Assembly: GCA_020161065.1 (NCBI GenBank)
Contig: JAIUPH010000037.1
Coordinates: 62,001 to 126,000, forward strand
Length of the DNA: 64,000 bases
Source of the DNA: Pseudomonadota bacterium
GTDB lineage: Bacteria > Pseudomonadota > Gammaproteobacteria > Burkholderiales > Burkholderiaceae_C
Direction of reading: 5' to 3'
Positions 1 through 64,000 of this stretch are shown in pieces (the stretch's first letter is position 1; each line of letters opens with the position of its first letter). A model generated the notes under the pieces. It did not search any database. It saw nothing but the letters and a program-made list of their open reading frames with translations, and was not told where the DNA came from. A program made the translations under genes and the position numbers.

Positions 1-933
1 CGCGTCGTGCTGCGCGACGCCTCGGCCTCGCGCACGCTGGCCGGCGGCACCGTGCTGGACCCGTTCGCGCCGGCCCGCTACCGCCGCACGCCCCAACGAT
101 TGAGCGAACTGGCCGCGCTGGCCGAGGCCGATGTCGCCGCGCGCGCGCTGGCCTTGCTGGCGCTGTCGCCCGGCGGCGTGGACCTGGCGCGGCTGGCGGT
201 GGCCGCCGGCGCCGGCGCCGCGGCCTTGGCGCCGGCGGCGCTGCCGCTGCCGGCGGGGGCGCTGCGCGCCCAGGGCAGCGGCTTCGACTGGGCCTTGGGC
301 GCCGCGCAGGCGGCGGCCGCGCGCCAGCAAGTGCTGGACGCGCTGGCCGCCCACCACCGCCGCGCCCCCGACGACCCCGGCCCCGACGCCGCGCGGCTGC
401 GCCGCCTGGCGCTGCCGCGGCTGGCCGAGCCACTGTGGCAGGCGCTGCTGAACGCGCTGCTGGCCGAGGGGCTGCTGCGGCGCTCCGGCGCCTTCCTGCA
501 CCTGCCGGAGCAGGGCGTGCGGCTGTCGGCCACCGAGCAGCGGCTGGCGCAGAAGGTGGCGCCGTTGCTGGCGCAAGGCGGCTTCGAAGGCGCCTGGGTG
601 CGCGACCTGGCGCGCGACGGCCGCGAATCGGAAGCGCTGGTGCGCACGACGCTGGCGCGCCTGGCGCAGCGCGGCGAACTGCACCAGGTGGTGAAGGACC
701 TGTACTACGCCGACGCGACGGTGGCGCGGCTGGCCGGCCTGGCGCGGCGCATCGGTGCCGGGCCCGACGGCGCCGTCACCGCGGCGGCTTTTCGCGATGC
801 CACGGGCCTGGGCCGCAAGCGGGCGATCCAGATCCTGGAATACTTCGACCGCATCGGGCTGCTGCGCCGCGTCGGCGACGAGCATCGGCTGCGCGGCGAT
901 TGCCGGCTGTTCATGGCGGACGGCAAGGCATGA
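1..933 (+). CDS. selB: Selenocysteine-specific elongation factor SelB, C-terminal part (5' end outside window)
   Basis: SelB is the EF-Tu-like GTPase that carries Sec-tRNA(Sec) to UGA codons marked by a SECIS hairpin. The reading frame is open from base 1, so the GTPase domains are lost to the window edge. What remains starts in the end of the beta-barrel part (motif RTLAGGTVLDP) and continues into the long Ala/Arg/Leu-rich C-terminal region, which in the family is four winged-helix domains that bind the SECIS element. The last one is recognisable (GLGRKRAIQILEYFDRIGLLRRVGDEHRL). The call is strengthened by the tRNA-Sec gene only 19 bases after the stop codon. No SECIS-bearing selenoprotein gene is visible in the window, so its client (usually a formate dehydrogenase) must lie upstream or elsewhere. 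Confidence 0.93.
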   Translation, partial: RVVLRDASASRTLAGGTVLDPFAPARYRRTPQRLSELAALAEADVAARALALLALSPGGVDLARLAVAAGAGAAALAPAALPLPAGALRAQGSGFDWALGAAQAAAARQQVLDALAAHHRRAPDDPGPDAARLRRLALPRLAEPLWQALLNALLAEGLLRRSGAFLHLPEQGVRLSATEQRLAQKVAPLLAQGGFEGAWVRDLARDGRESEALVRTTLARLAQRGELHQVVKDLYYADATVARLAGLARRIGAGPDGAVTAAAFRDATGLGRKRAIQILEYFDRIGLLRRVGDEHRLRGDCRLFMADGKA

Positions 934-952
934 AGGCGAAGACGGTTTTGAT

Positions 953-1047
953 GGAGGGGGAACGATCCTGGTGGGTCGGCCGGGCTTCAAACCCGGTGGG
1001 TGGCGCCATGCGTCGCTGGGTGGGTTCGACTCCCACGCCCCTCCGCC
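953..1047 (+). tRNA. selC: tRNA-Sec (anticodon TCA)
   Basis: This folds as a bacterial selenocysteine tRNA. It has a 5' acceptor GGAGGGG at 953-959 matched by CCCCTCC at 1038-1044, an extended six-pair D stem (CGATCC / GGGTCG), and an anticodon stem-loop CCGGG-CTTCAAA-CCCGG with anticodon TCA. A long variable arm follows, then the T arm GTGGG-TTCGACT-CCCAC and a G discriminator at 1045. The CC at 1046-1047 is followed by C rather than A, so the terminal A appears not to be encoded. The eighth acceptor position is G opposite G, so I count only seven good pairs where the E. coli molecule has eight. It lies directly behind selB. Confidence 0.93.
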
Positions 1048-1183
1048 CTCGGGCATGCGGCCCGCTGCTGCGCGGGCGCATCGCGACCCCGCGATCCTCG
1101 CCGTACCGGCGTACGGCTGCGCTTCTCGAACCACGCTGCGACCGCTCGCGACGCGGGACGCACGCCCGAGGAGGTGCGTCTGC

Positions 1184-1609
1184 GTGAAAGGGGAACTGGT
1201 GCATCCGGCGGAACTGTACTACCTGATCGAGCATCAGGTGTGGGCGCGGCTGCATGGCGACGGCACGGCCACGGTGGGCATCACGGGGCTGGGCATCCGG
1301 TTGGCGGGCGAGATCTACATGGCGCGGCCCAAGGGCGTGGGCGTGGCGGTGGCGCAGGGGCGATCGGTGGCGGTGGTGGAACTGGCCAAGTCCATCGTCT
1401 CGGTGAAGTCGCCCGTCAGCGGCACGGTGGTGGCGGTCAACGAGGCGCTGGCCGATCGGCCGCAGCTCGTGCACCGCGATCCTCATGGCGAAGGCTGGCT
1501 GGCGCGGCTGCGGCTGAGCGATTTCGATGCCGATCGTGCGGCCTTGTTGCATGGCGACGCGGTGGCGCCGGCGATGGCCCACTACGCTTGGCTGCACCGC
1601 GAGGATTGA
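1184..1609 (+). CDS. GcvH-like lipoyl-carrier protein
   Basis: A 141-residue protein of the glycine-cleavage H-protein / lipoyl-carrier fold. The lipoyl-lysine neighbourhood is clear: VVELAKS, then SPVSGTVVAVNEAL, aligning with the AVVESVKA...APVSGEVVAVN region of GcvH and placing the modifiable lysine at about residue 69. The C-terminal GWLARLRLSD also fits the family. GTG at 1184 is chosen because an AGGAGG stands about ten bases upstream; GTG at 1199 is an alternative. No gcvT or gcvP is adjacent, and the next gene is DsrE-like, so a role outside glycine cleavage is possible. Lipoate-binding proteins of the sHdr sulfur-oxidation type are one precedent, but I see no hdr genes. The substrate is unknown. 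Confidence 0.8.
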   Translation: MKGELVHPAELYYLIEHQVWARLHGDGTATVGITGLGIRLAGEIYMARPKGVGVAVAQGRSVAVVELAKSIVSVKSPVSGTVVAVNEALADRPQLVHRDPHGEGWLARLRLSDFDADRAALLHGDAVAPAMAHYAWLHRED

Positions 1610-1611
1610 AC

Positions 1612-2007
1612 ATGGGGTTCGAAGCCGATTCGGTGGCCGGCGTGGCGCTGCTGCTGTGGGCCTGCGAGCCCGAAGCGCCGCAGCGCCTGGCCACGCCTTT
1701 CTTCCACGCCGCCGCCGCGGCGGCGATGGACGTGCCGGTGGAGATCTACTTCAGCGCGCGCAGCGTGCACCTGCTGGTGCCCGGCGTCGCCGACGCGCTG
1801 CGCGCCAGCAGCCGCCACGACAAGACCATCGCCGATGCGCTGCGCGAAGCGGTGGCGCACGGCGCCGTGCTGCTGGCCTGCACCGACGCGCTGCACGCGC
1901 AAGGCCTGGGCGACGCGGCGCTGATCCCCGAATGCACGCGCCGCGGCGGCGCCGTGCAGTTCATGGCCCGCGCCTGCGATCCGCGCTGGCGCACGCTGGT
2001 CTTCTGA
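1612..2007 (+). CDS. DsrE-family sulfur-relay-like protein
   Basis: A 131-residue cytoplasmic protein with the DsrE/DsrF/YchN pattern: a Rossmann-like core ending in LLACTDALHAQGLGDAALIPE, where Cys90 sits at the position of the family's persulfide cysteine. The following stretch (RRGGAVQFMARA) matches the last strand. Cysteines are also present at 18, 108 and 122. It begins two bases after the GcvH-like gene stops and is followed at once by a lipoprotein gene, so the three are probably cotranscribed. Members carry sulfane sulfur on cysteine or act as small signalling proteins. Pairing with a lipoyl protein hints at sulfur or thiol chemistry, which is inference. Confidence 0.72.
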   Translation: MGFEADSVAGVALLLWACEPEAPQRLATPFFHAAAAAAMDVPVEIYFSARSVHLLVPGVADALRASSRHDKTIADALREAVAHGAVLLACTDALHAQGLGDAALIPECTRRGGAVQFMARACDPRWRTLVF

Positions 2008-2523
2008 ATGCGCGCCGCCGCGCTGCTGGGGCTGGCAACGCTGGCACTGCTGCAGGCCTGCGGCACGCCGTCGCGGCCGCCGGCCGCTGGACGCGCGCCG
2101 GAACCAGCAATGCCGAGTGCGCCGCCGGCCGCCGCCAGGCCCGGCGTGCTGGAACTGGAGCGGCAATGGCTGCAGTCGTGGTTCGCGCAGACGCCGGTGG
2201 CGATCACGCTGGGCGCCGATGGCGCGCTGGCCGTCGAGGTGCCGCGCGACTTCTGCTTCGACGCCGCGCACAGCGCCGTCAAGCCGCCGCTGGCCGCCGT
2301 GCTCGACAAGGTGGCCGAGAGCCTGCGCCGCCGCCGCCACCTGCGCCTGACGCTGCTGGCAGCGCCCGACGACCCCACACCCAACGCCGGCCTCGCGCGC
2401 CAGCGTGGCCTGCAGGTGCGCGCCCACCTGCAAGGCCGCGGCGTCGCCGAAACGCGCCTGGCCGCGCCGACGATGGCCGCCGGCGCTGCGCTGCGGCTGA
2501 AGCTGGCGTTGCCGGCGGGGTGA
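2008..2523 (+). CDS. OmpA-like-domain lipoprotein, small
   Basis: A 171-residue predicted lipoprotein. The N-terminus has a hydrophobic signal and a lipobox LLQAC with Cys18, followed by a Pro/Ala-rich linker. Residues from about 90 on resemble a shortened OmpA C-terminal domain: FDAAHSAVKPPLAAVLDKVAESL, then NAGLARQRGLQVRAHLQGRGV and a final hydrophobic strand. OmpA-like domains anchor proteins to peptidoglycan, but the canonical NxxLSxxRA residues are only partly kept. The ATG follows the DsrE-like stop codon with no gap, so translation is probably coupled. Its function in this trio is unknown. Confidence 0.65.
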   Translation: MRAAALLGLATLALLQACGTPSRPPAAGRAPEPAMPSAPPAAARPGVLELERQWLQSWFAQTPVAITLGADGALAVEVPRDFCFDAAHSAVKPPLAAVLDKVAESLRRRRHLRLTLLAAPDDPTPNAGLARQRGLQVRAHLQGRGVAETRLAAPTMAAGAALRLKLALPAG

Positions 2524-2628
2524 CGGCCGACGCCGGCGACGCCGGCTGACGTAATGACCCGGCGAAGCCGGCTGACGCAAAGAGCCAGCGCGCCTACCAT
2601 TGGGCCGGTCCGCGCATGGAGGTCTGCC

Positions 2629-2982
2629 TTGTCTACCGTCGCCAACGTCGTGGTTCTTCTGGTGGCCCTGCTGCACGTCTACATCCTCGTGCTGGAGATG
2701 TTCCTGTGGGACAAGCCGCAGGGGCGCAAGGCCTTCGGCCTGACGCCCGAGTTCGCGGCGCAGACCAAGGTGCTGGCGGCCAATCAAGGCCTCTACAACG
2801 GCTTCCTGGCGGCTGGCCTGTTCTGGGGACCGTCCCTGGGGAGCGCCGGCCTTGCGGTGAAGGTGTTCTTCCTGTCGTGCGTCCTGGTCGCCGGCGTCTA
2901 CGGCGCGGCCACCGCCAACAAGCGCATCCTCTTCATTCAAGCCGTTCCGGCCGCCGTCGGCCTGGTCTTGCTGCTGCTGTAG
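2629..2982 (+). CDS. DUF1304 family membrane protein
   Basis: A 117-residue integral membrane protein with four hydrophobic segments. It carries the DUF1304 signature: NVVVLLVALLHVYILVLEM, FLWDKPQGRKAFGLTPEFA, then a KVLAANQGLYNGFLAAGL stretch. TTG at 2629 is preferred over the in-frame start at 2554 because GGAGG lies at a good distance (about 2618-2622) and the resulting N-terminus (STVANVVV) matches the family's usual start and length. Function is uncharacterised. The 3' end runs 46 bases into the convergent glpD. Confidence 0.85.
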   Translation: MSTVANVVVLLVALLHVYILVLEMFLWDKPQGRKAFGLTPEFAAQTKVLAANQGLYNGFLAAGLFWGPSLGSAGLAVKVFFLSCVLVAGVYGAATANKRILFIQAVPAAVGLVLLLL

Positions 2983-4493
2983 CGCTCCCACCAGCGCGCC
3001 ACGGCCTCGCGCTGCGCGGGGCTGTAGTGCAGGCCCAGCTTGCTGCGGCGCCACAGCACGTCGTCGGCGCTGCGCGCCCATTCGTGGTCGTGCAGGTAGC
3101 GCAGTTCGACTTCGTGCAGGCCCGGCGCCACCTCGGCGCCGAGCGGCTGGTCGAGCAGCATCGACACGCGCGAGCCGTAGCTGCGCACCCAGCGCTGGCG
3201 CATCGCCGGCGGCAGCTTGGGGTGGCGGCGCGCCAGTTCGGCGTCGAAGGCGGCGATGTCGCGGTCGGGCCGCGTCGGGTGCGGCACCAGCGACGAGAGG
3301 TCGCCGCCGGGCAGCAGCGCGGTCTCGGTCCAGTGCCGTATGGGCACGCCCAGCGGCGCGCTCAGCAGGTCGGCGGCTTCCTCGGCCAGCTTGCGGAAGG
3401 TGGTGATCTTGCCGCCCCAGACGTTGAGCAGCGGCGCGCCGGGCTCGGCATCCAGTTCGAGCAGGTAGTCGCGCGTCACCGCGGCGGCGTCGCCGGCTTC
3501 GTCGTCGAGCAGCGGGCGTACGCCGGCATAACTCCATACCACGTCGGATGGCTGCAGCGTGCGGCGGAAATAACGGCTGGCCTGCACGCACAGGTACTCG
3601 GTCTCGGCGGCGCTGATGCGGGCTTCGCCGACGGCGCCGTCGTGCTCGACGTCGGTGGTGCCGATCAGCGTGAAGTCGCCTTCGTAGGGAATCGCGAAGA
3701 TGATGCGCCGGTCGGGGTTCTGGAAGAGGTAGGCGTCGTCGTGATCGAACAGCCGCGGCACGACGATGTGGCTGCCTTTCACCAGCCGCAGCGCGCGCGG
3801 GCGCGGCTGCCCGACCTGGTGCGCGAGGAACCGCGCCGCCCAGGGGCCGGCGGCGTTGACCAGCGCGCGCGCCTGCACGCTGAACGCGGCGCCGTGCTCG
3901 GGCTGCAGCGTGGCGTGCCAGCCGTCGGCGCCGCGCCGCGCCTGCGTGCAGGCGCAACGCGTGTACACGCGTGCGCTGCGGGCGGCGGCGTCGACGGCGT
4001 TCAGCGCCACCAGCCGCGCGTCGTCGACCCAGCCGTCGCTGTAGACGAAGCCATGCTTGAAGCGCGGCTGCAGCGGCGCGCCGGCGGCGTGGCCGGCCAG
4101 CCGCACGGCATGCGAAGCCGGCAGCCATTCGCGCCGCGCCAGGTGGTCGTACAGGAAGAGCCCGGCGCGGATCATCCACACCGGCCGCATCGAGGGATCG
4201 TGCGGCATCACGAAGCGCAGCGGCCGCATGATGTGCGGCGCGCTGCGCAGCAGCCGTTCGCGCTCGGCCAGCGCCTTGCGCACCAGGCCGAATTCGTAGT
4301 ACTCCAGGTAGCGCAGGCCGCCGTGGATCAGCTTGGTGCTGGCCGACGATGTGTGGCTGGCCAGGTCGTGCTGCTCGCACAGCAGCACCTGCAGCCCGCG
4401 GCCGGCCAGTTCGCGCGCGATGCCGGCGCCGTTGATGCCGCCGCCGACCACCAGCACGTCACAGCGCTGCGCTTTGGCTTCGGAGCGCGGCAA
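2937..4493 (-). CDS. glpD: Aerobic glycerol-3-phosphate dehydrogenase
   Basis: A 518-residue FAD enzyme that oxidises sn-glycerol-3-phosphate to dihydroxyacetone phosphate at the inner membrane and passes electrons to quinone. The dinucleotide-binding motif VVGGGINGAGI is at residues 15-25. Typical GlpD blocks follow: SSASTKLIHGGLRYLEYYEFGLVRKAL, LVNAAGPWA, GTTDVEHDG, AGVRPLL and NVWGGKITTFRKLAEEA. Length is normal for the family. No glpF, glpK or glpR is adjacent; the upstream neighbour on the same strand is the Mpo1-like gene 48 bases away. The last 15 codons overlap the opposing DUF1304 gene. Confidence 0.96.
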   Translation of the reverse strand: MPRSEAKAQRCDVLVVGGGINGAGIARELAGRGLQVLLCEQHDLASHTSSASTKLIHGGLRYLEYYEFGLVRKALAERERLLRSAPHIMRPLRFVMPHDPSMRPVWMIRAGLFLYDHLARREWLPASHAVRLAGHAAGAPLQPRFKHGFVYSDGWVDDARLVALNAVDAAARSARVYTRCACTQARRGADGWHATLQPEHGAAFSVQARALVNAAGPWAARFLAHQVGQPRPRALRLVKGSHIVVPRLFDHDDAYLFQNPDRRIIFAIPYEGDFTLIGTTDVEHDGAVGEARISAAETEYLCVQASRYFRRTLQPSDVVWSYAGVRPLLDDEAGDAAAVTRDYLLELDAEPGAPLLNVWGGKITTFRKLAEEAADLLSAPLGVPIRHWTETALLPGGDLSSLVPHPTRPDRDIAAFDAELARRHPKLPPAMRQRWVRSYGSRVSMLLDQPLGAEVAPGLHEVELRYLHDHEWARSADDVLWRRSKLGLHYSPAQREAVARWWERYSSSKTRPTAAGTA

Positions 4494-4541
4494 GTCGGCG
4501 GTCGTCAGAGTCGGCAGGAGGCGCGGGGCCGCGGCGCGGCT

Positions 4542-5081
4542 TCAGGCCGGGTGCGCCAGGTTGCGCAGCATGGTCGGGCCGGCGTGGCGCTCGACTTCCG
4601 AGACCAGCGGCTTGAGCAGCCCCAGCATCGCCAGCATCTCCATCGCCACGAACATCGGGCCGACCAGCAGGCCGACGGGGTCGTCGATGAAGGCCGGCCG
4701 GCGGCCTTCGTAGTAGTGGCCGATGAACTCGATCGCCCAGCCGACGGCGAAGAAGCTCAGGCCCCAGCCCAGCCAGGGGCCGAAGCCGTCGCCCGAGACG
4801 CGGTGCGCGGCCAGCATCAGCAGCGCGGTGCCGGCGCTGACGGCCAGGCCCAGCAGCAGTTCACCGCGCGTCAGGTACCACAGCGCCACGGCGGCGAAGG
4901 CCAGCCAGGCCGGCGACAGCGTGAGCCCCATCAGCACGAAGGCCGGGCGCGACAGCAGCACGCCGACGGCGAAGACGATCATCGGCACGCCGATGAAGTG
5001 CGTGAGGATGTTGCGGCGGTCGCGGTGGTGTTCGGCGTACTGCTTGAGCAGTTCGACCGCCGGGCGAAAGGGGCTGGCCAT
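4542..5081 (-). CDS. Mpo1-like (DUF962) membrane protein
   Basis: A 179-residue membrane protein of the Mpo1/DUF962 family. Key family stretches are RRNILTHFIGVPMIVFAVGV near the N-terminus and WAIEFIGHYYEGRRPAF near residue 130, both carrying the conserved histidines that bind iron in yeast Mpo1, a 2-hydroxy-fatty-acid dioxygenase. There are about four transmembrane segments. The ATG at 5081 has GGAGAA upstream. It is divergent from dcd and lies upstream of glpD in the same direction, so the two may share a transcript. Bacterial substrates of the family are not established. Confidence 0.85.
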   Translation of the reverse strand: MASPFRPAVELLKQYAEHHRDRRNILTHFIGVPMIVFAVGVLLSRPAFVLMGLTLSPAWLAFAAVALWYLTRGELLLGLAVSAGTALLMLAAHRVSGDGFGPWLGWGLSFFAVGWAIEFIGHYYEGRRPAFIDDPVGLLVGPMFVAMEMLAMLGLLKPLVSEVERHAGPTMLRNLAHPA

Positions 5082-5146
5082 GGGCGTGTTCTCCGGGCGC
5101 GGCAATGCCGTGCATGCTAGCGCGGATGCCGGGCGCGAGGGGGTGG

Positions 5147-5152
5147 AATAAT
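5147..5152 (+). promoter_or_regulatory. -10-like box inside an inverted repeat upstream of dcd
   Basis: In the 126-bp divergent gap between the Mpo1-like gene and dcd, the sequence AATAAT is flanked by GGGGTGG and CCACCCC, so the A/T-rich box forms the loop of a seven-pair palindrome. It is the only A/T-rich stretch in the gap and resembles a sigma-70 -10 element; no convincing -35 box is visible. Confidence 0.35.
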
Positions 5153-5207
5153 CCGCCACCCCGGCCTTGCGGCCGCCCCCGGCGCGGCCTTCGCGAGCGA
5201 CCAAGAC

Positions 5208-5777
5208 ATGACGATCAAGAGCGACCGCTGGATCCGCCGCATGGCCCGGGAGCACGGCATGATCGAGCCCTTCGAGCCCGGCCAGGTGCGCTTCGCGGCC
5301 GACGGCCACAAGATCGTCAGCTACGGCACCAGCAGCTACGGCTATGACATCCGCTGCGCGCCCGAGTTCAAGGTGTTCACCAACATCCACTCGACCGTGG
5401 TCGACCCGAAGAACTTCGACGAGAAGAGCTTCGTCGACATCGAAGCCGACGTCTGCATCATTCCCCCCAACAGCTTCGCGCTGGCGCGCACGCTGGAATA
5501 CTTCCGCATCCCGCGCAACGTGCTGACCATCTGCCTGGGCAAGAGCACCTACGCGCGTTGCGGCATCATCGTCAACGTGACGCCGTTCGAGCCCGAATGG
5601 GAAGGTTTCGTCACGCTGGAGTTCAGCAACACCACGCCGCTGCCGGCCAAGATCTATGCCGGCGAAGGCTGCGCCCAGGTGCTGTTCTTCGAGAGCGACG
5701 AGGTGTGCGAGACCAGCTACAAGGACCGCGGCGGCAAATATCAGGGGCAGCGTGGGGTCACGCTGCCCAAGACCTGA
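5208..5777 (+). CDS. dcd: dCTP deaminase
   Basis: A 189-residue trimeric enzyme that deaminates dCTP to dUTP, feeding dTMP synthesis. It is near-canonical along its length: [13 protein letters not shown] at the start, SYGYDIRC, and [23 protein letters not shown], which holds the catalytic Ser/Arg/Glu residues. It ends with the [14 protein letters not shown] nucleotide-binding tail. The start codon and length fit the family exactly. ypfJ follows 12 bases later in the same direction, so the two are probably cotranscribed. Confidence 0.97.
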
Positions 5778-5789
5778 CGGGAGACGTCG

Positions 5790-6677
5790 ATGAAGTGGGA
5801 AGGCCAGCGACAAAGCGACAACGTGGAAGACCGCCGCGACGAAGGCGGCGGCGTCGGCGGTGGCGGCATGCGCATCGGCGGCCGCGGCATCGGCATCGGC
5901 AGCATCGTCGTCGCGCTGGCCGCGGGCTGGATCTTCGGCATCAACCCGCTCACGGTGCTCGGCATCCTGTCCGGCGGCGGCGACGGCTCCGAGGTGGTGG
6001 CCCAGCAGCCGCAGCCCGGCCCGGCGCCCAAGCCGCCGGCGCAGGACAAGCAGGCCGCGTTCATCTCCACCGTGCTGGCCGACACCGAAGACGTGTGGAC
6101 GGCCGTCTTCCGCGCCGGCGGCGCGCAGTACCAGCCGCCGCGGCTGGTGCTGTTCCGCGGCGCCACCAACACCGCCTGCGGCCTGGGCGAATCGGCGATG
6201 GGGCCGTTCTACTGTCCCGGCGACCGCAAGGTCTACCTCGACATGGACTTCTTCGATACGCTGCGCAGCCGCCTCGGGGCGCCGGGCGACTTCGCGCAGG
6301 CCTACGTGGTGGCGCACGAGATCGGCCACCACGTGCAGAACCTGCTGGGCATCACCGACAAGGCCGACGCGGCGCGCCGCACCAGCCGCGCCAACGACAT
6401 GTCGGTGCGCATCGAACTGCAGGCCGACTGCCTGGCCGGCGTCTGGGCCTTCCACTCGCAGCGCGGCAAGGGCTGGCTGGAGCAGGGTGACCTCGAAGAG
6501 GCGATGAACGCCGCCACCCAGATCGGCGACGACACGCTGCAGCGCAAGGCCCAAGGCCGCGTGGTGCCCGAGTCGTTCACCCACGGCAGCAGCCAGCAGC
6601 GCGTGCGCTGGTTCCAGCGCGGCGCGCAAAGCGGCGACCCCAACCAGTGCAACACGCTGGAGTCGCGCGCGCTGTAA
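5790..6677 (+). CDS. ypfJ: Neutral zinc metallopeptidase, YpfJ family
   Basis: A 295-residue single-pass membrane protein of the YpfJ / putative neutral zinc metallopeptidase family. A charged Gly-rich head (RDEGGGVGGGGMRIGG) is followed by one transmembrane segment at about residues 38-58 (IVVALAAGWIFGINPLTVLGI). A periplasmic domain follows with ACGLGESAMGPFYCPGDRKVYLD and the zinc motif HEIGHH at 176-181. A distal DCLAGVWAF block supplies the usual third acidic ligand region. Peptidase activity is inferred from the motif; physiological substrates are unknown. Confidence 0.92.
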   Translation: MKWEGQRQSDNVEDRRDEGGGVGGGGMRIGGRGIGIGSIVVALAAGWIFGINPLTVLGILSGGGDGSEVVAQQPQPGPAPKPPAQDKQAAFISTVLADTEDVWTAVFRAGGAQYQPPRLVLFRGATNTACGLGESAMGPFYCPGDRKVYLDMDFFDTLRSRLGAPGDFAQAYVVAHEIGHHVQNLLGITDKADAARRTSRANDMSVRIELQADCLAGVWAFHSQRGKGWLEQGDLEEAMNAATQIGDDTLQRKAQGRVVPESFTHGSSQQRVRWFQRGAQSGDPNQCNTLESRAL

Positions 6678-7060
6678 GCCGCCGCCGGCCGCGCGCGGCG
6701 TCGTGGCCAGCGTGGCTGCTGGCGCTGGCGCTGCTGCACGCGCAGGCGCTGGGGCTGTGGCATGGCATCGCGCATGCCGCGGCCAGCGGCGGCGCCGCGG
6801 TCGCGGCCTGGCAGACCGCGGCCTGGCAGACCGCCGCCCGGCAGGCCGCCGAGGCGCAGCCCGATGTCTTCGGCCACGCCGTCACCGACCAAGGCCAGTG
6901 CCGGCTGTACGACGCGCTGGGCAGCGCCGCCGGCCCCTGCTCGACGACCGGCGCACCGCCGGTCCTGATCGCCAGCGCGGCGCCCGCGGTGGCGCCGCCG
7001 CAGCCGCCGGCCACGTACCGCCCGCGGCCCTACGAAGCGCGCGCGCCGCCGCGCGGCTGA
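6647..7060 (+). CDS. Small exported protein of unknown function
   Basis: A 137-residue open frame whose ATG lies inside the last 31 bases of ypfJ. It has a basic N-terminus and one hydrophobic segment (WLLALALLHAQALGLWHGIAHA), consistent with a signal peptide or anchor. Next comes an Ala/Gln stretch with the direct repeat AWQTAAWQTAA, then FGHAVTDQGQCRLYDALGSAAGPC with two cysteines, and a Pro-rich tail. The H...CRLYD pattern resembles small secreted proteins often found beside metal-related TonB receptors, which fits the next gene, but I cannot name a family. The start is uncertain. Confidence 0.5.
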   Translation: MQHAGVARAVSRRRPRAASWPAWLLALALLHAQALGLWHGIAHAAASGGAAVAAWQTAAWQTAARQAAEAQPDVFGHAVTDQGQCRLYDALGSAAGPCSTTGAPPVLIASAAPAVAPPQPPATYRPRPYEARAPPRG

Positions 7061-7145
7061 AGCGCTTTCCGCCGCCCGCCACCGCGGGGCCGCGCCTGAC
7101 CGGCGCGCCCCGCGCCCGGCGCTTCGACTGATCCGCCCGCTGTGC

Positions 7146-7236
7146 CAGGCATCGCCTGGTGACGCCCTGTACCGCCTGGTGACGCCCGGTGACGCCCGGC
7201 ACCGCCCCGGTGCCGCCCGGTGCCGCCTGGCGTTGC
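7146..7236 (+). repeat. Short imperfect repeat cluster upstream of the TonB receptor
   Basis: About five imperfect copies of a CCGCCTGGTGACGCC / CCCGGTGCCGCC unit run back to back. The cluster begins with a small inverted repeat (CCAGG-catcg-CCTGG). It lies in the 220-bp gap before the receptor gene. The gap shows no A/T-rich promoter box, so the cluster may be a transcript-level structure or simple slippage sequence. Confidence 0.45.
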
Positions 7237-7280
7237 CGCGCCACCCGCGCGGGCACCGCGGGCTTGTCCCGAACCGACCC

Positions 7281-9305
7281 ATGTCCAAGTCCTCTTTTCG
7301 AACCCTGGCCGCGCTGCTGGCCGCCGGCGCCGCCGCCGGCCCGGCGCTGGCGCAGCAGGCCGATGGCGACAGCGAGACCATCGTCGTCACCGGCAACCCG
7401 CTCGGCCGCGAGGCGCTCGCCCAGCCGGCCGCCAGCCTGGCTGGCGACGCCTTGCTGCAACGCCGCGCCGGCACGCTGGGCGACACGCTCGACGGCCTGC
7501 CCGGCGCCGCCGCCAGCCGCTTCGGGCCCAACAGCAGCCGGCCGGTGATGCGTGGGCTCGACGGCGAGCGCGTGCGGCTGCTCGACAACGGCGGCGCCAC
7601 GGTCGACGCCTCCAGCCTGAGCTTCGACCATGCGGTGGCGTTGGACCCGCTGGTCGTCGAGCGCATCGAACTGCTGCGCGGCCCGGCGGCGCTGCTGTAC
7701 GGCGGCAATGCCGCCGCCGGCGTGGTCAACAGCATCGACAACCGCATTCCGCGCGTGGCGGCCGATGGCCTGGGCGGGCGCGCCGAGCTGCGCGTGGGCG
7801 GCGCCGCCGACGAGCGCAGCGGCGCGCTGGCGCTGGACGGCGGGCAGGGCGGCCTGGCCTGGCACGCCGACGCCTTTGGCCGCCAAACCGCCGACCTGCG
7901 CACACCGCGCTTCGTGCCCATGCAAGGCGGCCAGGCGCTGCCCGCCGCCGAGCGCGTACGCAACTCGGCCGCCGAGGGCGGCGGCGGCGCGCTGGGCGTG
8001 TCGGCGGTCGACGAGCAGGGCTACCTCGGGCTGGCGGTCGACCGCTACGACAACCGCTACGGCGTGACGGTCGAGCCCGACGTGCTGATCGACATGCGGC
8101 GCGAACGCCTGGCGCTGGCCGGCGAGCGGCGGCACCTGGCCGGCTGGTTCGACACGCTGAGCCTGAACGCCGCCACCACGCGCTACCGCCACCAGGAACT
8201 CGACGCCGGCGGCGCCGTCGGCACCACCTTCAGCAGCCGCGGCGAAGACTTCCGCCTGCAGGCCCACCACGTGGCGCTGGGGCCCTGGCGCGGCGTGCTG
8301 GGCGTGCAGGCCGAGGGGCTGCGCTTCTCGGCGCTGGGCGACGAAGCCTTCGTGCCCGACACGCGCACGCGCTCGCAGGCCGCATTCGTGCTGGAGGAAG
8401 CGCAGTTCGGCGCCTGGCAGGTGCAGGCGGCCGTGCGCGGCGAGCGCGTGCGCGTGGATTCCGCCGGCGACGATGCCGCCGCGGCCGACGCGCCGCGCTT
8501 CGGCGCCGCGCAAAGCCGCCGCTTCAGCCCCGCCAGCGCCTCGCTGGCTGCCACCTGGCGGCCGGCGGCGGACTGGTCGCTGGGCTGGAGTGCCGGCCAC
8601 GCCGAACGCGCGCCGGCCTTCCACGAGCTGTATGCCAACGGCCTGCACGTGGCCACCGCGGCCTTCGAGCGCGGCGACCCCACGCTCGGCACCGAGCGCG
8701 GCGACAACCTCGGCGCCAGCGTGGGCTGGCAGCGCGGCGCGGACCACCTGAAGCTCGACGTCTATCGCACGCACTTCGCGCGCTTCATCGCGCTGGCCGC
8801 CACCGGCGAGACGGCCGACGCCGGCGGCGGCGAGACGGTGCCCGTCTACCGCTTCACGCCGGTGCGCGCGCGGCTGCAGGGGGTGGAGCTGGACGGCCGC
8901 TGGCGCGTGCTGCAGCAGCCCTGGCGGCTGGACCTCAGCCTGGTGGGCGACAGCGTGCGCGCCACCAACCTGGACGACGGCCAGCCGCTGCCGCGCATTG
9001 CCCCGGCGCGGCTGCGGCTGGGCGCCGACCTCGCGCAAGGCGCCTGGACGCTCGGCCTCGGCCTGCGCCACGCCGCGCGCCAGGACCGCGTGAGCCCCGG
9101 CGACGAGCCGACGCCGTCGTCCAGCGTGTGGAACCTGTGGGCGAGCTGGCGGCTGCCGCTGGCCGACCAGCGCGTCACCGCCTTCGTGCGGCTGGACAAC
9201 CTGGGCAACCGGCTGGTCTACGACGCGACCGCGGTGCCGACGATCCGCGGCCTGGCGCCGCAGGGCGGGCGTTCGCTGCTGGCCGGGCTGCGGGTGGATT
9301 TGTAG
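7281..9305 (+). CDS. TonB-dependent outer-membrane receptor, ZnuD-like
   Basis: A 674-residue TonB-dependent receptor. The signal peptide ends near ALA-QQ (about residue 24), followed by a TonB box-like ETIVVTG at about 31-37. The plug domain contains RFGPNSSRPVMRGLDGERVRLL, DASSLSFDHAVALDPLVVERIELLRGPAALLYG and NAAAGVVN, a pattern typical of ZnuD-type zinc (and heme) receptors. A beta-barrel of about 500 residues follows. The ATG at 7281 is chosen because it gives a clean signal peptide; the open frame extends upstream through the repeat cluster. Zinc as substrate is inferred from family resemblance; no Zur box is visible. Confidence 0.88.
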   Translation: MSKSSFRTLAALLAAGAAAGPALAQQADGDSETIVVTGNPLGREALAQPAASLAGDALLQRRAGTLGDTLDGLPGAAASRFGPNSSRPVMRGLDGERVRLLDNGGATVDASSLSFDHAVALDPLVVERIELLRGPAALLYGGNAAAGVVNSIDNRIPRVAADGLGGRAELRVGGAADERSGALALDGGQGGLAWHADAFGRQTADLRTPRFVPMQGGQALPAAERVRNSAAEGGGGALGVSAVDEQGYLGLAVDRYDNRYGVTVEPDVLIDMRRERLALAGERRHLAGWFDTLSLNAATTRYRHQELDAGGAVGTTFSSRGEDFRLQAHHVALGPWRGVLGVQAEGLRFSALGDEAFVPDTRTRSQAAFVLEEAQFGAWQVQAAVRGERVRVDSAGDDAAAADAPRFGAAQSRRFSPASASLAATWRPAADWSLGWSAGHAERAPAFHELYANGLHVATAAFERGDPTLGTERGDNLGASVGWQRGADHLKLDVYRTHFARFIALAATGETADAGGGETVPVYRFTPVRARLQGVELDGRWRVLQQPWRLDLSLVGDSVRATNLDDGQPLPRIAPARLRLGADLAQGAWTLGLGLRHAARQDRVSPGDEPTPSSSVWNLWASWRLPLADQRVTAFVRLDNLGNRLVYDATAVPTIRGLAPQGGRSLLAGLRVDL

Positions 9306-9354
9306 CGGCCGCGCTGCGCGGGGCGAGCCCGGCGCGCTCTCGATGCCGGCCGCT
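9304..9354. terminator. Possible bidirectional terminator hairpin
   Basis: AGCGGCC at 9304-9310 is complementary to GGCCGCT at 9348-9354, enclosing a G+C-rich inner segment that can also fold. It sits exactly between the convergent ends of the TonB receptor gene and pdxH. No T-run is present, so function as an intrinsic terminator is uncertain. Confidence 0.35.
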
Positions 9355-9992
9355 CAGGGCGCGAGCCGCTCGCGCCGCCAGCCGGCGCCGGCCTCGTCGC
9401 GCCGGTAGCGCAGCCGGTCGTGCAGCCGGCTCTTGCGGCCTTGCCAGAACTCCCAGACGTCGGGCTGCAGCCGGTAGCCGCCCCAGTGCGGCGGCCGCGG
9501 CGGCGCCAGCAGGTATTGCGCGCCGTACTTGGCCGCGGCGGCCACCAGCACCGCGCGCGACTCGATCACCCGGCTCTGCGGCGAGGCCCAGGCGCCGATG
9601 CGCGAGTCCAGCGGCCGGCTGGCGAAATAAGCGTCGGATTCAGCGGCATCCACCTTGTCCACGCGGCCTTCGATGCGCACCACGCGCTCCAGCTCGACCC
9701 AGTGGAACTGCAGCGCCGCGAACGGGCTGCCGGCCAGCTCGCGGCCCTTGCGGCTGTCGTAGTTGGTGTACCAGACGATGCCGCGCGCGTCGTAGCCCTT
9801 GATCAGCACCACGCGGGTCGAGGGCCGGCCGTCGGCGCCCACGGTGGCCAGCGTCATCGCGTTAGGTTCCGGCAGCTGCGCCTGCAGCGCCTGCTGCATC
9901 CAGCGGTCGAACTGCTCCAGCGGGTCGGCCGCGGAGGCCTGCTCGTCGAGCGCGTCGCGCTCGTAGCTCTTGCGAAGGGCGGCGAGGTCCAT
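9354..9992 (-). CDS. pdxH: Pyridoxamine 5'-phosphate oxidase
   Basis: A 212-residue FMN enzyme that oxidises pyridoxine or pyridoxamine 5'-phosphate to pyridoxal 5'-phosphate, the last step of B6 synthesis and salvage. Family blocks are intact: [27 protein letters not shown]-like [31 protein letters not shown], and [16 protein letters not shown]. The C-terminal [10 protein letters not shown] holds the substrate-binding arginine and histidine. Length is normal. Confidence 0.97.
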
Positions 9993-10124
9993 GCGTCGAG
10001 TATAGGAAGCGCTCGCGCGACGACAGGGGTGCCACCCTTACGTGGAAGGCCGTAAGTGATGGCCCCACTATCTGCGCCGGTCGGTTGGCGGTTTGATCCT
10101 TCATCCGTCTTCGCTCATCCGCCA

Positions 10125-10742
10125 ATGAGGCAACGCGCCACCGTCGTCGTGCTGGCTGCCGGCCAGGGCAGCCGCTTCGGCGGCCCCGTGCACAAGCTCG
10201 AACAGGGCCTGGGCGCCTCCACCGTGCTGGGCACCACGCTGGGCCACGTGCTGGCCAGCGGCTGCCCCTTCGTCGTCGTCACCACTGCGCGGCTGGTGCC
10301 GCTGGCCAGCACGCTGGCGGCGCGGCGCGACCTGCTGGTGGTGTCGGACGCCGAGGCGCGGCGCGGCGTCGGCCACTCCATCGCCGCCGGCGTCGCCGAG
10401 CGCCCGCTGGCCAACGGCTGGCTGGTGCTGCCGGGCGACATGCCGATGATCAGCCCGCACAGCATCCTGGCGGTGGACGATGCGCTGGCCGAGCACCCGG
10501 TGGCCTTCTCGCAATACCGCGGCCGGCGCGGGCACCCGGTGGGCTTCGCGGCCGAGCTGTTCTCCGAGCTGACGGCGCTGGAAGGCGACGAAGGCGCGCG
10601 CCGCATCGTCGCGCGCTACCCGGCGCACGCGGTGGTGGTCGACGATCCCGGCGTGCTGATCGACATCGACACGCCCGACGACCTGGCGCAGGCGCGCGGC
10701 GGCGACCTGCGCGCGCTGGCGGAACGCTCGGGCGCCGCCTGA
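10125..10742 (+). CDS. MobA-like NTP transferase (MocA type)
   Basis: A 205-residue nucleotidyltransferase with the N-terminal nucleotide-binding loop VVVLAAGQGSRFGG. A mid-protein LPGDMPMIS carries the metal-binding aspartate, and GRRGHPVGFAAELFSEL and DIDTPDDLAQA follow. This is the molybdenum-cofactor cytidylyl/guanylyl-transferase (MobA/MocA) superfamily, which matures molybdoenzymes. ATG at 10125 is preferred to the in-frame upstream start at 10056 because the family begins directly with this strand. No molybdoenzyme is adjacent; selBC at the window start would fit a molybdo-selenoprotein formate dehydrogenase elsewhere. Confidence 0.82.
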   Translation: MRQRATVVVLAAGQGSRFGGPVHKLEQGLGASTVLGTTLGHVLASGCPFVVVTTARLVPLASTLAARRDLLVVSDAEARRGVGHSIAAGVAERPLANGWLVLPGDMPMISPHSILAVDDALAEHPVAFSQYRGRRGHPVGFAAELFSELTALEGDEGARRIVARYPAHAVVVDDPGVLIDIDTPDDLAQARGGDLRALAERSGAA

Positions 10743-10763
10743 GCGGCCGCCGTCAGCCGGCCA

Positions 10764-11432
10764 TCAGCACAGCCCTTCGCGCCGCGCCAGCCGCATCAGG
10801 CGCTCGATCTCGCGGTCGCGCACGCCGTGCGCGGCCAGCGCGCGCGCGGTCTCGGCCAGGTACTCCAGCGTCGTGCCGTAGCGGCCGCTGGCGTGGCGCA
10901 GCACCTGCAGCACCTGTTCGTCGGCCAGGCGCGGCAGGCAGGCTTCGCTGCGCCGGCTGAGCGTGAAGGCCAGCGCCTGCACGGCACCGCCGGCGGTGCG
11001 GCAGGGCAGCCAGCGCGGGTCGTAGACGCCGGTGGGCATCTCGCGCGCCCACAGCCGGTCGAACTCGTCGTGCGCGCGCTCGCGGGCGAGGCGGAAGACG
11101 ACGCCGCGGCAACTGCCGCCGGGCAGCAGCGCGAACACCAGGCCCGGCCGCTCAGGCGTGCCGCGGTTGATGCGCGAGCGCATGCGCAGCGCGCGGTGCC
11201 AGCCGTGCACCACGGCGTCGCGGCGCTCCACGGCGTCGAACTCGGGCCGCCAGATCAGCGAGGCGTAGCCGAAGACCCACAGCTCGTGGCGGCTGGTCCA
11301 CTGCGCGCGCAGCGCCTGCAGCAGGGCCGCGGGGTCGCGCGCCGCGGGGGCAGCGCACAACGGTGACGGCAACGGGGACGTCGACAGGGACGTCGACAGG
11401 GGCGGCAACGGCGCGGGGTCGGACATTGGCAT
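10764..11432 (-). CDS. Gamma-glutamylcyclotransferase, ChaC-like
   Basis: A protein of about 222 residues of the ChaC family, which cleaves glutathione to 5-oxoproline and Cys-Gly. The substrate-binding loop reads WVFGYASLIWRPEF (GYGSL in most members), and the catalytic glutamate lies in WAREMPTGVYDPRWL. GRYGTTLEYLAET is also typical. The first 30 residues are low-complexity (PPLSTSLSTSPLPSP), encoded by a 12-bp tandem duplication near 11375-11400; a second methionine gives a start at 11426. It is divergent from edd with a gap of about 40 bases. Confidence 0.88.
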   Translation of the reverse strand: MPMSDPAPLPPLSTSLSTSPLPSPLCAAPAARDPAALLQALRAQWTSRHELWVFGYASLIWRPEFDAVERRDAVVHGWHRALRMRSRINRGTPERPGLVFALLPGGSCRGVVFRLARERAHDEFDRLWAREMPTGVYDPRWLPCRTAGGAVQALAFTLSRRSEACLPRLADEQVLQVLRHASGRYGTTLEYLAETARALAAHGVRDREIERLMRLARREGLC

Positions 11433-11445
11433 TTCGATTTGATCA

Positions 11446-11460
11446 TGTAACCCAGTTACT
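11446..11460. promoter_or_regulatory. HexR-like operator upstream of edd
   Basis: The 15-mer TGTAACCCAGTTACT is a near-perfect inverted repeat (TGTAAC / GTTACT, one mismatch). It matches the form of the HexR consensus TGTAATNNNATTACA known for proteobacterial glycolytic and Entner-Doudoroff genes. It lies 15 bases before the edd start, in the most A/T-rich part of the chaC-edd gap. Regulation by a HexR homologue and KDPG release are inference; no hexR gene is in the window. Confidence 0.55.
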
Positions 11461-11474
11461 TCATAATCGAGACC

Positions 11475-13325
<1,851 letters not shown>

Positions 13326-13376
13326 CCTGGGCGTGAGACCCTCCAGCCGCATCCATTGTTCGAGACGAGGCCGACC

Positions 13377-14021
13377 ATGAGCATCCGCAGCAAGCCGATC
13401 AACCCGCTGGACCTGGCCGCGCTGGGCCCGGTGATCCCCGTCATCGTGCTGCAGCGCGAGCAGGACGCGGTGCCGATGGCCGAGGCCTTGCTGGCCGGCG
13501 GCGTCAAGGTGCTGGAAGTGACGCTGCGCACGCCGGCGGCGCTGGCCGGCATCGAGGCCATCGCGCGCGCGCTGCCCGAGGCCGTGGTCGGCGCCGGCAC
13601 GCTGCGCAGCGTGGCCGATGCCGAAGCCGCGCTGGACGCCGGCGCGCGCTTCGGCGTCAGCCCCGGCTACGGCGCCGAACTGGGCCACGCCTGCCGCAAC
13701 CTGGGCCTGCCGCTGCTGCCCGGCGTGGCGACGGCCAGTGAAGTCATGGCCGCCACCGCCGGCGGCTACGACTTCCTGAAGCTGTTTCCGGCCACCGCCG
13801 TCGGCGGCACGGCACTGCTCAAGGCCCTGGCCGGCCCGTTCCCCGACGTCAGCTTCTGCCCCACCGGCGGCATCACGCCCGAGACCGCGCCGCAGTTCCT
13901 GGCGCTGGCCAACGTCAAGGTCTGCGGCGGCTCGTGGCTGACGCCCGCCGACGCGCTGGCCGCCGGCGACTGGGCGCGCATCACGCGGCTGGCGAAAGCG
14001 GCGTCGGCGCTGCGGGGGTGA
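13377..14021 (+). CDS. eda: KDPG / KHG aldolase
   Basis: A 214-residue class I aldolase splitting 2-keto-3-deoxy-6-phosphogluconate into pyruvate and glyceraldehyde-3-phosphate. The Schiff-base lysine is Lys135 in GGYDFLKLFPAT. Other family motifs are VLEVTLRTPAALAGIEAI with the catalytic Glu, VGAGTLRS, GVSPG and PTGGITPETA. ATG at 13377 is preferred over an upstream TTG because of the GAGG-like site before it and standard length. It forms an operon with edd, which together give the complete two-step lower pathway. Confidence 0.97.
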   Translation: MSIRSKPINPLDLAALGPVIPVIVLQREQDAVPMAEALLAGGVKVLEVTLRTPAALAGIEAIARALPEAVVGAGTLRSVADAEAALDAGARFGVSPGYGAELGHACRNLGLPLLPGVATASEVMAATAGGYDFLKLFPATAVGGTALLKALAGPFPDVSFCPTGGITPETAPQFLALANVKVCGGSWLTPADALAAGDWARITRLAKAASALRG

Positions 14022-14022
14022 C

Positions 14023-14046
14023 GGGGTGAAGGGGTGAAGGGGTGAA
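14023..14046 (+). repeat. Tandem 8-bp repeat (GGGGTGAA x3)
   Basis: Three exact head-to-tail copies of GGGGTGAA begin immediately after the eda stop codon, followed by a further GGGG. Likely a slippage-prone simple repeat; no function evident. Confidence 0.7.
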
Positions 14047-14141
14047 GGGGCAGCAGGAGCCAGCCGTTCTGCGCGGTTCGCCGGCGCTCGCGCGGCGTGC
14101 GGCGTCTTATCCGCCCGTCTGCGCAGCCGGCGGTCGCGGGT

Positions 14142-14424
14142 TCAGCGCAGCGGCCATTGGCGAATCCATTGATGATGGGTCGCGCCGACACGGCTCAGCA
14201 CCAGCACGACGCGGTCGGCGGTCCATGCGATGGGCGCGATGGCCAGCAGCGTGGTGTGCAGCCGCGCGGCAGGCGATGTGTTGCGCCAGCTCGGGCGGCG
14301 GGGAGATCGCCAGCCACAAGCCGTAGCCCATCGGCCGCGGGCGCTTGAGGTCGACGTCGGCGGCAAACCGATGAGGCAGCGCCTCGAATCCCGGCAGGGC
14401 AGGCGCGAGCAGCAAAGTGGACAT
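14142..14424 (-). pseudogene. Degraded gene, possibly 2'-5' RNA ligase (ThpR/LigT-like) remnant
   Basis: Minus-strand coding potential is split over two frames. From ATG at 14424 one frame reads MSTLLLAPALPGF... to GYGLWLAISPPPELAQHIA, resembling the N-terminal strand and helix of 2'-5' RNA ligase-like proteins. After roughly base 14280 the sense-like reading moves to another frame: RLHTTLLAIAPIAWTADRVVLVLSRVGATHHQWIRQWPLR. There an HxTL motif and the final ...LSR...WPL strand are recognisable. The piece is about half the usual length and lacks the central region between the two HxT motifs. A frameshift with internal deletion explains this best; a small unrelated intact gene cannot be excluded. 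Confidence 0.45.
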
Positions 14425-14455
14425 TGGGGCTTGCCGTTGGATGGCGCTTCGAATA

Positions 14456-14471
14456 CTGTATAAAAACACAG
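14456..14471. promoter_or_regulatory. LexA box (SOS operator) upstream of dnaE2
   Basis: CTGTATAAAAACACAG matches the CTGT-N8-ACAG LexA consensus exactly, within an A/T-rich stretch that stands out against the G+C-rich surroundings. It is 22 bases before the dnaE2 start, where LexA binding would cover the promoter. It also lies 31 bases from the start of the divergent degraded gene. SOS control of dnaE2 is established for many bacteria. Confidence 0.9.
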
Positions 14472-14493
14472 TTTCCAGCGCAAGCCGCGCGTC

Positions 14494-17400
14494 ATGCCGC
14501 ATCCCTCCAGTCCCCCCCGCCGTGCCGCCGATCTGCCCGGCTACGCCGAGCTGCTGTGCCGCAGCAACTTCAGCTTCCTGACCGGTGCTTCGCACCCCGA
14601 GGAACTGGTGGCGCGTGCGCAGGTGCTGGGTTATGCGGCGCTGGCCATCACCGACGAGTGCACCTTCGCCGGCATCGTGCGCGCGCACGTCGCGGCGAAG
14701 GCGCTGCCGTTCAAGCTGATCATCGGCACGCAGATGCGCCTGGACCTGTCGCCGCCGGCGCCATCGCTGCTGGCCTTGTCCGACGACGAGGACGACCGCG
14801 CGCTGGCCGCGCAGGCCGCCGCCCGGCAGCCGCCGTTGCCCGAGGCCCCGCTGCGCCTGCTGCTGCTGGCGCAGGACGCGCAGGGCTACCGCATGCTGTC
14901 GCAGTGGATCACGGTGGCGCGGCGGCGCGCGCCCAAGGGCCGCTACCGCGCCGAGACGGCCGACGTCGAAGGCCGCACGCCCGACGCGCCGCAACTCGGC
15001 GGGCTGCCCGGCTGCCATGTGCTGCTGGTGCTGGACCACGAGGCGGCATCGGCGCCGGCCGATCTGCTGGCGCAGGCGCTGTGGCTGCGGCACTGGGTGG
15101 GGCCCGAGCGCTGCAGCCTGGGCCTGGTGCTGCAGCGCCGCGCCGACGATGCCCGCCTGGTGGCGCAGGCGCGCGCGCTGGCGGCGCAGACGGGCCTGCC
15201 GATCGCCGCGCTGGGCGACGTGCTGATGCACGTGCGCTCGCGCAAGGCGTTGCAGGACGTGCTGACCGCCACGCGCCTGAAGTGCACCGTGGCCGAGGCC
15301 GGCCTGGCGCTGCAGCCCAATGCCGAGGCCCATCTGCGCAGCCGGTTGCGGCTGTCGATGCAGCACGACCCGGCGTGGCTGCGGCACACGCTGACCATCG
15401 CCGAGCGCTGTCGCTTCTCGCTCGATTCGCTGCGCTACCAGTACCCCAGCGAGGTCGTGCCCGCCGGCCACACGCCGACGAGCTGGCTGCGCGAGCTGAC
15501 CGAGCAGGGCGCGCGCCGGCGCTTCCCCAACGGCTTGACGAAGGCCGTCAGGCACCTGATCGAGCACGAGCTGGCGCTCATCAAGCAGCTCGAATACGAA
15601 GCCTACTTCCTCACCGTGGCCGAGATCGTGCAGTGGGCGCGCTCGAAGAACATCCTGTGCCAGGGCCGCGGCAGCGCCGCCAACTCGGTGGTCTGCTACT
15701 GCCTGGAGGTGACCGCGGTCGACCCCGAGAAGAACCAGATGCTGCTGTTCGAGCGCTTCATCAGCGCCCAGCGCAACGAGCCGCCCGACATCGACGTCGA
15801 CTTCGAGCACCAGCGCCGCGAAGAGGTCATCGAGCACATCTACCAGAAGTACGGCCGCCACCGCACCGCGCTGACGGCGGTGGTCACCAGCTACCGGCCG
15901 CGCTCGGCGCTGCGCGACGTGGGCCGCGCGCTGGGGCTGGACCTCGACCGCATCACCGCCGTCTCCAAGGGCCAGCACTGGTTCGACGGCCGCCGCATCG
16001 CGCCCGAGCGGCTGCTGGAACACGGCATCGACCCCGCTTCGCGCGTCGCCCGCCAGTGGGTCGAGCTAACGCAGCAGTTGATCGGGTTCCCGCGCCACCT
16101 CAGCCAGCACCCGGGCGGCTTCCTGATCGCGCGCGACCACATCGAGATGCTGGTGCCGGTGGAGAACGCCGCGATGGAAGGCCGCACCGTCGTGCAGTGG
16201 GACAAGGACGACCTCGATGCGCTCAAGCTGATCAAGGTCGACATCCTCGCCCTCGGCATGCTCAGCGCGCTGCGCCGCGGGCTGGCCCTGGTCGGCGCCA
16301 AGCTCGGCCGCGCGCTGGAGCTGCACCAGGTGCCGCAGGAAGACCCGGTCGTCTACGACATGCTCGGCCGCGCCGACAGCGTCGGCGTCTTCCAGGTCGA
16401 GAGCCGCGCGCAGATGAGCATGCTGCCGCGGCTGCGGCCGCGCTGCTACTACGACCTGGTGATCGAGGTCGCCATCGTGCGGCCGGGGCCGATCCAGGGC
16501 GGCATGGTCCACCCCTACCTGCGGCGGCGCAACGGCGAGGAGCCGATCGACATCCCCAGGGACGAGCTGAAGCCGGCGCTCGAACGCACCAAGGGCATCC
16601 CGATCTTCCAGGAGCAGGTGATGCAGATCGCGATGATCGCCGCCGAGTTCAGCGCCGGCGAGGCCGACCAGCTGCGCCGCGCGATGGCCGCCTGGAAGCG
16701 CAGGGGCGGCCTCGGGCCCTTCCATGAACGGCTGGTCGGCCGCATGGTGCAGCGCGGCTACGAGCGCGAGTTCGCCGAGCGCATCTTCAAGCAGATGGAG
16801 GGCTTCGGCGAATACGGCTTCCCCGAAAGCCACGCCGCCAGCTTTGCGCTGCTGGTCTACGCCAGCGCCTGGATCAAGTGCCACCACCCGGACGCCTTCT
16901 TGGCCGCGCTGCTCGACAGCCAGCCGATGGGCTTCTACGCGCCGGCGCAGCTGGTGCGCGACGCGCGCGAGCACGGTGTCGCGGTGTTGCCGGTCGACGT
17001 GACTTGCAGCGCCTGGACCAGCGAGCTGGAAGGCGCCGCCGGGGCCGCCGGCGGCCCGCTGCTGCGCGCCGTGCGGCTGGGCCTGGGCCGCATCCACGGC
17101 TTCCCGCAAGCGGCGGCGCAGCGCCTGGTGGCGGCGCGCGATGAAGCACCGTTTGCCAGCGTCGAAGACCTGGCGCGCCGCGCCGCGCTGGACGAGCACC
17201 AGCTCGGCCTGCTGGCCCGCGCCGATGCCTTGCACGGCTTGAGCGGCCACCGCCACCAGGCCGCCTGGGCGGCGGCCGGCGTCGACACCCGCGCCGTGGC
17301 GCTGCTGCGCGACACGCGCACGCACGAGGCGGCGGCCGAGCTGGCCGCGCCGGCGCTGGGCCAGACCCTGGTGGCCGACTACCGCGCCACCGGCCTCAGC

Positions 17401-17772
17401 CTGCAGGCCCACCCGCTGGCGCTGCTGCGGCCGCAGCTGGCCGCCTTCAAGGTGCAGCCGGCCGCCGTGCTGCACCGTTATCCCGACGGACGGCTGGCGC
17501 GCGCCAGCGGCCTGGTCACGCACCGCCAGCGGCCCGAGACGGCCAAGGGCGTGATCTTCGTGACGCTGGAAGACGAGACCGGCGCCGTCAACGTCATCGT
17601 CTGGCCGCGCGTGGCCGAGGCGCAGCGCCGGCCGCTGCTGGCCAGCCAGCTGCTCACCGTCTACGGCGTCTGGCAATGCCAGGGCGAGGTGCGCCACCTG
17701 GTGGCGCGCCGGCTGGTCGACCACACGCCGCTGCTGCAGGGCCTGAGCACGCGCAGCCGCGACTTCCGATAG
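14494..17772 (+). CDS. dnaE2: Error-prone DNA polymerase III alpha subunit DnaE2
   Basis: A 1092-residue C-family polymerase used in damage-induced translesion synthesis. The N-terminal PHP domain starts with YAELLCRSNFSFLTGASHPEELV. The polymerase core contains CQGRGSAANSVVCYCL and the catalytic aspartates in PPDIDVDFEH (Asp432, Asp434). RKGAxxF-type contacts follow, and an OB fold lies near the C-terminus (VTHRQRPETAKGVIFVTLEDETG). Length and the ESHAASFALLVYASAWIK block identify DnaE2/ImuC rather than the replicative DnaE1. The usual partners imuA and imuB are not adjacent. A perfect LexA box precedes it. Confidence 0.95.
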   Translation: MPHPSSPPRRAADLPGYAELLCRSNFSFLTGASHPEELVARAQVLGYAALAITDECTFAGIVRAHVAAKALPFKLIIGTQMRLDLSPPAPSLLALSDDEDDRALAAQAAARQPPLPEAPLRLLLLAQDAQGYRMLSQWITVARRRAPKGRYRAETADVEGRTPDAPQLGGLPGCHVLLVLDHEAASAPADLLAQALWLRHWVGPERCSLGLVLQRRADDARLVAQARALAAQTGLPIAALGDVLMHVRSRKALQDVLTATRLKCTVAEAGLALQPNAEAHLRSRLRLSMQHDPAWLRHTLTIAERCRFSLDSLRYQYPSEVVPAGHTPTSWLRELTEQGARRRFPNGLTKAVRHLIEHELALIKQLEYEAYFLTVAEIVQWARSKNILCQGRGSAANSVVCYCLEVTAVDPEKNQMLLFERFISAQRNEPPDIDVDFEHQRREEVIEHIYQKYGRHRTALTAVVTSYRPRSALRDVGRALGLDLDRITAVSKGQHWFDGRRIAPERLLEHGIDPASRVARQWVELTQQLIGFPRHLSQHPGGFLIARDHIEMLVPVENAAMEGRTVVQWDKDDLDALKLIKVDILALGMLSALRRGLALVGAKLGRALELHQVPQEDPVVYDMLGRADSVGVFQVESRAQMSMLPRLRPRCYYDLVIEVAIVRPGPIQGGMVHPYLRRRNGEEPIDIPRDELKPALERTKGIPIFQEQVMQIAMIAAEFSAGEADQLRRAMAAWKRRGGLGPFHERLVGRMVQRGYEREFAERIFKQMEGFGEYGFPESHAASFALLVYASAWIKCHHPDAFLAALLDSQPMGFYAPAQLVRDAREHGVAVLPVDVTCSAWTSELEGAAGAAGGPLLRAVRLGLGRIHGFPQAAAQRLVAARDEAPFASVEDLARRAALDEHQLGLLARADALHGLSGHRHQAAWAAAGVDTRAVALLRDTRTHEAAAELAAPALGQTLVADYRATGLSLQAHPLALLRPQLAAFKVQPAAVLHRYPDGRLARASGLVTHRQRPETAKGVIFVTLEDETGAVNVIVWPRVAEAQRRPLLASQLLTVYGVWQCQGEVRHLVARRLVDHTPLLQGLSTRSRDFR

Positions 17773-17815
17773 CGTGGCGGACGGACACTGCCGGCCCAGC
17801 CGGCACAATGCCGCC

Positions 17816-18520
17816 ATGGAGTTGGTGATCGAACACCGGCCCGCCCACGGGCCGGCCGAGCAACTGCTGCTGCTGTGGCATGGCTGGGCGCAGGACGGTG
17901 CGGCGCTGGCGCCGCTGGCCGACGCGCTGCGGCGCGAGTTCCCGCAGGCCGCGGTGCTGGTGCCGCAGTCGCCGCTGCTGGCCGATGCGCCGCGCCGCGG
18001 CCGCATGTGGTACTCGATCCAGGGCCTGCAGAAGCAGCCCGAGGTGTGGCCGCAGCGCGTGACGGCGGCGCTGGGCCCGCTGGAAGACTGGGTGCGCGCC
18101 CAGCAGCAGCGCCTGGGCGTGGCGCCGCCGGCCACCTGCCTGGGCGGCTTCTCGCAAGGCGCGCTGCTGGCGCTGGAGCTGGCCACGCGGCGCGACGGCA
18201 TCGCCGGCCGCGTGCTGGCCTTCGGCGGCCGCTTCGTCGAGCTGCCGCCGCAGCCGCCGCGCCTGGCCACGCTGCACTTCCTGCACGGCGATGCCGACGA
18301 CGTCTTCCCGCCCGACGAGGTGCGCCGCCAGTTCGCGCAACTCGGCGCGCAGCATGGCGACGCCACGATCGACATCGCCCACGGCGTCGGCCACGAACTG
18401 CACCCGGTGCTGATCGACCGCGCGCTGTTCCGCCTGCGCAACCACATCCCGCTGCGCACCTGGCAGGCTGCACTGGGCGCGGCCGGCGGCGGCGGTGATC
18501 CAGACGATCGCGACGATTGA
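17816..18520 (+). CDS. ypfH: Alpha/beta-hydrolase esterase, YpfH-like
   Basis: A 234-residue carboxylesterase of the YpfH / phospholipase-carboxylesterase group. The nucleophile elbow is GGFSQGALLALEL (Ser113), the acid lies in FLHGDADDVFPPDEV, and the histidine in DIAHGVGHELHPVLI. An LLLWHGWAQDG oxyanion strand is near the N-terminus. The ATG at 17816 follows a CACAAT box by only six bases, and the yaaA start is five bases after its stop. The natural ester substrate is unknown. Confidence 0.88.
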   Translation: MELVIEHRPAHGPAEQLLLLWHGWAQDGAALAPLADALRREFPQAAVLVPQSPLLADAPRRGRMWYSIQGLQKQPEVWPQRVTAALGPLEDWVRAQQQRLGVAPPATCLGGFSQGALLALELATRRDGIAGRVLAFGGRFVELPPQPPRLATLHFLHGDADDVFPPDEVRRQFAQLGAQHGDATIDIAHGVGHELHPVLIDRALFRLRNHIPLRTWQAALGAAGGGGDPDDRDD

Positions 18521-18524
18521 GGTC

Positions 18525-19316
18525 ATGCTCTACCTGCTTTCCCCCGCCAAGTCGCTGGACTACGAAACCCCCGTGCCGGCGGCCACCTGGCGCAAGGCGG
18601 ATCAGCCGCTGTTCGTCGAGCAGGCGGCCGAGCTGATCGCGCTGATGCGCCGGCGCACGCCGGCGCAGGTGGCGTCGCTGATGGGCTTGTCCGACGCGCT
18701 GGCGCAGCTCAACGTCGCGCGCTATGCGGCGTGGCGGCCCCAGGCGACGGCGGCCAACAGCAAGCCCGCGGCGCTGGCCTTCGATGGCGATGTCTACGAC
18801 GGCCTGCGCGCCGCCACCTTGAGCCAGGCCGACCTCAACTGGGCGCAGCGGCACCTGGTGATCCTGTCGGGCCTGTACGGCGTGCTGCGCCCGCTGGACC
18901 GGCTGCAGCCCTACCGGCTGGAGATGGGCACCGCGCTGGCCAACGCGCGCGGCAAGGACTTGTATGCCTTCTGGGGCGAACGCATCGCCGAGCACCTGAA
19001 CGAAAGGCTGCAGGGCGAGCGCGCGCCGGTGGTGGTGAACCTGGCCTCGGTCGAATACGCCCGCGCCGCGCTGCGGCCGAGCCTGCGCGCCCGGGTGATC
19101 GACTGCCAGTTCGAAGACTGGAAGGGCGACCGCTACAAGGTCATCAGCTTCTTCGCCAAGCGCGCCCGCGGCATGATGGCGCGCTGGGCGGTCGAGCAGC
19201 GCGCCGCCACGCCGCGCCGGCTGCGCGACTTCACGGCCGACGGCTATGCGCTGGCGGCCGAGGCTTCCACCGCCGAGCGGCTGGTGTTCCGCCGCCGGCT
19301 CGACGGTGCCGAGTGA
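18525..19316 (+). CDS. yaaA: Peroxide stress protein YaaA (DUF328)
   Basis: A 263-residue protein of the YaaA/UPF0246 family, which in E. coli lowers free intracellular iron and protects DNA during hydrogen peroxide stress. The start MLYLLSPAKSLDY is the family hallmark. DGDVYDGLRA, ILSGLYGVLRPLDRLQPYRLEMGT and NLASVEYARA follow, and the C-terminus has KGDRYKVISFFAKRARGMMARW. It follows ypfH closely, and the dienelactone hydrolase gene follows 25 bases after its stop, so the three probably form one transcript. Confidence 0.96.
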   Translation: MLYLLSPAKSLDYETPVPAATWRKADQPLFVEQAAELIALMRRRTPAQVASLMGLSDALAQLNVARYAAWRPQATAANSKPAALAFDGDVYDGLRAATLSQADLNWAQRHLVILSGLYGVLRPLDRLQPYRLEMGTALANARGKDLYAFWGERIAEHLNERLQGERAPVVVNLASVEYARAALRPSLRARVIDCQFEDWKGDRYKVISFFAKRARGMMARWAVEQRAATPRRLRDFTADGYALAAEASTAERLVFRRRLDGAE

Positions 19317-19341
19317 CTGTCCAACTGCAGGAGACACCGAG

Positions 19342-20040
19342 ATGAGCAAGATGATCAGCTTCAAGCGCCCCGACGGCCAGGCCGTTCCGGGCTACCTCGC
19401 AGAACCGGCGGATGGCGCGGCCGACGCGCCGGCGCTCGTCGTGCTGCAGGAATGGTGGGGCTTGAACGACCAGATCCGCGGCGTGGCCGACCGCCTGGCC
19501 GGCGCCGGCTACCGCGCGCTGGTGCCCGACCTGTACCGCGGCAAGTCGACCGTCGAAGCCGAGGAGGCGCATCACCTGATGACGGGCCTGGACTTCGGCC
19601 AGGCGGCGGCGCAGGACATCCGCGGCGCCGTGCAGTACCTCAAGGGCAGCGGCGCGGCCAAGGTCGGCGTCACGGGCTTTTGCATGGGCGGCGCGCTGAC
19701 GCTGCTGGCGATGACGATGGTGCCCGAGGCCGATGCCGGCGTCGTCTGGTACGGCATGCCGCCGCTGGAGTACGTGGACGCCGCCAAGATCAAGGCGCCG
19801 CTGCTGGCCCACTGGGCGACGCAGGACGAGGCCTTCGCGATCAGCGGCGTCGACGCGCTGGAAGAAAAGCTCAAGGCGGCCGGCACCAACTACCGCGGCC
19901 ACCGCTACCTGGCGCACCACGCCTTCGCCAACGAGACGGCGGTGGGCCCGGGCCGCATTGCCATCACGCAGTACGACGCCGCCTGGGCGCAGCTGGCCTG
20001 GGACCGCACGCTGCGCTTCTTCGGCCGCACGCTGGGCTGA
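19342..20040 (+). CDS. Dienelactone hydrolase family protein
   Basis: A 232-residue dienelactone-hydrolase-like enzyme. The catalytic cysteine is Cys114 in GVTGFCMGGALTLL, the acid is in HWATQDEAF and the histidine in YRGHRYLAHHAFAN. LQEWWGLNDQIRGVADRLA and VPDLYRGK are also typical. In aromatic degraders such enzymes open dienelactones, but many relatives are general carboxymethylenebutenolidase-like hydrolases. No ortho-cleavage genes are nearby, so the substrate is left open. A GGAG Shine-Dalgarno precedes ATG 19342. Confidence 0.92.
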   Translation: MSKMISFKRPDGQAVPGYLAEPADGAADAPALVVLQEWWGLNDQIRGVADRLAGAGYRALVPDLYRGKSTVEAEEAHHLMTGLDFGQAAAQDIRGAVQYLKGSGAAKVGVTGFCMGGALTLLAMTMVPEADAGVVWYGMPPLEYVDAAKIKAPLLAHWATQDEAFAISGVDALEEKLKAAGTNYRGHRYLAHHAFANETAVGPGRIAITQYDAAWAQLAWDRTLRFFGRTLG

Positions 20041-20079
20041 GCGGCGGCCGCCGCTCGGCGATCAGACCTTTCAGGTCCT

Positions 20080-21714
20080 TCAGGCCGGCTGCGGCTCGGC
20101 TGGCCGGCGCGCCGCCTTCATGCGGCGGCGCAGGCTCACGGCGTCCTCGGCCGGCGCGGCGGGGGCGTCGGCCAGCTTGAACAGCTGAACGGTGTGCGCC
20201 ACCACGGCGGCCTGGCTGGCCAGGGCGGTGGTGGCCGCGGCCACTTCTTCCACCAGCGCGGCGTTCTGCTGCGTGATGCCGTCCATCTGCGTCAGCGCCT
20301 CGTTGATCTGCGAGATGCCCTTGAGCTGCTCTTGCGACGCGGTGCTGATGCCGGCCACCAGCGCGCCCATCTGGCGCACCGCGGCCAGGGAATCGTCCAG
20401 CGTGCGGTTGGCCAGGTCGCCCAGGCGCGCGCCTTCGGCCACCTTGGCGGTGGAATCGTCGATCAGGTTCTTCACCTCGCGCGCCGCGGCCGAGGTGCGG
20501 CCGGCCAGCGCGCGCACCTCGGAGGCCACCACCGCGAAGCCGCGGCCGTGCTCGCCGGCGCGCGCCGCCTCGACCGCCGCGTTGAGCGCCAGGATGCTGG
20601 TCTGGAAGGCGATGCCTTCGATCACGCCGTTGATCTCGGCGATGCGGTCCGACGCGCCGCGGATCGCCGCCATCGTGGCCGACAGCTCGTGCATCGTCAC
20701 GCTGCTGCGCTCGGTCACCTGGCAGGCGTCGCGCGCCAGCGTGGCGGCGTTCACCGCGTGGTCGACCGACTGTCGCACCGTGCCGGTGATCTCTTCCATC
20801 GAGGCCGAGGTCTGCTCCAGGTTGGCGGCCTGGCTTTCGGTGCGCGCCGACAAGTCCTGGTTGCCGGCCGCGATCTCCTTCATGCTGCCGTGCATCTGCT
20901 CGGTCTGCACGCGCGCGTCGCGCACCACGGCGGCCAGGTTCACGTTGAGCTGGTTGAGCGCCCGCGTCAGCCGGCCCACCAGGTCGCAGCGGCTGCCGTC
21001 CAGGCGCTGGCTGAGGTCGCCGGCCGCCATGCGGTTGGCGATGACCAGCATGGCCTCCAGCGGCCGCGTGGCCAGCCGGCGCAGCGCCAGCGACCCGGCG
21101 GCCGCCAGCGCCAGCGTCAGCGCGCCGCCGATGGCCGGATGCAGGCCCGCCAGCCCGGTGGCGTAGCCGCAGCCCGCGAGCGCCAGCGCCACGGTCGACG
21201 TGCAGCCCGGCAAGTCCATGCGCAGCGCTTCGCGCAGCCGTCCGATGCGGCCGGCCTTGACGACGCGGCCGCGTTGCAGGCGGTGCAGCAGCCGGCCCGC
21301 GGCGGCCTCGGCGCGCATCGTCGCGTACAAGGCGGTGGCGGCGTCGACGGCGCTGCGGTCGGGGCAGGTGCGCACCGACAAGTAGCCCGTGACCTGGCCG
21401 TTTTCCAGCAGCGGCGTGACGTTGGCCAGCACCCAGTAGTGGTCGCCGTTCTTGCGGCGGTTGACGACCACGCCCGACCAGGGCTGGCCGCCGGCGATGG
21501 TCTCCCACATGTCGCGGAAGGCTTCTTCCGGCATGTCGGGGTGGCGGATCAGGTTGTGCGGCTGGCCCAGCAATTCTTCCCGCGCGTAACCGCTGATTTC
21601 GATGAAGGCGGGGTTGCAATGCGTGATGCGCCCCTTGGTGTCGGTGGTGGACACCAGGCTGTCGCCCTTCGGGAACGGGTACTCGTGGCCGCTGACCGGC
21701 TGGTTCAATCGCAT
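20080..21714 (-). CDS. Methyl-accepting chemotaxis protein with N-terminal PAS domain (Aer-like)
   Basis: A 544-residue chemoreceptor. The N-terminal PAS domain spans roughly residues 10-115 (STTDTKGRITHCNPAFIEISGYAREELLGQ ... RRKNGDHYWVLANVTPL), as in the redox sensor Aer. Two hydrophobic segments lie near 165-205 with hardly any periplasmic loop, then HAMP, then the cytoplasmic signalling domain with the conserved hairpin tip EGIAFQTSILALNAAVEAARAGEHGRGFAVVASEVRALA. ATG 21714 is preferred over 21789 because AAGGA precedes it and Aer-like receptors start just before PAS. It likely senses redox state or energy rather than an external ligand. Confidence 0.93.
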   Translation of the reverse strand: MRLNQPVSGHEYPFPKGDSLVSTTDTKGRITHCNPAFIEISGYAREELLGQPHNLIRHPDMPEEAFRDMWETIAGGQPWSGVVVNRRKNGDHYWVLANVTPLLENGQVTGYLSVRTCPDRSAVDAATALYATMRAEAAAGRLLHRLQRGRVVKAGRIGRLREALRMDLPGCTSTVALALAGCGYATGLAGLHPAIGGALTLALAAAGSLALRRLATRPLEAMLVIANRMAAGDLSQRLDGSRCDLVGRLTRALNQLNVNLAAVVRDARVQTEQMHGSMKEIAAGNQDLSARTESQAANLEQTSASMEEITGTVRQSVDHAVNAATLARDACQVTERSSVTMHELSATMAAIRGASDRIAEINGVIEGIAFQTSILALNAAVEAARAGEHGRGFAVVASEVRALAGRTSAAAREVKNLIDDSTAKVAEGARLGDLANRTLDDSLAAVRQMGALVAGISTASQEQLKGISQINEALTQMDGITQQNAALVEEVAAATTALASQAAVVAHTVQLFKLADAPAAPAEDAVSLRRRMKAARRPAEPQPA

Positions 21715-21927
21715 GTCGGTCCTTGGCGGTTGCGGATGCCCCCATTTCGGCGGCGGCGCCGGGCGGGTGAAGTCGGGAAGCCTCGACAATCGAGCCGATG
21801 CTTCCTCTGGACTGACCGGCGTCCACCGCGTTTTTTCGCTTTGGCGGCCCGGTTTTTCTGCATAGACTAGAGCGTTAGCCGCTTGCCGTCGGTCGTCGAT
21901 GCAGCCGCGGCGCCACAGACGACGCTG

Positions 21928-22566
21928 ATGACCCGCCTGTATCTACTGGAAGACCACACCATCGTGCGCGAAGGCTTGCGCGCGGTGTTGGAAGCCGGCG
22001 GCCTGTCGGTCGTCGGCGAATCCGACGACGTCACGCAGGCCCTGGCCGACATCGTTCGATTGGTGCCCGACGTGGTGCTGCTCGACCTCGGCCTGCGCGA
22101 ACGCTCCGGCCTCGACCTGCTGCAGCAACTGAGCGGCCGCGACCTACCCACCAAAGTGCTGGTGCTGACGGTGTCCGAGCGGCCGTGGCACGTGGCCGAG
22201 GCCATGCGCTTGGGCGCCGCCGGCTACGTGCTCAAGGGCGCCTCGGGCGAAGAAGTGGTCAAGGCCATCGACGAGGTGCTGCAGGGCCGCAAGCACTTCA
22301 GCGACGCGGTGGCCGCGCGCGCCGGCGAGGCCGCCGCCGGCCAGGTGCCCGACCCCATGGCCGCGTTGTCGGGGCGCGAGCGCCAGATCATGCGCATGGT
22401 CGTCACCGGCATGTCCAGCGCCGCCATCGGCAACGAACTGCACCTCAGCCCCAAGACGGTGGACACCTACCGCAGCCGCCTGATGGCCAAGCTGGGCGTG
22501 CACGACGTCGCCAACCTGGTGCGCGTGGCCGTGCGCATGGGCGTCATCGACGGCAGCGACGGCTGA
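21928..22566 (+). CDS. NarL/LuxR-family response regulator
   Basis: A 212-residue regulator. The receiver domain starts MTRLYLLEDHTIVREGLRAVLE with the phosphoacceptor Asp53 (PDVVLLDLGL) and ends near GYVLKGASGEEVVKAI. A C-terminal LuxR helix-turn-helix follows (LSGRERQIMRMVVTGMSSAAIGNELHLSPKTVDTYRSRLMAKLGVHD). The methionine at 21928 begins directly at the first receiver strand; an upstream in-frame start at 21883 would add 15 residues. It is divergent from the chemoreceptor and 13 bases upstream of a REC-Hpt gene. No histidine kinase is adjacent. Confidence 0.92.
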   Translation: MTRLYLLEDHTIVREGLRAVLEAGGLSVVGESDDVTQALADIVRLVPDVVLLDLGLRERSGLDLLQQLSGRDLPTKVLVLTVSERPWHVAEAMRLGAAGYVLKGASGEEVVKAIDEVLQGRKHFSDAVAARAGEAAAGQVPDPMAALSGRERQIMRMVVTGMSSAAIGNELHLSPKTVDTYRSRLMAKLGVHDVANLVRVAVRMGVIDGSDG

Positions 22567-22579
22567 GCGGGCGGTTGCC

Positions 22580-23470
22580 ATGGCGTCACCGCTGCCGGCC
22601 GACGCAGCCGCCGAAGCCATTCGCCGCCGGCACGCCGGCGCGCGCGTGCTGCTGGCCGAGGACGATCCCATCGGCCAGTTGGTCACGCTCGAATGGCTGG
22701 ACGGCCTGGCGCTGCAGGCCGACCTGGCCACCGACGGCTACGAGGCCGTCGACATGGCCACCCGCACGCCCTATGCGCTGGTGCTGCTGGACTACCACAT
22801 GCCGCGCCTCGACGGCCCGGCCACCGCCGGCGCCCTGCGCCGCCTGCCGATGCAGGCCCGCACGCCCGTGGTGGTGTTGACGGCGCGGCCGCTGTCGAGC
22901 GAAGACCGCCAGGCCTGTCGCCAGGCCGGCATCGACGACTTCCTGGCCAAGCCGATCGAAGGGCCGGCCTTGGCCGCCTGCCTGCTGCGCTGGCTGGACC
23001 AGGGGCAGGGCGGGGCGGCGGCGCCCGCCAAGCCGGGGGCGGGCGCTGCAACCGCGCCGGCCGCGGCTGCGGCTGCGCCGGGCCCCGACCTGCAAGCCAT
23101 GCACCCGCTGCTGCGCCTGCCCGGGCTGGACGCCGTGGCCGGCCTGGCCGCCGTGGGCGGCAAGCCCGAGGTCTACTGCCGGCTGCTGCGCGTCTTCGCG
23201 CAGACGCACGGCGGCGAGGGCCGCGAGGTGCAGCGCCAGCTGCAGCTGGGCGACCATGCCGCGGCGCGCATGCTGGCGCACCGCCTGCGCGGCGCCGCCG
23301 CCACGCTGGGGCTGGTCGACATCGACACCGCCTCCGGCGCGCTGGAAGGCGCGATCGACCGCGGCGACGTGGCACCCGCGGTGCTGCAGCCGCTGACCGA
23401 CGATTTGATCCAGGCGCTGGAGCAGGGCCTGCAACGCCTGCGGGCCGCGCTGCCCGCGGCCAACGGCTGA
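22580..23470 (+). CDS. Response regulator receiver-Hpt phosphotransfer protein
   Basis: A 296-residue protein with two phosphorelay modules and no output domain. The receiver domain is at about 20-140 ([20 protein letters not shown], Asp71 in VLLDYHMPRLDG, Lys in DDFLAKPIEG). After an Ala/Pro linker comes an Hpt domain with His234 in MLAHRLRGAAATLGL. Such proteins shuttle phosphoryl groups between a hybrid kinase and a final regulator; the LuxR-type regulator just upstream is the obvious candidate partner. The donor kinase is not in the neighbourhood. Confidence 0.9.
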   Translation: MASPLPADAAAEAIRRRHAGARVLLAEDDPIGQLVTLEWLDGLALQADLATDGYEAVDMATRTPYALVLLDYHMPRLDGPATAGALRRLPMQARTPVVVLTARPLSSEDRQACRQAGIDDFLAKPIEGPALAACLLRWLDQGQGGAAAPAKPGAGAATAPAAAAAAPGPDLQAMHPLLRLPGLDAVAGLAAVGGKPEVYCRLLRVFAQTHGGEGREVQRQLQLGDHAAARMLAHRLRGAAATLGLVDIDTASGALEGAIDRGDVAPAVLQPLTDDLIQALEQGLQRLRAALPAANG

Positions 23471-23507
23471 AATGGAACCGCCACGCTCACTGCGCTCGCT
23501 GCGCCCG

Positions 23508-23539
23508 GTCCCAGCAGGGGACGCTACTGGTCCTGGGGC
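23508..23539 (+). repeat. 32-bp dispersed intergenic repeat, copy 1
   Basis: GTCCCAGCAGGGGACGCTAC followed by a 12-base tail ending CCTGGGGC. It matches the reverse complement of 33765-33796 at 29 of 32 positions by eye. It lies in the 104-bp gap between the REC-Hpt gene and the hydroxylase gene. Confidence 0.75.
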
Positions 23540-23574
23540 GCTCGGTACCTTCGGAACGATCGGGCGGTACTGAG

Positions 23575-24459
23575 ATGCCCGGATCAACCCAGCCCCCGGC
23601 CCAAGCGCCGCAGGCCATCACGCCCGAACTGCGCCGCTGGATCGTCGCCCAGGCCGAGGCCGGCCGCCCACCCGACGACGTGATCCAGGCCATGCGCGAC
23701 AGCGGCTGGGACGAAGCGGTCGCCCTGCAGGCGCTGGAGCAGACGCTGCGCGAGCGCCTCGACGAGATCGCCGCCGACCGCCGCGCTGCCGCCGAGCCGG
23801 CCGGCCCGGTGCCCGAGCCCGACCTCACCGGCGCACCGCCGCTGCTGCAGGCCGACGGCCATGCGGTGCAGGTGTTGGTGAGCCTGCGGCGGCCGCGCGT
23901 GGTGGTCTTCGGCGGCCTGCTGACGGCCGCCGAGTGCGAGGCGCTGATGGCGCTGGCCGCGCCGCGGCTGCTGCGCAGCGAGACCGTCGACATCGACACC
24001 GGCGGCAGCGAGGTCAACGCCGCGCGCACCAGCGACGGCATGTTTTTCGCGCGCGGCGAAACGGCGCTGATCGCGCGCATCGAGCAGCGCATCGCCACGC
24101 TGCTGCGCTGGCCGGTCGAACGCGGCGAGGGGCTGCAGATCCTGCGCTACCGGCCCGGCGCCGAATACCTGCCGCACTACGACTATTTCGACCCCGCGCG
24201 CCCCGGCACCGCCCCGGTGCTGCAGCGCGGCGGCCAGCGCGTGGGCACGCTGGTGATCTACCTCAACAGCCCGGCCGGCGGCGGCGCCACCACCTTCCCC
24301 GACGCCGGCCTGGAAGTGGCGCCGGTGCAGGGCAACGCGCTGCTCTTCAGCTACGACCGCCCGCACCCGTCCACCGGCACGCTGCACGGCGGCGCCCCGG
24401 TGCTGGCCGGCGAGAAATGGGTGGCCACCAAGTGGATGCGCGAGGGGCGGTTCGAGTAG
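23575..24459 (+). CDS. Prolyl-4-hydroxylase-like 2-oxoglutarate/Fe(II) dioxygenase
   Basis: A 294-residue 2OG-Fe(II) oxygenase of the P4Hc type. The iron ligands are His201 and Asp203 in GAEYLPHYDYFDP and His271 in STGTLHGGAPVLAGEKW, with Lys281 as the 2-oxoglutarate contact. The jelly-roll core also shows GTLVIYLNSPAGGGATTFP. Residues about 15-60 form an extra helical region (ITPELRRWIVAQAEAGRPPDDVIQAMRDSGWDEAVALQAL) resembling a three-helix UBA-like fold. In bacteria relatives hydroxylate prolines of proteins such as EF-Tu or modify small molecules; the substrate here is unknown. Confidence 0.9.
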   Translation: MPGSTQPPAQAPQAITPELRRWIVAQAEAGRPPDDVIQAMRDSGWDEAVALQALEQTLRERLDEIAADRRAAAEPAGPVPEPDLTGAPPLLQADGHAVQVLVSLRRPRVVVFGGLLTAAECEALMALAAPRLLRSETVDIDTGGSEVNAARTSDGMFFARGETALIARIEQRIATLLRWPVERGEGLQILRYRPGAEYLPHYDYFDPARPGTAPVLQRGGQRVGTLVIYLNSPAGGGATTFPDAGLEVAPVQGNALLFSYDRPHPSTGTLHGGAPVLAGEKWVATKWMREGRFE

Positions 24460-24510
24460 CGCCGCCGGGCGCTGGAAAGGCAGGTCCATCGGGGACCCAT
24501 GGCTGGCATC

Positions 24511-24527
24511 AGTCCCAAATTGGGACT
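24511..24527. promoter_or_regulatory. Palindromic operator of higBA
   Basis: AGTCCCAAATTGGGACT is a perfect 8+1+8 inverted repeat ending 11 bases before the higB start codon. It is A/T-richer than its surroundings. Autoregulation by the HigA antitoxin at such a palindrome is the known pattern for type II systems. Confidence 0.75.
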
Positions 24528-24538
24528 AAACTCGATCG

Positions 24539-24844
24539 GTGCGTGTCGTCGCCGTGTCCACCCTGAGAGCGTTCTGGGCGCTGTGTCCCGATGCAGAACA
24601 GCCTTTGAAGGCATGGCTCGAAGAAGTGCACAGCGCCCAGTGGCGGCAGCCGGCCGACATCAAGGCCCAGTTCCGTTCGGCCAGCATCCTGAAAGCGCGC
24701 CGCGTCGTCTTCAACGTCAAGGGCAACGACTTCCGCGTCGTCGTGGCCGTGGCCTACAAGTTTCAGTCGGTCTACATCAAGTTCGTGGGCACGCATGCGC
24801 AGTACGACGCCATCGACGCCCTCACCGTGGAACCTTCGCCATGA
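24539..24844 (+). CDS. higB: HigB-family mRNA interferase toxin
   Basis: A 101-residue basic protein of the HigB (PF09907-like) toxin family, a RelE-fold ribosome-dependent mRNA endonuclease. Family blocks are AFWALCPDAEQPLKAWLEEV, FNVKGNDFRVVVAVAYKFQSVYIKFVGTHAQYDAIDA. GTG at 24539 is the only reasonable start given the operator just upstream. Its stop overlaps the antitoxin start (ATGA), the toxin-first order typical of hig loci. Confidence 0.92.
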   Translation: MRVVAVSTLRAFWALCPDAEQPLKAWLEEVHSAQWRQPADIKAQFRSASILKARRVVFNVKGNDFRVVVAVAYKFQSVYIKFVGTHAQYDAIDALTVEPSP

Positions 24845-25230
24845 AGAAAGCCGCATTGACCTTGCACCCCATTCGCACGGAAGAGGACTACCAAGCCGCG
24901 CTTGCGCGCGCGGGGCGGTTGTTCGATGCGCCGGAGGAGCCCGACCCCGACAGCGAAGAAGGCGCGTTCTTCGAGGCGCTGATCACGTTGATCGAAGCGT
25001 ACGAGCGCAAGCACCATCCGATCGGTCCGCCCGACCCCGTGGAAGCCATCAAGTTCCGCATGGATCAGGGCGGCTTGTCGGTCAAGGATCTGGAGCCGAT
25101 CATCGGCAAGCCCAACCGGGTCTATGAGGTCCTGAACCGCAAGCGCCCGTTGACCCTGGCGATGATCCGCAGGTTGCACCGCAGCCTGGGCATTCCGGCG
25201 GACGTGCTGATCGCGGAGGCCGCCGGCTGA
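24841..25230 (+). CDS. higA: HigA-family antitoxin with helix-turn-helix
   Basis: A 129-residue antitoxin. An acidic N-terminal half that would cover the toxin (HPIRTEEDYQAALARAGRLFDAPEEPDPDSEEGAFFEALITLIEAYE) is followed by a C-terminal XRE-like DNA-binding part (FRMDQGGLSVKDLEPIIGKPNRVYEVLNRKRPLTLAMIRRLHRSLGIPADVLI). The four-base overlap with higB implies coupled translation. It probably binds the palindrome at 24511-24527. Confidence 0.93.
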   Translation: MKKAALTLHPIRTEEDYQAALARAGRLFDAPEEPDPDSEEGAFFEALITLIEAYERKHHPIGPPDPVEAIKFRMDQGGLSVKDLEPIIGKPNRVYEVLNRKRPLTLAMIRRLHRSLGIPADVLIAEAAG

Positions 25231-25314
25231 AGTCGGCCGAGGCCTGCGCGGCGCCGGGCCCTGTTGCTGCCCAGGCGCTTCAGCGGGCCGCCGCCGCGTG
25301 GCCCCTTACGAGGC

Positions 25315-26676
25315 TCAAACCTCCACCGCCTCGCCGTGCTGCGGCACGCGCACCGTCCACCCCAGTTCGTCCTTGATGCGCAGGCGCAGCGCGTCGGCGG
25401 CGTCGGGGTCGCCGTGGACGACGAAGGTCTGGCGCGGCGGGGCGCGCAAGGCGTGCAGCCAGGCCAGCAGTTCCTCGCGATCGGCGTGGCCCGACAGGCT
25501 GGCGAGGTGGCTGACCTCGGCGCGCACCGGCACGTCCTCGCCGTGGATCTTGACTTCGGTGGCACCGGCGATCAGCCGCGCGCCGCGGCTGCCGCCGACC
25601 TGGAAGCCGGGAAAGCAGATGTGGTGCCGCGGCTCGGGCGCCATCGCCTTCAGGTGGTGCAGCACGCGGCCGCCGGTGGCCATGCCGCTGGCCGAGATGA
25701 TCACCGCCGGCCAGCGCGACCGCGCCAGCCGCATCGACTGCTGCGGCGTCTCGACCATCGTCACGCCGTCGGTCAGCCGCTTGGTCTCGGCCGCGGGCAC
25801 GCGCAGCAGCGGCGCGTGGCGGCGGTACAGCGTGGTGGCGGCCTGCGCCATCGGGCTGTCGACGAAGATGGGCAATTGCTCGGGAATCGCGCCGCGGCGC
25901 CGCAGGCGTTGCAGCAGCAGCAACAAGGCCTGCGCGCGGCCGACCGCGAAGCTGGGCAGCAGCACCGAGCCGCCGCGGGCGATGGTGCGCTGGATGATTT
26001 CCGCCAGCCGCGCGCCCGGGTCTTCAGCCGGGTGGCTGCGGTTGCCGTAGGTCGATTCCACCAATAGAACGTCGGCACGCGGCACGGTCTGCGGCGGCGG
26101 CATCAGCAAATCGTTGCGGCGGCCGAGGTCGCCGCTGAACACCAGGCGCTCGCCGCCGCGGCCGGCGCTTACCGTGATGCTGCAGGCGCCCAGCAGGTGG
26201 CCCGATGGCGTCAGCGTCACGCCGAGGCGGCCGATGCGCTGTTCGCTGCCGGTGGGCAGCGGCCGCAGGCGCGCCAGCGCCTTCATCGCGTCGGCGCGCG
26301 TGTACAGCGGCAGCGCCTTGGCATGGCGCGAATAGCCGTAGCGGTTGGCACGCCGCGCGTCTTCTTCCTGCAGGTGGGCGCTGTCCATCAGCATCACCTC
26401 GGCCAGCGCGCAGGTGGCGGCCGACGCGTAGATGGCGCCGCGGTAGCCGTGCTTCACCAGCGCCGGCAGGAAGCCGCTGTGGTCCAGGTGCGCGTGGCTC
26501 AGCAGCACGGCGTCGACCTCGGTCAGCGCCGGCGGCAGCGGCGCCCAGTTGCGCTCGCGGTGGAGCTTGAAGCCCTGGAACAGGCCGCAGTCGAGCAGCA
26601 CGCGCTGGCCGCCCAAATCCAGCCGGTGGCGCGAGCCGGTCACGCCGTCGGCGGCGCCGAGGAATTGGATCTTCAT
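25315..26676 (-). CDS. MBL-fold beta-CASP ribonuclease-like protein
   Basis: A 453-residue metallo-beta-lactamase-fold protein with a beta-CASP insert, as in CPSF-73-like RNA nucleases. The zinc site HAHLDH is at 61-66, GHLLGACS supplies the next histidine, and VFSGDLGRRND and VLLVESTYGNR follow. The beta-CASP region contains GGSVLLPSFAVGRAQALLLLL, FVDSPMAQ and PAVIISASGMATGGRVLHHL. The C-terminal SLSGHADREELLAWL and FVVHGDPDAADALR complete the family. Predicted RNA processing or exonuclease role in the cytoplasm; the actual RNA target is not known. Confidence 0.92.
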   Translation of the reverse strand: MKIQFLGAADGVTGSRHRLDLGGQRVLLDCGLFQGFKLHRERNWAPLPPALTEVDAVLLSHAHLDHSGFLPALVKHGYRGAIYASAATCALAEVMLMDSAHLQEEDARRANRYGYSRHAKALPLYTRADAMKALARLRPLPTGSEQRIGRLGVTLTPSGHLLGACSITVSAGRGGERLVFSGDLGRRNDLLMPPPQTVPRADVLLVESTYGNRSHPAEDPGARLAEIIQRTIARGGSVLLPSFAVGRAQALLLLLQRLRRRGAIPEQLPIFVDSPMAQAATTLYRRHAPLLRVPAAETKRLTDGVTMVETPQQSMRLARSRWPAVIISASGMATGGRVLHHLKAMAPEPRHHICFPGFQVGGSRGARLIAGATEVKIHGEDVPVRAEVSHLASLSGHADREELLAWLHALRAPPRQTFVVHGDPDAADALRLRIKDELGWTVRVPQHGEAVEV

Positions 26677-26717
26677 CGTCGCGCCAGACTACCGCAGCCG
26701 CCGCGCAGGGCGTTTGC

Positions 26718-26723
26718 GATACT
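26718..26723 (+). promoter_or_regulatory. -10-like box close to the DUF3422 start codon
   Basis: GATACT preceded by TG (extended -10 form TGCGATACT) ends nine bases before the ATG of the DUF3422 gene. If used, transcription would begin at or within a few bases of the start codon, giving a leaderless or very short leader. No clear -35 box is seen. Confidence 0.35.
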
Positions 26724-26732
26724 GCGGCTCCC

Positions 26733-28013
26733 ATGCTCAGCCTGCCGCCGGACCACTCGCAACGCCGCACCGTGGCCGACGAGGTGCATGCGCGCCCGCC
26801 CGAGGCGCTGCAATGCCCCGCGCAGGCCAGCCACCTGGCGGTGTTGGTGATGGCCGAGCAGCGCGCCGCCGAGGCCGCGCACCTGGCCGGCTTGTGCCAA
26901 ACGTTGGGCGTGGCGGCGCCGCCGCCCGACGCCGCGCACGCGGTGCTGACCTTGGCGCCGGGCCTGCGCCTGAAGTGGGAGCGGCATGGCGAGTTCTCCG
27001 GCTACACCGTCTTTGCCGACGGCGAAGTCGCCGCGCCCTTCGTCGACACGGCGGCCATGCGGCTGCCCGCCGGCTGGCTGGCCGCCGTGCCCGGCCACAC
27101 GCTGATGGCCGGCCACGCCCTGCTGCTGCGCGGCCGCCAAGGCCCGGCGCTGCCCGAGCAACTGGCCGCGTGGTTCGGCGCCGGCGCGGTGGCCATCGGC
27201 TCGCAGGTGGCCGACGGCGCCGGCTGCGCCTACACCGACTTTCGCGTGCACGCCGACGGCTGCTCGCGCTTCGTGCTGCTGGACGACGGCTTCACCCCGC
27301 GCCAGGCCGGGCGCGTGCTGCAGCGGCTGTTCGAGATTGAGGTCTACCGGCTGCTGGCGCTGCTGGCCCTGCCGGTGGCGCAAGGCCTCACGCCGCGGCT
27401 GCTGGCCATCGAATCGGCGCTGGCCGAGCTGACCGCCGGCATCGCGCGCGACGACGGCCGCGAGGAAGCGCTGCTGCACGAGCTGACGCGGCTGGCCGCC
27501 GAGGTCGAGCAGGCGCTGGCCGCCAGCCAGTACCGCTTCGGCGCCTGCCGCGCCTACAGCCAGCTGGTGGCCACGCGCATCGCCGAGCTGCGCGAGACCC
27601 GGCTGCCCGGGCTGCAGACCATCGACGAATTCATGGCGCGACGCTTCTCGCCGGCGGTGGCCACCTGCGCGACGGTGGCGCAGCGGCTGCGCAAGCTGTC
27701 GGAGCGCGTGGCGCAGGCCAGTTCGCTGCTGGCCACGCGCGTGGGCATCGCGCGCGAGCGCCAGAACCAGAGCCTGCTGGCGTCGATGGACCGCCGCGCC
27801 CACCTGCAGTTGCGGCTGCAGCAGACGGTGGAAGGGCTCTCGGTCGCGGCCATCGCCTACTACGCCGCCGGACTGCTGGGTTATCTGGCCAAGGGCGCCA
27901 AGGCCCTGGGCCTGCACCTCGACCCCGACCTCGTGGTGGGCGTGGCGCTGCCGCTGCTGGCCGGCGCCGTCTTCATGGCCGTGCGCCGCGCGCGCCGCCA
28001 TGCCCACGAATAA
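26733..28013 (+). CDS. DUF3422 family membrane-anchored protein
   Basis: A 426-residue protein matching the uncharacterised DUF3422 family, starting with the characteristic HSQRRTVADEVHARPPEAL. The central part is soluble with a helical, possibly coiled region (ESALAELTAGIARDDGREEALLHELTRLAAEVEQALAA). The C-terminus has two hydrophobic segments (VEGLSVAAIAYYAAGLLGYLAKG and LVVGVALPLLAGAVFMAVRRARR), suggesting an inner-membrane anchor with a large cytoplasmic domain. It is followed 11 bases later by an acyl-CoA ligase gene, with which it is probably cotranscribed. Confidence 0.88.
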   Translation: MLSLPPDHSQRRTVADEVHARPPEALQCPAQASHLAVLVMAEQRAAEAAHLAGLCQTLGVAAPPPDAAHAVLTLAPGLRLKWERHGEFSGYTVFADGEVAAPFVDTAAMRLPAGWLAAVPGHTLMAGHALLLRGRQGPALPEQLAAWFGAGAVAIGSQVADGAGCAYTDFRVHADGCSRFVLLDDGFTPRQAGRVLQRLFEIEVYRLLALLALPVAQGLTPRLLAIESALAELTAGIARDDGREEALLHELTRLAAEVEQALAASQYRFGACRAYSQLVATRIAELRETRLPGLQTIDEFMARRFSPAVATCATVAQRLRKLSERVAQASSLLATRVGIARERQNQSLLASMDRRAHLQLRLQQTVEGLSVAAIAYYAAGLLGYLAKGAKALGLHLDPDLVVGVALPLLAGAVFMAVRRARRHAHE

Positions 28014-28024
28014 CGGACGATGTC

Positions 28025-29539
28025 ATGAGCACCACCTTGAAAGACCTGCTGGCCGCGGGCGCCGACGACGCGCCGGCCATCGCCGCCCCCGGCCGCGCGC
28101 CGCTCAGCCACGGCGCCTTGCGCCGCCTGATCGCCGCCACGCTGTCGGCGCTGAACGGCCAGGGCATCGTCAGCAACGACCGCGTGGCGATCGTGCTGCC
28201 CAACGGCCCGGAGATGGCGAGCTGCTTCATCGCCTGCGCCAGCGGCGTGGCCAGCGCGCCGCTGAACCCGGCCTACCGCGCCGACGAGTTCGAGTTCTAC
28301 CTGTCGGACCTGCGCGCCAAGGCCTTGATCGTCGAGCAGGGCAGCCCCTCGCCGGCGGTGGACGTGGCACGAAAGTTAGGCGTGCGCGTGATCGAGCTGC
28401 TGCCCGGCGAGGCGGCCGGCAGCTTCAGCCTGGCCGGCCTGGCTGGCCAGGCCGCTGGCGGCGCGGCGGCGTATGCGCAGGCCGACGACGTCTCGATGGT
28501 GCTGCACACCTCGGGCACCACCAGCCGGCCCAAGATCGTGCCGCTGTCGCAGGCCAACCTGGCGGCGTCGGCCGCCAACATCGGCCGCACGCTGGCTTTC
28601 ACGGCGGCCGACCGCGGCTTGAACATCATGCCGCTGTTCCACATCCACGGGCTGATTGCCGGCGTGCTGGCGCCGCTGGCCGCCGGCTCGCAGGTGTTCT
28701 GCACGCCGGGCTTCAACGCGCTGAAGTTCTTCGCCTGGATGGACGAGGCCGCGCCCACCTGGTACACCGCGGTGCCGACCATGCACCAGGCCATCGTCGC
28801 GCGCGCCGCGAAGAACCGCGAGGTGATTGCGCGCCACCCCTTGCGCTTCATCCGCAGCAGCTCGTCGTCGATGCCGCCGCAGGTCATCGCCGAGCTGGAA
28901 GCGATCTTCGGCGCACCGCTGATCGAGGCCTACGGCATGACCGAGGCCACGCACCAGATGTGCAGCAACCCGCTGCCGCCGCGCGTGCGCAAGCCCGGCA
29001 GCGTGGGCCTGGCGGCCGGCCCCGAGGTGGCGGTGATGGCCGATGACGGCACGCTGCTGCAGCCCGATGAGGTCGGCGAGGTCGTGATCCGCGGCGCCAA
29101 CGTCACCCGCGGCTACGAGAACAACGACGCCGCCAACGCCGAGGCTTACGTGAATGGTTGGTTCCGCACCGGCGACCAGGGCCGCTTGGACGCCGACGGC
29201 TACCTCAGCCTGACCGGCCGTCTCAAGGAGATCATCAACCGCGGCGGCGAGAAGGTCAGCCCGCGCGAGGTGGACGAGATCCTGATGGACCATCCCGCCG
29301 TGGCGCAGGTGGTGTGCTTCGGCATGCCGCACGCCAAGCTGGGCGAGGAGGTGGCCGCCTGCGTGGTGCTGCGCGAAGGCATGAGCTGCGGCGAGCGCGA
29401 GTTGCAGGCCTTCGTCTCGGCGCGCGCCGCCGAGTTCAAGGTGCCCAAGAAGATCCTCATCATGGACGAGATTCCCAAGGGCGCCACCGGCAAGCTGCAG
29501 CGCATCGGCCTGGCGGCCAAGCTGGGGCTGGCGGGATGA
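28025..29539 (+). CDS. AMP-dependent acyl-CoA ligase, oxalyl-CoA synthetase-like
   Basis: A 504-residue ANL-family ligase that activates a carboxylic acid with ATP and CoA. The phosphate loop is MVLHTSGTTSRPKIVPL, the A5 motif EAYGMTEATHQMCSNP, A7 GWFRTGDQGRLDADGYL, A8 GRLKEIINRGGEKVSPREVDEIL, and the catalytic lysine lies in PKGATGKLQRIGLA. MPLFHIHGLIAG and the T-H-Q-M in A5 resemble the oxalate-CoA ligase (Fat2/AAE3) branch, but substrate assignment is tentative. Its stop overlaps the next start (ATGA), so the two genes are cotranslated. Confidence 0.85.
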   Translation: MSTTLKDLLAAGADDAPAIAAPGRAPLSHGALRRLIAATLSALNGQGIVSNDRVAIVLPNGPEMASCFIACASGVASAPLNPAYRADEFEFYLSDLRAKALIVEQGSPSPAVDVARKLGVRVIELLPGEAAGSFSLAGLAGQAAGGAAAYAQADDVSMVLHTSGTTSRPKIVPLSQANLAASAANIGRTLAFTAADRGLNIMPLFHIHGLIAGVLAPLAAGSQVFCTPGFNALKFFAWMDEAAPTWYTAVPTMHQAIVARAAKNREVIARHPLRFIRSSSSSMPPQVIAELEAIFGAPLIEAYGMTEATHQMCSNPLPPRVRKPGSVGLAAGPEVAVMADDGTLLQPDEVGEVVIRGANVTRGYENNDAANAEAYVNGWFRTGDQGRLDADGYLSLTGRLKEIINRGGEKVSPREVDEILMDHPAVAQVVCFGMPHAKLGEEVAACVVLREGMSCGERELQAFVSARAAEFKVPKKILIMDEIPKGATGKLQRIGLAAKLGLAG

Positions 29540-30555
29540 AGATCGCCGTCGTGGGCGCGGGCGCCATCGGCGGCTACCTCGGCGCCCGATTGGCGCTGGC
29601 CGGCGAGGACGTGACCTTCATCGCTCGCAACCGCAACCTGGAAGCCATCAACGCGCGCGGTTTCAAGCTGATCGAGGAAGACGGCCGCGAGCGCACCGCC
29701 ACCGATGTGCGCGCCGTGCAGCGCATGGCCGATGCCGGCGCGCAGGACGCGGTGCTGCTGACCGTGAAGGCGCACCAGGTGGCCGACCTGCTGCCCGACC
29801 TGCGCGCACTGTTCGGGCCGCAGACCGGCCCGCACACGGCCGTGGTCACCATGATCAACGGCGTGCCCTGGTGGTACTTCCACAAGCTGGCCGGGCCCTA
29901 CGAGGGGCGGCCGCTGGAGAGCGTGGACCCCGGCGGCCGCATCGCCGCGGCGATCGAGCCCGAGCGCGTGATCGGCGCCGTCGTCTACCCGGCGGCCGAA
30001 CTGGTCGAGCCCGGCGTCGTGCGCGTCATCGAAGGCAACCGCTTCACGCTGGGCGAGCCCGACGGCACGCGCAGCGCGCGGGTGGAAGCCTTGGCGCAGG
30101 CGCTGATGAAAGCCGGCTTCAAGGCCCCGGTGTCCAAGGACATCCGCGGCGAGATCTGGGTCAAGCTGTGGGGCAACCTGAGCTTCAACCCGATCTCGGC
30201 GCTGACCCACGCGACGCTGCAGGACATCTGCCGCTTCGCGCCGACGCGCGCACTGGCCGCGGCGATGATGGCCGAGGCGCAGGCCGTGGGCCAGGCGCTG
30301 GGCGTGGCGTTCAAGGTCAGCCTGGAGCAGCGCATCGCCGGCGCCGAGGCCGTGGGGGCGCACAAGACCTCGATGCTGCAGGACGTCGAACACGGCCGCG
30401 CGCTGGAACTGCAGGCGCTGGTCGGCGCGGTGCTCGAACTCGGCCGCATCACCGGCGTGGCCACGCCGACCATCGAGGCCGTGCATGCGATGGCCGCGCT
30501 GCTGCAGCAGACGCTGGCGGCCCAGCACGGGCGGCTGCGCATCGAGCCGGCCTGA
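29536..30555 (+). CDS. 2-dehydropantoate 2-reductase family protein
   Basis: A 339-residue NAD(P)-dependent reductase of the PanE/ApbA fold. The N-terminal MKIAVVGAGAIGGYLGARLALAGEDVTFIAR is the dinucleotide site. VLLTVKAHQVADLLPDL follows, and the C-terminal domain has EIWVKLWGNLSFNPISALTHATLQDI with the family's active-site Lys/Asn. True PanE reduces ketopantoate in vitamin B5 synthesis. Because this copy is translationally coupled to an acyl-CoA ligase rather than to pantothenate genes, it may act on another 2-oxo acid. That is inference. Confidence 0.85.
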   Translation: MKIAVVGAGAIGGYLGARLALAGEDVTFIARNRNLEAINARGFKLIEEDGRERTATDVRAVQRMADAGAQDAVLLTVKAHQVADLLPDLRALFGPQTGPHTAVVTMINGVPWWYFHKLAGPYEGRPLESVDPGGRIAAAIEPERVIGAVVYPAAELVEPGVVRVIEGNRFTLGEPDGTRSARVEALAQALMKAGFKAPVSKDIRGEIWVKLWGNLSFNPISALTHATLQDICRFAPTRALAAAMMAEAQAVGQALGVAFKVSLEQRIAGAEAVGAHKTSMLQDVEHGRALELQALVGAVLELGRITGVATPTIEAVHAMAALLQQTLAAQHGRLRIEPA

Positions 30556-30573
30556 AGCCGTTCAACCAACGGG

Positions 30574-32796
30574 TCAGGTCGGCGCGGCGCCGTCGAAGCC
30601 CGGCAACACCACCTCGCAGGCAATGCCGCGCTCGCCGTTGGCCAGCCACTGCACCTGGCCGCCGAGCGCGCGCACGCGCTTGCGCACGCCGCCCAGGCCC
30701 AGGCCGTGCGTCCAGGCGGCGGGGTCGCCGCCCTTGCCGTCGTCGGCCACGCGCAGGTGCAGCGTGCCGGCTTCGAGCTGCAGCTGCACGTCCACCTGCG
30801 TGGCGTCGGCATGGTAGATGGCGTTGCTGACCAGTTCGCGCAGGATGCGCGTCAGCCCCGACCACTGGCCCACGGTCAGCGGCAGGTCGCGGTCGGCCTG
30901 GAAGCTCCAGTGCAACTGCAGCTGCGCCGGCTGCAGCCGCTGCTGCAGGTCGGCCTTCCATTCGCCGACGGCGTGCGACAGCCGGTGCTCGGTGGCGGCC
31001 AGGCCGCGGGTCAGCGTCTTCAGGTCCTGCAGCGTGTGGCGGATGTAGTCCTCGATGTCGCGGTCGCCGGCCTTGTACATCAGCGTCAGCAGCCGCGCGC
31101 CGATGTCGTCGTGCAGGTCTTGCGCGATGCGCTGGCGCTCCTCGGTGCGGCCGCGCTCGACGGCGCGGTCGTAGGCCACGGCGCGCAGCACCTGCTCGAC
31201 CACGCGCGCGGCGAGCTGCGCGTCGTCTTCGGTGAAGATGCGCTGGCCGTGGTTGGCGTGGCGCATCACCAGCACCTGCGCCGGCTCGGCGGCGTCGGGC
31301 TCGTCGGGCAGCGGCACGTACAGCGCGGCGCCGCCGCCCACCACACGCGCCGCCGGCAGGCGGTGCGGCAGCCACAGCATCTCCAGCGGGTCGAACAGGT
31401 CGCGCAGCAGCCGCGCCAGCAGTTGCGGCGTGTGCTCGGGGTGGTCGTGCACCTCGCGCGCCACGCGGTACAGCTGCTCGAAGGTGCGCTCGGTGGTCAG
31501 CACGCGCGCGCCGACCATGCGGTTGAGGATCCATTGCCGCGCCGCCACGTACACGCCCAGCCCGAGGCCCAGCGCCAGCACCAGCGAGGCCAGCGGGCCC
31601 AGGGCGAACAGCGCGACGAAGATGAGGTCCAGCGACGAAGCCACGGTGCCGATGCCGGCCACCAGCGCGAACTCGCGCAGCACCTGGCGCGAGCGCGACA
31701 GGAAGGGCACCAGCAGCAGCAGCGAGGCGAGGAACAGGTACCAGATCACCGCCGCCACCGCGGCCACGGCCGGCGCCGCGCCGGCCAGGTGCTGCGACAG
31801 CGCGACGGCGATCGACACCAGCGCCAGCGTGCCCACCGCGATGGAGGTGAAGCGCCGCATCACGGCGATGACGGGGTCGGCGGCGAGACGGTACGACCAG
31901 GCGACCACCGCGGTGGCCATCGCGCCCAGCCCCAGCACCACCGCCTGCGTGGCGCGCCACAGCTGCGGCAGCCAGCCGGCGTAGGCGGCCAGCGTCCAGG
32001 CGGCAACGACGATGGCCACCGCGGCGAAGATCGGCCGCGCCTCGGGCAGCCTGCGCGGGTAGACGGCGTAGGCGCAGGCGGCGGCGCCGGCGGTGACGAC
32101 GTCCAGCGTCAGGCGCAGCATCAGGTCGATGCCGCCGAAGCCCGGCGGCAGGCCCAGGCCGCGCACGTTCTCGGCGCCGATCAGCAGCAGGTTGAAGCCC
32201 TGGCACCAGACCATCAGCGCATACAGGGCGGTGCGCAGCCCCGGGCGCAGCAGCAGCACGCCCCAGCCCACCAGGTACAGCAGCAGCGCGAAGGCGGTGA
32301 ACGGCCAGAACAGCAGGCCCAGCCCGCCGGTGCCGCGCGGCGGCGTGTCGACCGTGACGCTGCTGCCGTCGCTGAAGGCCAGCCGCACCTGCCCTTGCGC
32401 CAGCAGCGCCGACAGTTGCCGCTGCTGCTGCAGGAAGCGTTCGCGCTGCTCGTCGTCGACCAGCCAGCGGCCGGTGCGCTGCAGCAGCAGTTCGTCCAGC
32501 GCCAGCGGCGCATGGCCGGGCACCCACAACTGCTCCAGCGTGAGCCCGGCCCGGTCCGCCAGCGCGGGCACCGGGCTGGCCAGCAGCGTGAGCTGGCCGC
32601 GCGCCGTGGGCTGCCAGGTGGCGTCGAGGTGCGGGCTGGCGGCCAGCGAGCGCATCAGCACGAAGACCAGGCCGCAGCCCAGCATCGCCGCCAGCACCAT
32701 GGCGCGCAAGCGCCAGCCGATCCAGCGCCGCGGCTGGCGCTGCTCCAGCGACTGCTCGAAGGCGCTGGCGTCGAAGTGCGAATCGCCGCCCGCCAC
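30574..32796 (-). CDS. Membrane sensor histidine kinase, NarX/HisKA_3 type
   Basis: A 740-residue kinase. One N-terminal membrane segment (about 28-50) is followed by an extracytoplasmic domain to about 160. Six or seven further hydrophobic segments lie between about 165 and 420, a 7TM-like sensor core. A GAF-like region follows (PLEMLWLPHRLPAARVVGGGAALYVPLP). The dimerisation box EERQRIAQDLHDDIGARLLTL has phosphoacceptor His562, and the HATPase domain shows ELVSNAIYHADA (Asn658) and ADDGKGG. It is encoded 33 bases after its cognate LuxR-type regulator. The signal is not identifiable from sequence. Confidence 0.9.
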   Translation of the reverse strand: MAGGDSHFDASAFEQSLEQRQPRRWIGWRLRAMVLAAMLGCGLVFVLMRSLAASPHLDATWQPTARGQLTLLASPVPALADRAGLTLEQLWVPGHAPLALDELLLQRTGRWLVDDEQRERFLQQQRQLSALLAQGQVRLAFSDGSSVTVDTPPRGTGGLGLLFWPFTAFALLLYLVGWGVLLLRPGLRTALYALMVWCQGFNLLLIGAENVRGLGLPPGFGGIDLMLRLTLDVVTAGAAACAYAVYPRRLPEARPIFAAVAIVVAAWTLAAYAGWLPQLWRATQAVVLGLGAMATAVVAWSYRLAADPVIAVMRRFTSIAVGTLALVSIAVALSQHLAGAAPAVAAVAAVIWYLFLASLLLLVPFLSRSRQVLREFALVAGIGTVASSLDLIFVALFALGPLASLVLALGLGLGVYVAARQWILNRMVGARVLTTERTFEQLYRVAREVHDHPEHTPQLLARLLRDLFDPLEMLWLPHRLPAARVVGGGAALYVPLPDEPDAAEPAQVLVMRHANHGQRIFTEDDAQLAARVVEQVLRAVAYDRAVERGRTEERQRIAQDLHDDIGARLLTLMYKAGDRDIEDYIRHTLQDLKTLTRGLAATEHRLSHAVGEWKADLQQRLQPAQLQLHWSFQADRDLPLTVGQWSGLTRILRELVSNAIYHADATQVDVQLQLEAGTLHLRVADDGKGGDPAAWTHGLGLGGVRKRVRALGGQVQWLANGERGIACEVVLPGFDGAAPT

Positions 32797-32829
32797 CGAC
32801 GCCCCTTTTCCCGCGGCCGGGGACTGCCG

Positions 32830-33570
32830 CTACACCAGGCCTTGCTTGCTGGCCAGCACCGCCGCCTCGGCGCGGCTGGAGACGTTGAGCTTCTTGTAGA
32901 TGGACTTGATGTGGTCGTTGACGGTGAACCACTTGATGCCCATGAGGCTGGCGATCTCCTTGATCGTGAAGCCCTTGCTCAGGAAGGTCAGCACCTCGGT
33001 CTCGCGCGGGGTCAGCCGCTCGTGGTCGACCGGCTTGTCGATCGGCATCGGCCGCGTGCTGCCGCTGCTGCCGCTGCCGCTGGCGCGCAGGCCGGCCTCG
33101 GGCGCCGCGGCGTCGGCGCCGCTGCCGCGGAAATGCGTCAGCAGCCGCCGCGCGATGGCCGGCGACAGCGGCGGCTGGCCGCGAACGATCTTCTGCAGCT
33201 CTTCCACCAGCACCTCGAAGCGGTCTTCCTTCAGCAGGTAGCCGTCGGCGCCGTGCTGCAGCGCGGGGAACAGGTGGTCGTCGTCGGAGTACAGCGTGGT
33301 GACGATCTTGGTGGCCGGGTACTGCGACAGCTCGGCCAGCAACTCCAGGCCGTTGCCGTCGGGCAGCTCCAGGTCGACCAGGATCAGCCGGAACGGGTCC
33401 ACGCCGTGCAGCCCGGTGGGGCCGCCGGCCAGCGCGATGTGGCGGCGCGCACTTTCCAGGTCGCCGGCCTCGGTGATCTGCTGGGCGTCGCTGAAGCTCT
33501 CGCGCACCACGCGGCACAGGAAGTTCCTGGCCACGGGGTTGTCTTCCATGATCAGCACTTTGACGGCCAT
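32830..33570 (-). CDS. NarL/LuxR-family response regulator
   Basis: A 246-residue transcription regulator. The receiver domain runs from MAVKVLIMEDNPVARNFL with phosphoacceptor Asp66 (FRLILVDLELPDGNG) to about residue 130. A Gly/Ser-rich linker comes next (ASGSGSSGSTRP), then the LuxR helix-turn-helix LTPRETEVLTFLSKGFTIKEIASLMGIKWFTVNDHIKSIYKKL. It lies directly upstream of the histidine kinase on the same strand; the two should form a two-component pair. Its own promoter must lie in the hairpin-rich gap 33571-33827. Confidence 0.93.
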   Translation of the reverse strand: MAVKVLIMEDNPVARNFLCRVVRESFSDAQQITEAGDLESARRHIALAGGPTGLHGVDPFRLILVDLELPDGNGLELLAELSQYPATKIVTTLYSDDDHLFPALQHGADGYLLKEDRFEVLVEELQKIVRGQPPLSPAIARRLLTHFRGSGADAAAPEAGLRASGSGSSGSTRPMPIDKPVDHERLTPRETEVLTFLSKGFTIKEIASLMGIKWFTVNDHIKSIYKKLNVSSRAEAAVLASKQGLV

Positions 33571-33673
33571 GGCCTTGTCCCTTTTGTTGTGCGTCGAGGC
33601 CCGACGGGGGACATGCTAGCGCAGCCGCTCAGCGGAAGATGGTGATGGGTGCACCGCCCGGTTCAAACCGACT

Positions 33674-33711
33674 TCCCCTCGGAGACAGGTCGCCGCAGGC
33701 GACCAGGGGGA
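33674..33711. repeat. Hairpin with perfect 7-bp core, possible terminator
   Basis: GGTCGCC-gca-GGCGACC at 33688-33704 is a perfect stem with a three-base loop. An outer TCCCCT / AGGGGG arm at 33674-33679 and 33705-33710 can extend it after an internal loop. It lies in the gap between the quinone oxidoreductase gene and the response regulator gene, both minus strand, where a terminator for the former is expected; no T-run is visible. Confidence 0.5.
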
Positions 33712-33730
33712 GTGGCGGTGGCCAGCGGGC

Positions 33731-33762
33731 CGAACCGGATCCGGGTCCCCCGGTCCGGTTCG
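33731..33762. repeat. Strong inverted repeat (9 + 5 bp stem)
   Basis: CGAACCGGA at 33731-33739 pairs with TCCGGTTCG at 33754-33762, and inside it CCGGG pairs with CCCGG around a TCC loop, with one bulged T. This is a 14-pair hairpin in a 32-base span. It directly abuts the dispersed repeat copy at 33765. Possible terminator of the upstream minus-strand gene or a REP-like element. Confidence 0.6.
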
Positions 33763-33764
33763 GT

Positions 33765-33796
33765 GCCCCAGGACCCGTAGGGTCCCTTGCTGGGAC
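33765..33796 (-). repeat. 32-bp dispersed intergenic repeat, copy 2
   Basis: The reverse complement begins GTCCCAGCAAGGGACCCTAC and ends GGTCCTGGGGC, matching copy 1 (23508-23539) at 29 of 32 positions. The differences are single substitutions, not indels. It is intergenic, like the first copy. Confidence 0.75.
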
Positions 33797-33827
33797 TGGG
33801 GGCGGCCGCCCCAGCGGCCGGGGGCCG

Positions 33828-34802
33828 TCAGTTCACCAGCACCACCTTGCCCTGCACTTGGCGGGAAGCCATGCGCGCATAGGCCGCCGGCAGCTCGCGC
33901 ATCGGCAGCCGGCGGTCGATCACCGGCTTGACCCGGCCTTCGCGGTACCACTGCAGCAGCTGCGCCATGTCGGCGGCGAAGGCCTTGGGCTCGCGGCGCG
34001 TGAATTCGCCCCAGAAGACGCCGACCACCGCCGCGCCTTTCAGCAGCGCCAGGTTGAAGGGCAGGGCCGGGATGCCGCCGCCGGCGAAGCCGACCACCAG
34101 GTAGCGCCCGCGCCAGGCGATGGCGCGAAACGCCGGCTCGGCCAGGTCGCCGCCCACCGGGTCGTAGACGACGTCGGGGCCCTTGCCGTCGGTCAGCGTC
34201 TTCAGCGCGTCGCGCAGCGGCGTGCTGGCGTAGTTGATGGTGGCGTCGGCACCCAACTGCGCCAGGAAGGCGCACTTCGCGTCGCTGCCGGCGGCGGCGA
34301 TCACGCGCGCGCCGGCGGCCTTGGCGATCTGCACCGCCGCCGTGCCCACGCCGCCGGCCGCGCCCAGCACCAGTACCGTCTCGCCGGCCTTGAGCTGGCC
34401 GCGGTCGAGCAGCGCGTGCTGCGAGGTGCCGTAGGTGAAGGCAAACGCCGCCGCGTCGACCAAATCGACCTCGGGCGGCAGCGGCAGCACGCGCGCCGCG
34501 GCGATGCAGGCATGCGTGGCGAACCCGCCGCTGGAGGCGATGCCGGCCACCGCATCGCCCGGCTTCAGGTGCTTGACGCCATCGCCCACGGCGTCGATGC
34601 GGCCGGCGAATTCCGAGCCCGGCACGAACGGCAGTTCGGGCTTGAACTGGTACTTGCCGACGATGGTCAGCGAATCGGGGAAATTCAGGCTCGCGGCCTG
34701 GATGGCGACGCGCACCTCGCCGGGCGCCGGCTCGGGCGTGGGCAGCTCGCGCCACTTCAGGGCATCGACGCCGTCGAGGGTTTCGCACATCCAGGCATGC
34801 AT
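33828..34802 (-). CDS. NADPH:quinone oxidoreductase family protein (zinc-independent MDR)
   Basis: A 324-residue medium-chain reductase of the quinone-oxidoreductase branch. The N-terminal GroES-like domain contains [34 protein letters not shown], and the NADPH motif is [62 protein letters not shown] block follows, ending [24 protein letters not shown]. The structural-zinc cysteine cluster is absent. ATG at 34802 is preferred (GGAGA upstream); an in-frame start at 34832 would add ten basic residues. Physiological substrate unknown. Confidence 0.9.
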
Positions 34803-34883
34803 CTTCGGTCTCCGCATCCGGCCCGCTGGCATGGGGCCCTGCGACGATGATACGGAGGCACGGGGCGCACGCAGCGCCGCTCC

Positions 34884-34889
34884 TACAAT
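34884..34889 (+). promoter_or_regulatory. -10-like box next to the surE start codon
   Basis: TACAAT ends eight bases before the surE ATG, inside TCCTACAATCCGCGCCGATG. It is a good sigma-70 -10 match, implying a start site at or very near the first codon. No convincing -35 is visible and there is no Shine-Dalgarno in between. Confidence 0.45.
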
Positions 34890-34897
34890 CCGCGCCG

Positions 34898-35659
34898 ATG
34901 CACATCCTGATCGCCAACGACGACGGCTACCTGGCGCCGGGCATCGCGGCGCTGGTCAAGGCCTGCCAGGGCCTGGGGCACATCGACGTCATCGCGCCCG
35001 AGCAGAACGCCAGCGGCACCAGCAATGCGCTGACGCTGTCGCGGCCGCTGGCGGTGTTCGAGGCGCGCGGCGAGCACCTGCGCGGCTTTCGCGTCGTCAA
35101 CGGCACGCCGTCGGACTGCGTGCACGTCGCGCTCACCGGGCTGCTCGAACGGCGGCCCGACCTCGTGCTCTCGGGCATCAACAACGGCGCCAACATGGGC
35201 GACGACACGCTGTACTCCGGCACCGTGGCCGCCGCGATGGAAGGTTATCTGTTCGGCATCCCGGCGATCGCGTTCTCGCAGGTCCAGCACGGCTGGGCGC
35301 ACCTCGACGCGGCCGCCGCCGCGGCGCGCGCCATCGTCGACCAGGTGCTGGCCGGCGGGCTGCCCGACAAGCCCTTCCTGCTGAACGTGAACATCCCCAA
35401 CCGCGCCGATGCCGCCGACCGGCCGCGCCGCGTGACGCGGCTCGGTCGCCGCCACGCCAGCGAGCCGGTGGTGCGCCAGACCAGCCCGCGCGGCGACACG
35501 GTGTACTGGATCGGCCCCGCCGGCGACGCGCGCGAGGCCGGCGAGGGCACCGACTTCCACGCCACCGCCAACGGCGAGGTCTCGATCACGCCGCTGCAGG
35601 TGGACCTCACCGACCATGCCGCGCGCCCGCAATGGGCGGCGCGCTTCGGCCAGCCGTGA
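34898..35659 (+). CDS. surE: 5'/3'-nucleotidase SurE
   Basis: A 253-residue metal-dependent phosphatase acting on nucleoside monophosphates and short polyphosphates; part of the stationary-phase surE-pcm-nlpD set. The N-terminal [10 protein letters not shown] contains the metal-binding Asp8-Asp9, with [28 protein letters not shown] and [25 protein letters not shown] downstream. Length is standard. Its TGA overlaps the pcm GTG start (GTGA), so the two are translationally coupled. Confidence 0.97.
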
Positions 35660-36501
35660 GCCGTCCGCCGCGCGGCGCGCGCTTCCCGCTGGCGCTGGAC
35701 CACGTGCACGCGCTGCCGCGTGGCGTCGAGCGAGCGCTGCCGCGCGACGCCGAGCGGCCGGCGCCGCGCGAGCTGCTGCGCCCGCAGCGCCCGGTGGCGC
35801 ATGCCGCGCAGCAGGCGCTGGTGGCGGCGCCCAGCGGGCTGGGGCTCGATTCGGCGGCGGTGCGCGCGCGCATGGTCGAGCGGCTGCGCGCCGAAGGGGT
35901 CAGTTGCGAGCCGGTGCTGCAGGCCTTCGGCCAGGTCGAGCGCCACCGCTTCGTCGACACCGCGCTGGCCACCCAGGCCTACGAAGACACGGCCTTGCCG
36001 ATCGGCCTGCAGCAGACCATCAGCAAGCCCTCGGTGGTGGCGCGCATGCTGGCGCTGCTGTTCGACTCCACCGCCGCGCGCGAGGCCGGCCACCTGGGCC
36101 GCGTGCTGGAGATCGGCACCGGCTGCGGCTACCAGGCGGCGCTGCTGTCGCTGCTGGGGCGCTCGGTGCTGTCGATCGAGCGGCTGCGGCCGCTGCACGA
36201 GAAGGCGCGCACGCATCTGCACGGCTGGCGGCGCGGCGACCTGCGCCTGGTCTACGGCGACGGCCAGCTCGGCCACGCGCCGTGGGCGCCGTACCAGCAC
36301 ATCGTGGCCGCCGCCGGCGGCGAGGCGCTGCCGCAGGCCTGGCTGGACCAGCTGGCCGTCGGCGGCCGACTGGTGGCGCCGATGCACGACGCCCGCTCGG
36401 GCGGCCAGGTGCTGGTGGTGGTGGACCGCAGCACCCAGGGCTGGCACGAGCAGCGGCTGGGGGCGGTGCACTTCGTCCCCCTAAAATCCGGTCGTGCCTG
36501 A
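35656..36501 (+). CDS. pcm: Protein-L-isoaspartate O-methyltransferase
   Basis: A 281-residue SAM-dependent repair methyltransferase that acts on isoaspartyl residues in damaged proteins. The catalytic core starts near residue 65 ([13 protein letters not shown]). The family signatures are [23 protein letters not shown] and [28 protein letters not shown], ending with [12 protein letters not shown]. About 60 extra N-terminal residues rich in Arg and Pro precede the core, so the protein is longer than the E. coli enzyme. The GTG start within the surE stop sets the N-terminus. Confidence 0.95.
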
Positions 36502-36558
36502 AGCGACCGCCCGCCCCCACGAAGCACGGATGGACTCCGCAGCACGGATGGATTCTCG

Positions 36559-37617
36559 ATGAAGGCATGGATGCAATGGCCCCTGGCTGGGGGCGCTCGG
36601 TCGTGGCTGATGCTGCTGGTGGTGCCGGTGCTGCTGGCCGGCTGCGCCAACAAGCCCAACCGCGCGCCGGTGGAAGAGCGCAAGCCGCCGCCGCGGTCGG
36701 CGGCGCCGGCGGCCTCGGCCGCCGCGGTCGGCCAGGCGAGCGCCGCCAGCGCCGCCGAAGCGGCCAAGCCGCTGCCCGGCAGCGAGAACGCCGGCAAGCC
36801 CGGCTTCTACACGGTCAAGCCCGGCGACACGCTGACGCGCATCGCGCTCGACAACGGCCAGAGCTGGCGTGACCTGAAGGCCTGGAACAACCTGGACAAG
36901 CCCGACCTCATCGAAGTGGGCCAGGTGCTGCGCGTCGCGCCGCCCGACGCCGGCGGCGGCGTGATCGCGCGCCCGGTGCAGCCGGCGGGGCGCGTCGAAT
37001 CCAAGCCGCTGGATGCGGGCAAGCCGGGGGCGTCGAACCCGGTGGCCGCGGCTGCGCCCGGTGCGATCACGCCGTCGGCGACGCCGGCCACTTCGGCAAC
37101 GCCCGCAGCGCCAGCGGCGGCCACCGCCCCGGCGGCGGCCGGCAGCAACGGCGTCGCGGCCGCCGCGGCGTCGGCCGCCCCGGCGCCGGCGCCGACGGCC
37201 AGCCCGGCCGCCGCCGTCGGCAGCAAGCCGCCGGCGCGCGAAGGCGACGACGACATCAACTGGCTGTGGCCGGCGGCCGGCCCGGTGGCCACGCCCTTCG
37301 ACGAAGCGCGCAGCAAAGGCGTGGCCATCACCGGCAAGCCGGGCGACCCGGTGTATGCCGCCGCCGACGGCCGCGTGGTCTACGCCGGATCGGGCCTGCG
37401 CGGCTACGGCAACCTGGTGATCATCAAGCACAACGCCACCTACCTGACCGCCTACGCGCACAACCAGACGCTGCTGGTCAAGGACGAGCAGCCGGTGCGC
37501 CGCGGCCAGAAGATCGCCGAGATGGGCTCCAGCGACGCCGACCGCGTGCAACTGCACTTCGAGATCCGCCGCCTGGGCGTGCCGATCGACCCGCTGAAGC
37601 TGCTGCCGCCGCGCTGA
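36559..37617 (+). CDS. nlpD: NlpD-like lipoprotein: LysM plus degenerate M23 domain
   Basis: A 352-residue lipoprotein. A signal peptide with lipobox LLAGC is near residue 31. A LysM domain at about 85-128 (FYTVKPGDTLTRIALDNGQSWRDLKAWNNLDKPDLIEVGQVLRV) binds peptidoglycan. A long Ala/Pro linker leads to a C-terminal LytM/M23 domain from about 235. The usual first His and Asp ligands are missing (ARSKGVAITGKPGDPVYAA where catalytic members have HxGxD), so it should be a non-catalytic activator of amidases such as AmiC, as E. coli NlpD is. It follows pcm; rpoS, its common downstream neighbour, is absent. Confidence 0.93.
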   Translation: MKAWMQWPLAGGARSWLMLLVVPVLLAGCANKPNRAPVEERKPPPRSAAPAASAAAVGQASAASAAEAAKPLPGSENAGKPGFYTVKPGDTLTRIALDNGQSWRDLKAWNNLDKPDLIEVGQVLRVAPPDAGGGVIARPVQPAGRVESKPLDAGKPGASNPVAAAAPGAITPSATPATSATPAAPAAATAPAAAGSNGVAAAAASAAPAPAPTASPAAAVGSKPPAREGDDDINWLWPAAGPVATPFDEARSKGVAITGKPGDPVYAAADGRVVYAGSGLRGYGNLVIIKHNATYLTAYAHNQTLLVKDEQPVRRGQKIAEMGSSDADRVQLHFEIRRLGVPIDPLKLLPPR

Positions 37618-37819
37618 ACGGCAGCAGCAGCGGCAGCGGCAGCGGCGGCCGCGCGCGACGACCGCTGGCGCCGCACGCGAGTCACCTGCGCGACAAATCA
37701 CCCCCCGCGGCCTGGGGTGGATGCGGCCGTCTTCCTAGGGCTTCCGATGAGGTGTGAGGGCCGGCACGCGGGCTAGCATCGCCCGCCATTCCAGCCAGCC
37801 CCCAACACCGAGGTCCCAT

Positions 37820-38695
37820 TTGCAGCTCTTGCAGCTCCTGATCAGCGGCGTCGCGCAAGGCTGCATCTATGGGCTGATCGCGCTCGGCTTCGTGCTCATC
37901 TACAAGGCCACCGAGACCGTCAGCTTCGCCCAGGGCGAATTGATGATGCTGGGCGCCTTCCTCGGCCTGGCGCTGATGAGCTTCGCCGGCTGGCCCTTCT
38001 GGGCCGCGGTGCTGTGCTCGGTGGCGGCGATGGGCTTGTTCGGCGTGGTCACCGAGCGGGTGGTGATCCGCCCCATCCTGGGGCAGCCGGCGTTCTCGAT
38101 CGTCATGCTGACCTTCGGCATCGGCTACGTGGCGCGCGGCGCGATCACCATGATCCCCGCCATCGGCACCGAGACGCACACGCTGCCGGTGCCCTACAAA
38201 GACCAGGTGTGGCGCCTGGGCGAGCTGGTGCTCAACGTCGAGCAGCTGGTGGTGATCGGCGTCACCGTGGCGCTGTGCGCGGCGCTGTTCGCGCTGTTCC
38301 GCTACAGCAAGATCGGCATCGCGATGCAGGCCAGCTCGCAGAACCAGCTTGCCGCGTACTACATGGGCATTCCGGTGCAGCGGCTCAACGGCCTGGTGTG
38401 GGGGCTGGCGGCGGCGGTGGCGGCGGTGGCCGGGCTGCTGCTGGCGCCCATCACCTTCGTGCACGCCAACATGGGCTTCATCGGGCTCAAGGCCTTTCCG
38501 GCGGCGGTGGTGGGCGGCTTCGGCAGCCTGCCGGGGGCCATCGTCGGCGGGCTCATCATCGGCGTGGTCGAGGCGCTGTCGGGCTTCTACCTGCCCGAAG
38601 GGTTCAAGGACATAGCCGCCTATGTGGTGGTACTGCTGATGCTGATGGTCAAGCCCAACGGCCTGTTCGGCGAAACGATGCGCAAGAAGGTCTGA
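37820..38695 (+). CDS. livH: Branched-chain amino acid-type ABC transporter permease LivH
   Basis: A 291-residue inner-membrane permease with about eight membrane segments. Family blocks include LISGVAQGCIYGLIALGFVLIYKATETVSFAQGELMMLGAF, FSIVMLTFGIGYVARGAI and GLKAFPAAVVGGFGSLPGAIVGG, the last carrying the EAA-like loop. TTG at 37820 is chosen because it gives the usual LivH N-terminus and has GAGG upstream; a longer frame reaching to 37754 has an unlikely Arg/Pro-rich head. First gene of livHMGF. Confidence 0.95.
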   Translation: MQLLQLLISGVAQGCIYGLIALGFVLIYKATETVSFAQGELMMLGAFLGLALMSFAGWPFWAAVLCSVAAMGLFGVVTERVVIRPILGQPAFSIVMLTFGIGYVARGAITMIPAIGTETHTLPVPYKDQVWRLGELVLNVEQLVVIGVTVALCAALFALFRYSKIGIAMQASSQNQLAAYYMGIPVQRLNGLVWGLAAAVAAVAGLLLAPITFVHANMGFIGLKAFPAAVVGGFGSLPGAIVGGLIIGVVEALSGFYLPEGFKDIAAYVVVLLMLMVKPNGLFGETMRKKV

Positions 38696-38702
38696 CGCCG
38701 CC

Positions 38703-39779
38703 ATGCGCTTCATCTTCAAGACCAGCTACGCGCAGGACGTCGACCTCGCCAAGCACGGCGGCCACCGCTTCTGGTACGGGCTGCTGCTGGCGCTGCTGCT
38801 GGCCTCGCCGTGGCTGCTGTCGGAGTACGGGCTGGCGCAGCTCACCTTCGTGCTGATCTACGGCATCGTCGGCCTCGGGCTGATGCTGCTGGCCGGCTTC
38901 ACCGGGCTGTTCTCGATCGGCCACGCCGCCTTCCTGGGCGTCGGCGCGTACACCGAGGCGGTGCTGGTCAACCAGGGCGTGCCGTTCCCCATCGCGCTGG
39001 CCTGCGCCGCGCTGCTGGCCGCTGCCGTGGGCGTGGTGGTGGGGCTGCCGGCGCTGCGCGTCAAGGGCATGTACCTGGGCATCAGCACCATGGCCTTCGG
39101 CTTCATCGTCGCCGAGGTCTTCGCGCGCTGGGAGTCGATGACCGGCGGCAACGCCGGTCTGCACGTCAAGGCGCCGGCGCTGCTGGGCTGGAAGCTCGAC
39201 AGCGCCACCGAGTTCTACTTCCTGTGCCTGCTGCTGGCGGTGCTGTCGACGCTGGCCATCCTGAACCTGCTGCGTTCGCCGACCGGGCGCGCCTTCGTCG
39301 CCATCCGCGACAGCGAGATCTCGGCGCAGAGCATGGGCATCCACCTGGCGCGCTACAAGACGCTGTCGTTCGCGGTGTCGGCGGCGCTGGCCGGGCTGGG
39401 CGGCGCGCTGTATGCGCACATGATCAAGTTCCTCAGCCCCGACCAGTTCGACATCATCCAGTCGATCGACCTGCTGCTGATGGTGGTGATCGGCGGTCTC
39501 GGCTCGGTGCACGGCGCCTTCCTGGGCGCGATCTTCCTGATCGTCATGCCGCAGGCCATCAACGCCAGCAAGGACTTCCTGCCCGACGTCATCGGCCAGG
39601 CGCCGGGGCTGAAGGCCGCCGTCTACGGGCTGGTGCTGATCGCCTTCGTGCTGTTCGAGCCGCTCGGCCTGTACGGGCGCTGGCTGAAGATCCGCACCTT
39701 CTTCACCATCTTCCCGTTCTACCGCAAGGGCATGTTCAAGCGGCAGAAATCGTTCCAGAAGTCGGACCGCCTGCGATGA
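38703..39779 (+). CDS. livM: Branched-chain amino acid-type ABC transporter permease LivM
   Basis: A 358-residue second permease of the HAAT system, with about ten membrane segments. Typical stretches are GLMLLAGFTGLFSIGHAAFLGVGAYT, LRVKGMYLGISTMAFGFIV, RDSEISAQSMGIHLARYKTLSFAVSAALAGLGGALYAH and MVVIGGLGSVHGAFLGAIFLI. It begins seven bases after livH and its stop overlaps livG by four bases. Confidence 0.96.
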   Translation: MRFIFKTSYAQDVDLAKHGGHRFWYGLLLALLLASPWLLSEYGLAQLTFVLIYGIVGLGLMLLAGFTGLFSIGHAAFLGVGAYTEAVLVNQGVPFPIALACAALLAAAVGVVVGLPALRVKGMYLGISTMAFGFIVAEVFARWESMTGGNAGLHVKAPALLGWKLDSATEFYFLCLLLAVLSTLAILNLLRSPTGRAFVAIRDSEISAQSMGIHLARYKTLSFAVSAALAGLGGALYAHMIKFLSPDQFDIIQSIDLLLMVVIGGLGSVHGAFLGAIFLIVMPQAINASKDFLPDVIGQAPGLKAAVYGLVLIAFVLFEPLGLYGRWLKIRTFFTIFPFYRKGMFKRQKSFQKSDRLR

Positions 39780-40594
39780 ACCAGCCCGCCGCATCGTCCC
39801 CGCTGCTGTCGGCGCGCGAGATCAGCGTGCGCTTCGGCGGCGTGCTGGCCGTCAACAAGGTGAGCTTCGACGTCCACCCGGGCGAGGTGTTCACGCTGAT
39901 CGGCCCCAACGGCGCCGGCAAGACGACGGTGTTCAACCTCATCAGCCGCATCTACACGCCCACCAGCGGCAGCATCCGCTTCGACGGCGCCGAGCTGACC
40001 GAGCGCGCCCCGCACGAGGTGGCGGCGCTGGGCGTGGCGCGCACCTTCCAGAACATCGAGCTGTTCGAGCACGCCAGCGTGCTGCAGAACCTGCTGATCG
40101 GCCGCCACACGCACCGCCGCACCGGCTTCTGGACCGACTTGTTCTTCACGCCGGCGGCGCGCCGCGCGGCGCTGCAAGACCGCGAGCACGTCGAGCGCGT
40201 GATCGACTTCCTCGACCTGCAGCACCACCGCGACACGCTGATCGCCGGGCTGCCCTACGGCGTGCGCAAGGTGGTGGAGCTGGCGCGCGCGCTGTGCGTC
40301 GAGCCGCGGCTGCTGCTGCTGGACGAACCGTCGTCGGGCCTCAACGTCGAGGAGACCGAGGACATGGCCTGGTGGATCAACGACATCCGGCGCGAGTTCG
40401 GCATCACCGTGCTGATGGTCGAGCACGACATGGGGCTGGTGTCCAAGGTGTCCGACCGCGTGCTGGCCATGAACCAGGGCGAGGTGCTGGCGATGGGCAG
40501 CCCGGCCGAGGTGCAAGGCCACCCGGGCGTGATCGAGGCCTACCTCGGATCTTCGGCGGACCTGTCCAGCCTGCGGCGGGAGGCGGCGCCATGA
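39776..40594 (+). CDS. livG: Branched-chain amino acid-type ABC transporter ATPase LivG
   Basis: A 272-residue ATP-binding subunit. Walker A is GPNGAGKTT and the Q-loop follows in GVARTFQNIELF. The ABC signature position reads GLPYGVRKVVELARAL, diverged from LSGGQ as is common in LivG. Walker B is LLLLDEPSSGLN, and the H-loop lies in LMVEHDMGLVS. Translationally coupled on both sides by ATGA overlaps. Confidence 0.96.
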   Translation: MNQPAASSPLLSAREISVRFGGVLAVNKVSFDVHPGEVFTLIGPNGAGKTTVFNLISRIYTPTSGSIRFDGAELTERAPHEVAALGVARTFQNIELFEHASVLQNLLIGRHTHRRTGFWTDLFFTPAARRAALQDREHVERVIDFLDLQHHRDTLIAGLPYGVRKVVELARALCVEPRLLLLDEPSSGLNVEETEDMAWWINDIRREFGITVLMVEHDMGLVSKVSDRVLAMNQGEVLAMGSPAEVQGHPGVIEAYLGSSADLSSLRREAAP

Positions 40595-41364
40595 GCGACG
40601 AACTGCTCGTGCTGTCCAACGTCGAAAGCGCGTACGGGCCGATCCGCGCGATCCGCGGCGTCAGCCTGAAGGTGCGCAAGGGCGAGATCGCCACCGTGCT
40701 GGGCAGCAACGGCGCCGGCAAGACGACGATCCTGAAGACCATCTCCGGCATCATCGACCCGCGACGCGGCAGCATCCAGTTCAAGGGCGCCGACATCACC
40801 GCCAACGACCCCGCCGCCATCGTGCGCCGCGGCCTGCTGCAGGTGCCCGAGGGGCGCGAGGTGTTCCCGCTGTTGAGCGTGCACGACAACCTGCTGATGG
40901 GCGCCTATACGCGCGCCGACCGCGACGGCGTGGCGCGCGACATCGAGCAGGCCTTTGCCTACTTTCCGATCCTGCGCGAGCGCCAGCGCCAGGAGGCGGG
41001 GCTGCTGTCGGGCGGCCAGCAGCAGATGCTGGCGATCGCCCGCGCGCTGGTCGCTGCGCCGGAGATGATCCTGCTCGACGAGCCCAGCCTGGGCCTGAGC
41101 CCGAAGCTGACGCGCGAGATCTTCGAGATCGTGGTGCGCATCAACCGCGAGCGCGGCACCACCATCCTCGTCGTCGAGCAGAACGCCAACATGGCGCTCA
41201 ACGTGGCCGACTACGGCTACGTGCTGGAGAACGGCCGCATCGTGATGGAAGACCGCTGCGCCGTGCTGCGCGAGAAGGACGACGTCAAGGAGTTCTACCT
41301 CGGCATGAAGGAAGCCGGCGTGCGCGGCGAGCGGCGCTGGAAGAAGAAGAAGACGTGGCGGTGA
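40591..41364 (+). CDS. livF: Branched-chain amino acid-type ABC transporter ATPase LivF
   Basis: A 257-residue second ATPase of the transporter. Walker A is GSNGAGKTT, the family's LLQVPEGREVFPLLSVHDNL follows, then the signature LLSGGQQQMLAIARALV, Walker B MILLDEPSLGLS and ILVVEQNANMAL. The C-terminus ends in a Lys/Arg-rich tail (ERRWKKKKTWR) not usual for the family. A hairpin lies in the 115-bp gap before the acyl-CoA synthetase gene. Confidence 0.96.
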   Translation: MSDELLVLSNVESAYGPIRAIRGVSLKVRKGEIATVLGSNGAGKTTILKTISGIIDPRRGSIQFKGADITANDPAAIVRRGLLQVPEGREVFPLLSVHDNLLMGAYTRADRDGVARDIEQAFAYFPILRERQRQEAGLLSGGQQQMLAIARALVAAPEMILLDEPSLGLSPKLTREIFEIVVRINRERGTTILVVEQNANMALNVADYGYVLENGRIVMEDRCAVLREKDDVKEFYLGMKEAGVRGERRWKKKKTWR

Positions 41365-41423
41365 TGATGAGGCCACTGACGCATCGCTCAACGAGCCGGG
41401 CCGAGCGCCGGGCCGCTCCCAAG

Positions 41424-41453
41424 CCGGCCCGGGTCCCCTCGGGGGACCGGCCG
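41424..41453 (+). terminator. Hairpin between livF and the acyl-CoA synthetase gene
   Basis: GGTCCCC-tcg-GGGGACC is a perfect seven-pair stem, extended beyond a two-base bulge by CGGCC / GGCCG. No T-run follows, so it may only reduce read-through or protect the upstream transcript's 3' end rather than stop transcription fully. The gap 41365-41479 holds nothing else recognisable. Confidence 0.45.
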
Positions 41454-41479
41454 ACGCTTGCGGCGGACGAGGGGTTGTC

Positions 41480-43336
41480 ATGAGCGGACTCTGGGAACTC
41501 AGCCGTTACGAGCGCAACCCCGCGGTGCTGACCGCGGGCGACACCATCCCGCAGATCTTCCTCAACGCCGTCAAGGCGCGCGGCGATCGCGTGTGGATGC
41601 GCGAGAAGAAGCTCGGCATCTGGCGCGAATGGACCTGGAACGGCGCCTTCACCGCGGTGCGCGAGATCGGCATGGGCCTGGCCGCGCTCGGCCTGCAGCC
41701 GGGGCAGACGGCATCCATCCTGTCCAACACCGTCGTCGAATGGGTGCTGGCCGACCTCGGCGTGCTGTGCGCCGGCGGCGTGAGCAACGGCATCTACCCC
41801 ACCGACAGCGCCGACCAGGTGCAGTACCTGTGCAGCGACTCGGCCACGCGCGTGCTGTTCGTCGAGGACGAGGAACAACTCGACAAGGCGCTGGAAGTGC
41901 GCGCCCAGTTGCCTGAACTGCAGTGGATCGTGGTCTTCGACATGGAAGGCCTGCAGCAGTTCGAAGACCCGCAGGTCATCAGCCTGGCCGCCTTGCGCGA
42001 GCGCGGCCGCGCGCACGACGCGGCGAACCCGGGCGAGTTCGATCGCCGCGCCGCCAGCCGCGGCCCGCAGGACCTGGCCATCCTGGTCTACACCTCGGGC
42101 ACCACCGGGCGGCCCAAGGGCGCCATGCATCTGCACGGCGCGCTGGCCTGGACGCTGCGCCAGTCCAACCTCGGCCTGCCGCAGGCGGAAGGCGACGAGC
42201 GCATGTGCTTCCTGCCGCTGTGCCACATCGCCGAGCGCATGGTGGGTGCCTTCTCGTCGATCTACGCCGGCTCCATCCTCAACTTCGTCGAGAACCCCGA
42301 CACCGTGCCCGAGAACGTGCGCGAGATCGCGCCGACCATCTTCTTCGCGGTGCCGCGGGTGTGGGAGAAGTTCTATTCGGCGGTGGTCATCGGCGTCAAG
42401 GAAGCCGGCCGCGTGCAGCAACTCGCGTACGGCTGGTCGATCGCCGTCGGCGGCCGCGTGGCCGACCTCGTGCTGGCCAAGCAGCCGGTGCCGGCGGCGC
42501 TGAAGCTGCAGTTCCGCCTGGCGCGCTGGCTGGCGCTGGACAACGTGCGCAAGCTGATCGGCATCCACCGCTCGCGCTACCTGCTGACCGGCGCGGCGCC
42601 GATCTCGCCCGAGCTGATCCGCTGGTACCTGTCGCTCGGCGTGCCCATGCTCGAAGGCTGGGGCATGACCGAGACCTGCGCCATCGGCACGCTCAACCGC
42701 CCCGACGCCATCCGCATGGGCAGCATCGGCCCGCCCGCCGAAGGCGTGGAGGTGCGCATCGAGCCGGCCACCGGCGAGATCCTGGTGCGCGGTACCAACG
42801 TGTTTGCGGGTTATCTCAACCTGCCGGAGAAGACCGCCGAGACGATCGTCGACGGCTGGCTGCACACCGGCGACGTGGGCGTGGTGGACGAGCAGGGCTA
42901 CTTCCGCATCACCGACCGCATGAAGGACATCATCATCACCGCGGGCGGCAAGAACATCACGCCCAGCGAGTGGGAGAACGAGCTGAAGTTCAGCCCGTAC
43001 ATCACCGACGCGGTGGTCATCGGCGACAAGCGGCCCTACCTGGTGTGCATCGTGATGATCGACCAGGAGAACGTCGAGCGCTTCGCGCAGGACCACGACG
43101 TGCCGTTCAGCAACTACGCCAGCCTGACGCGCGCGCCCGAGGTGCGCGCGCTGATCCAGGGCGAGATCGACCAGGTCAACAAGAAGTTCGCCCGGGTCGA
43201 GCAGGTGAAGAGGTTCTGGCTGCTGGAGGCGCAGCTCACGGCCGAGGACGAGGAACTGACCCCGACCATGAAGCTCAAACGCAAGCTCGTGCAGCAGAAG
43301 TACGCGGCGCAGATCGACGCGATGTACCAGGCCTGA
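41480..43336 (+). CDS. Long-chain AMP-dependent acyl-CoA synthetase (FadD15-like)
   Basis: A 618-residue ANL-family ligase. The phosphate loop is LAILVYTSGTTGRPKGAMHLH. LPLCHIAERMVGAFSSIYAGS and VPRVWEKFYSAV are typical of the eukaryotic-like long-chain branch. A5 is LEGWGMTETCAIGTLN, A7 GWLHTGDVGVVDEQGYF, A8 DRMKDIIITAGGKNITPSEWENELK, and the C-terminal part ends ELTPTMKLKRKLV with the catalytic lysine region. Its place between livF and the binding-protein gene suggests it activates the imported compound (a carboxylic acid) as it enters. That role is inference. Confidence 0.92.
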   Translation: MSGLWELSRYERNPAVLTAGDTIPQIFLNAVKARGDRVWMREKKLGIWREWTWNGAFTAVREIGMGLAALGLQPGQTASILSNTVVEWVLADLGVLCAGGVSNGIYPTDSADQVQYLCSDSATRVLFVEDEEQLDKALEVRAQLPELQWIVVFDMEGLQQFEDPQVISLAALRERGRAHDAANPGEFDRRAASRGPQDLAILVYTSGTTGRPKGAMHLHGALAWTLRQSNLGLPQAEGDERMCFLPLCHIAERMVGAFSSIYAGSILNFVENPDTVPENVREIAPTIFFAVPRVWEKFYSAVVIGVKEAGRVQQLAYGWSIAVGGRVADLVLAKQPVPAALKLQFRLARWLALDNVRKLIGIHRSRYLLTGAAPISPELIRWYLSLGVPMLEGWGMTETCAIGTLNRPDAIRMGSIGPPAEGVEVRIEPATGEILVRGTNVFAGYLNLPEKTAETIVDGWLHTGDVGVVDEQGYFRITDRMKDIIITAGGKNITPSEWENELKFSPYITDAVVIGDKRPYLVCIVMIDQENVERFAQDHDVPFSNYASLTRAPEVRALIQGEIDQVNKKFARVEQVKRFWLLEAQLTAEDEELTPTMKLKRKLVQQKYAAQIDAMYQA

Positions 43337-43364
43337 CCCAAGGCCTCTCAACCCAAGGAGACGA

Positions 43365-44537
43365 ATGATGAATCGACGTGTACGGGCCGCGATGGCCGTT
43401 GCCGCTGTCCTGGCCCTGGGCGCCGGCGCCGCCCAGGCCCAGCAGGGCGTGAGCAAGAACGAGATCGTGGTCGGTTCGATCCAGGACCTGTCGGGACCGC
43501 TGGCCGGCTACGGCAAGCAGGTGCGCATGGGCATGATGCTGCGCGCCGAGGAGATCAACGAGCAGGGCGGCATCGGCGGGCGCAAGATCAAGCTGCTGGT
43601 CGAAGACTCCGGCTACGACCCCAAGAAGGCCGTGCTGGCGGCGCAGAAGCTGGTCAACCAGGACAAGATCTTCATCATGGCCGGCCACATCGGCACCGCG
43701 CAGAACAACGCGGCGATGCCGGTGCAGTTCGAGAAGAACATCATCAACTTCATGCCGGTGACGGCGGCGCGCGAAATGTACGAGCCGTTCAACCGGCTGA
43801 AGTATTCGTTCGCCGTGCCCTACTACGACCAGATGAAGCTGATGGTGCCCAAGATGGTCAAGGACAAGGGCGCCAAGAAGCCCTGCGCCATCTACCAGGA
43901 CGACGAGTTCGGGCTGGAAGTGCTGCGCGGCGCGGAAGACGGCCTGAAGGGCATCAACGTCGCGCTGGCCGAGAAGACCTCGTACAAGCGCGGCGCCACC
44001 GACTTCTCGTCGCAGGTCGCCAAGATGAAGGCCGCGGGCTGTGACCTGGTGGTGCTGGGCACCATCATCCGCGAGACCATCGGCACCATCGGCGAATCGC
44101 GCAAGACCGGCTTCAACCCGGTGTTCATCGGCAGCAGCGCGGCCTACACCGACCTGATCCACAAGCTCGGCGGCCCGGCGATGAACGGCCTGTACGCGAC
44201 GATGGGCGCGCAGCACCCGTACCTGGACGAAGCCTCGCAGCCGCTGCGCTTCTGGGCCAACAAGTACAAGACCAAGTTCAACGAAGACCCGACCGTGTTC
44301 TCGGTCTACGGCTACGTGATCATCGACGCCTTCGCCCAGGCCGCCACCAAGGCCGGCGCCAACCTGACGACCGACAGCTTCATCAAGGCCATGGACACGA
44401 TGAAGTTCGCGCCCGACATGTTCGGCTCGGCCGAGGCCACCTACTCGCCGACCAAGCACCTGGGCAGCGACTCGTCGCGGCTGTCGCAGATCGTCGACGG
44501 CCGCTGGAAGGTGGTCTCCGAGTACGTCAAGCCCTGA
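43365..44537 (+). CDS. Periplasmic substrate-binding protein of the LivK/HAAT type
   Basis: A 390-residue type I periplasmic binding protein. The signal peptide MMNRRVRAAMAVAAVLALGAGAAQA is followed by the domain start SKNEIVVGSIQDLSGPLAGYGKQVRMGMMLRAEEINEQGGIGG. DSGYDPKKAVLAAQKLVNQDKIFIMAGHIGT, SYKRGATDFSSQVAKMKAAGCDLVVLGT and VFSVYGYVIIDAF are family-typical. It supplies substrate to LivHMGF. The acyl-CoA synthetase next door argues for an aromatic or aliphatic acid rather than leucine; the ligand is not determinable here. Confidence 0.94.
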   Translation: MMNRRVRAAMAVAAVLALGAGAAQAQQGVSKNEIVVGSIQDLSGPLAGYGKQVRMGMMLRAEEINEQGGIGGRKIKLLVEDSGYDPKKAVLAAQKLVNQDKIFIMAGHIGTAQNNAAMPVQFEKNIINFMPVTAAREMYEPFNRLKYSFAVPYYDQMKLMVPKMVKDKGAKKPCAIYQDDEFGLEVLRGAEDGLKGINVALAEKTSYKRGATDFSSQVAKMKAAGCDLVVLGTIIRETIGTIGESRKTGFNPVFIGSSAAYTDLIHKLGGPAMNGLYATMGAQHPYLDEASQPLRFWANKYKTKFNEDPTVFSVYGYVIIDAFAQAATKAGANLTTDSFIKAMDTMKFAPDMFGSAEATYSPTKHLGSDSSRLSQIVDGRWKVVSEYVKP

Positions 44538-44548
44538 GCCGGCACCGC

Positions 44549-44569
44549 GGGCCGGGATAATCCCGGCCC
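44549..44569 (+). promoter_or_regulatory. Perfect hairpin with -10 box directly before rlmD
   Basis: GGGCCGGGA-taa-TCCCGGCCC forms a perfect nine-pair stem with a three-base loop, ending on the base before the rlmD ATG. The loop region reads GATAAT (44556-44561), a good -10 element eight bases from the start codon. It could act as terminator for the liv operon, as promoter for rlmD, or as both; there is no T-run. Confidence 0.5.
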
Positions 44570-45961
44570 ATGAGTGATGGACAGGAATGGCTCGAGGTCG
44601 AGTCGGTCGACCTCGAAGCGCAGGGCGTCGCGCACCGCGTGGACGGGGCCGGCGCCGGCAAGGTGGTCTTCATCGAGGGCGCCTTGCCGGGCGAGCGCGT
44701 GCAGTGCAGCGTCTCGCGCAAGAAGAACAACTGGGAACAGGGCCAGCTCTCGGCGCTGGCGCGCGAAAGCAGCCAGCGCGTGCGGCCCTCGTGCCCGCAC
44801 TTCGGCCTGCACGCCACCGCCTGCGGCGGCTGCAAGATGCAGCACCTGCACCCCGCCGCGCAGGTGGCCGTCAAGCAGCGCGTGCTGGAAGACAACCTGC
44901 AGCACCTGGCCAAGGTGCGGTCGGCGCTGATGCTGCGGCCCATCGAAGGCCCGGCCTGGGGCTACCGCTGGCGGGCGCGGCTGTCGGTGCGCCATGTCGC
45001 CAAGAAGGGCGTCGTGCTGGTCGGCTTCCACGAACGCAAGTCGCGCTACGTGGCCGACATGACGGTGTGCCCGGTGCTGCCGCCCGAAGTCAGCGCACTG
45101 CTGCCGCGCCTGCGCGAGCTGATCGGCGCGATGGAGCAGCGCGACCGGCTGCCGCAGATCGAGCTGGCGGTGGGCGACGGCGTCACCGCGCTGGTGCTGC
45201 GCCACCTGCAGCCCTTGTCGGCCGCCGACGGCGGGCGCCTGCGCGCCTTCGGCGCCGCGCACGGCGTGCAGTGGTGGCTGCAGCCGCAGGGGCCCGACTC
45301 GGTGCACCTGCTGGACGAGGGCGGCCCGCCGCTCGACTACGCGCTGCCCGAGTTCGGCCTGCGCATGCCCTTCAAGCCGACCGACTTCACGCAGGTGAAC
45401 CCGTACATCAACCGCGTGCTGGTCGGCCGCGCGCTGACGCTGCTGGACCCGCAGCCGGCCGAGCGCGTGATCGACTGGTTCTGCGGCCTGGGCAACTTCA
45501 CGCTGCCGCTGGCCACGCGCGCATGCCAGGTGCTGGGCATCGAAGGCAGCCCGACGCTGGTGCAGCGCGCGCGCGACAACGCCGCCGCGGCCGGCCTGGG
45601 CGCCAAGACGCGCTTCGAGGCGCGCAACCTGTTCGAGATCGGCCTGGCCGACGTGCAGGCAGCCGGTGACGCCGAACGTTGGCTGGTCGACCCGCCGCGC
45701 GAAGGCGCCTTCGCGCTGGCCAAGGCGCTGGCGGATTGGCAAAGCGCGGGGCAGGGCGCGGGGCCAGGTGCGGAAGGCGCAGGCTGGCAGCCGCCGCGGC
45801 GCATCGTCTACGTGAGCTGCAACCCCGCCACGCTGGCGCGCGACGCGGGGCTGCTGGTGCACCAGGCCGGCTACCGCTGCAGCGCGGCGGGGGTGGTCAA
45901 CATGTTCCCGCACACGGCGCATGTCGAGAGCCTGGCGGTCTTCGACCGCGAAGCGGACTGA
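44570..45961 (+). CDS. rlmD: 23S rRNA (uracil1939-C5)-methyltransferase RlmD
   Basis: A 463-residue SAM-dependent rRNA m5U methyltransferase. An N-terminal TRAM domain ([35 protein letters not shown]) is followed by the iron-sulfur cysteine cluster ([19 protein letters not shown], with a further Cys in MTVCPVL). The Rossmann core has [12 protein letters not shown] and DPPREGAF. The catalytic cysteine is in [14 protein letters not shown] and the C-terminus ends [17 protein letters not shown]. The cluster and length favour RlmD over RlmC or TrmA. A short Gly/Ala insertion ([15 protein letters not shown]) sits before the catalytic strand. Confidence 0.94.
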
Positions 45962-45970
45962 CCCAAGAAG

Positions 45971-45990
45971 AAGGGCCCCGCAGGGCCCTT
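45971..45990. terminator. Bidirectional intrinsic-type terminator
   Basis: AAGGGCCC-cgca-GGGCCCTT is a perfect eight-pair stem between the convergent ends of rlmD and the BI-1 gene. It is preceded by A-rich AAGAAG and followed by TT, so it can serve both strands. Confidence 0.75.
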
Positions 45991-46015
45991 GGTCGACAAG
46001 CCGGATCGGCTCTGC

Positions 46016-46711
46016 CTAGTCGTCGCCGCCGAACACCCCCAGCAGCACCAGCAGGTTCTGGAAGACGTTGTACAGGCTGAGGTAGACGCCCAGCGTCGCC
46101 GTCACGTAGTTGGTCTCTTCGCCGTCGCGCACGCGCTTGAGGTCGACCAGGATGAAGGCCGAGAAGATGCCGATGGCCAGCACCGACAGCGTGAGCATCA
46201 GCGCGCCGCTTTGCAGGAAGACGTTGGCGATCATCGCCACCAGCAGCCCGATGGCGCCGATGAACAGGAAGCGGCTCAGGCCCGACAGGTCGCGCTTGAC
46301 CGTGCTCGACAGCACCGCCATGCCGAAGAACACCGCGCTGGTGCCGGCGAAGGCCGTCATCACCAGGCCGGCGCCGTTGCCCTTGCTGAGCACGAAGCCG
46401 AGCAGGCGCGCCAGCATCAGCCCCATGAAGAAGGTGAAGCCCAGCAACAGCCCGACGCCGACGCCCGAGTTCTTGAACTTCTCGATGGCGAAGATGAAGC
46501 CGAAGGCGCCGGCCATGAAAACGACCAGCCCCAGCATCGGCGACATCGCCGTGGCGATGCCGGTCTGCAGGCCGATCCAGGCGCCCAGCACCGTCGGCAG
46601 CATCGACAGCGCCAGCAGCGCATAGGTGTTGCGCAGCACGCGCTGGCGCTCGGCGGCGCCGACCGCGACGGTGGAGGCGCCGCCGCCCAGCACTTCGATG
46701 TTGGTGTTCAT
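46016..46711 (-). CDS. Bax inhibitor-1 family membrane protein (YccA/YbhL type)
   Basis: A 231-residue inner-membrane protein with seven hydrophobic segments and the BI-1 family pattern: RNTYALLALSMLPTVLGAWIG, NSGVGVGLLLGFTFFMGLML, FFGMAVLSSTVKRDLSGLSRFLFIGAIGLLVA, and the acidic end LYNVFQNLLVLLGVFGGDD. E. coli YccA, a relative, modulates FtsH proteolysis; others are pH-gated calcium leak channels. AAGGAGATCGC precedes the ATG. Role here not determinable. Confidence 0.93.
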   Translation of the reverse strand: MNTNIEVLGGGASTVAVGAAERQRVLRNTYALLALSMLPTVLGAWIGLQTGIATAMSPMLGLVVFMAGAFGFIFAIEKFKNSGVGVGLLLGFTFFMGLMLARLLGFVLSKGNGAGLVMTAFAGTSAVFFGMAVLSSTVKRDLSGLSRFLFIGAIGLLVAMIANVFLQSGALMLTLSVLAIGIFSAFILVDLKRVRDGEETNYVTATLGVYLSLYNVFQNLLVLLGVFGGDD

Positions 46712-46870
46712 GCGATCTCCTTGATGAGGATGACGAACCAGTAGCTCGATGGCGCGAAATTGTAGGCCGCGGCCTGCGCCGCCCCGGATGACCCCACCGC
46801 GCCTGTCCCCTTGGGCCTTGGCTTCGGATATGGTGTCGCCCTCGTCGAAACCAAGCGGAACCACAAGCCC

Positions 46871-47275
46871 ATGAAGACCAAGCCCCTGCTCACGCTCGAA
46901 GATGCCCGCCGCATGGCCGCCGCCGCCGAGGCCGAAGCGCTGGCCCACCAATGGGCGGTGAGCTTTGCGATCGTCGACGACGGCGGCCACCTGCTGTGGC
47001 TGCAGCGCCTGGACGGCGCGGCGCCGATCTCGGCGCAGATCGCCCCGGCCAAGGCGCAGACCGCGGCGCTGGGCCGCCGCGAAAGCAAGGTCTACGAGGA
47101 CATGATCAACGCCGGCCGCCAGTCGTTCTTGAGCGCCCCGCTGCAAGGCATGCTCGAAGGCGGCGTGCCGGTGATGGTGGACGGGCAGTGCCTGGGCGCC
47201 GTGGGCGTCAGCGGCGTCAAGAGCACCGAGGATGCGCAGATTGGGCGTGCTGCTATCGCCGCGCTCGGTGCCTGA
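46871..47275 (+). CDS. GlcG/HbpS-like (DUF336) protein
   Basis: A 134-residue small domain protein of the GlcG / HbpS family. Family features are the start LLTLEDARRMAAAAEAEALAHQWAVSFAIVDDGGHLLWLQRLDGA, the middle block APAKAQTAALGRR, and GGVPVMVDGQCLGAVGVSGVKSTEDAQIGRAAIAAL. Relatives bind heme or cobalamin or accompany glycolate oxidase, but function is mostly unassigned. ATG 46871 fits the family N-terminus; an in-frame TTG at 46811 is less likely. Its stop is immediately followed by the stop of the opposing EamA gene. Confidence 0.88.
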   Translation: MKTKPLLTLEDARRMAAAAEAEALAHQWAVSFAIVDDGGHLLWLQRLDGAAPISAQIAPAKAQTAALGRRESKVYEDMINAGRQSFLSAPLQGMLEGGVPVMVDGQCLGAVGVSGVKSTEDAQIGRAAIAALGA

Positions 47276-48157
47276 TCAGCGCCGCAGCAGCAGCAAACAG
47301 CCGCCGACGATCAGCGCTGCCGAGGCCAGCGTCCAGCCGCTGGGCAGGTCGCCGAACAGCACGTAGCCCAGCAGCGCGGCCCAGACGAAGCCGGTGTACT
47401 CCACCGGCGCCGCGCGGCTGGCCTCCAGGTGCGTGAAGGCCCAGGTCACCGCCAGCAGCCCGGCGGTGGCCAGCGCGCCCATCAGCAGCACGGTGGCGGC
47501 GTCGCCGTCGTGCAGCGGCTGCCAGCGCAGCGCCATCGGCAGCGCCAGCAGCGCCGCGGGCAGCAGGTTCTGCACCAGCAGGATGGTCCACAGCGCGTCG
47601 CGCTGCGCCTGGTGGCGCGCCAGGATCACCACGCCCGAGTAGCTCAGCGCCGAGAGCCCGGCCCACAGCATGCCTTGCAGCCGGCTGCCGTCGCCGGCCG
47701 CGGCGCCGCGACCCAGCAGTTCAGGCCACAGGCCCACGCCCGCGCCAACGGCGCCCAGCGCCAGCGCCGCCCACAGCCAGCGCGAGGGCCGCTCGCGCAG
47801 CAGCAGCATGGCCAGCAGCGAGATGAACAGCGGCGCCGTGTAGCCCACCGCCACGGCCTGTACCAGCGGCAGCAGCGACAGCGCGTGGAACCAGGTCAGC
47901 AGCGCCACCAGCAGCAGCGCCACGCGCAGCAGGTGCAGCGACCAGGCGCCGCGCCGCGGCAGCGGCGAGCGAAAGCACAGCCACAGCGGCAGCGCGAACA
48001 GGCTGCCCGCGGCAAAGCGCCAGAACGTGAGCTGCCAGGCGTCGTAGCGCGCGGACAGCAGCTTGACGCTGGCGTCCATGCCGATGAAGCAGGCCGCGGC
48101 CAGTGCCGCGGCGGCGACCGGCAGCGCCCGATGGGGTGACGACAGGGTCGGGGACAT
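47276..48157 (-). CDS. EamA/DMT-superfamily transporter
   Basis: A 293-residue membrane protein with ten predicted helices in two EamA repeats. The N-terminal repeat contains ACFIGMDASVKLLSARYDAWQLTFWRFAAGSLFALPLW, and the second repeat starts near GMLWAGLSALSYSGVVILARH. The end reads EYTGFVWAALLGYVLFGDLPSGWTLASAALIVGGC. Members export metabolites or amino acids; substrate unknown. It is divergent from carA with 148 bases between. Confidence 0.93.
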   Translation of the reverse strand: MSPTLSSPHRALPVAAAALAAACFIGMDASVKLLSARYDAWQLTFWRFAAGSLFALPLWLCFRSPLPRRGAWSLHLLRVALLLVALLTWFHALSLLPLVQAVAVGYTAPLFISLLAMLLLRERPSRWLWAALALGAVGAGVGLWPELLGRGAAAGDGSRLQGMLWAGLSALSYSGVVILARHQAQRDALWTILLVQNLLPAALLALPMALRWQPLHDGDAATVLLMGALATAGLLAVTWAFTHLEASRAAPVEYTGFVWAALLGYVLFGDLPSGWTLASAALIVGGCLLLLRR

Positions 48158-48190
48158 GGGTCGCCGATGCTAGCCTGGCGGCAGGGCGGC

Positions 48191-48196
48191 TATACT
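48191..48196 (+). promoter_or_regulatory. -10-like box of the carAB operon
   Basis: TATACT in GGCTATACTCCGC is the best -10 candidate in the EamA-carA gap; no good -35 partner is visible. A start just downstream would give a leader of about 100 nt containing the hairpin at 48258-48275. Confidence 0.4.
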
Positions 48197-48257
48197 CCGC
48201 AGGTTTACCCCGCCAACACCGCAGCCTAGCGAACCCCGACTTCGGTTTTCCCTCGGA

Positions 48258-48275
48258 TCCACCCCGCCGGGTGGA
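48258..48275 (+). other. Hairpin in the carA leader
   Basis: TCCACCC-cgcc-GGGTGGA is a perfect seven-pair stem about 30 bases before the carA start. It lacks a T-run directly after it. Possible attenuation or stability element; no leader peptide was recognised. Confidence 0.4.
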
Positions 48276-48305
48276 GCTGGGCGCGCGAATCCCGGAGCTT
48301 TTCTC

Positions 48306-49469
48306 TTGCTGCCCATCCTGCACAGTGCGCTGCCGCCCGCACTCCTCGCCCTCGCAGACGGCACGACCTTCAGCGGCATCTCGATCGGCGCGCCCGGTCG
48401 CACGGTCGGTGAAGTGGTGTTCAACACCGCGCTGACCGGCTACCAGGAAATCCTCACCGACCCCAGCTACTGCCGGCAGATCGTCACGCTGACGTATCCG
48501 CACATCGGCAACACCGGTGTCAACCCCGAGGACGTCGAGGCCGCCAAGGTCCACGCCGCCGGCCTGATCATCAAAGACCTGCCGCTGCGCGCATCCAACT
48601 TCCGCGCCAGCGACGACCTCGCCGGCTACCTGGCGCGCGAAGGCGTGGTGGCGCTGGCCGGCATCGACACCCGGCGGCTGACGCGCGTGCTGCGCAGCGG
48701 CGGCGCGCAGAACGGCAGCATCACCGCCTACGCCGCCGGCCACGCCATCACGCAGGCCGACATCGACGACGCCGTGGCCGCCGCGCGCGCCGCGCCGTCG
48801 ATGGCCGGGCTCGACCTGGCGCAGGTGGTCAGCGCCGCCCAGCCCTACGACTGGACCGAGACCGCCTGGCAGCTCGGCGCCGGCTACGGCACGCTGGCCG
48901 AGGCGCGCCACCACGTGGTGGCCTACGACTTCGGCGTCAAGCGCAACATCCTGCGCCTGCTGGCCAGCCGCGGCTGCCGCGTCACCGTGGTGCCGGCGCG
49001 CACGCCGGCGGCCGAGGTGCTGAAGATGAAGCCTGGCGGCGTCTTCCTCAGCAACGGCCCGGGCGACCCCGAGCCCTGCGACTACGCGATCGAAGCCACG
49101 CGCGAGCTGATCGCCTCCGGCAAGCCGGTGTTCGGCATCTGCCTGGGCCACCAGATCATGGCGCTGGCCTCGGGCGCGCGCACCTTCAAGATGAAGTTCG
49201 GCCACCACGGCGCCAACCATCCGGTGAAAGACCTGGACAGCGGCCGCGTCAGCATCACCAGCCAGAACCACGGCTTCGCGGTCGACGCGGCCACGCTGCC
49301 GCCGACGCTGCGCGCCACGCACGTGAGCCTGTTCGACGGCACGCTGCAAGGCCTGGCACGCACCGACCGGCCGGCCTTCTGCTTCCAGGGCCACCCCGAA
49401 GCCAGCCCCGGCCCGCACGACATCGGCTACCTGTTCGACCGCTTCGTCGCCTCGATGGAGGCCCAGTAA
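48306..49469 (+). CDS. carA: Carbamoyl-phosphate synthase small (glutaminase) subunit
   Basis: A 387-residue glutamine amidotransferase subunit that delivers ammonia to CarB for carbamoyl phosphate, the precursor of arginine and pyrimidines. The N-terminal domain has [23 protein letters not shown] and [12 protein letters not shown]. The class I glutaminase has [10 protein letters not shown], nucleophile Cys279 in [20 protein letters not shown], and the His/Glu of [11 protein letters not shown]. The start is TTG at 48306: it gives the usual CarA N-terminus ([21 protein letters not shown]), and no ATG in frame precedes the conserved part. carB follows with no gap. Confidence 0.96.
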
Positions 49470-52724
<3,255 letters not shown>

Positions 52725-52746
52725 GATCCGGCCTCACTCGCCCCTT

Positions 52747-52790
52747 CCGCCGCAGCCGGCCCTTCGGTCCGCTGCGGCGGAATCACTTTT
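52747..52790 (+). terminator. Terminator after carAB
   Basis: CCGCCGCAGC and GCTGCGGCGG form a perfect ten-pair stem around a 14-base loop (52757-52770), followed by AATCACTTTT. The T-run is slightly offset but acceptable. It separates carB from greA. Confidence 0.75.
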
Positions 52791-52809
52791 GCCTCAGCCG
52801 AGCCGCGTC

Positions 52810-53286
52810 ATGCCCACCATTCCCCTCACCGTCCGCGGTGCCGAAAAGCTCAAGACCGAACTGCAGCGCCTGAAGACCGTCGAGCGCCATGCGGTGATCC
52901 AGGCCATTGCCGAGGCGCGCGCGCAGGGCGACCTGTCGGAAAACGCCGAGTACGACGCCGCCAAGGACAAGCAGGGCTTCATCGAAGGCCGCATCAACGA
53001 GCTGGAAGCCAAGCTGGCCGCCGCGCAGGTGATCGACCCCGCGGGCATCGACGCCGGCGGCAAGGTGGTGTTCGGCGCCACCGTCGCGCTGGAGGACGAA
53101 GACAGCGGCCAGCAGGTCACCTACCAGATCGTCGGCGACGACGAGGCCGACCTCAAGCTGGGGCTGATCTCGATCAGCAGCCCGATCGCCCGCGCGCTGA
53201 TCGGCAAGGCCGCCGGCGACGTGGCCGAGGTGCAGGCGCCCGGCGGCCTGAAGAGCTGGGAGATCGTCGACGTTCGCTACGTCTGA
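52810..53286 (+). CDS. greA: Transcription elongation factor GreA
   Basis: A 158-residue factor that stimulates RNA polymerase to cleave backtracked transcripts. The N-terminal coiled coil carries the tip acidic residues in [35 protein letters not shown]. The C-terminal FKBP-like domain has [51 protein letters not shown] 52810 yields [14 protein letters not shown], the usual start; an upstream in-frame TTG at 52789 lies in the terminator. The membrane gene downstream follows after two bases. Confidence 0.98.
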
Positions 53287-53288
53287 GG

Positions 53289-53768
53289 ATGGCGCGCATC
53301 GCCGTTGCCGAGCGCATCCGCCGCCTGCTGCCGGCGCTGTGGCTGGGGCTGCTGGCGGCCGTCGCGCTGATCGGCACGCCGGCGCCCTTTGCCGAACTGG
53401 CGCGCGACGTCGCCGGCCGCGTCGCCGGCCGCATGCTGTTGCGGGAAGCGTGGTTCAGCATCGTCGTGGCGCTGCTGCTGTGGATGCTGGAGCGCGGCCG
53501 CGCGCTGCGTGCCGCGGCGGCCGGCCGCGGCTCGGTGCTCAGCACCGAGATGGTGTTGCTGCTGGCCACGCTGCTGTGCACGCTGCTGGGCTACTTCATC
53601 GTGCAGGCGCTGCTGCCGGCCGCGCGGCTGGGGCAGGGCGCCCTCGGCTTCGCCCAACTGCACGCCGTGAGCGTGGGCTTCTACGCCGTCAAGCTGCTGC
53701 TGGTCGCCACGCTGGCATGGCGTGCGGCGGCGCCGCCAACAGCGGTGCCGGCAGGCCCGCCAGGCTGA
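53289..53768 (+). CDS. DUF4149 domain membrane protein
   Basis: A 159-residue membrane protein with four hydrophobic segments, starting [47 protein letters not shown]. Its fit to DUF4149 and its place directly behind greA agree with the arrangement common in Burkholderiales. Function unknown. The last 80 bases overlap the convergent GGDEF-EAL gene, and the corresponding tail ([12 protein letters not shown]) is low-complexity. Confidence 0.82.
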
Positions 53769-55886
53769 TCACGCTGCCGCCGTTGAGCAGCTTGCGCACG
53801 ACGCGCGCGAACTCCTCCCCGTCCACCGGGCGGCTGGTCAGATAACCCTGGTATTCGTCGCAACGGCGCGCCTTCAGCATGGCCAGCTGCGCTTCGCTTT
53901 CCACGCCCTCGGCCACCACCTTGAGCTTGAGGCTGTGCGCCAGCGCGATGATGGCGCTGACGATGGCCTCGTCGTCGGGGTCGGTGACGAGGTCGCGCAC
54001 GAAGCTGCGGTCGATCTTCAGGCTGGCGATCGGCAGACGCTTGAGGTAGCTCAGCGACGAGTAGCCGGTGCCGAAGTCGTCGATCGACAGCTTGACGCCC
54101 ATGCGGTTGAGTTCGTCGGCGATCTCGCCGCTGACGGCCGAGTCGGCCAGCAGGATCGATTCGGTGACCTCGATCTCCAGGCATTGCGGCGGCAGGCCGT
54201 GGCCCTTGATGGCGCGCGCCACCAGCGCCGGCAGCGCGCGCTCGCGCAGGTGGGTGGAGGCCAGGTTCACGGCCACCGGTATGGTGCCCAGCCCCATGCC
54301 CTGCCACACGGCCACCTGGCGGCAGGCGACGTCGATGGCCCATTCGCCGATCGGGATCACCAGCCCGACGTCCTCGACCAGCGGGATGAACTCGGCCGGC
54401 GGCAGCAGCCCGTTCTCCGGGTGCTGCCAGCGGATCAGCGCCTCGGCGCCGACGATGCGGCCGCTTTCCACGTCCACCCGCGGCTGGTAGTGCAGCACGA
54501 ACTCGTCACGCTCCAGCGCGCGGCGCAGCCGCGTCTCCATCATCAGCCGGTCGAGCGCGCGCGCGTTCATCGAGGCGTCGTAGAACTGGAAGCCGCCGCG
54601 CCCGGCCTCCTTGGCGCGGTACATCGCGGTGTCGGCGTTCTTCAGCAGGGTGTCGATGTCGCGGCCGTCGTCGGGGTAGATGGCCACGCCGACGCTGCCG
54701 CCGACGAAGACCTCGGTGCCTTGCAGCACCAGCGGCTGCTCCAGCGTCTTCACCAGGCGCTGCGCGATGACGCCGACGTCGGCCGGGCGCTGGATGTCGG
54801 AGACCATCACGATGAACTCGTCGCCGCCCAGCCGCGCGATGGCGTGCGTGCCGTCGCCGGCGGTGCGCGTCAGCGCGTCGTAGGCGCGCAGCGACCCGGC
54901 CAGGCGGTCGCCGGCGGTGCGCAGCAGTTCGTCGCCGCAGGTGTGGCCCAGCGTGTCGTTGACGCGCTTGAAGTTGTCGAGGTCGATGAACATGATGGCC
55001 AGCGGCTTGCCGTGGCGCTCGCAGTGCGCCAGCGTGCGCTGCAGCTGCTCGGTGAACAGCAGCCGGTTGGGCAGCCCGGTCAGCGGGTCGTAATAGGCCA
55101 GGCGGCGGATCTCGGCCTCGGCCGTCTTGTGGCGCGTGACGTCGTGCACCGCGCCGGCCAGCCGCACGGGGATGCCGGCGGCGTCGTACTCGATCACCTC
55201 CACCTGCTGGTGCAGGTGGCGCAGGCTGCCGTCGCGGCGGCGCACGCGCAGGTCGTGCGCGAAGGCGTGGTCTTCCGACAGCGCGCGCCGGCAGGCCTGC
55301 TGCCAGCTGGCGTGGTCGTCCTCGTGCACGGCGGCGAAGAAGCCGGCGAAGTCGGCCGCGGCCGGCGCGTCGGCATGGCCGAAGATGCGCGCGGCCTGGT
55401 CGGAGCACAGCACGCGGTCACGCCGCGAGTCCCATTCCCAGTCGCCCATGTCGCCGATGCGCTGCGCGTTGGACAGCCGGCGCTGGCTTTGCGCCAGCTC
55501 GTTGATGGCGCTGCTGGCGCGCAGGATGTAGCGCACGCGGTGGCCGAGGATGGCCCAGTTGATCGGCTTGGTGATGAAGTCGCTGGCGCCCACCTCGAAG
55601 GCGCGCTCGATCGACTTCACGTCGTCGAGCCCGGTCATCATCATCACCGGCACGCGGGTGCCGCCGGGCAGCTTGCGCAGCTCGGCGCAGACGGTGAAGC
55701 CGTCGATCTCGGGCATGCTGACGTCCAGCAGCACGAGGTCGGGCAGTCCCTGGTTCAGCAGCTCCAGGGCGAGGCGACCGTTGGCGGCCTCGGCCACCTC
55801 GAAGCCGGCCTTGACCAGCGTGGCGCGGGTCAGGCGGCGGCCGGCGCTGTCGTCGTCGACGACCAGGATGCGTTGCAGCGCCGGCT

Positions 55887-55890
<4 letters not shown>
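53689..55890 (-). CDS. Response regulator with PAS, GGDEF and EAL domains (cyclic-di-GMP turnover)
   Basis: A 733-residue cytoplasmic regulator. The receiver domain is at about 5-125 ([15 protein letters not shown], Asp56 in [13 protein letters not shown]). A PAS domain at about 150-265 is followed by GGDEF near residue 355 ([14 protein letters not shown] ... [12 protein letters not shown]), the active-site motif intact. EAL from about 455 to 700 has [30 protein letters not shown] and EGVESE, so phosphodiesterase residues are also present. A variable tail of about 35 residues follows. Both cyclase and phosphodiesterase activity are possible; phosphorylation by the overlapping hybrid kinase is the likely switch. 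ATG 55890 overlaps that gene's stop. Confidence 0.95.
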
Positions 55891-58720
<2,830 letters not shown>

Positions 58721-58724
<4 letters not shown>

Positions 58725-59365
58725 GCGTTGGCCCCGGTCGGTAACGGTTGCAATAGCGATTGCGGTTGCGTTGGCCCCGGCACCGGCGCTGGCTCTTCAG
58801 CCTGGCGCAGATGGTCGAAGCTCAGCGCCATCAGCTCGGCGTTGCGCAGCGGCGGCTGCGGCGGCAGCCCGGCCAACTCGCGCAGGACGCGGCCCACGCC
58901 CTTGCTGCCGACCAGCAGCGCCTGCCGCCGCAGCAGCGGTGCGGCGTCGAGCAGCGTGCGCTCGATGCGCGCGCGGAATTCGGCCACCGACTCGCCGCCC
59001 GGCGGCGTGACGCCGGCGGCCAGTTCGTCCTGGGTCTCGGCGATCGGGCGCCGGTTCCAGCCGCCGAGGTAGCGCTCGCGCCAGCCCGGCAGCACGTGCA
59101 GCACCATGGGGCCCAGCGCGGCGCGCACGATGGCCGCGGTCTCGCGCACGCGCAGCAGGTCGCTGCACAGGATCAGCTCGATGCGCGGCCGCCGCGCGGC
59201 GACGTGGCGCGCCAGCTCGATCGCCTGGCGGCGGCCTTCCTCCACCAGCGGCGGGTCGAGGTCGCCGCCGCAGCGCAGGCCGGCCAGGTTGGGCGCGGTG
59301 GCGCCGTGGCGGGCGAACAGCAGCCGCAAGGGGCTGGACGGCGGGGTGGGGTCGGAGGCGGCCAT
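58721..59365 (-). CDS. Histidine phosphatase family protein
   Basis: A 214-residue branch-1 histidine phosphatase. The phosphoacceptor motif is [12 protein letters not shown] (His20 in RHG). [16 protein letters not shown] carries the second conserved Arg, and [16 protein letters not shown] and [19 protein letters not shown] follow. In most members the last block holds a second catalytic His (SHG); here it reads GSKG, so activity may be weakened or altered. A Pro/Gln tail ends the protein. Four-base overlap with the hybrid kinase suggests a function in the same signalling unit, for instance as a phosphorelay phosphatase like SixA. That is inference. Confidence 0.85.
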
Positions 59366-59419
59366 GGCGGACGGGTGGCGAACGGTGTGCGGGCGGTGCG
59401 CTGGCGGTGTGCTGGCGGT

Positions 59420-60586
59420 TCAGACGCGCAGCGCGCTGGCCGGCGCGAAGGGCACCGGCGTGCCGGGAAAGGCCTCGCGCGGCGGCGCGTGCAGCACGCT
59501 CCAGCGGCCGGCGGCGCGCTGCGAGCCGAGCAGCCAGTCGCGGATGAAGGCGGTCTGGTGGCGGTCGGCCAGCAGCGGCGTGTGGCCGGTGTCGGGCACG
59601 TGCATCACCGTGATCGGCTTGCCGCGCTGCATGCGCTCGATGGTCGGCGGCAGCAGCGCGTCCGACAGCAGGCCGTGGATCAGCAGGATGGGGCAGCTCA
59701 CGTGCTGCCACTGGCGCCATTGCTGCAAGCTGCGCGCGGCGTCGCGCCGGTAGGCCTGCAGCGCGCGCACGTCGTGGCGGTAGATGCGGCCGCCTTCGTC
59801 GTCGGACCAGCGCGTCTGGTGGAAGGTCAGGTTGAAGCGGATGTCGTCGGCCAGCGGACCGTCGTTCTTGTGCGACGCGCCCACCTTGCGCAGCAGCTCG
59901 CTGGGCGTGCGGAAGACGTAGTGCCGCGCGATGGTCTCGGCGCGCCGCTTGCGGCGCCGCGCCGGGATGTGCGGGCCGACGTCGTTGAGGATCAACCGTT
60001 CCACCAGCCCGGGGTTGCGGGCGATCAGCTCGATCGACGCGCTGCCGCCCATCGACGAGCCCAGCATCGCCACCGGCCGCCCGCCCAGGTGCAGGATCAT
60101 CTGGCGCAACTGCTCGGCGTAGGTGGCCAGCGAGTAGTCGCCCTCGTCGGCCAGCCAGCCCGAGCGGCCGCGGCCCAGCCAGTCCATGCAGATCACGCGG
60201 AAGCGGTCGGCCAGGTCGGCGGCCAGGTAGTTGAAGCGCATCGCCACGTTGGCCACGCCGCCGCAGCACAGCAGCACCGGCGCATCGACAGGCCCCCATT
60301 CGGCGTAGGCCACGCTGGTCTGGTAGGGCTTGCGCAGGCGCCGCGGCGTCAGCGGCTGCAGGCTCACGGGGTGCTCGTAGTCGAAGCGCTCCAGCCGGAA
60401 CTGGCCGTGGAAGCGCCCCACCACCTGGCTGGCGATGGCCATGTACTGGTCCCAGTCGCGCGCTTCGCGCCGGCGGCCTCGCAGTCGCGGCTCCCACGCG
60501 GGGTCGACCGCGGCGCCGAACAGCTCGGCGGGCACCGTGTCGCCGGCCAGCGCTTCGCGCGGCACGACGGCGAGTTGCGCCTTCAT
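59420..60586 (-). CDS. Alpha/beta hydrolase
   Basis: A 388-residue alpha/beta-hydrolase-fold enzyme. The nucleophile elbow is MLGSSMGGSASIELI (Ser178); VICMDWLGRGRSGW and LNDVGPHIP are typical of the esterase/lactonase/haloalkane-like branch. ILLIHGLLSDALLPP holds the acid, and the histidine lies in HVPDTGHTPLLADRHQTAFI. An N-terminal extension of about 85 residues precedes the core. It lies 54 bases upstream of the phosphatase gene in the same direction. Substrate unknown. Confidence 0.85.
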   Translation of the reverse strand: MKAQLAVVPREALAGDTVPAELFGAAVDPAWEPRLRGRRREARDWDQYMAIASQVVGRFHGQFRLERFDYEHPVSLQPLTPRRLRKPYQTSVAYAEWGPVDAPVLLCCGGVANVAMRFNYLAADLADRFRVICMDWLGRGRSGWLADEGDYSLATYAEQLRQMILHLGGRPVAMLGSSMGGSASIELIARNPGLVERLILNDVGPHIPARRRKRRAETIARHYVFRTPSELLRKVGASHKNDGPLADDIRFNLTFHQTRWSDDEGGRIYRHDVRALQAYRRDAARSLQQWRQWQHVSCPILLIHGLLSDALLPPTIERMQRGKPITVMHVPDTGHTPLLADRHQTAFIRDWLLGSQRAAGRWSVLHAPPREAFPGTPVPFAPASALRV

Positions 60587-60863
60587 GCGGGCCTGCGGCG
60601 GTGGGCGGCGCGGCGGCGCCGGCAGGGGGTCGAAGCGGTAGCCATGGAACGTGACGGTCCTTCCCTCGTCGGCTACCCCGCTGGGCGGCCGCTCGTTGTG
60701 AGCCTGTTTCGTCAGTTCTGGGTTACGTCTTTAGATGGTTTGAGGATTCCCGACGCCAAAAAACAACGGCATTTGGACCTCTTGTCAGGACTTCACCCAT
60801 GCCCGTTCGCGCCGATAAACCTGCAGCGGGGCTGCGCGATGCACGACCCCGAGGAGAGCAATC
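60587..60863. other. Intergenic region between divergent genes
   Basis: This 277-bp gap separates the minus-strand hydrolase from the plus-strand sensor-MFS cassette and must hold promoters for both. The middle (about 60700-60800) is clearly A/T-richer than the rest of the window, with CCAAAAAACAACGG and TTTGGACCTCTTGTC stretches. I see no convincing paired -35/-10 set, palindromic operator or RNA gene. A short open frame starting at 60799 appears to be chance. Confidence 0.5.
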
Positions 60864-61673
60864 GTGGATTCAACCCAGCGCCGCATGGTCGGAGTCGCGG
60901 TGGCGGTATGCGCCTTTGCCGTCGGCATGGCCGGGCTGCTCAACTACTTCAAGTACCGCTCGACGGCCGGCCGCATCATCGAGCAGCGGCTCACCTTCAC
61001 AGGCAAGTCGATCGAGAGCAGCATCCAGTCGTCGCTGTCGCTGGGCCTGCAGTTCGCCGACCTGGCCACGCTGCCGGCGATGATGGAGCGCGAGCGCGCC
61101 ACCGACGACCTGATCCTGGGCATCGACGTCTTCGACGCCGACGGCCGCCCGCTCTACAGCACCGACCGGCTGCGCGGCAACCGCGCCGCGCCGGCGGCCT
61201 GGGTGGCCGCGGCGCGCAAGGCCGGCAATCACAACTGGGTGGTGCACGACGACGAGGAGTCGGCCGTCGGCATCGCGATCCAGAACAACTTCGGGCTGAC
61301 CATCGGCCACCTGGCGCTGCGCTACTCCGACGAGCGCGTGCGTGCCGCCGCGCAGGCGGTGGCGCGCGACCTGGCGGTCAACTCGGCCGTGCTGTTCGGG
61401 GTCTCGGCCAGCCTGGCCTCGCTGGCGCTGGTGGCGGTGATGCGCCGCCAGGCGCACGACATGCTGCGCGTCGAAGGCGCGCTGCGCAACGACGGTCCGT
61501 CGCGCGGCAGTGGCGTAGCGGGCCTCGGCGGCATGGGCGGCATCGGCGGCATCGGCGGCGGCCGCAGCGGGCCCTTCCGTACGGCGCTGCAGAGCTTCGG
61601 CGAGACGGTGCACGAGGCCGAGGCCGAGCTGACCGCGGCGAGGCTGGAACTGCAGCGCGGGGCGGCGCCATGA
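60864..61673 (+). CDS. Two-TM protein with Cache-like extracytoplasmic region, no output domain
   Basis: A 269-residue membrane protein. TM1 spans about residues 7-27. An extracytoplasmic region of about 140 residues resembles a single Cache/PAS-like sensor (SIQSSLSLGLQFADLATLPAMMERERATDDLILGIDVFDADGRPLYST ... FGLTIGHLALRYSDE). TM2 is near 174-195. The cytoplasmic part is short: a Gly-rich linker (GLGGMGGIGGIGGG) and a predicted helix at the end (FGETVHEAEAELTAARLELQ). There is no kinase, GGDEF or MCP output. The GTG start has GAGGAGA upstream. It overlaps the next gene by four bases, so it probably works as its partner subunit. No family name can be given. Confidence 0.75.
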   Translation: MDSTQRRMVGVAVAVCAFAVGMAGLLNYFKYRSTAGRIIEQRLTFTGKSIESSIQSSLSLGLQFADLATLPAMMERERATDDLILGIDVFDADGRPLYSTDRLRGNRAAPAAWVAAARKAGNHNWVVHDDEESAVGIAIQNNFGLTIGHLALRYSDERVRAAAQAVARDLAVNSAVLFGVSASLASLALVAVMRRQAHDMLRVEGALRNDGPSRGSGVAGLGGMGGIGGIGGGRSGPFRTALQSFGETVHEAEAELTAARLELQRGAAP

Positions 61674-63805
61674 GCGGCGCGCCGCAAGCCAACTACCTGC
61701 GCCGCATCTACCTGCGCCTGGCCGGCGTGGTGATGCTGGCCGTGGTGCTGGCGCTGGCCGCCAACGCCGTGCTGTCGCACCGTGCCTTCGAGCGCGCGCT
61801 GGTGCCGGAGATGAACAAGAAGGTGGCCATCGTCGGCAACAGCATCCGCGTGCTGGTGCTCAAGGCGGTGGAAAACGGCATCGACTTTCGCGACCTCTAC
61901 GGCGTCGACGAGAAGTTCGCCGAGGTCGACGACGACATCCCCGAGGTCACCTACTTCAGCATCACCGACACCGAGGGCAAGGTGCTGTACCAGCGGCCGT
62001 CGACCACCGCGGTGATCGCCCAGCACCTGGCTTCGCCGGCGGTGCTGGCGGCCATGCGCGCGCCCGAGCAGGTGCCGCTGTCGGTGCGCGTGGGCTCGCA
62101 CTACATCGTCTCGCTGCCGATTGTCGGCGAGGGCAAGCCGCTGGGCATGCTGCACCTGGGCGTCGACGTGCGCTTCGTCGACGACGTGATGCTGGAGATG
62201 ATGTACGACCTGCTGGTCGTGCTGGTGGTCTCGCTGTTCTTCACGCTGGAGCTGCTGCACTTCATGGCAGGCGCGCGGCTGGAGCAGGCGCTGGCGGCGC
62301 TGGGCGACGTGTTCAAGCGCGGCGCGGCGGGCGACTTCGGCACCGCCGGCCGGCCGCCGAAGGCCGAGCTGGCCTTCGGCAGCGTGATCCGGCTGCTGGA
62401 GTCGACGCTCGCGCGCGTCAATGCCGCCTACCTGGCGCTGGCCGGCGAGCTGGAGGCGGCGCGCAAGCGCCCGGCGCACGAGCGCCCGCCGGGGCTGGCC
62501 GCGGCGCAGGGGCGGCTGCAGGCACTGGGGCGGCGCTTTCGCTTCGGCGCTGGCGGGGCCGACGGCGCACGGCCGGCCGACGGCAGCCTGGCCAAGGTGC
62601 GTGCGCCGCTGTTCATCTTCATCCTCGCCGAGGAGCTGACGCGTTCGTTCCTGCCGGGCTACGTGCAGGAGCTGCTGGTGCCGATTCCCGGGCTGTCGCC
62701 GCAGATGGTGGTGGGGCTGCCGATCGCGCTGTTCATGCTGATCGTCGCCGTCGGCCAGCCGTATTTCGGCGTGCTGTCCGAGCGCTGGGGCACGCGGCGG
62801 CTGATGTTCTGCGGCGCCGCGGTGGCCGCGGTGGGCTTCGTCGCCTCGGCGCTGGCGGCCTCGGTGATCGACCTGCTGGCCTGGCGCTCGCTGTGCGCGC
62901 TGGGCTATGCGATGGTCTTCGTCGCCGCCCAGGGCTACGTGCTGGAGCATTCGACGGCCGAGAACCGGGCGGTCAACATGGCCACCTTCGTCGGCGCCAT
63001 CATGGTGGCCACGGTGTGCGGGCCGTCGATCGGCGGCATCCTGGCCGACAACCTGGGCGAGCGCTGGACGCTGGCGCTGGCCGCGCTGCTGGCGGCGGCC
63101 TCGCTGCTGAGCATCCAGCAGCTGCCCGACCGCCCGGCCGCCGGCGCCGACGGCAGCGCCGAGGCGCGACCGCCGGCGCGCGTGCCCAAGCTGTCGGAAG
63201 TGGGCCGGCTGCTGGCCAACCGCCGCTTCCTGACGCTGACCGCGCTGGCCGCGATGCCGGCCAAGATCCTGCTGACCGGGCTGTGCTTCTACCTGATGCC
63301 GCTGTACGTCACCAGCGCCGGCGGCAGCCAGGCGATGGCCGGCCGCGTGCTGATGACCTACGGCGTGATGGTGGTGCTGCTGTCGCCGCTGGCGGCGCGC
63401 TGGGCGTCGTCGCGCGAGCGCATGGAGTGGCTGGTCGGCGGCGGCCTGATGCTGTCGGGCCTGGGCGGGCTGCTGCTGCTGATCGGCCCCGACATCGCCT
63501 TCGTCTTCGGCGCGATGGTGCTCATCGGCGCCGGCCAGGCGATGTCGATCTCGGCGCAGGCGGCGCTGGTCAGCGAGCACTGCGGCCGCTCGATCGCCGA
63601 GCTGGGCGAGGGCGCGGTGTTCGGCGTCTACCGGCTGCTGGAGCGGCTGGGCAACGCCGCCGGCCCGCTGCTCGGCGCCGCGCTGGTGATGGCCTACGGC
63701 TACCGCACCGGCTTCATTGCACTGGGCGGCTTCGTCTGCTGCTGCGGGCTGCTGTTCGTGCTGGCCACGCGGCGGCCGCCGACGCCGGTGCCGGTGCCGG
63801 CCTGA
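61670..63805 (+). CDS. MFS transporter fused to an N-terminal extracytoplasmic sensor module
   Basis: A 711-residue fusion. Residues about 12-34 are TM1. About 35-180 form a Cache-like extracytoplasmic domain (AEVDDDIPEVTYFSITDTEGKVLYQRP ... YIVSLPIVGEGKPLGMLHLGVDV). TM2 is near 183-205, followed by a HAMP-like and helical linker (LEQALAALGDVFKRGAAGDF ... LARVNAAYLALAGELEAARK) to about 290. From about 310 a complete twelve-helix MFS permease follows, with motif A-like GVLSERWGTRRLMF. The N-terminal half looks like a chemoreceptor or kinase sensor, but the output is a transporter. The frame is continuous across the joint. Substrate and direction unknown. Confidence 0.8.
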   Translation: MSGAPQANYLRRIYLRLAGVVMLAVVLALAANAVLSHRAFERALVPEMNKKVAIVGNSIRVLVLKAVENGIDFRDLYGVDEKFAEVDDDIPEVTYFSITDTEGKVLYQRPSTTAVIAQHLASPAVLAAMRAPEQVPLSVRVGSHYIVSLPIVGEGKPLGMLHLGVDVRFVDDVMLEMMYDLLVVLVVSLFFTLELLHFMAGARLEQALAALGDVFKRGAAGDFGTAGRPPKAELAFGSVIRLLESTLARVNAAYLALAGELEAARKRPAHERPPGLAAAQGRLQALGRRFRFGAGGADGARPADGSLAKVRAPLFIFILAEELTRSFLPGYVQELLVPIPGLSPQMVVGLPIALFMLIVAVGQPYFGVLSERWGTRRLMFCGAAVAAVGFVASALAASVIDLLAWRSLCALGYAMVFVAAQGYVLEHSTAENRAVNMATFVGAIMVATVCGPSIGGILADNLGERWTLALAALLAAASLLSIQQLPDRPAAGADGSAEARPPARVPKLSEVGRLLANRRFLTLTALAAMPAKILLTGLCFYLMPLYVTSAGGSQAMAGRVLMTYGVMVVLLSPLAARWASSRERMEWLVGGGLMLSGLGGLLLLIGPDIAFVFGAMVLIGAGQAMSISAQAALVSEHCGRSIAELGEGAVFGVYRLLERLGNAAGPLLGAALVMAYGYRTGFIALGGFVCCCGLLFVLATRRPPTPVPVPA

Positions 63806-63858
63806 AGGCCAGGTCCCAAGGCCGGCCGCTAACCCAGGAATCAAACGGAAGACCCGAC

Positions 63859-64000
63859 ATGACGCTCGAACTGAACCGCCGCCAATGGATGGCCGCTGCG
63901 CTGGGCGGCACGCTGGCCGGCGCCGCCGCGCCCTCGGTGCTGGCCGCCGCGGCGAAGCCGCTGCGCATCTACGCCATCACCTTCCGCGGCATGACCGAGG
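63859..64000 (+). CDS. Tat-signal substrate-binding protein, N-terminal fragment (runs off the window)
   Basis: The first 47 codons are present. The N-terminus has a twin-arginine-type signal (NRRQWMAAALGGTLAGAAAPSVLAAA), after which the mature start KPLRIYAITFRGMTE resembles uncharacterised ABC-type periplasmic binding proteins. It follows the sensor-MFS fusion by 53 bases with a weak GGAA-type ribosome site. With no view of the rest, the assignment is tentative. As third member of the cassette it would supply a ligand-binding protein to the sensor domains. Confidence 0.55.
   Translation, partial: MTLELNRRQWMAAALGGTLAGAAAPSVLAAAAKPLRIYAITFRGMTE

Follow-up and report, generated by a model that had tools for sequence, protein, structure and literature searches.

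The window, the 64,000-nucleotide stretch of a Burkholderiales contig that was analysed, ends in three genes on the forward strand, here called A, B and C. Gene A (60864..61673) encodes a sensor of 269 amino acids with two transmembrane (TM) helices, a single Cache domain and no output domain, as judged from a fold model and from the order of its neighbours. Structure models and hydropathy place the Cache fold between the two TM helices, with the extracytoplasmic domain at about residues 29-170 (60948..61373); the PDB holds no sequence relatives of A at E values up to 1. Gene B (61670..63805) encodes 711 amino acids, in which a Cache-type sensor is fused to a major facilitator superfamily (MFS) permease. 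The extracytoplasmic sensor of B covers about residues 38-178 (61781..62203), and its assignment combines the strands and helices of a weak structure model with a Pfam match to sCache_3_2 below the cut-off (23.0 bits, cut-off 28.4, E = 9e-5). A cytoplasmic linker of about residues 201-305 (62270..62584), modelled with pLDDT values below 50, connects it to the permease domain of about residues 306-702 (62585..63775). Gene C, which encodes a periplasmic binding protein of the PF04392 family, has only its start inside the window (63859..64000) and ends at 64902 in window numbering. The first-pass annotation had described two genes with the same TM-extracytoplasmic-TM layout, the second running in frame into an MFS permease, and our analysis confirms this observation. 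In the Pfam scan no signalling output domain was found in the chain of A; B carries the MFS permease instead, and contains neither an SLC5 permease nor a kinase.

Profile, fold and conserved residues all describe the permease of B as antiporter-like, a feature that the first-pass annotation had not recorded. The MFS_1 profile matches it with an E value of 5.8e-40 (137.7 bits, cut-off 33.4). The closest solved relatives of a B profile are NorA (2.1e-14) and EmrB (5.4e-14), followed by VMAT, and the top fold matches of the permease are VMAT and NorA. R406 and G455 are present in all 54 of the 54 aligned B proteins, G451 in 51 and G374 in 50; we take these residues to be positions in motifs B, C and A of the drug:H+ antiporters. 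Conservation across the 54 proteins is 0.49 and 0.47 in the two halves of the permease and 0.37 in the sensor. None of the curated NCBIfam efflux models attains its cut-off; the best of them, TIGR00880, scores 88.9 bits where 131 are required. The permease also matches MFS families for sugars and organic acids, either with weaker scores or at the level of fold. No subunits of TRAP or TTT permeases were found, the permease being MFS_1. These similarities point to a predicted active, proton-coupled exporter, and because the permease is antiporter-like, export seems likelier than uptake as the direction for B. In sequence, fold and motif residues, the permease half is like the drug:H+ antiporters NorA, EmrB and VMAT; B differs from them in adding an N-terminal extracytoplasmic sensor, the partner A and the binding protein C.

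Relatives of B were collected from the window's family, from genome contigs and from genome samples of its phylum, class and order, all Pseudomonadota. Sensor and permease share a single reading frame in 54 of 55 loci (the window included and L102, with a broken B, left out), and in the remaining one B is cut by a contig end. This single frame in many separate assemblies leads us to reject a frameshift or faulty assembly where sensor and permease meet, one of the findings that, according to the first-pass annotation, would undo its reading. Gene A lies directly upstream of B on the same strand in 36 of the 55 loci, 21 of them with a four-base overlap, and is fused to B in another 15. Its position is not judgeable at four contig-edge loci (L078, L079, L096 and L097), and A and B are adjacent or fused in all 51 testable loci. 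The fused chains, in which an A-like sensor, the B sensor and the MFS permease form one polypeptide (L037, L040-L044, L062, L065, L068-L070, L095, L098, L100 and L103), were called by length in 14 loci and by inspection in L037. A tree of 51 permease domains, used without three contig-edge rows for this count, requires six changes between the fused and split forms; well-supported branches make five of these unavoidable, indicating that fusion or splitting events have occurred repeatedly. Since every testable locus has A and B either fused (15) or adjacent (36), the proposal that A is a co-sensor of B is well supported.

Gene C is equally constant. It matches the PF04392 (ABC_sub_bind) profile with 78.5 bits against a cut-off of 25.9, and members of this family are classed as solute-binding proteins. 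A role of C as a component of an ABC transporter was considered and rejected, as neither a permease gene nor an ATPase gene adjoins it; the first ABC genes downstream, presumably pst-like, are located ~6 kb away and are preceded by their own binding-protein gene. When the three-gene order was tabulated, 51 of the 55 loci, the window included, had C directly downstream of B in the same orientation. In L059 it is upstream of A, in L093 and L103 it lies nearby on the opposite strand, and in the contig-edge locus L079 no C was seen. We also compared the neighbours of B in 56 loci (L102, L032 (short contig), and L106 and L107 (no Cache domain) were left out) with those of 20 ordinary MFS places from the family search, where the profile match nearest the middle served as the centre gene. 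C is located no more than two genes from B in 55 of the 56 loci and in none of the 20 controls, in agreement with the earlier idea that it is a partner of the A/B pair. The combined data support a single conserved A-B-C unit with paired sensors and a constant binding protein.

The connection between sensor and permease is more variable. The linker of B is poorly conserved among relatives and nearly missing in L037. HAMP-like linkers had been anticipated in the first-pass annotation, and this holds in part: three of ten B linkers match HAMP (L075, E = 3.3e-5; L076, 8.4e-5; L038, 0.012), all below the 25-bit cut-off, and a HAMP search with the window's own linker gave no match. Matches in three of ten linkers make signal transmission through the linker plausible but not general. 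The same type of sensor is also found with other outputs. In eight loci (L040-L043, L060, L063, L093 and L095), a second A-like gene is followed by a gene that we call X and then by a gene for a two-TM SpoIIE phosphatase. X keeps the B-type sensor, over which the B and X profiles align with an E value of 2.8e-14. A full MFS permease in X was considered and rejected: the profile-profile alignment spans the sensor only, and the permease signature residues are largely lost, with 6-12 of 20 in five X proteins against a mean of 19.5 and a minimum of 16 in 54 B proteins in a rough alignment. X is shortened in L040, L042 and L095. A single frame of 935 residues in L098 holds both a match to the B-type sensor and a SpoIIE domain. 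Because the X loci and L098 carry different outputs, the B-type sensor is modular, with the permease taking the place of an output domain. The window's own genome has four SpoIIE matches, three of them barely above the cut-off, and none of the four is on the window's contig.

Permease orthologues that have no Cache domain are encoded on plasmids of Azospirillum ramasamyi and Azospirillum sp. B510, with 43-45% identity over the permease. If translation begins at a conserved ATG that precedes the annotated start, these proteins have four N-terminal hydrophobic segments, which align with the four TM helices of the sensors in the fused chains. The permease gene is followed by a hydrolase gene, a phosphatase gene and one for an sCache_2-containing chemoreceptor; no C was observed at these loci. 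The first-pass annotation had held that homologues with separate sensor and MFS genes in no conserved order would speak against it; these two orthologues, without Cache domain or C, come near to that case.

In the window, the A-B-C genes are transcribed away from a second gene set on the reverse strand. It encodes an alpha/beta hydrolase (59420..60586), a histidine phosphatase superfamily protein (58721..59365), a hybrid histidine kinase with the domains PAS-PAS-HisKA-HATPase-REC-REC-Hpt and no TM segment by hydropathy (55887..58724), and a REC-PAS-GGDEF-EAL protein (53689..55890). Four-base overlaps join the phosphatase gene to the kinase gene and the kinase gene to the REC-PAS-GGDEF-EAL gene. 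The 277-base spacer between the divergent sets (60587..60863) contains one terminator-like site at 60691-60703, where 0.3 are expected in shuffles, and no sigma-70-type promoter was found in it. Hydrolase, phosphatase and kinase are retained beside A-B-C in L034-L036, together with an EAL-type gene in L035 and L036. In L080-L083, hydrolase and phosphatase are retained and a Ser/Thr kinase lies between them and A (its dCache domain is shown for L080 and L081). We infer from this arrangement that the hybrid kinase of the window may listen to A/B.

Signalling genes, which the first-pass annotation had not noted here or in the window's divergent gene set, are common near the relatives. dCache kinases or cyclases occur within six genes in 15 of 56 loci and 0 of 20 controls, SpoIIE phosphatases in 13 of 56 and 0 of 20, and any signalling class in 37 of 56 and 7 of 20 (p = 0.02). 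The neighbour references were picked from the cassette loci, which biases these contrasts towards a signalling link, and the p values are rough because the loci are related. Domain scans identified membrane proteins with dCache, HAMP and Ser/Thr kinase domains in L033, L037, L080, L081 and L089 and cyclase-type neighbours in L076, L084, L086 and L094, with further cases recognised by similarity; in L090, the counted kinase carries TPRs but lacks a Cache domain. Near the relatives, there was no enrichment of histidine kinases (6 of 56 against 2 of 20), of GGDEF/EAL genes (6 of 56 against 5 of 20) or of T3SS/T6SS genes (8 of 56 against 1 of 20, p = 0.43). The window's own two neighbour classes are histidine kinase and GGDEF/EAL, both among those not enriched. 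Some relatives are contained in or adjoin T6SS or T3SS gene sets. Among the named examples, VgrG, FHA, secretin, kinases, cyclases, SpoIIE, STAS, GGDEF, EAL, alanine racemase, ATP-grasp and formyltransferase-like neighbours were assigned by scanning, neighbours in the remaining loci received their labels through similarity to these, and other neighbour genes are presumably ClpV, Hcp, TssF, SctU, SctR and YhbY/FtsH. By the references used, 19 of the 56 loci have no signalling gene, some of them on short contigs. The window's own stretch (L001) is counted here only because it ends before the kinase gene.

Enzymes that might make or modify small molecules are found as well. A GNAT-like family occurs in 13 of 60 loci searched, in L042 far from B; in the neighbour comparison it scored 10 of 56 against 0 of 20 (p = 0.055), L040 and L060 being missed where another reference scored higher. 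Four loci have ATP-grasp ligases (L068-L070 and L109), the one in L109 being dapdiamide A synthase-like (E = 2.9e-61, far below the model's cut-off), and three have alanine racemase (L040, L095 and L098). An alpha/beta hydrolase gene is located near A-B-C in 9 of 56 loci and a histidine phosphatase gene in 7 of 56, a count that does not include the window's own copy because it falls outside the stretch considered.

Combining these data, we propose that A-B-C is a conserved unit in which paired Cache sensors have an exporter-like MFS permease as their output, a ligand controls export, and a signal also reaches a neighbouring enzyme. We give this reading a probability of about 0.5. The three proteins would form one unit of the inner membrane and periplasm. 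A and B would act together as a matched pair of Cache sensors, as the natural fusions suggest, and in B a permease resembling proton-antiporter exporters by homology and motifs would fill the slot usually taken by a kinase, cyclase or chemoreceptor domain. C may bind a small periplasmic molecule, perhaps amino-acid-like, and present it to A/B, or the pair may bind it directly. A ligand-induced movement of the Cache pair could then reach the permease by way of the second TM helices and the cytoplasmic linker and alter export. Gene neighbourhoods suggest that the state of the sensor pair or of the transporter may also be passed to a neighbouring signalling enzyme, which in the window would be the soluble hybrid kinase with its REC-GGDEF-EAL partner. 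Gating of transport by sensing is plausible on this evidence. A more specific version, in which the Cache heterodimer is loaded by the binding protein, the ligand directly opens or shuts the proton-driven exporter of the same chain, and in many relatives the exporter perhaps joins adjacent amino-acid-modifying enzymes and a signalling enzyme in a circuit of making, exporting and sensing a self-made signal, is put forward tentatively.

Other explanations account for parts of the data. The permease may move little or nothing, with A, B and C serving as a receptor that drives the neighbouring kinase, cyclase, phosphatase or c-di-GMP enzyme. The several kinds of signalling neighbours fit such a transceptor, as do the persistence of X paralogues with a decayed permease beside SpoIIE, the window's kinase, which lacks a TM segment and might need a membrane input, and the relatives that lie within or next to T6SS or T3SS gene sets. 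However, each of the 54 B proteins keeps at least 16 of the 20 permease signature residues, the permease is better conserved than the sensor, Cache-free orthologues persist beside enzymes, and signalling genes were not recognised at every locus. We find this explanation rather doubtful. It is unlikely that C simply supplies substrate to the MFS permease while the Cache domains serve for docking or capture without regulation. C is as constant as A and belongs to a family of solute-binding proteins, but the permease is closest to exporters and related sensor pairs adjoin SpoIIE.

The enzymes of the neighbourhood could also make or alter an amino-acid-derived signal that B exports and that C and A/B sense on its return. 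Such a circuit would give a role to the GNAT-like family, to the ATP-grasp ligases and alanine racemases, and to the hydrolase and phosphatase of the window's clade and of Azospirillum. It is quite improbable, given that the enzymes vary, that about half of the loci have none, and that the GNAT contrast is statistically marginal. An assembly artefact or a chance joining of two genes is virtually inconceivable with one frame retained across so many assemblies.

The proposed ligand-controlled exporter can be compared with known systems. Known bacterial Cache sensors end in signalling enzymes or chemoreceptor tails; here one ends in a transporter. B differs from the Cache-domain receptors (kinases, chemoreceptors, cyclases, SpoIIE phosphatases and Ser/Thr kinases) in having an MFS permease as output. 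LuxP-LuxQ and TorT-TorS are pairs of a periplasmic binding protein and a membrane sensor encoded together; A-B-C likewise combines the two, although the sensor chain of B ends in a permease. The TRAP and TTT systems are binding-protein-dependent secondary transporters, and A-B-C resembles them in joining a binding protein to a non-ABC transporter, unlike them in its exporter-like MFS permease and two Cache-type domains. A permease fold and a sensory role are joined in one chain, as in B, in SLC5/STAC kinases such as CbrA and CrbS and in Snf3/Rgt2; SLC5/STAC proteins carry a kinase on the same chain as their permease, whereas B has no kinase and places an extracytoplasmic sensor before the permease. 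A survey of Cache proteins from 2016 gives signalling enzymes, transcription factors and ion channels as outputs, and the words MFS and transporter are absent from its available text (PMC4822843). For PknS, which has a TPR ectodomain, the available text of the paper contains neither major facilitator nor transporter. No description of an MFS permease with a Cache sensor and a binding protein was found in the open literature among the matches listed, which is weak evidence of absence.

Coupling of sensors to transporters is known; there is a realistic chance that A-B-C represents a new class of receptor if the gating holds. Because A-B-C is found again in many distantly related bacteria, frequently close to signalling genes, it appears to be a genuine, uncharacterised means of coupling sensing to transport. 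It raises the question of whether an extracellular ligand can allosterically control a secondary transporter. Fused forms, split forms and second copies with a decayed permease provide natural test material, as do the Azospirillum orthologues that have the sensor TM helices without the Cache domains. The nearness of the unit to Ser/Thr kinases, SpoIIE phosphatases and cyclases also suggests an unstudied input for pathways that often have no known signal.

The unit is spread widely and unevenly. Three loci with B relatives were found in genome contigs, and relatives are present in the sample of the window's family. At E values up to 1e-40, B relatives occur in at least 14 of 397 genomes of the phylum sample, 6 of 369 of the class sample and 23 of 399 of the order sample, with the window's own genome counted each time; the two best candidates per genome were scored, which makes these frequencies lower bounds. 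Two genomes of the same genus in the family sample have weak MFS matches only, indicating a patchy distribution. The full A-B-C set is present in Azospirillum brasilense Sp7, where a plasmid carries it (L109), and in Vibrio sp. THAF190c. In the permease tree, Motiliproteus (Oceanospirillaceae) clusters with the Burkholderiales loci L080-L083 with a support of 99/93, a placement that suggests horizontal transfer.

The B-type sensor, which B joins to an MFS permease, was also found with SpoIIE phosphatase. At L098 (12954-15761), a single frame of 935 residues combines a B-type sensor match with SpoIIE. Second-copy proteins that carry the B-type sensor and a decayed or shortened permease sit beside SpoIIE at L040 (3742-4536), L041 (1392-3392), L042 (10409-11578), L043 (1805-3694), L060 (12570-14078) and L063 (12209-14164). 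A second gene resembling A, the two-TM single-Cache sensor, adjoins the L098 frame. Another lies close to a contig end in genome G083 (L105:203-1051), with no partner in view there. In one draft genome, several frames make up a broken B (L102:1933-4278), flanked by A and the PF04392 binding protein gene C.

On two Azospirillum plasmids, the permease orthologue lacks the Cache domain and has four N-terminal hydrophobic segments (L106:8539-10224; L107:8536-10212), which depend on the start codon we chose 5' of the annotated one. Its neighbours encode a hydrolase, a phosphatase and an sCache_2 chemoreceptor.

In the window, the minus-strand genes at 53689-60586 are divergent from A-B-C and stay together with it in near relatives; they encode a hydrolase, a histidine phosphatase, a soluble hybrid kinase and a REC-PAS-GGDEF-EAL protein. 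Members of a GNAT-like family turn up repeatedly in the neighbourhood of the cassette (L037, L040-L044, L059, L060, L064, L094, L095, L098 and L109). For at least two of them, those of L040 and L060, Pfam gives no match at E up to 0.1. At L038 (11070-16069), the cassette is followed by two proteins that share the radical-SAM-like start motif CNLACPYC. L062 has a further small binding protein directly 3' of C (5581-6270), which matches SBP_bac_3 at E 3e-6 and lies within a T6SS-like gene set.
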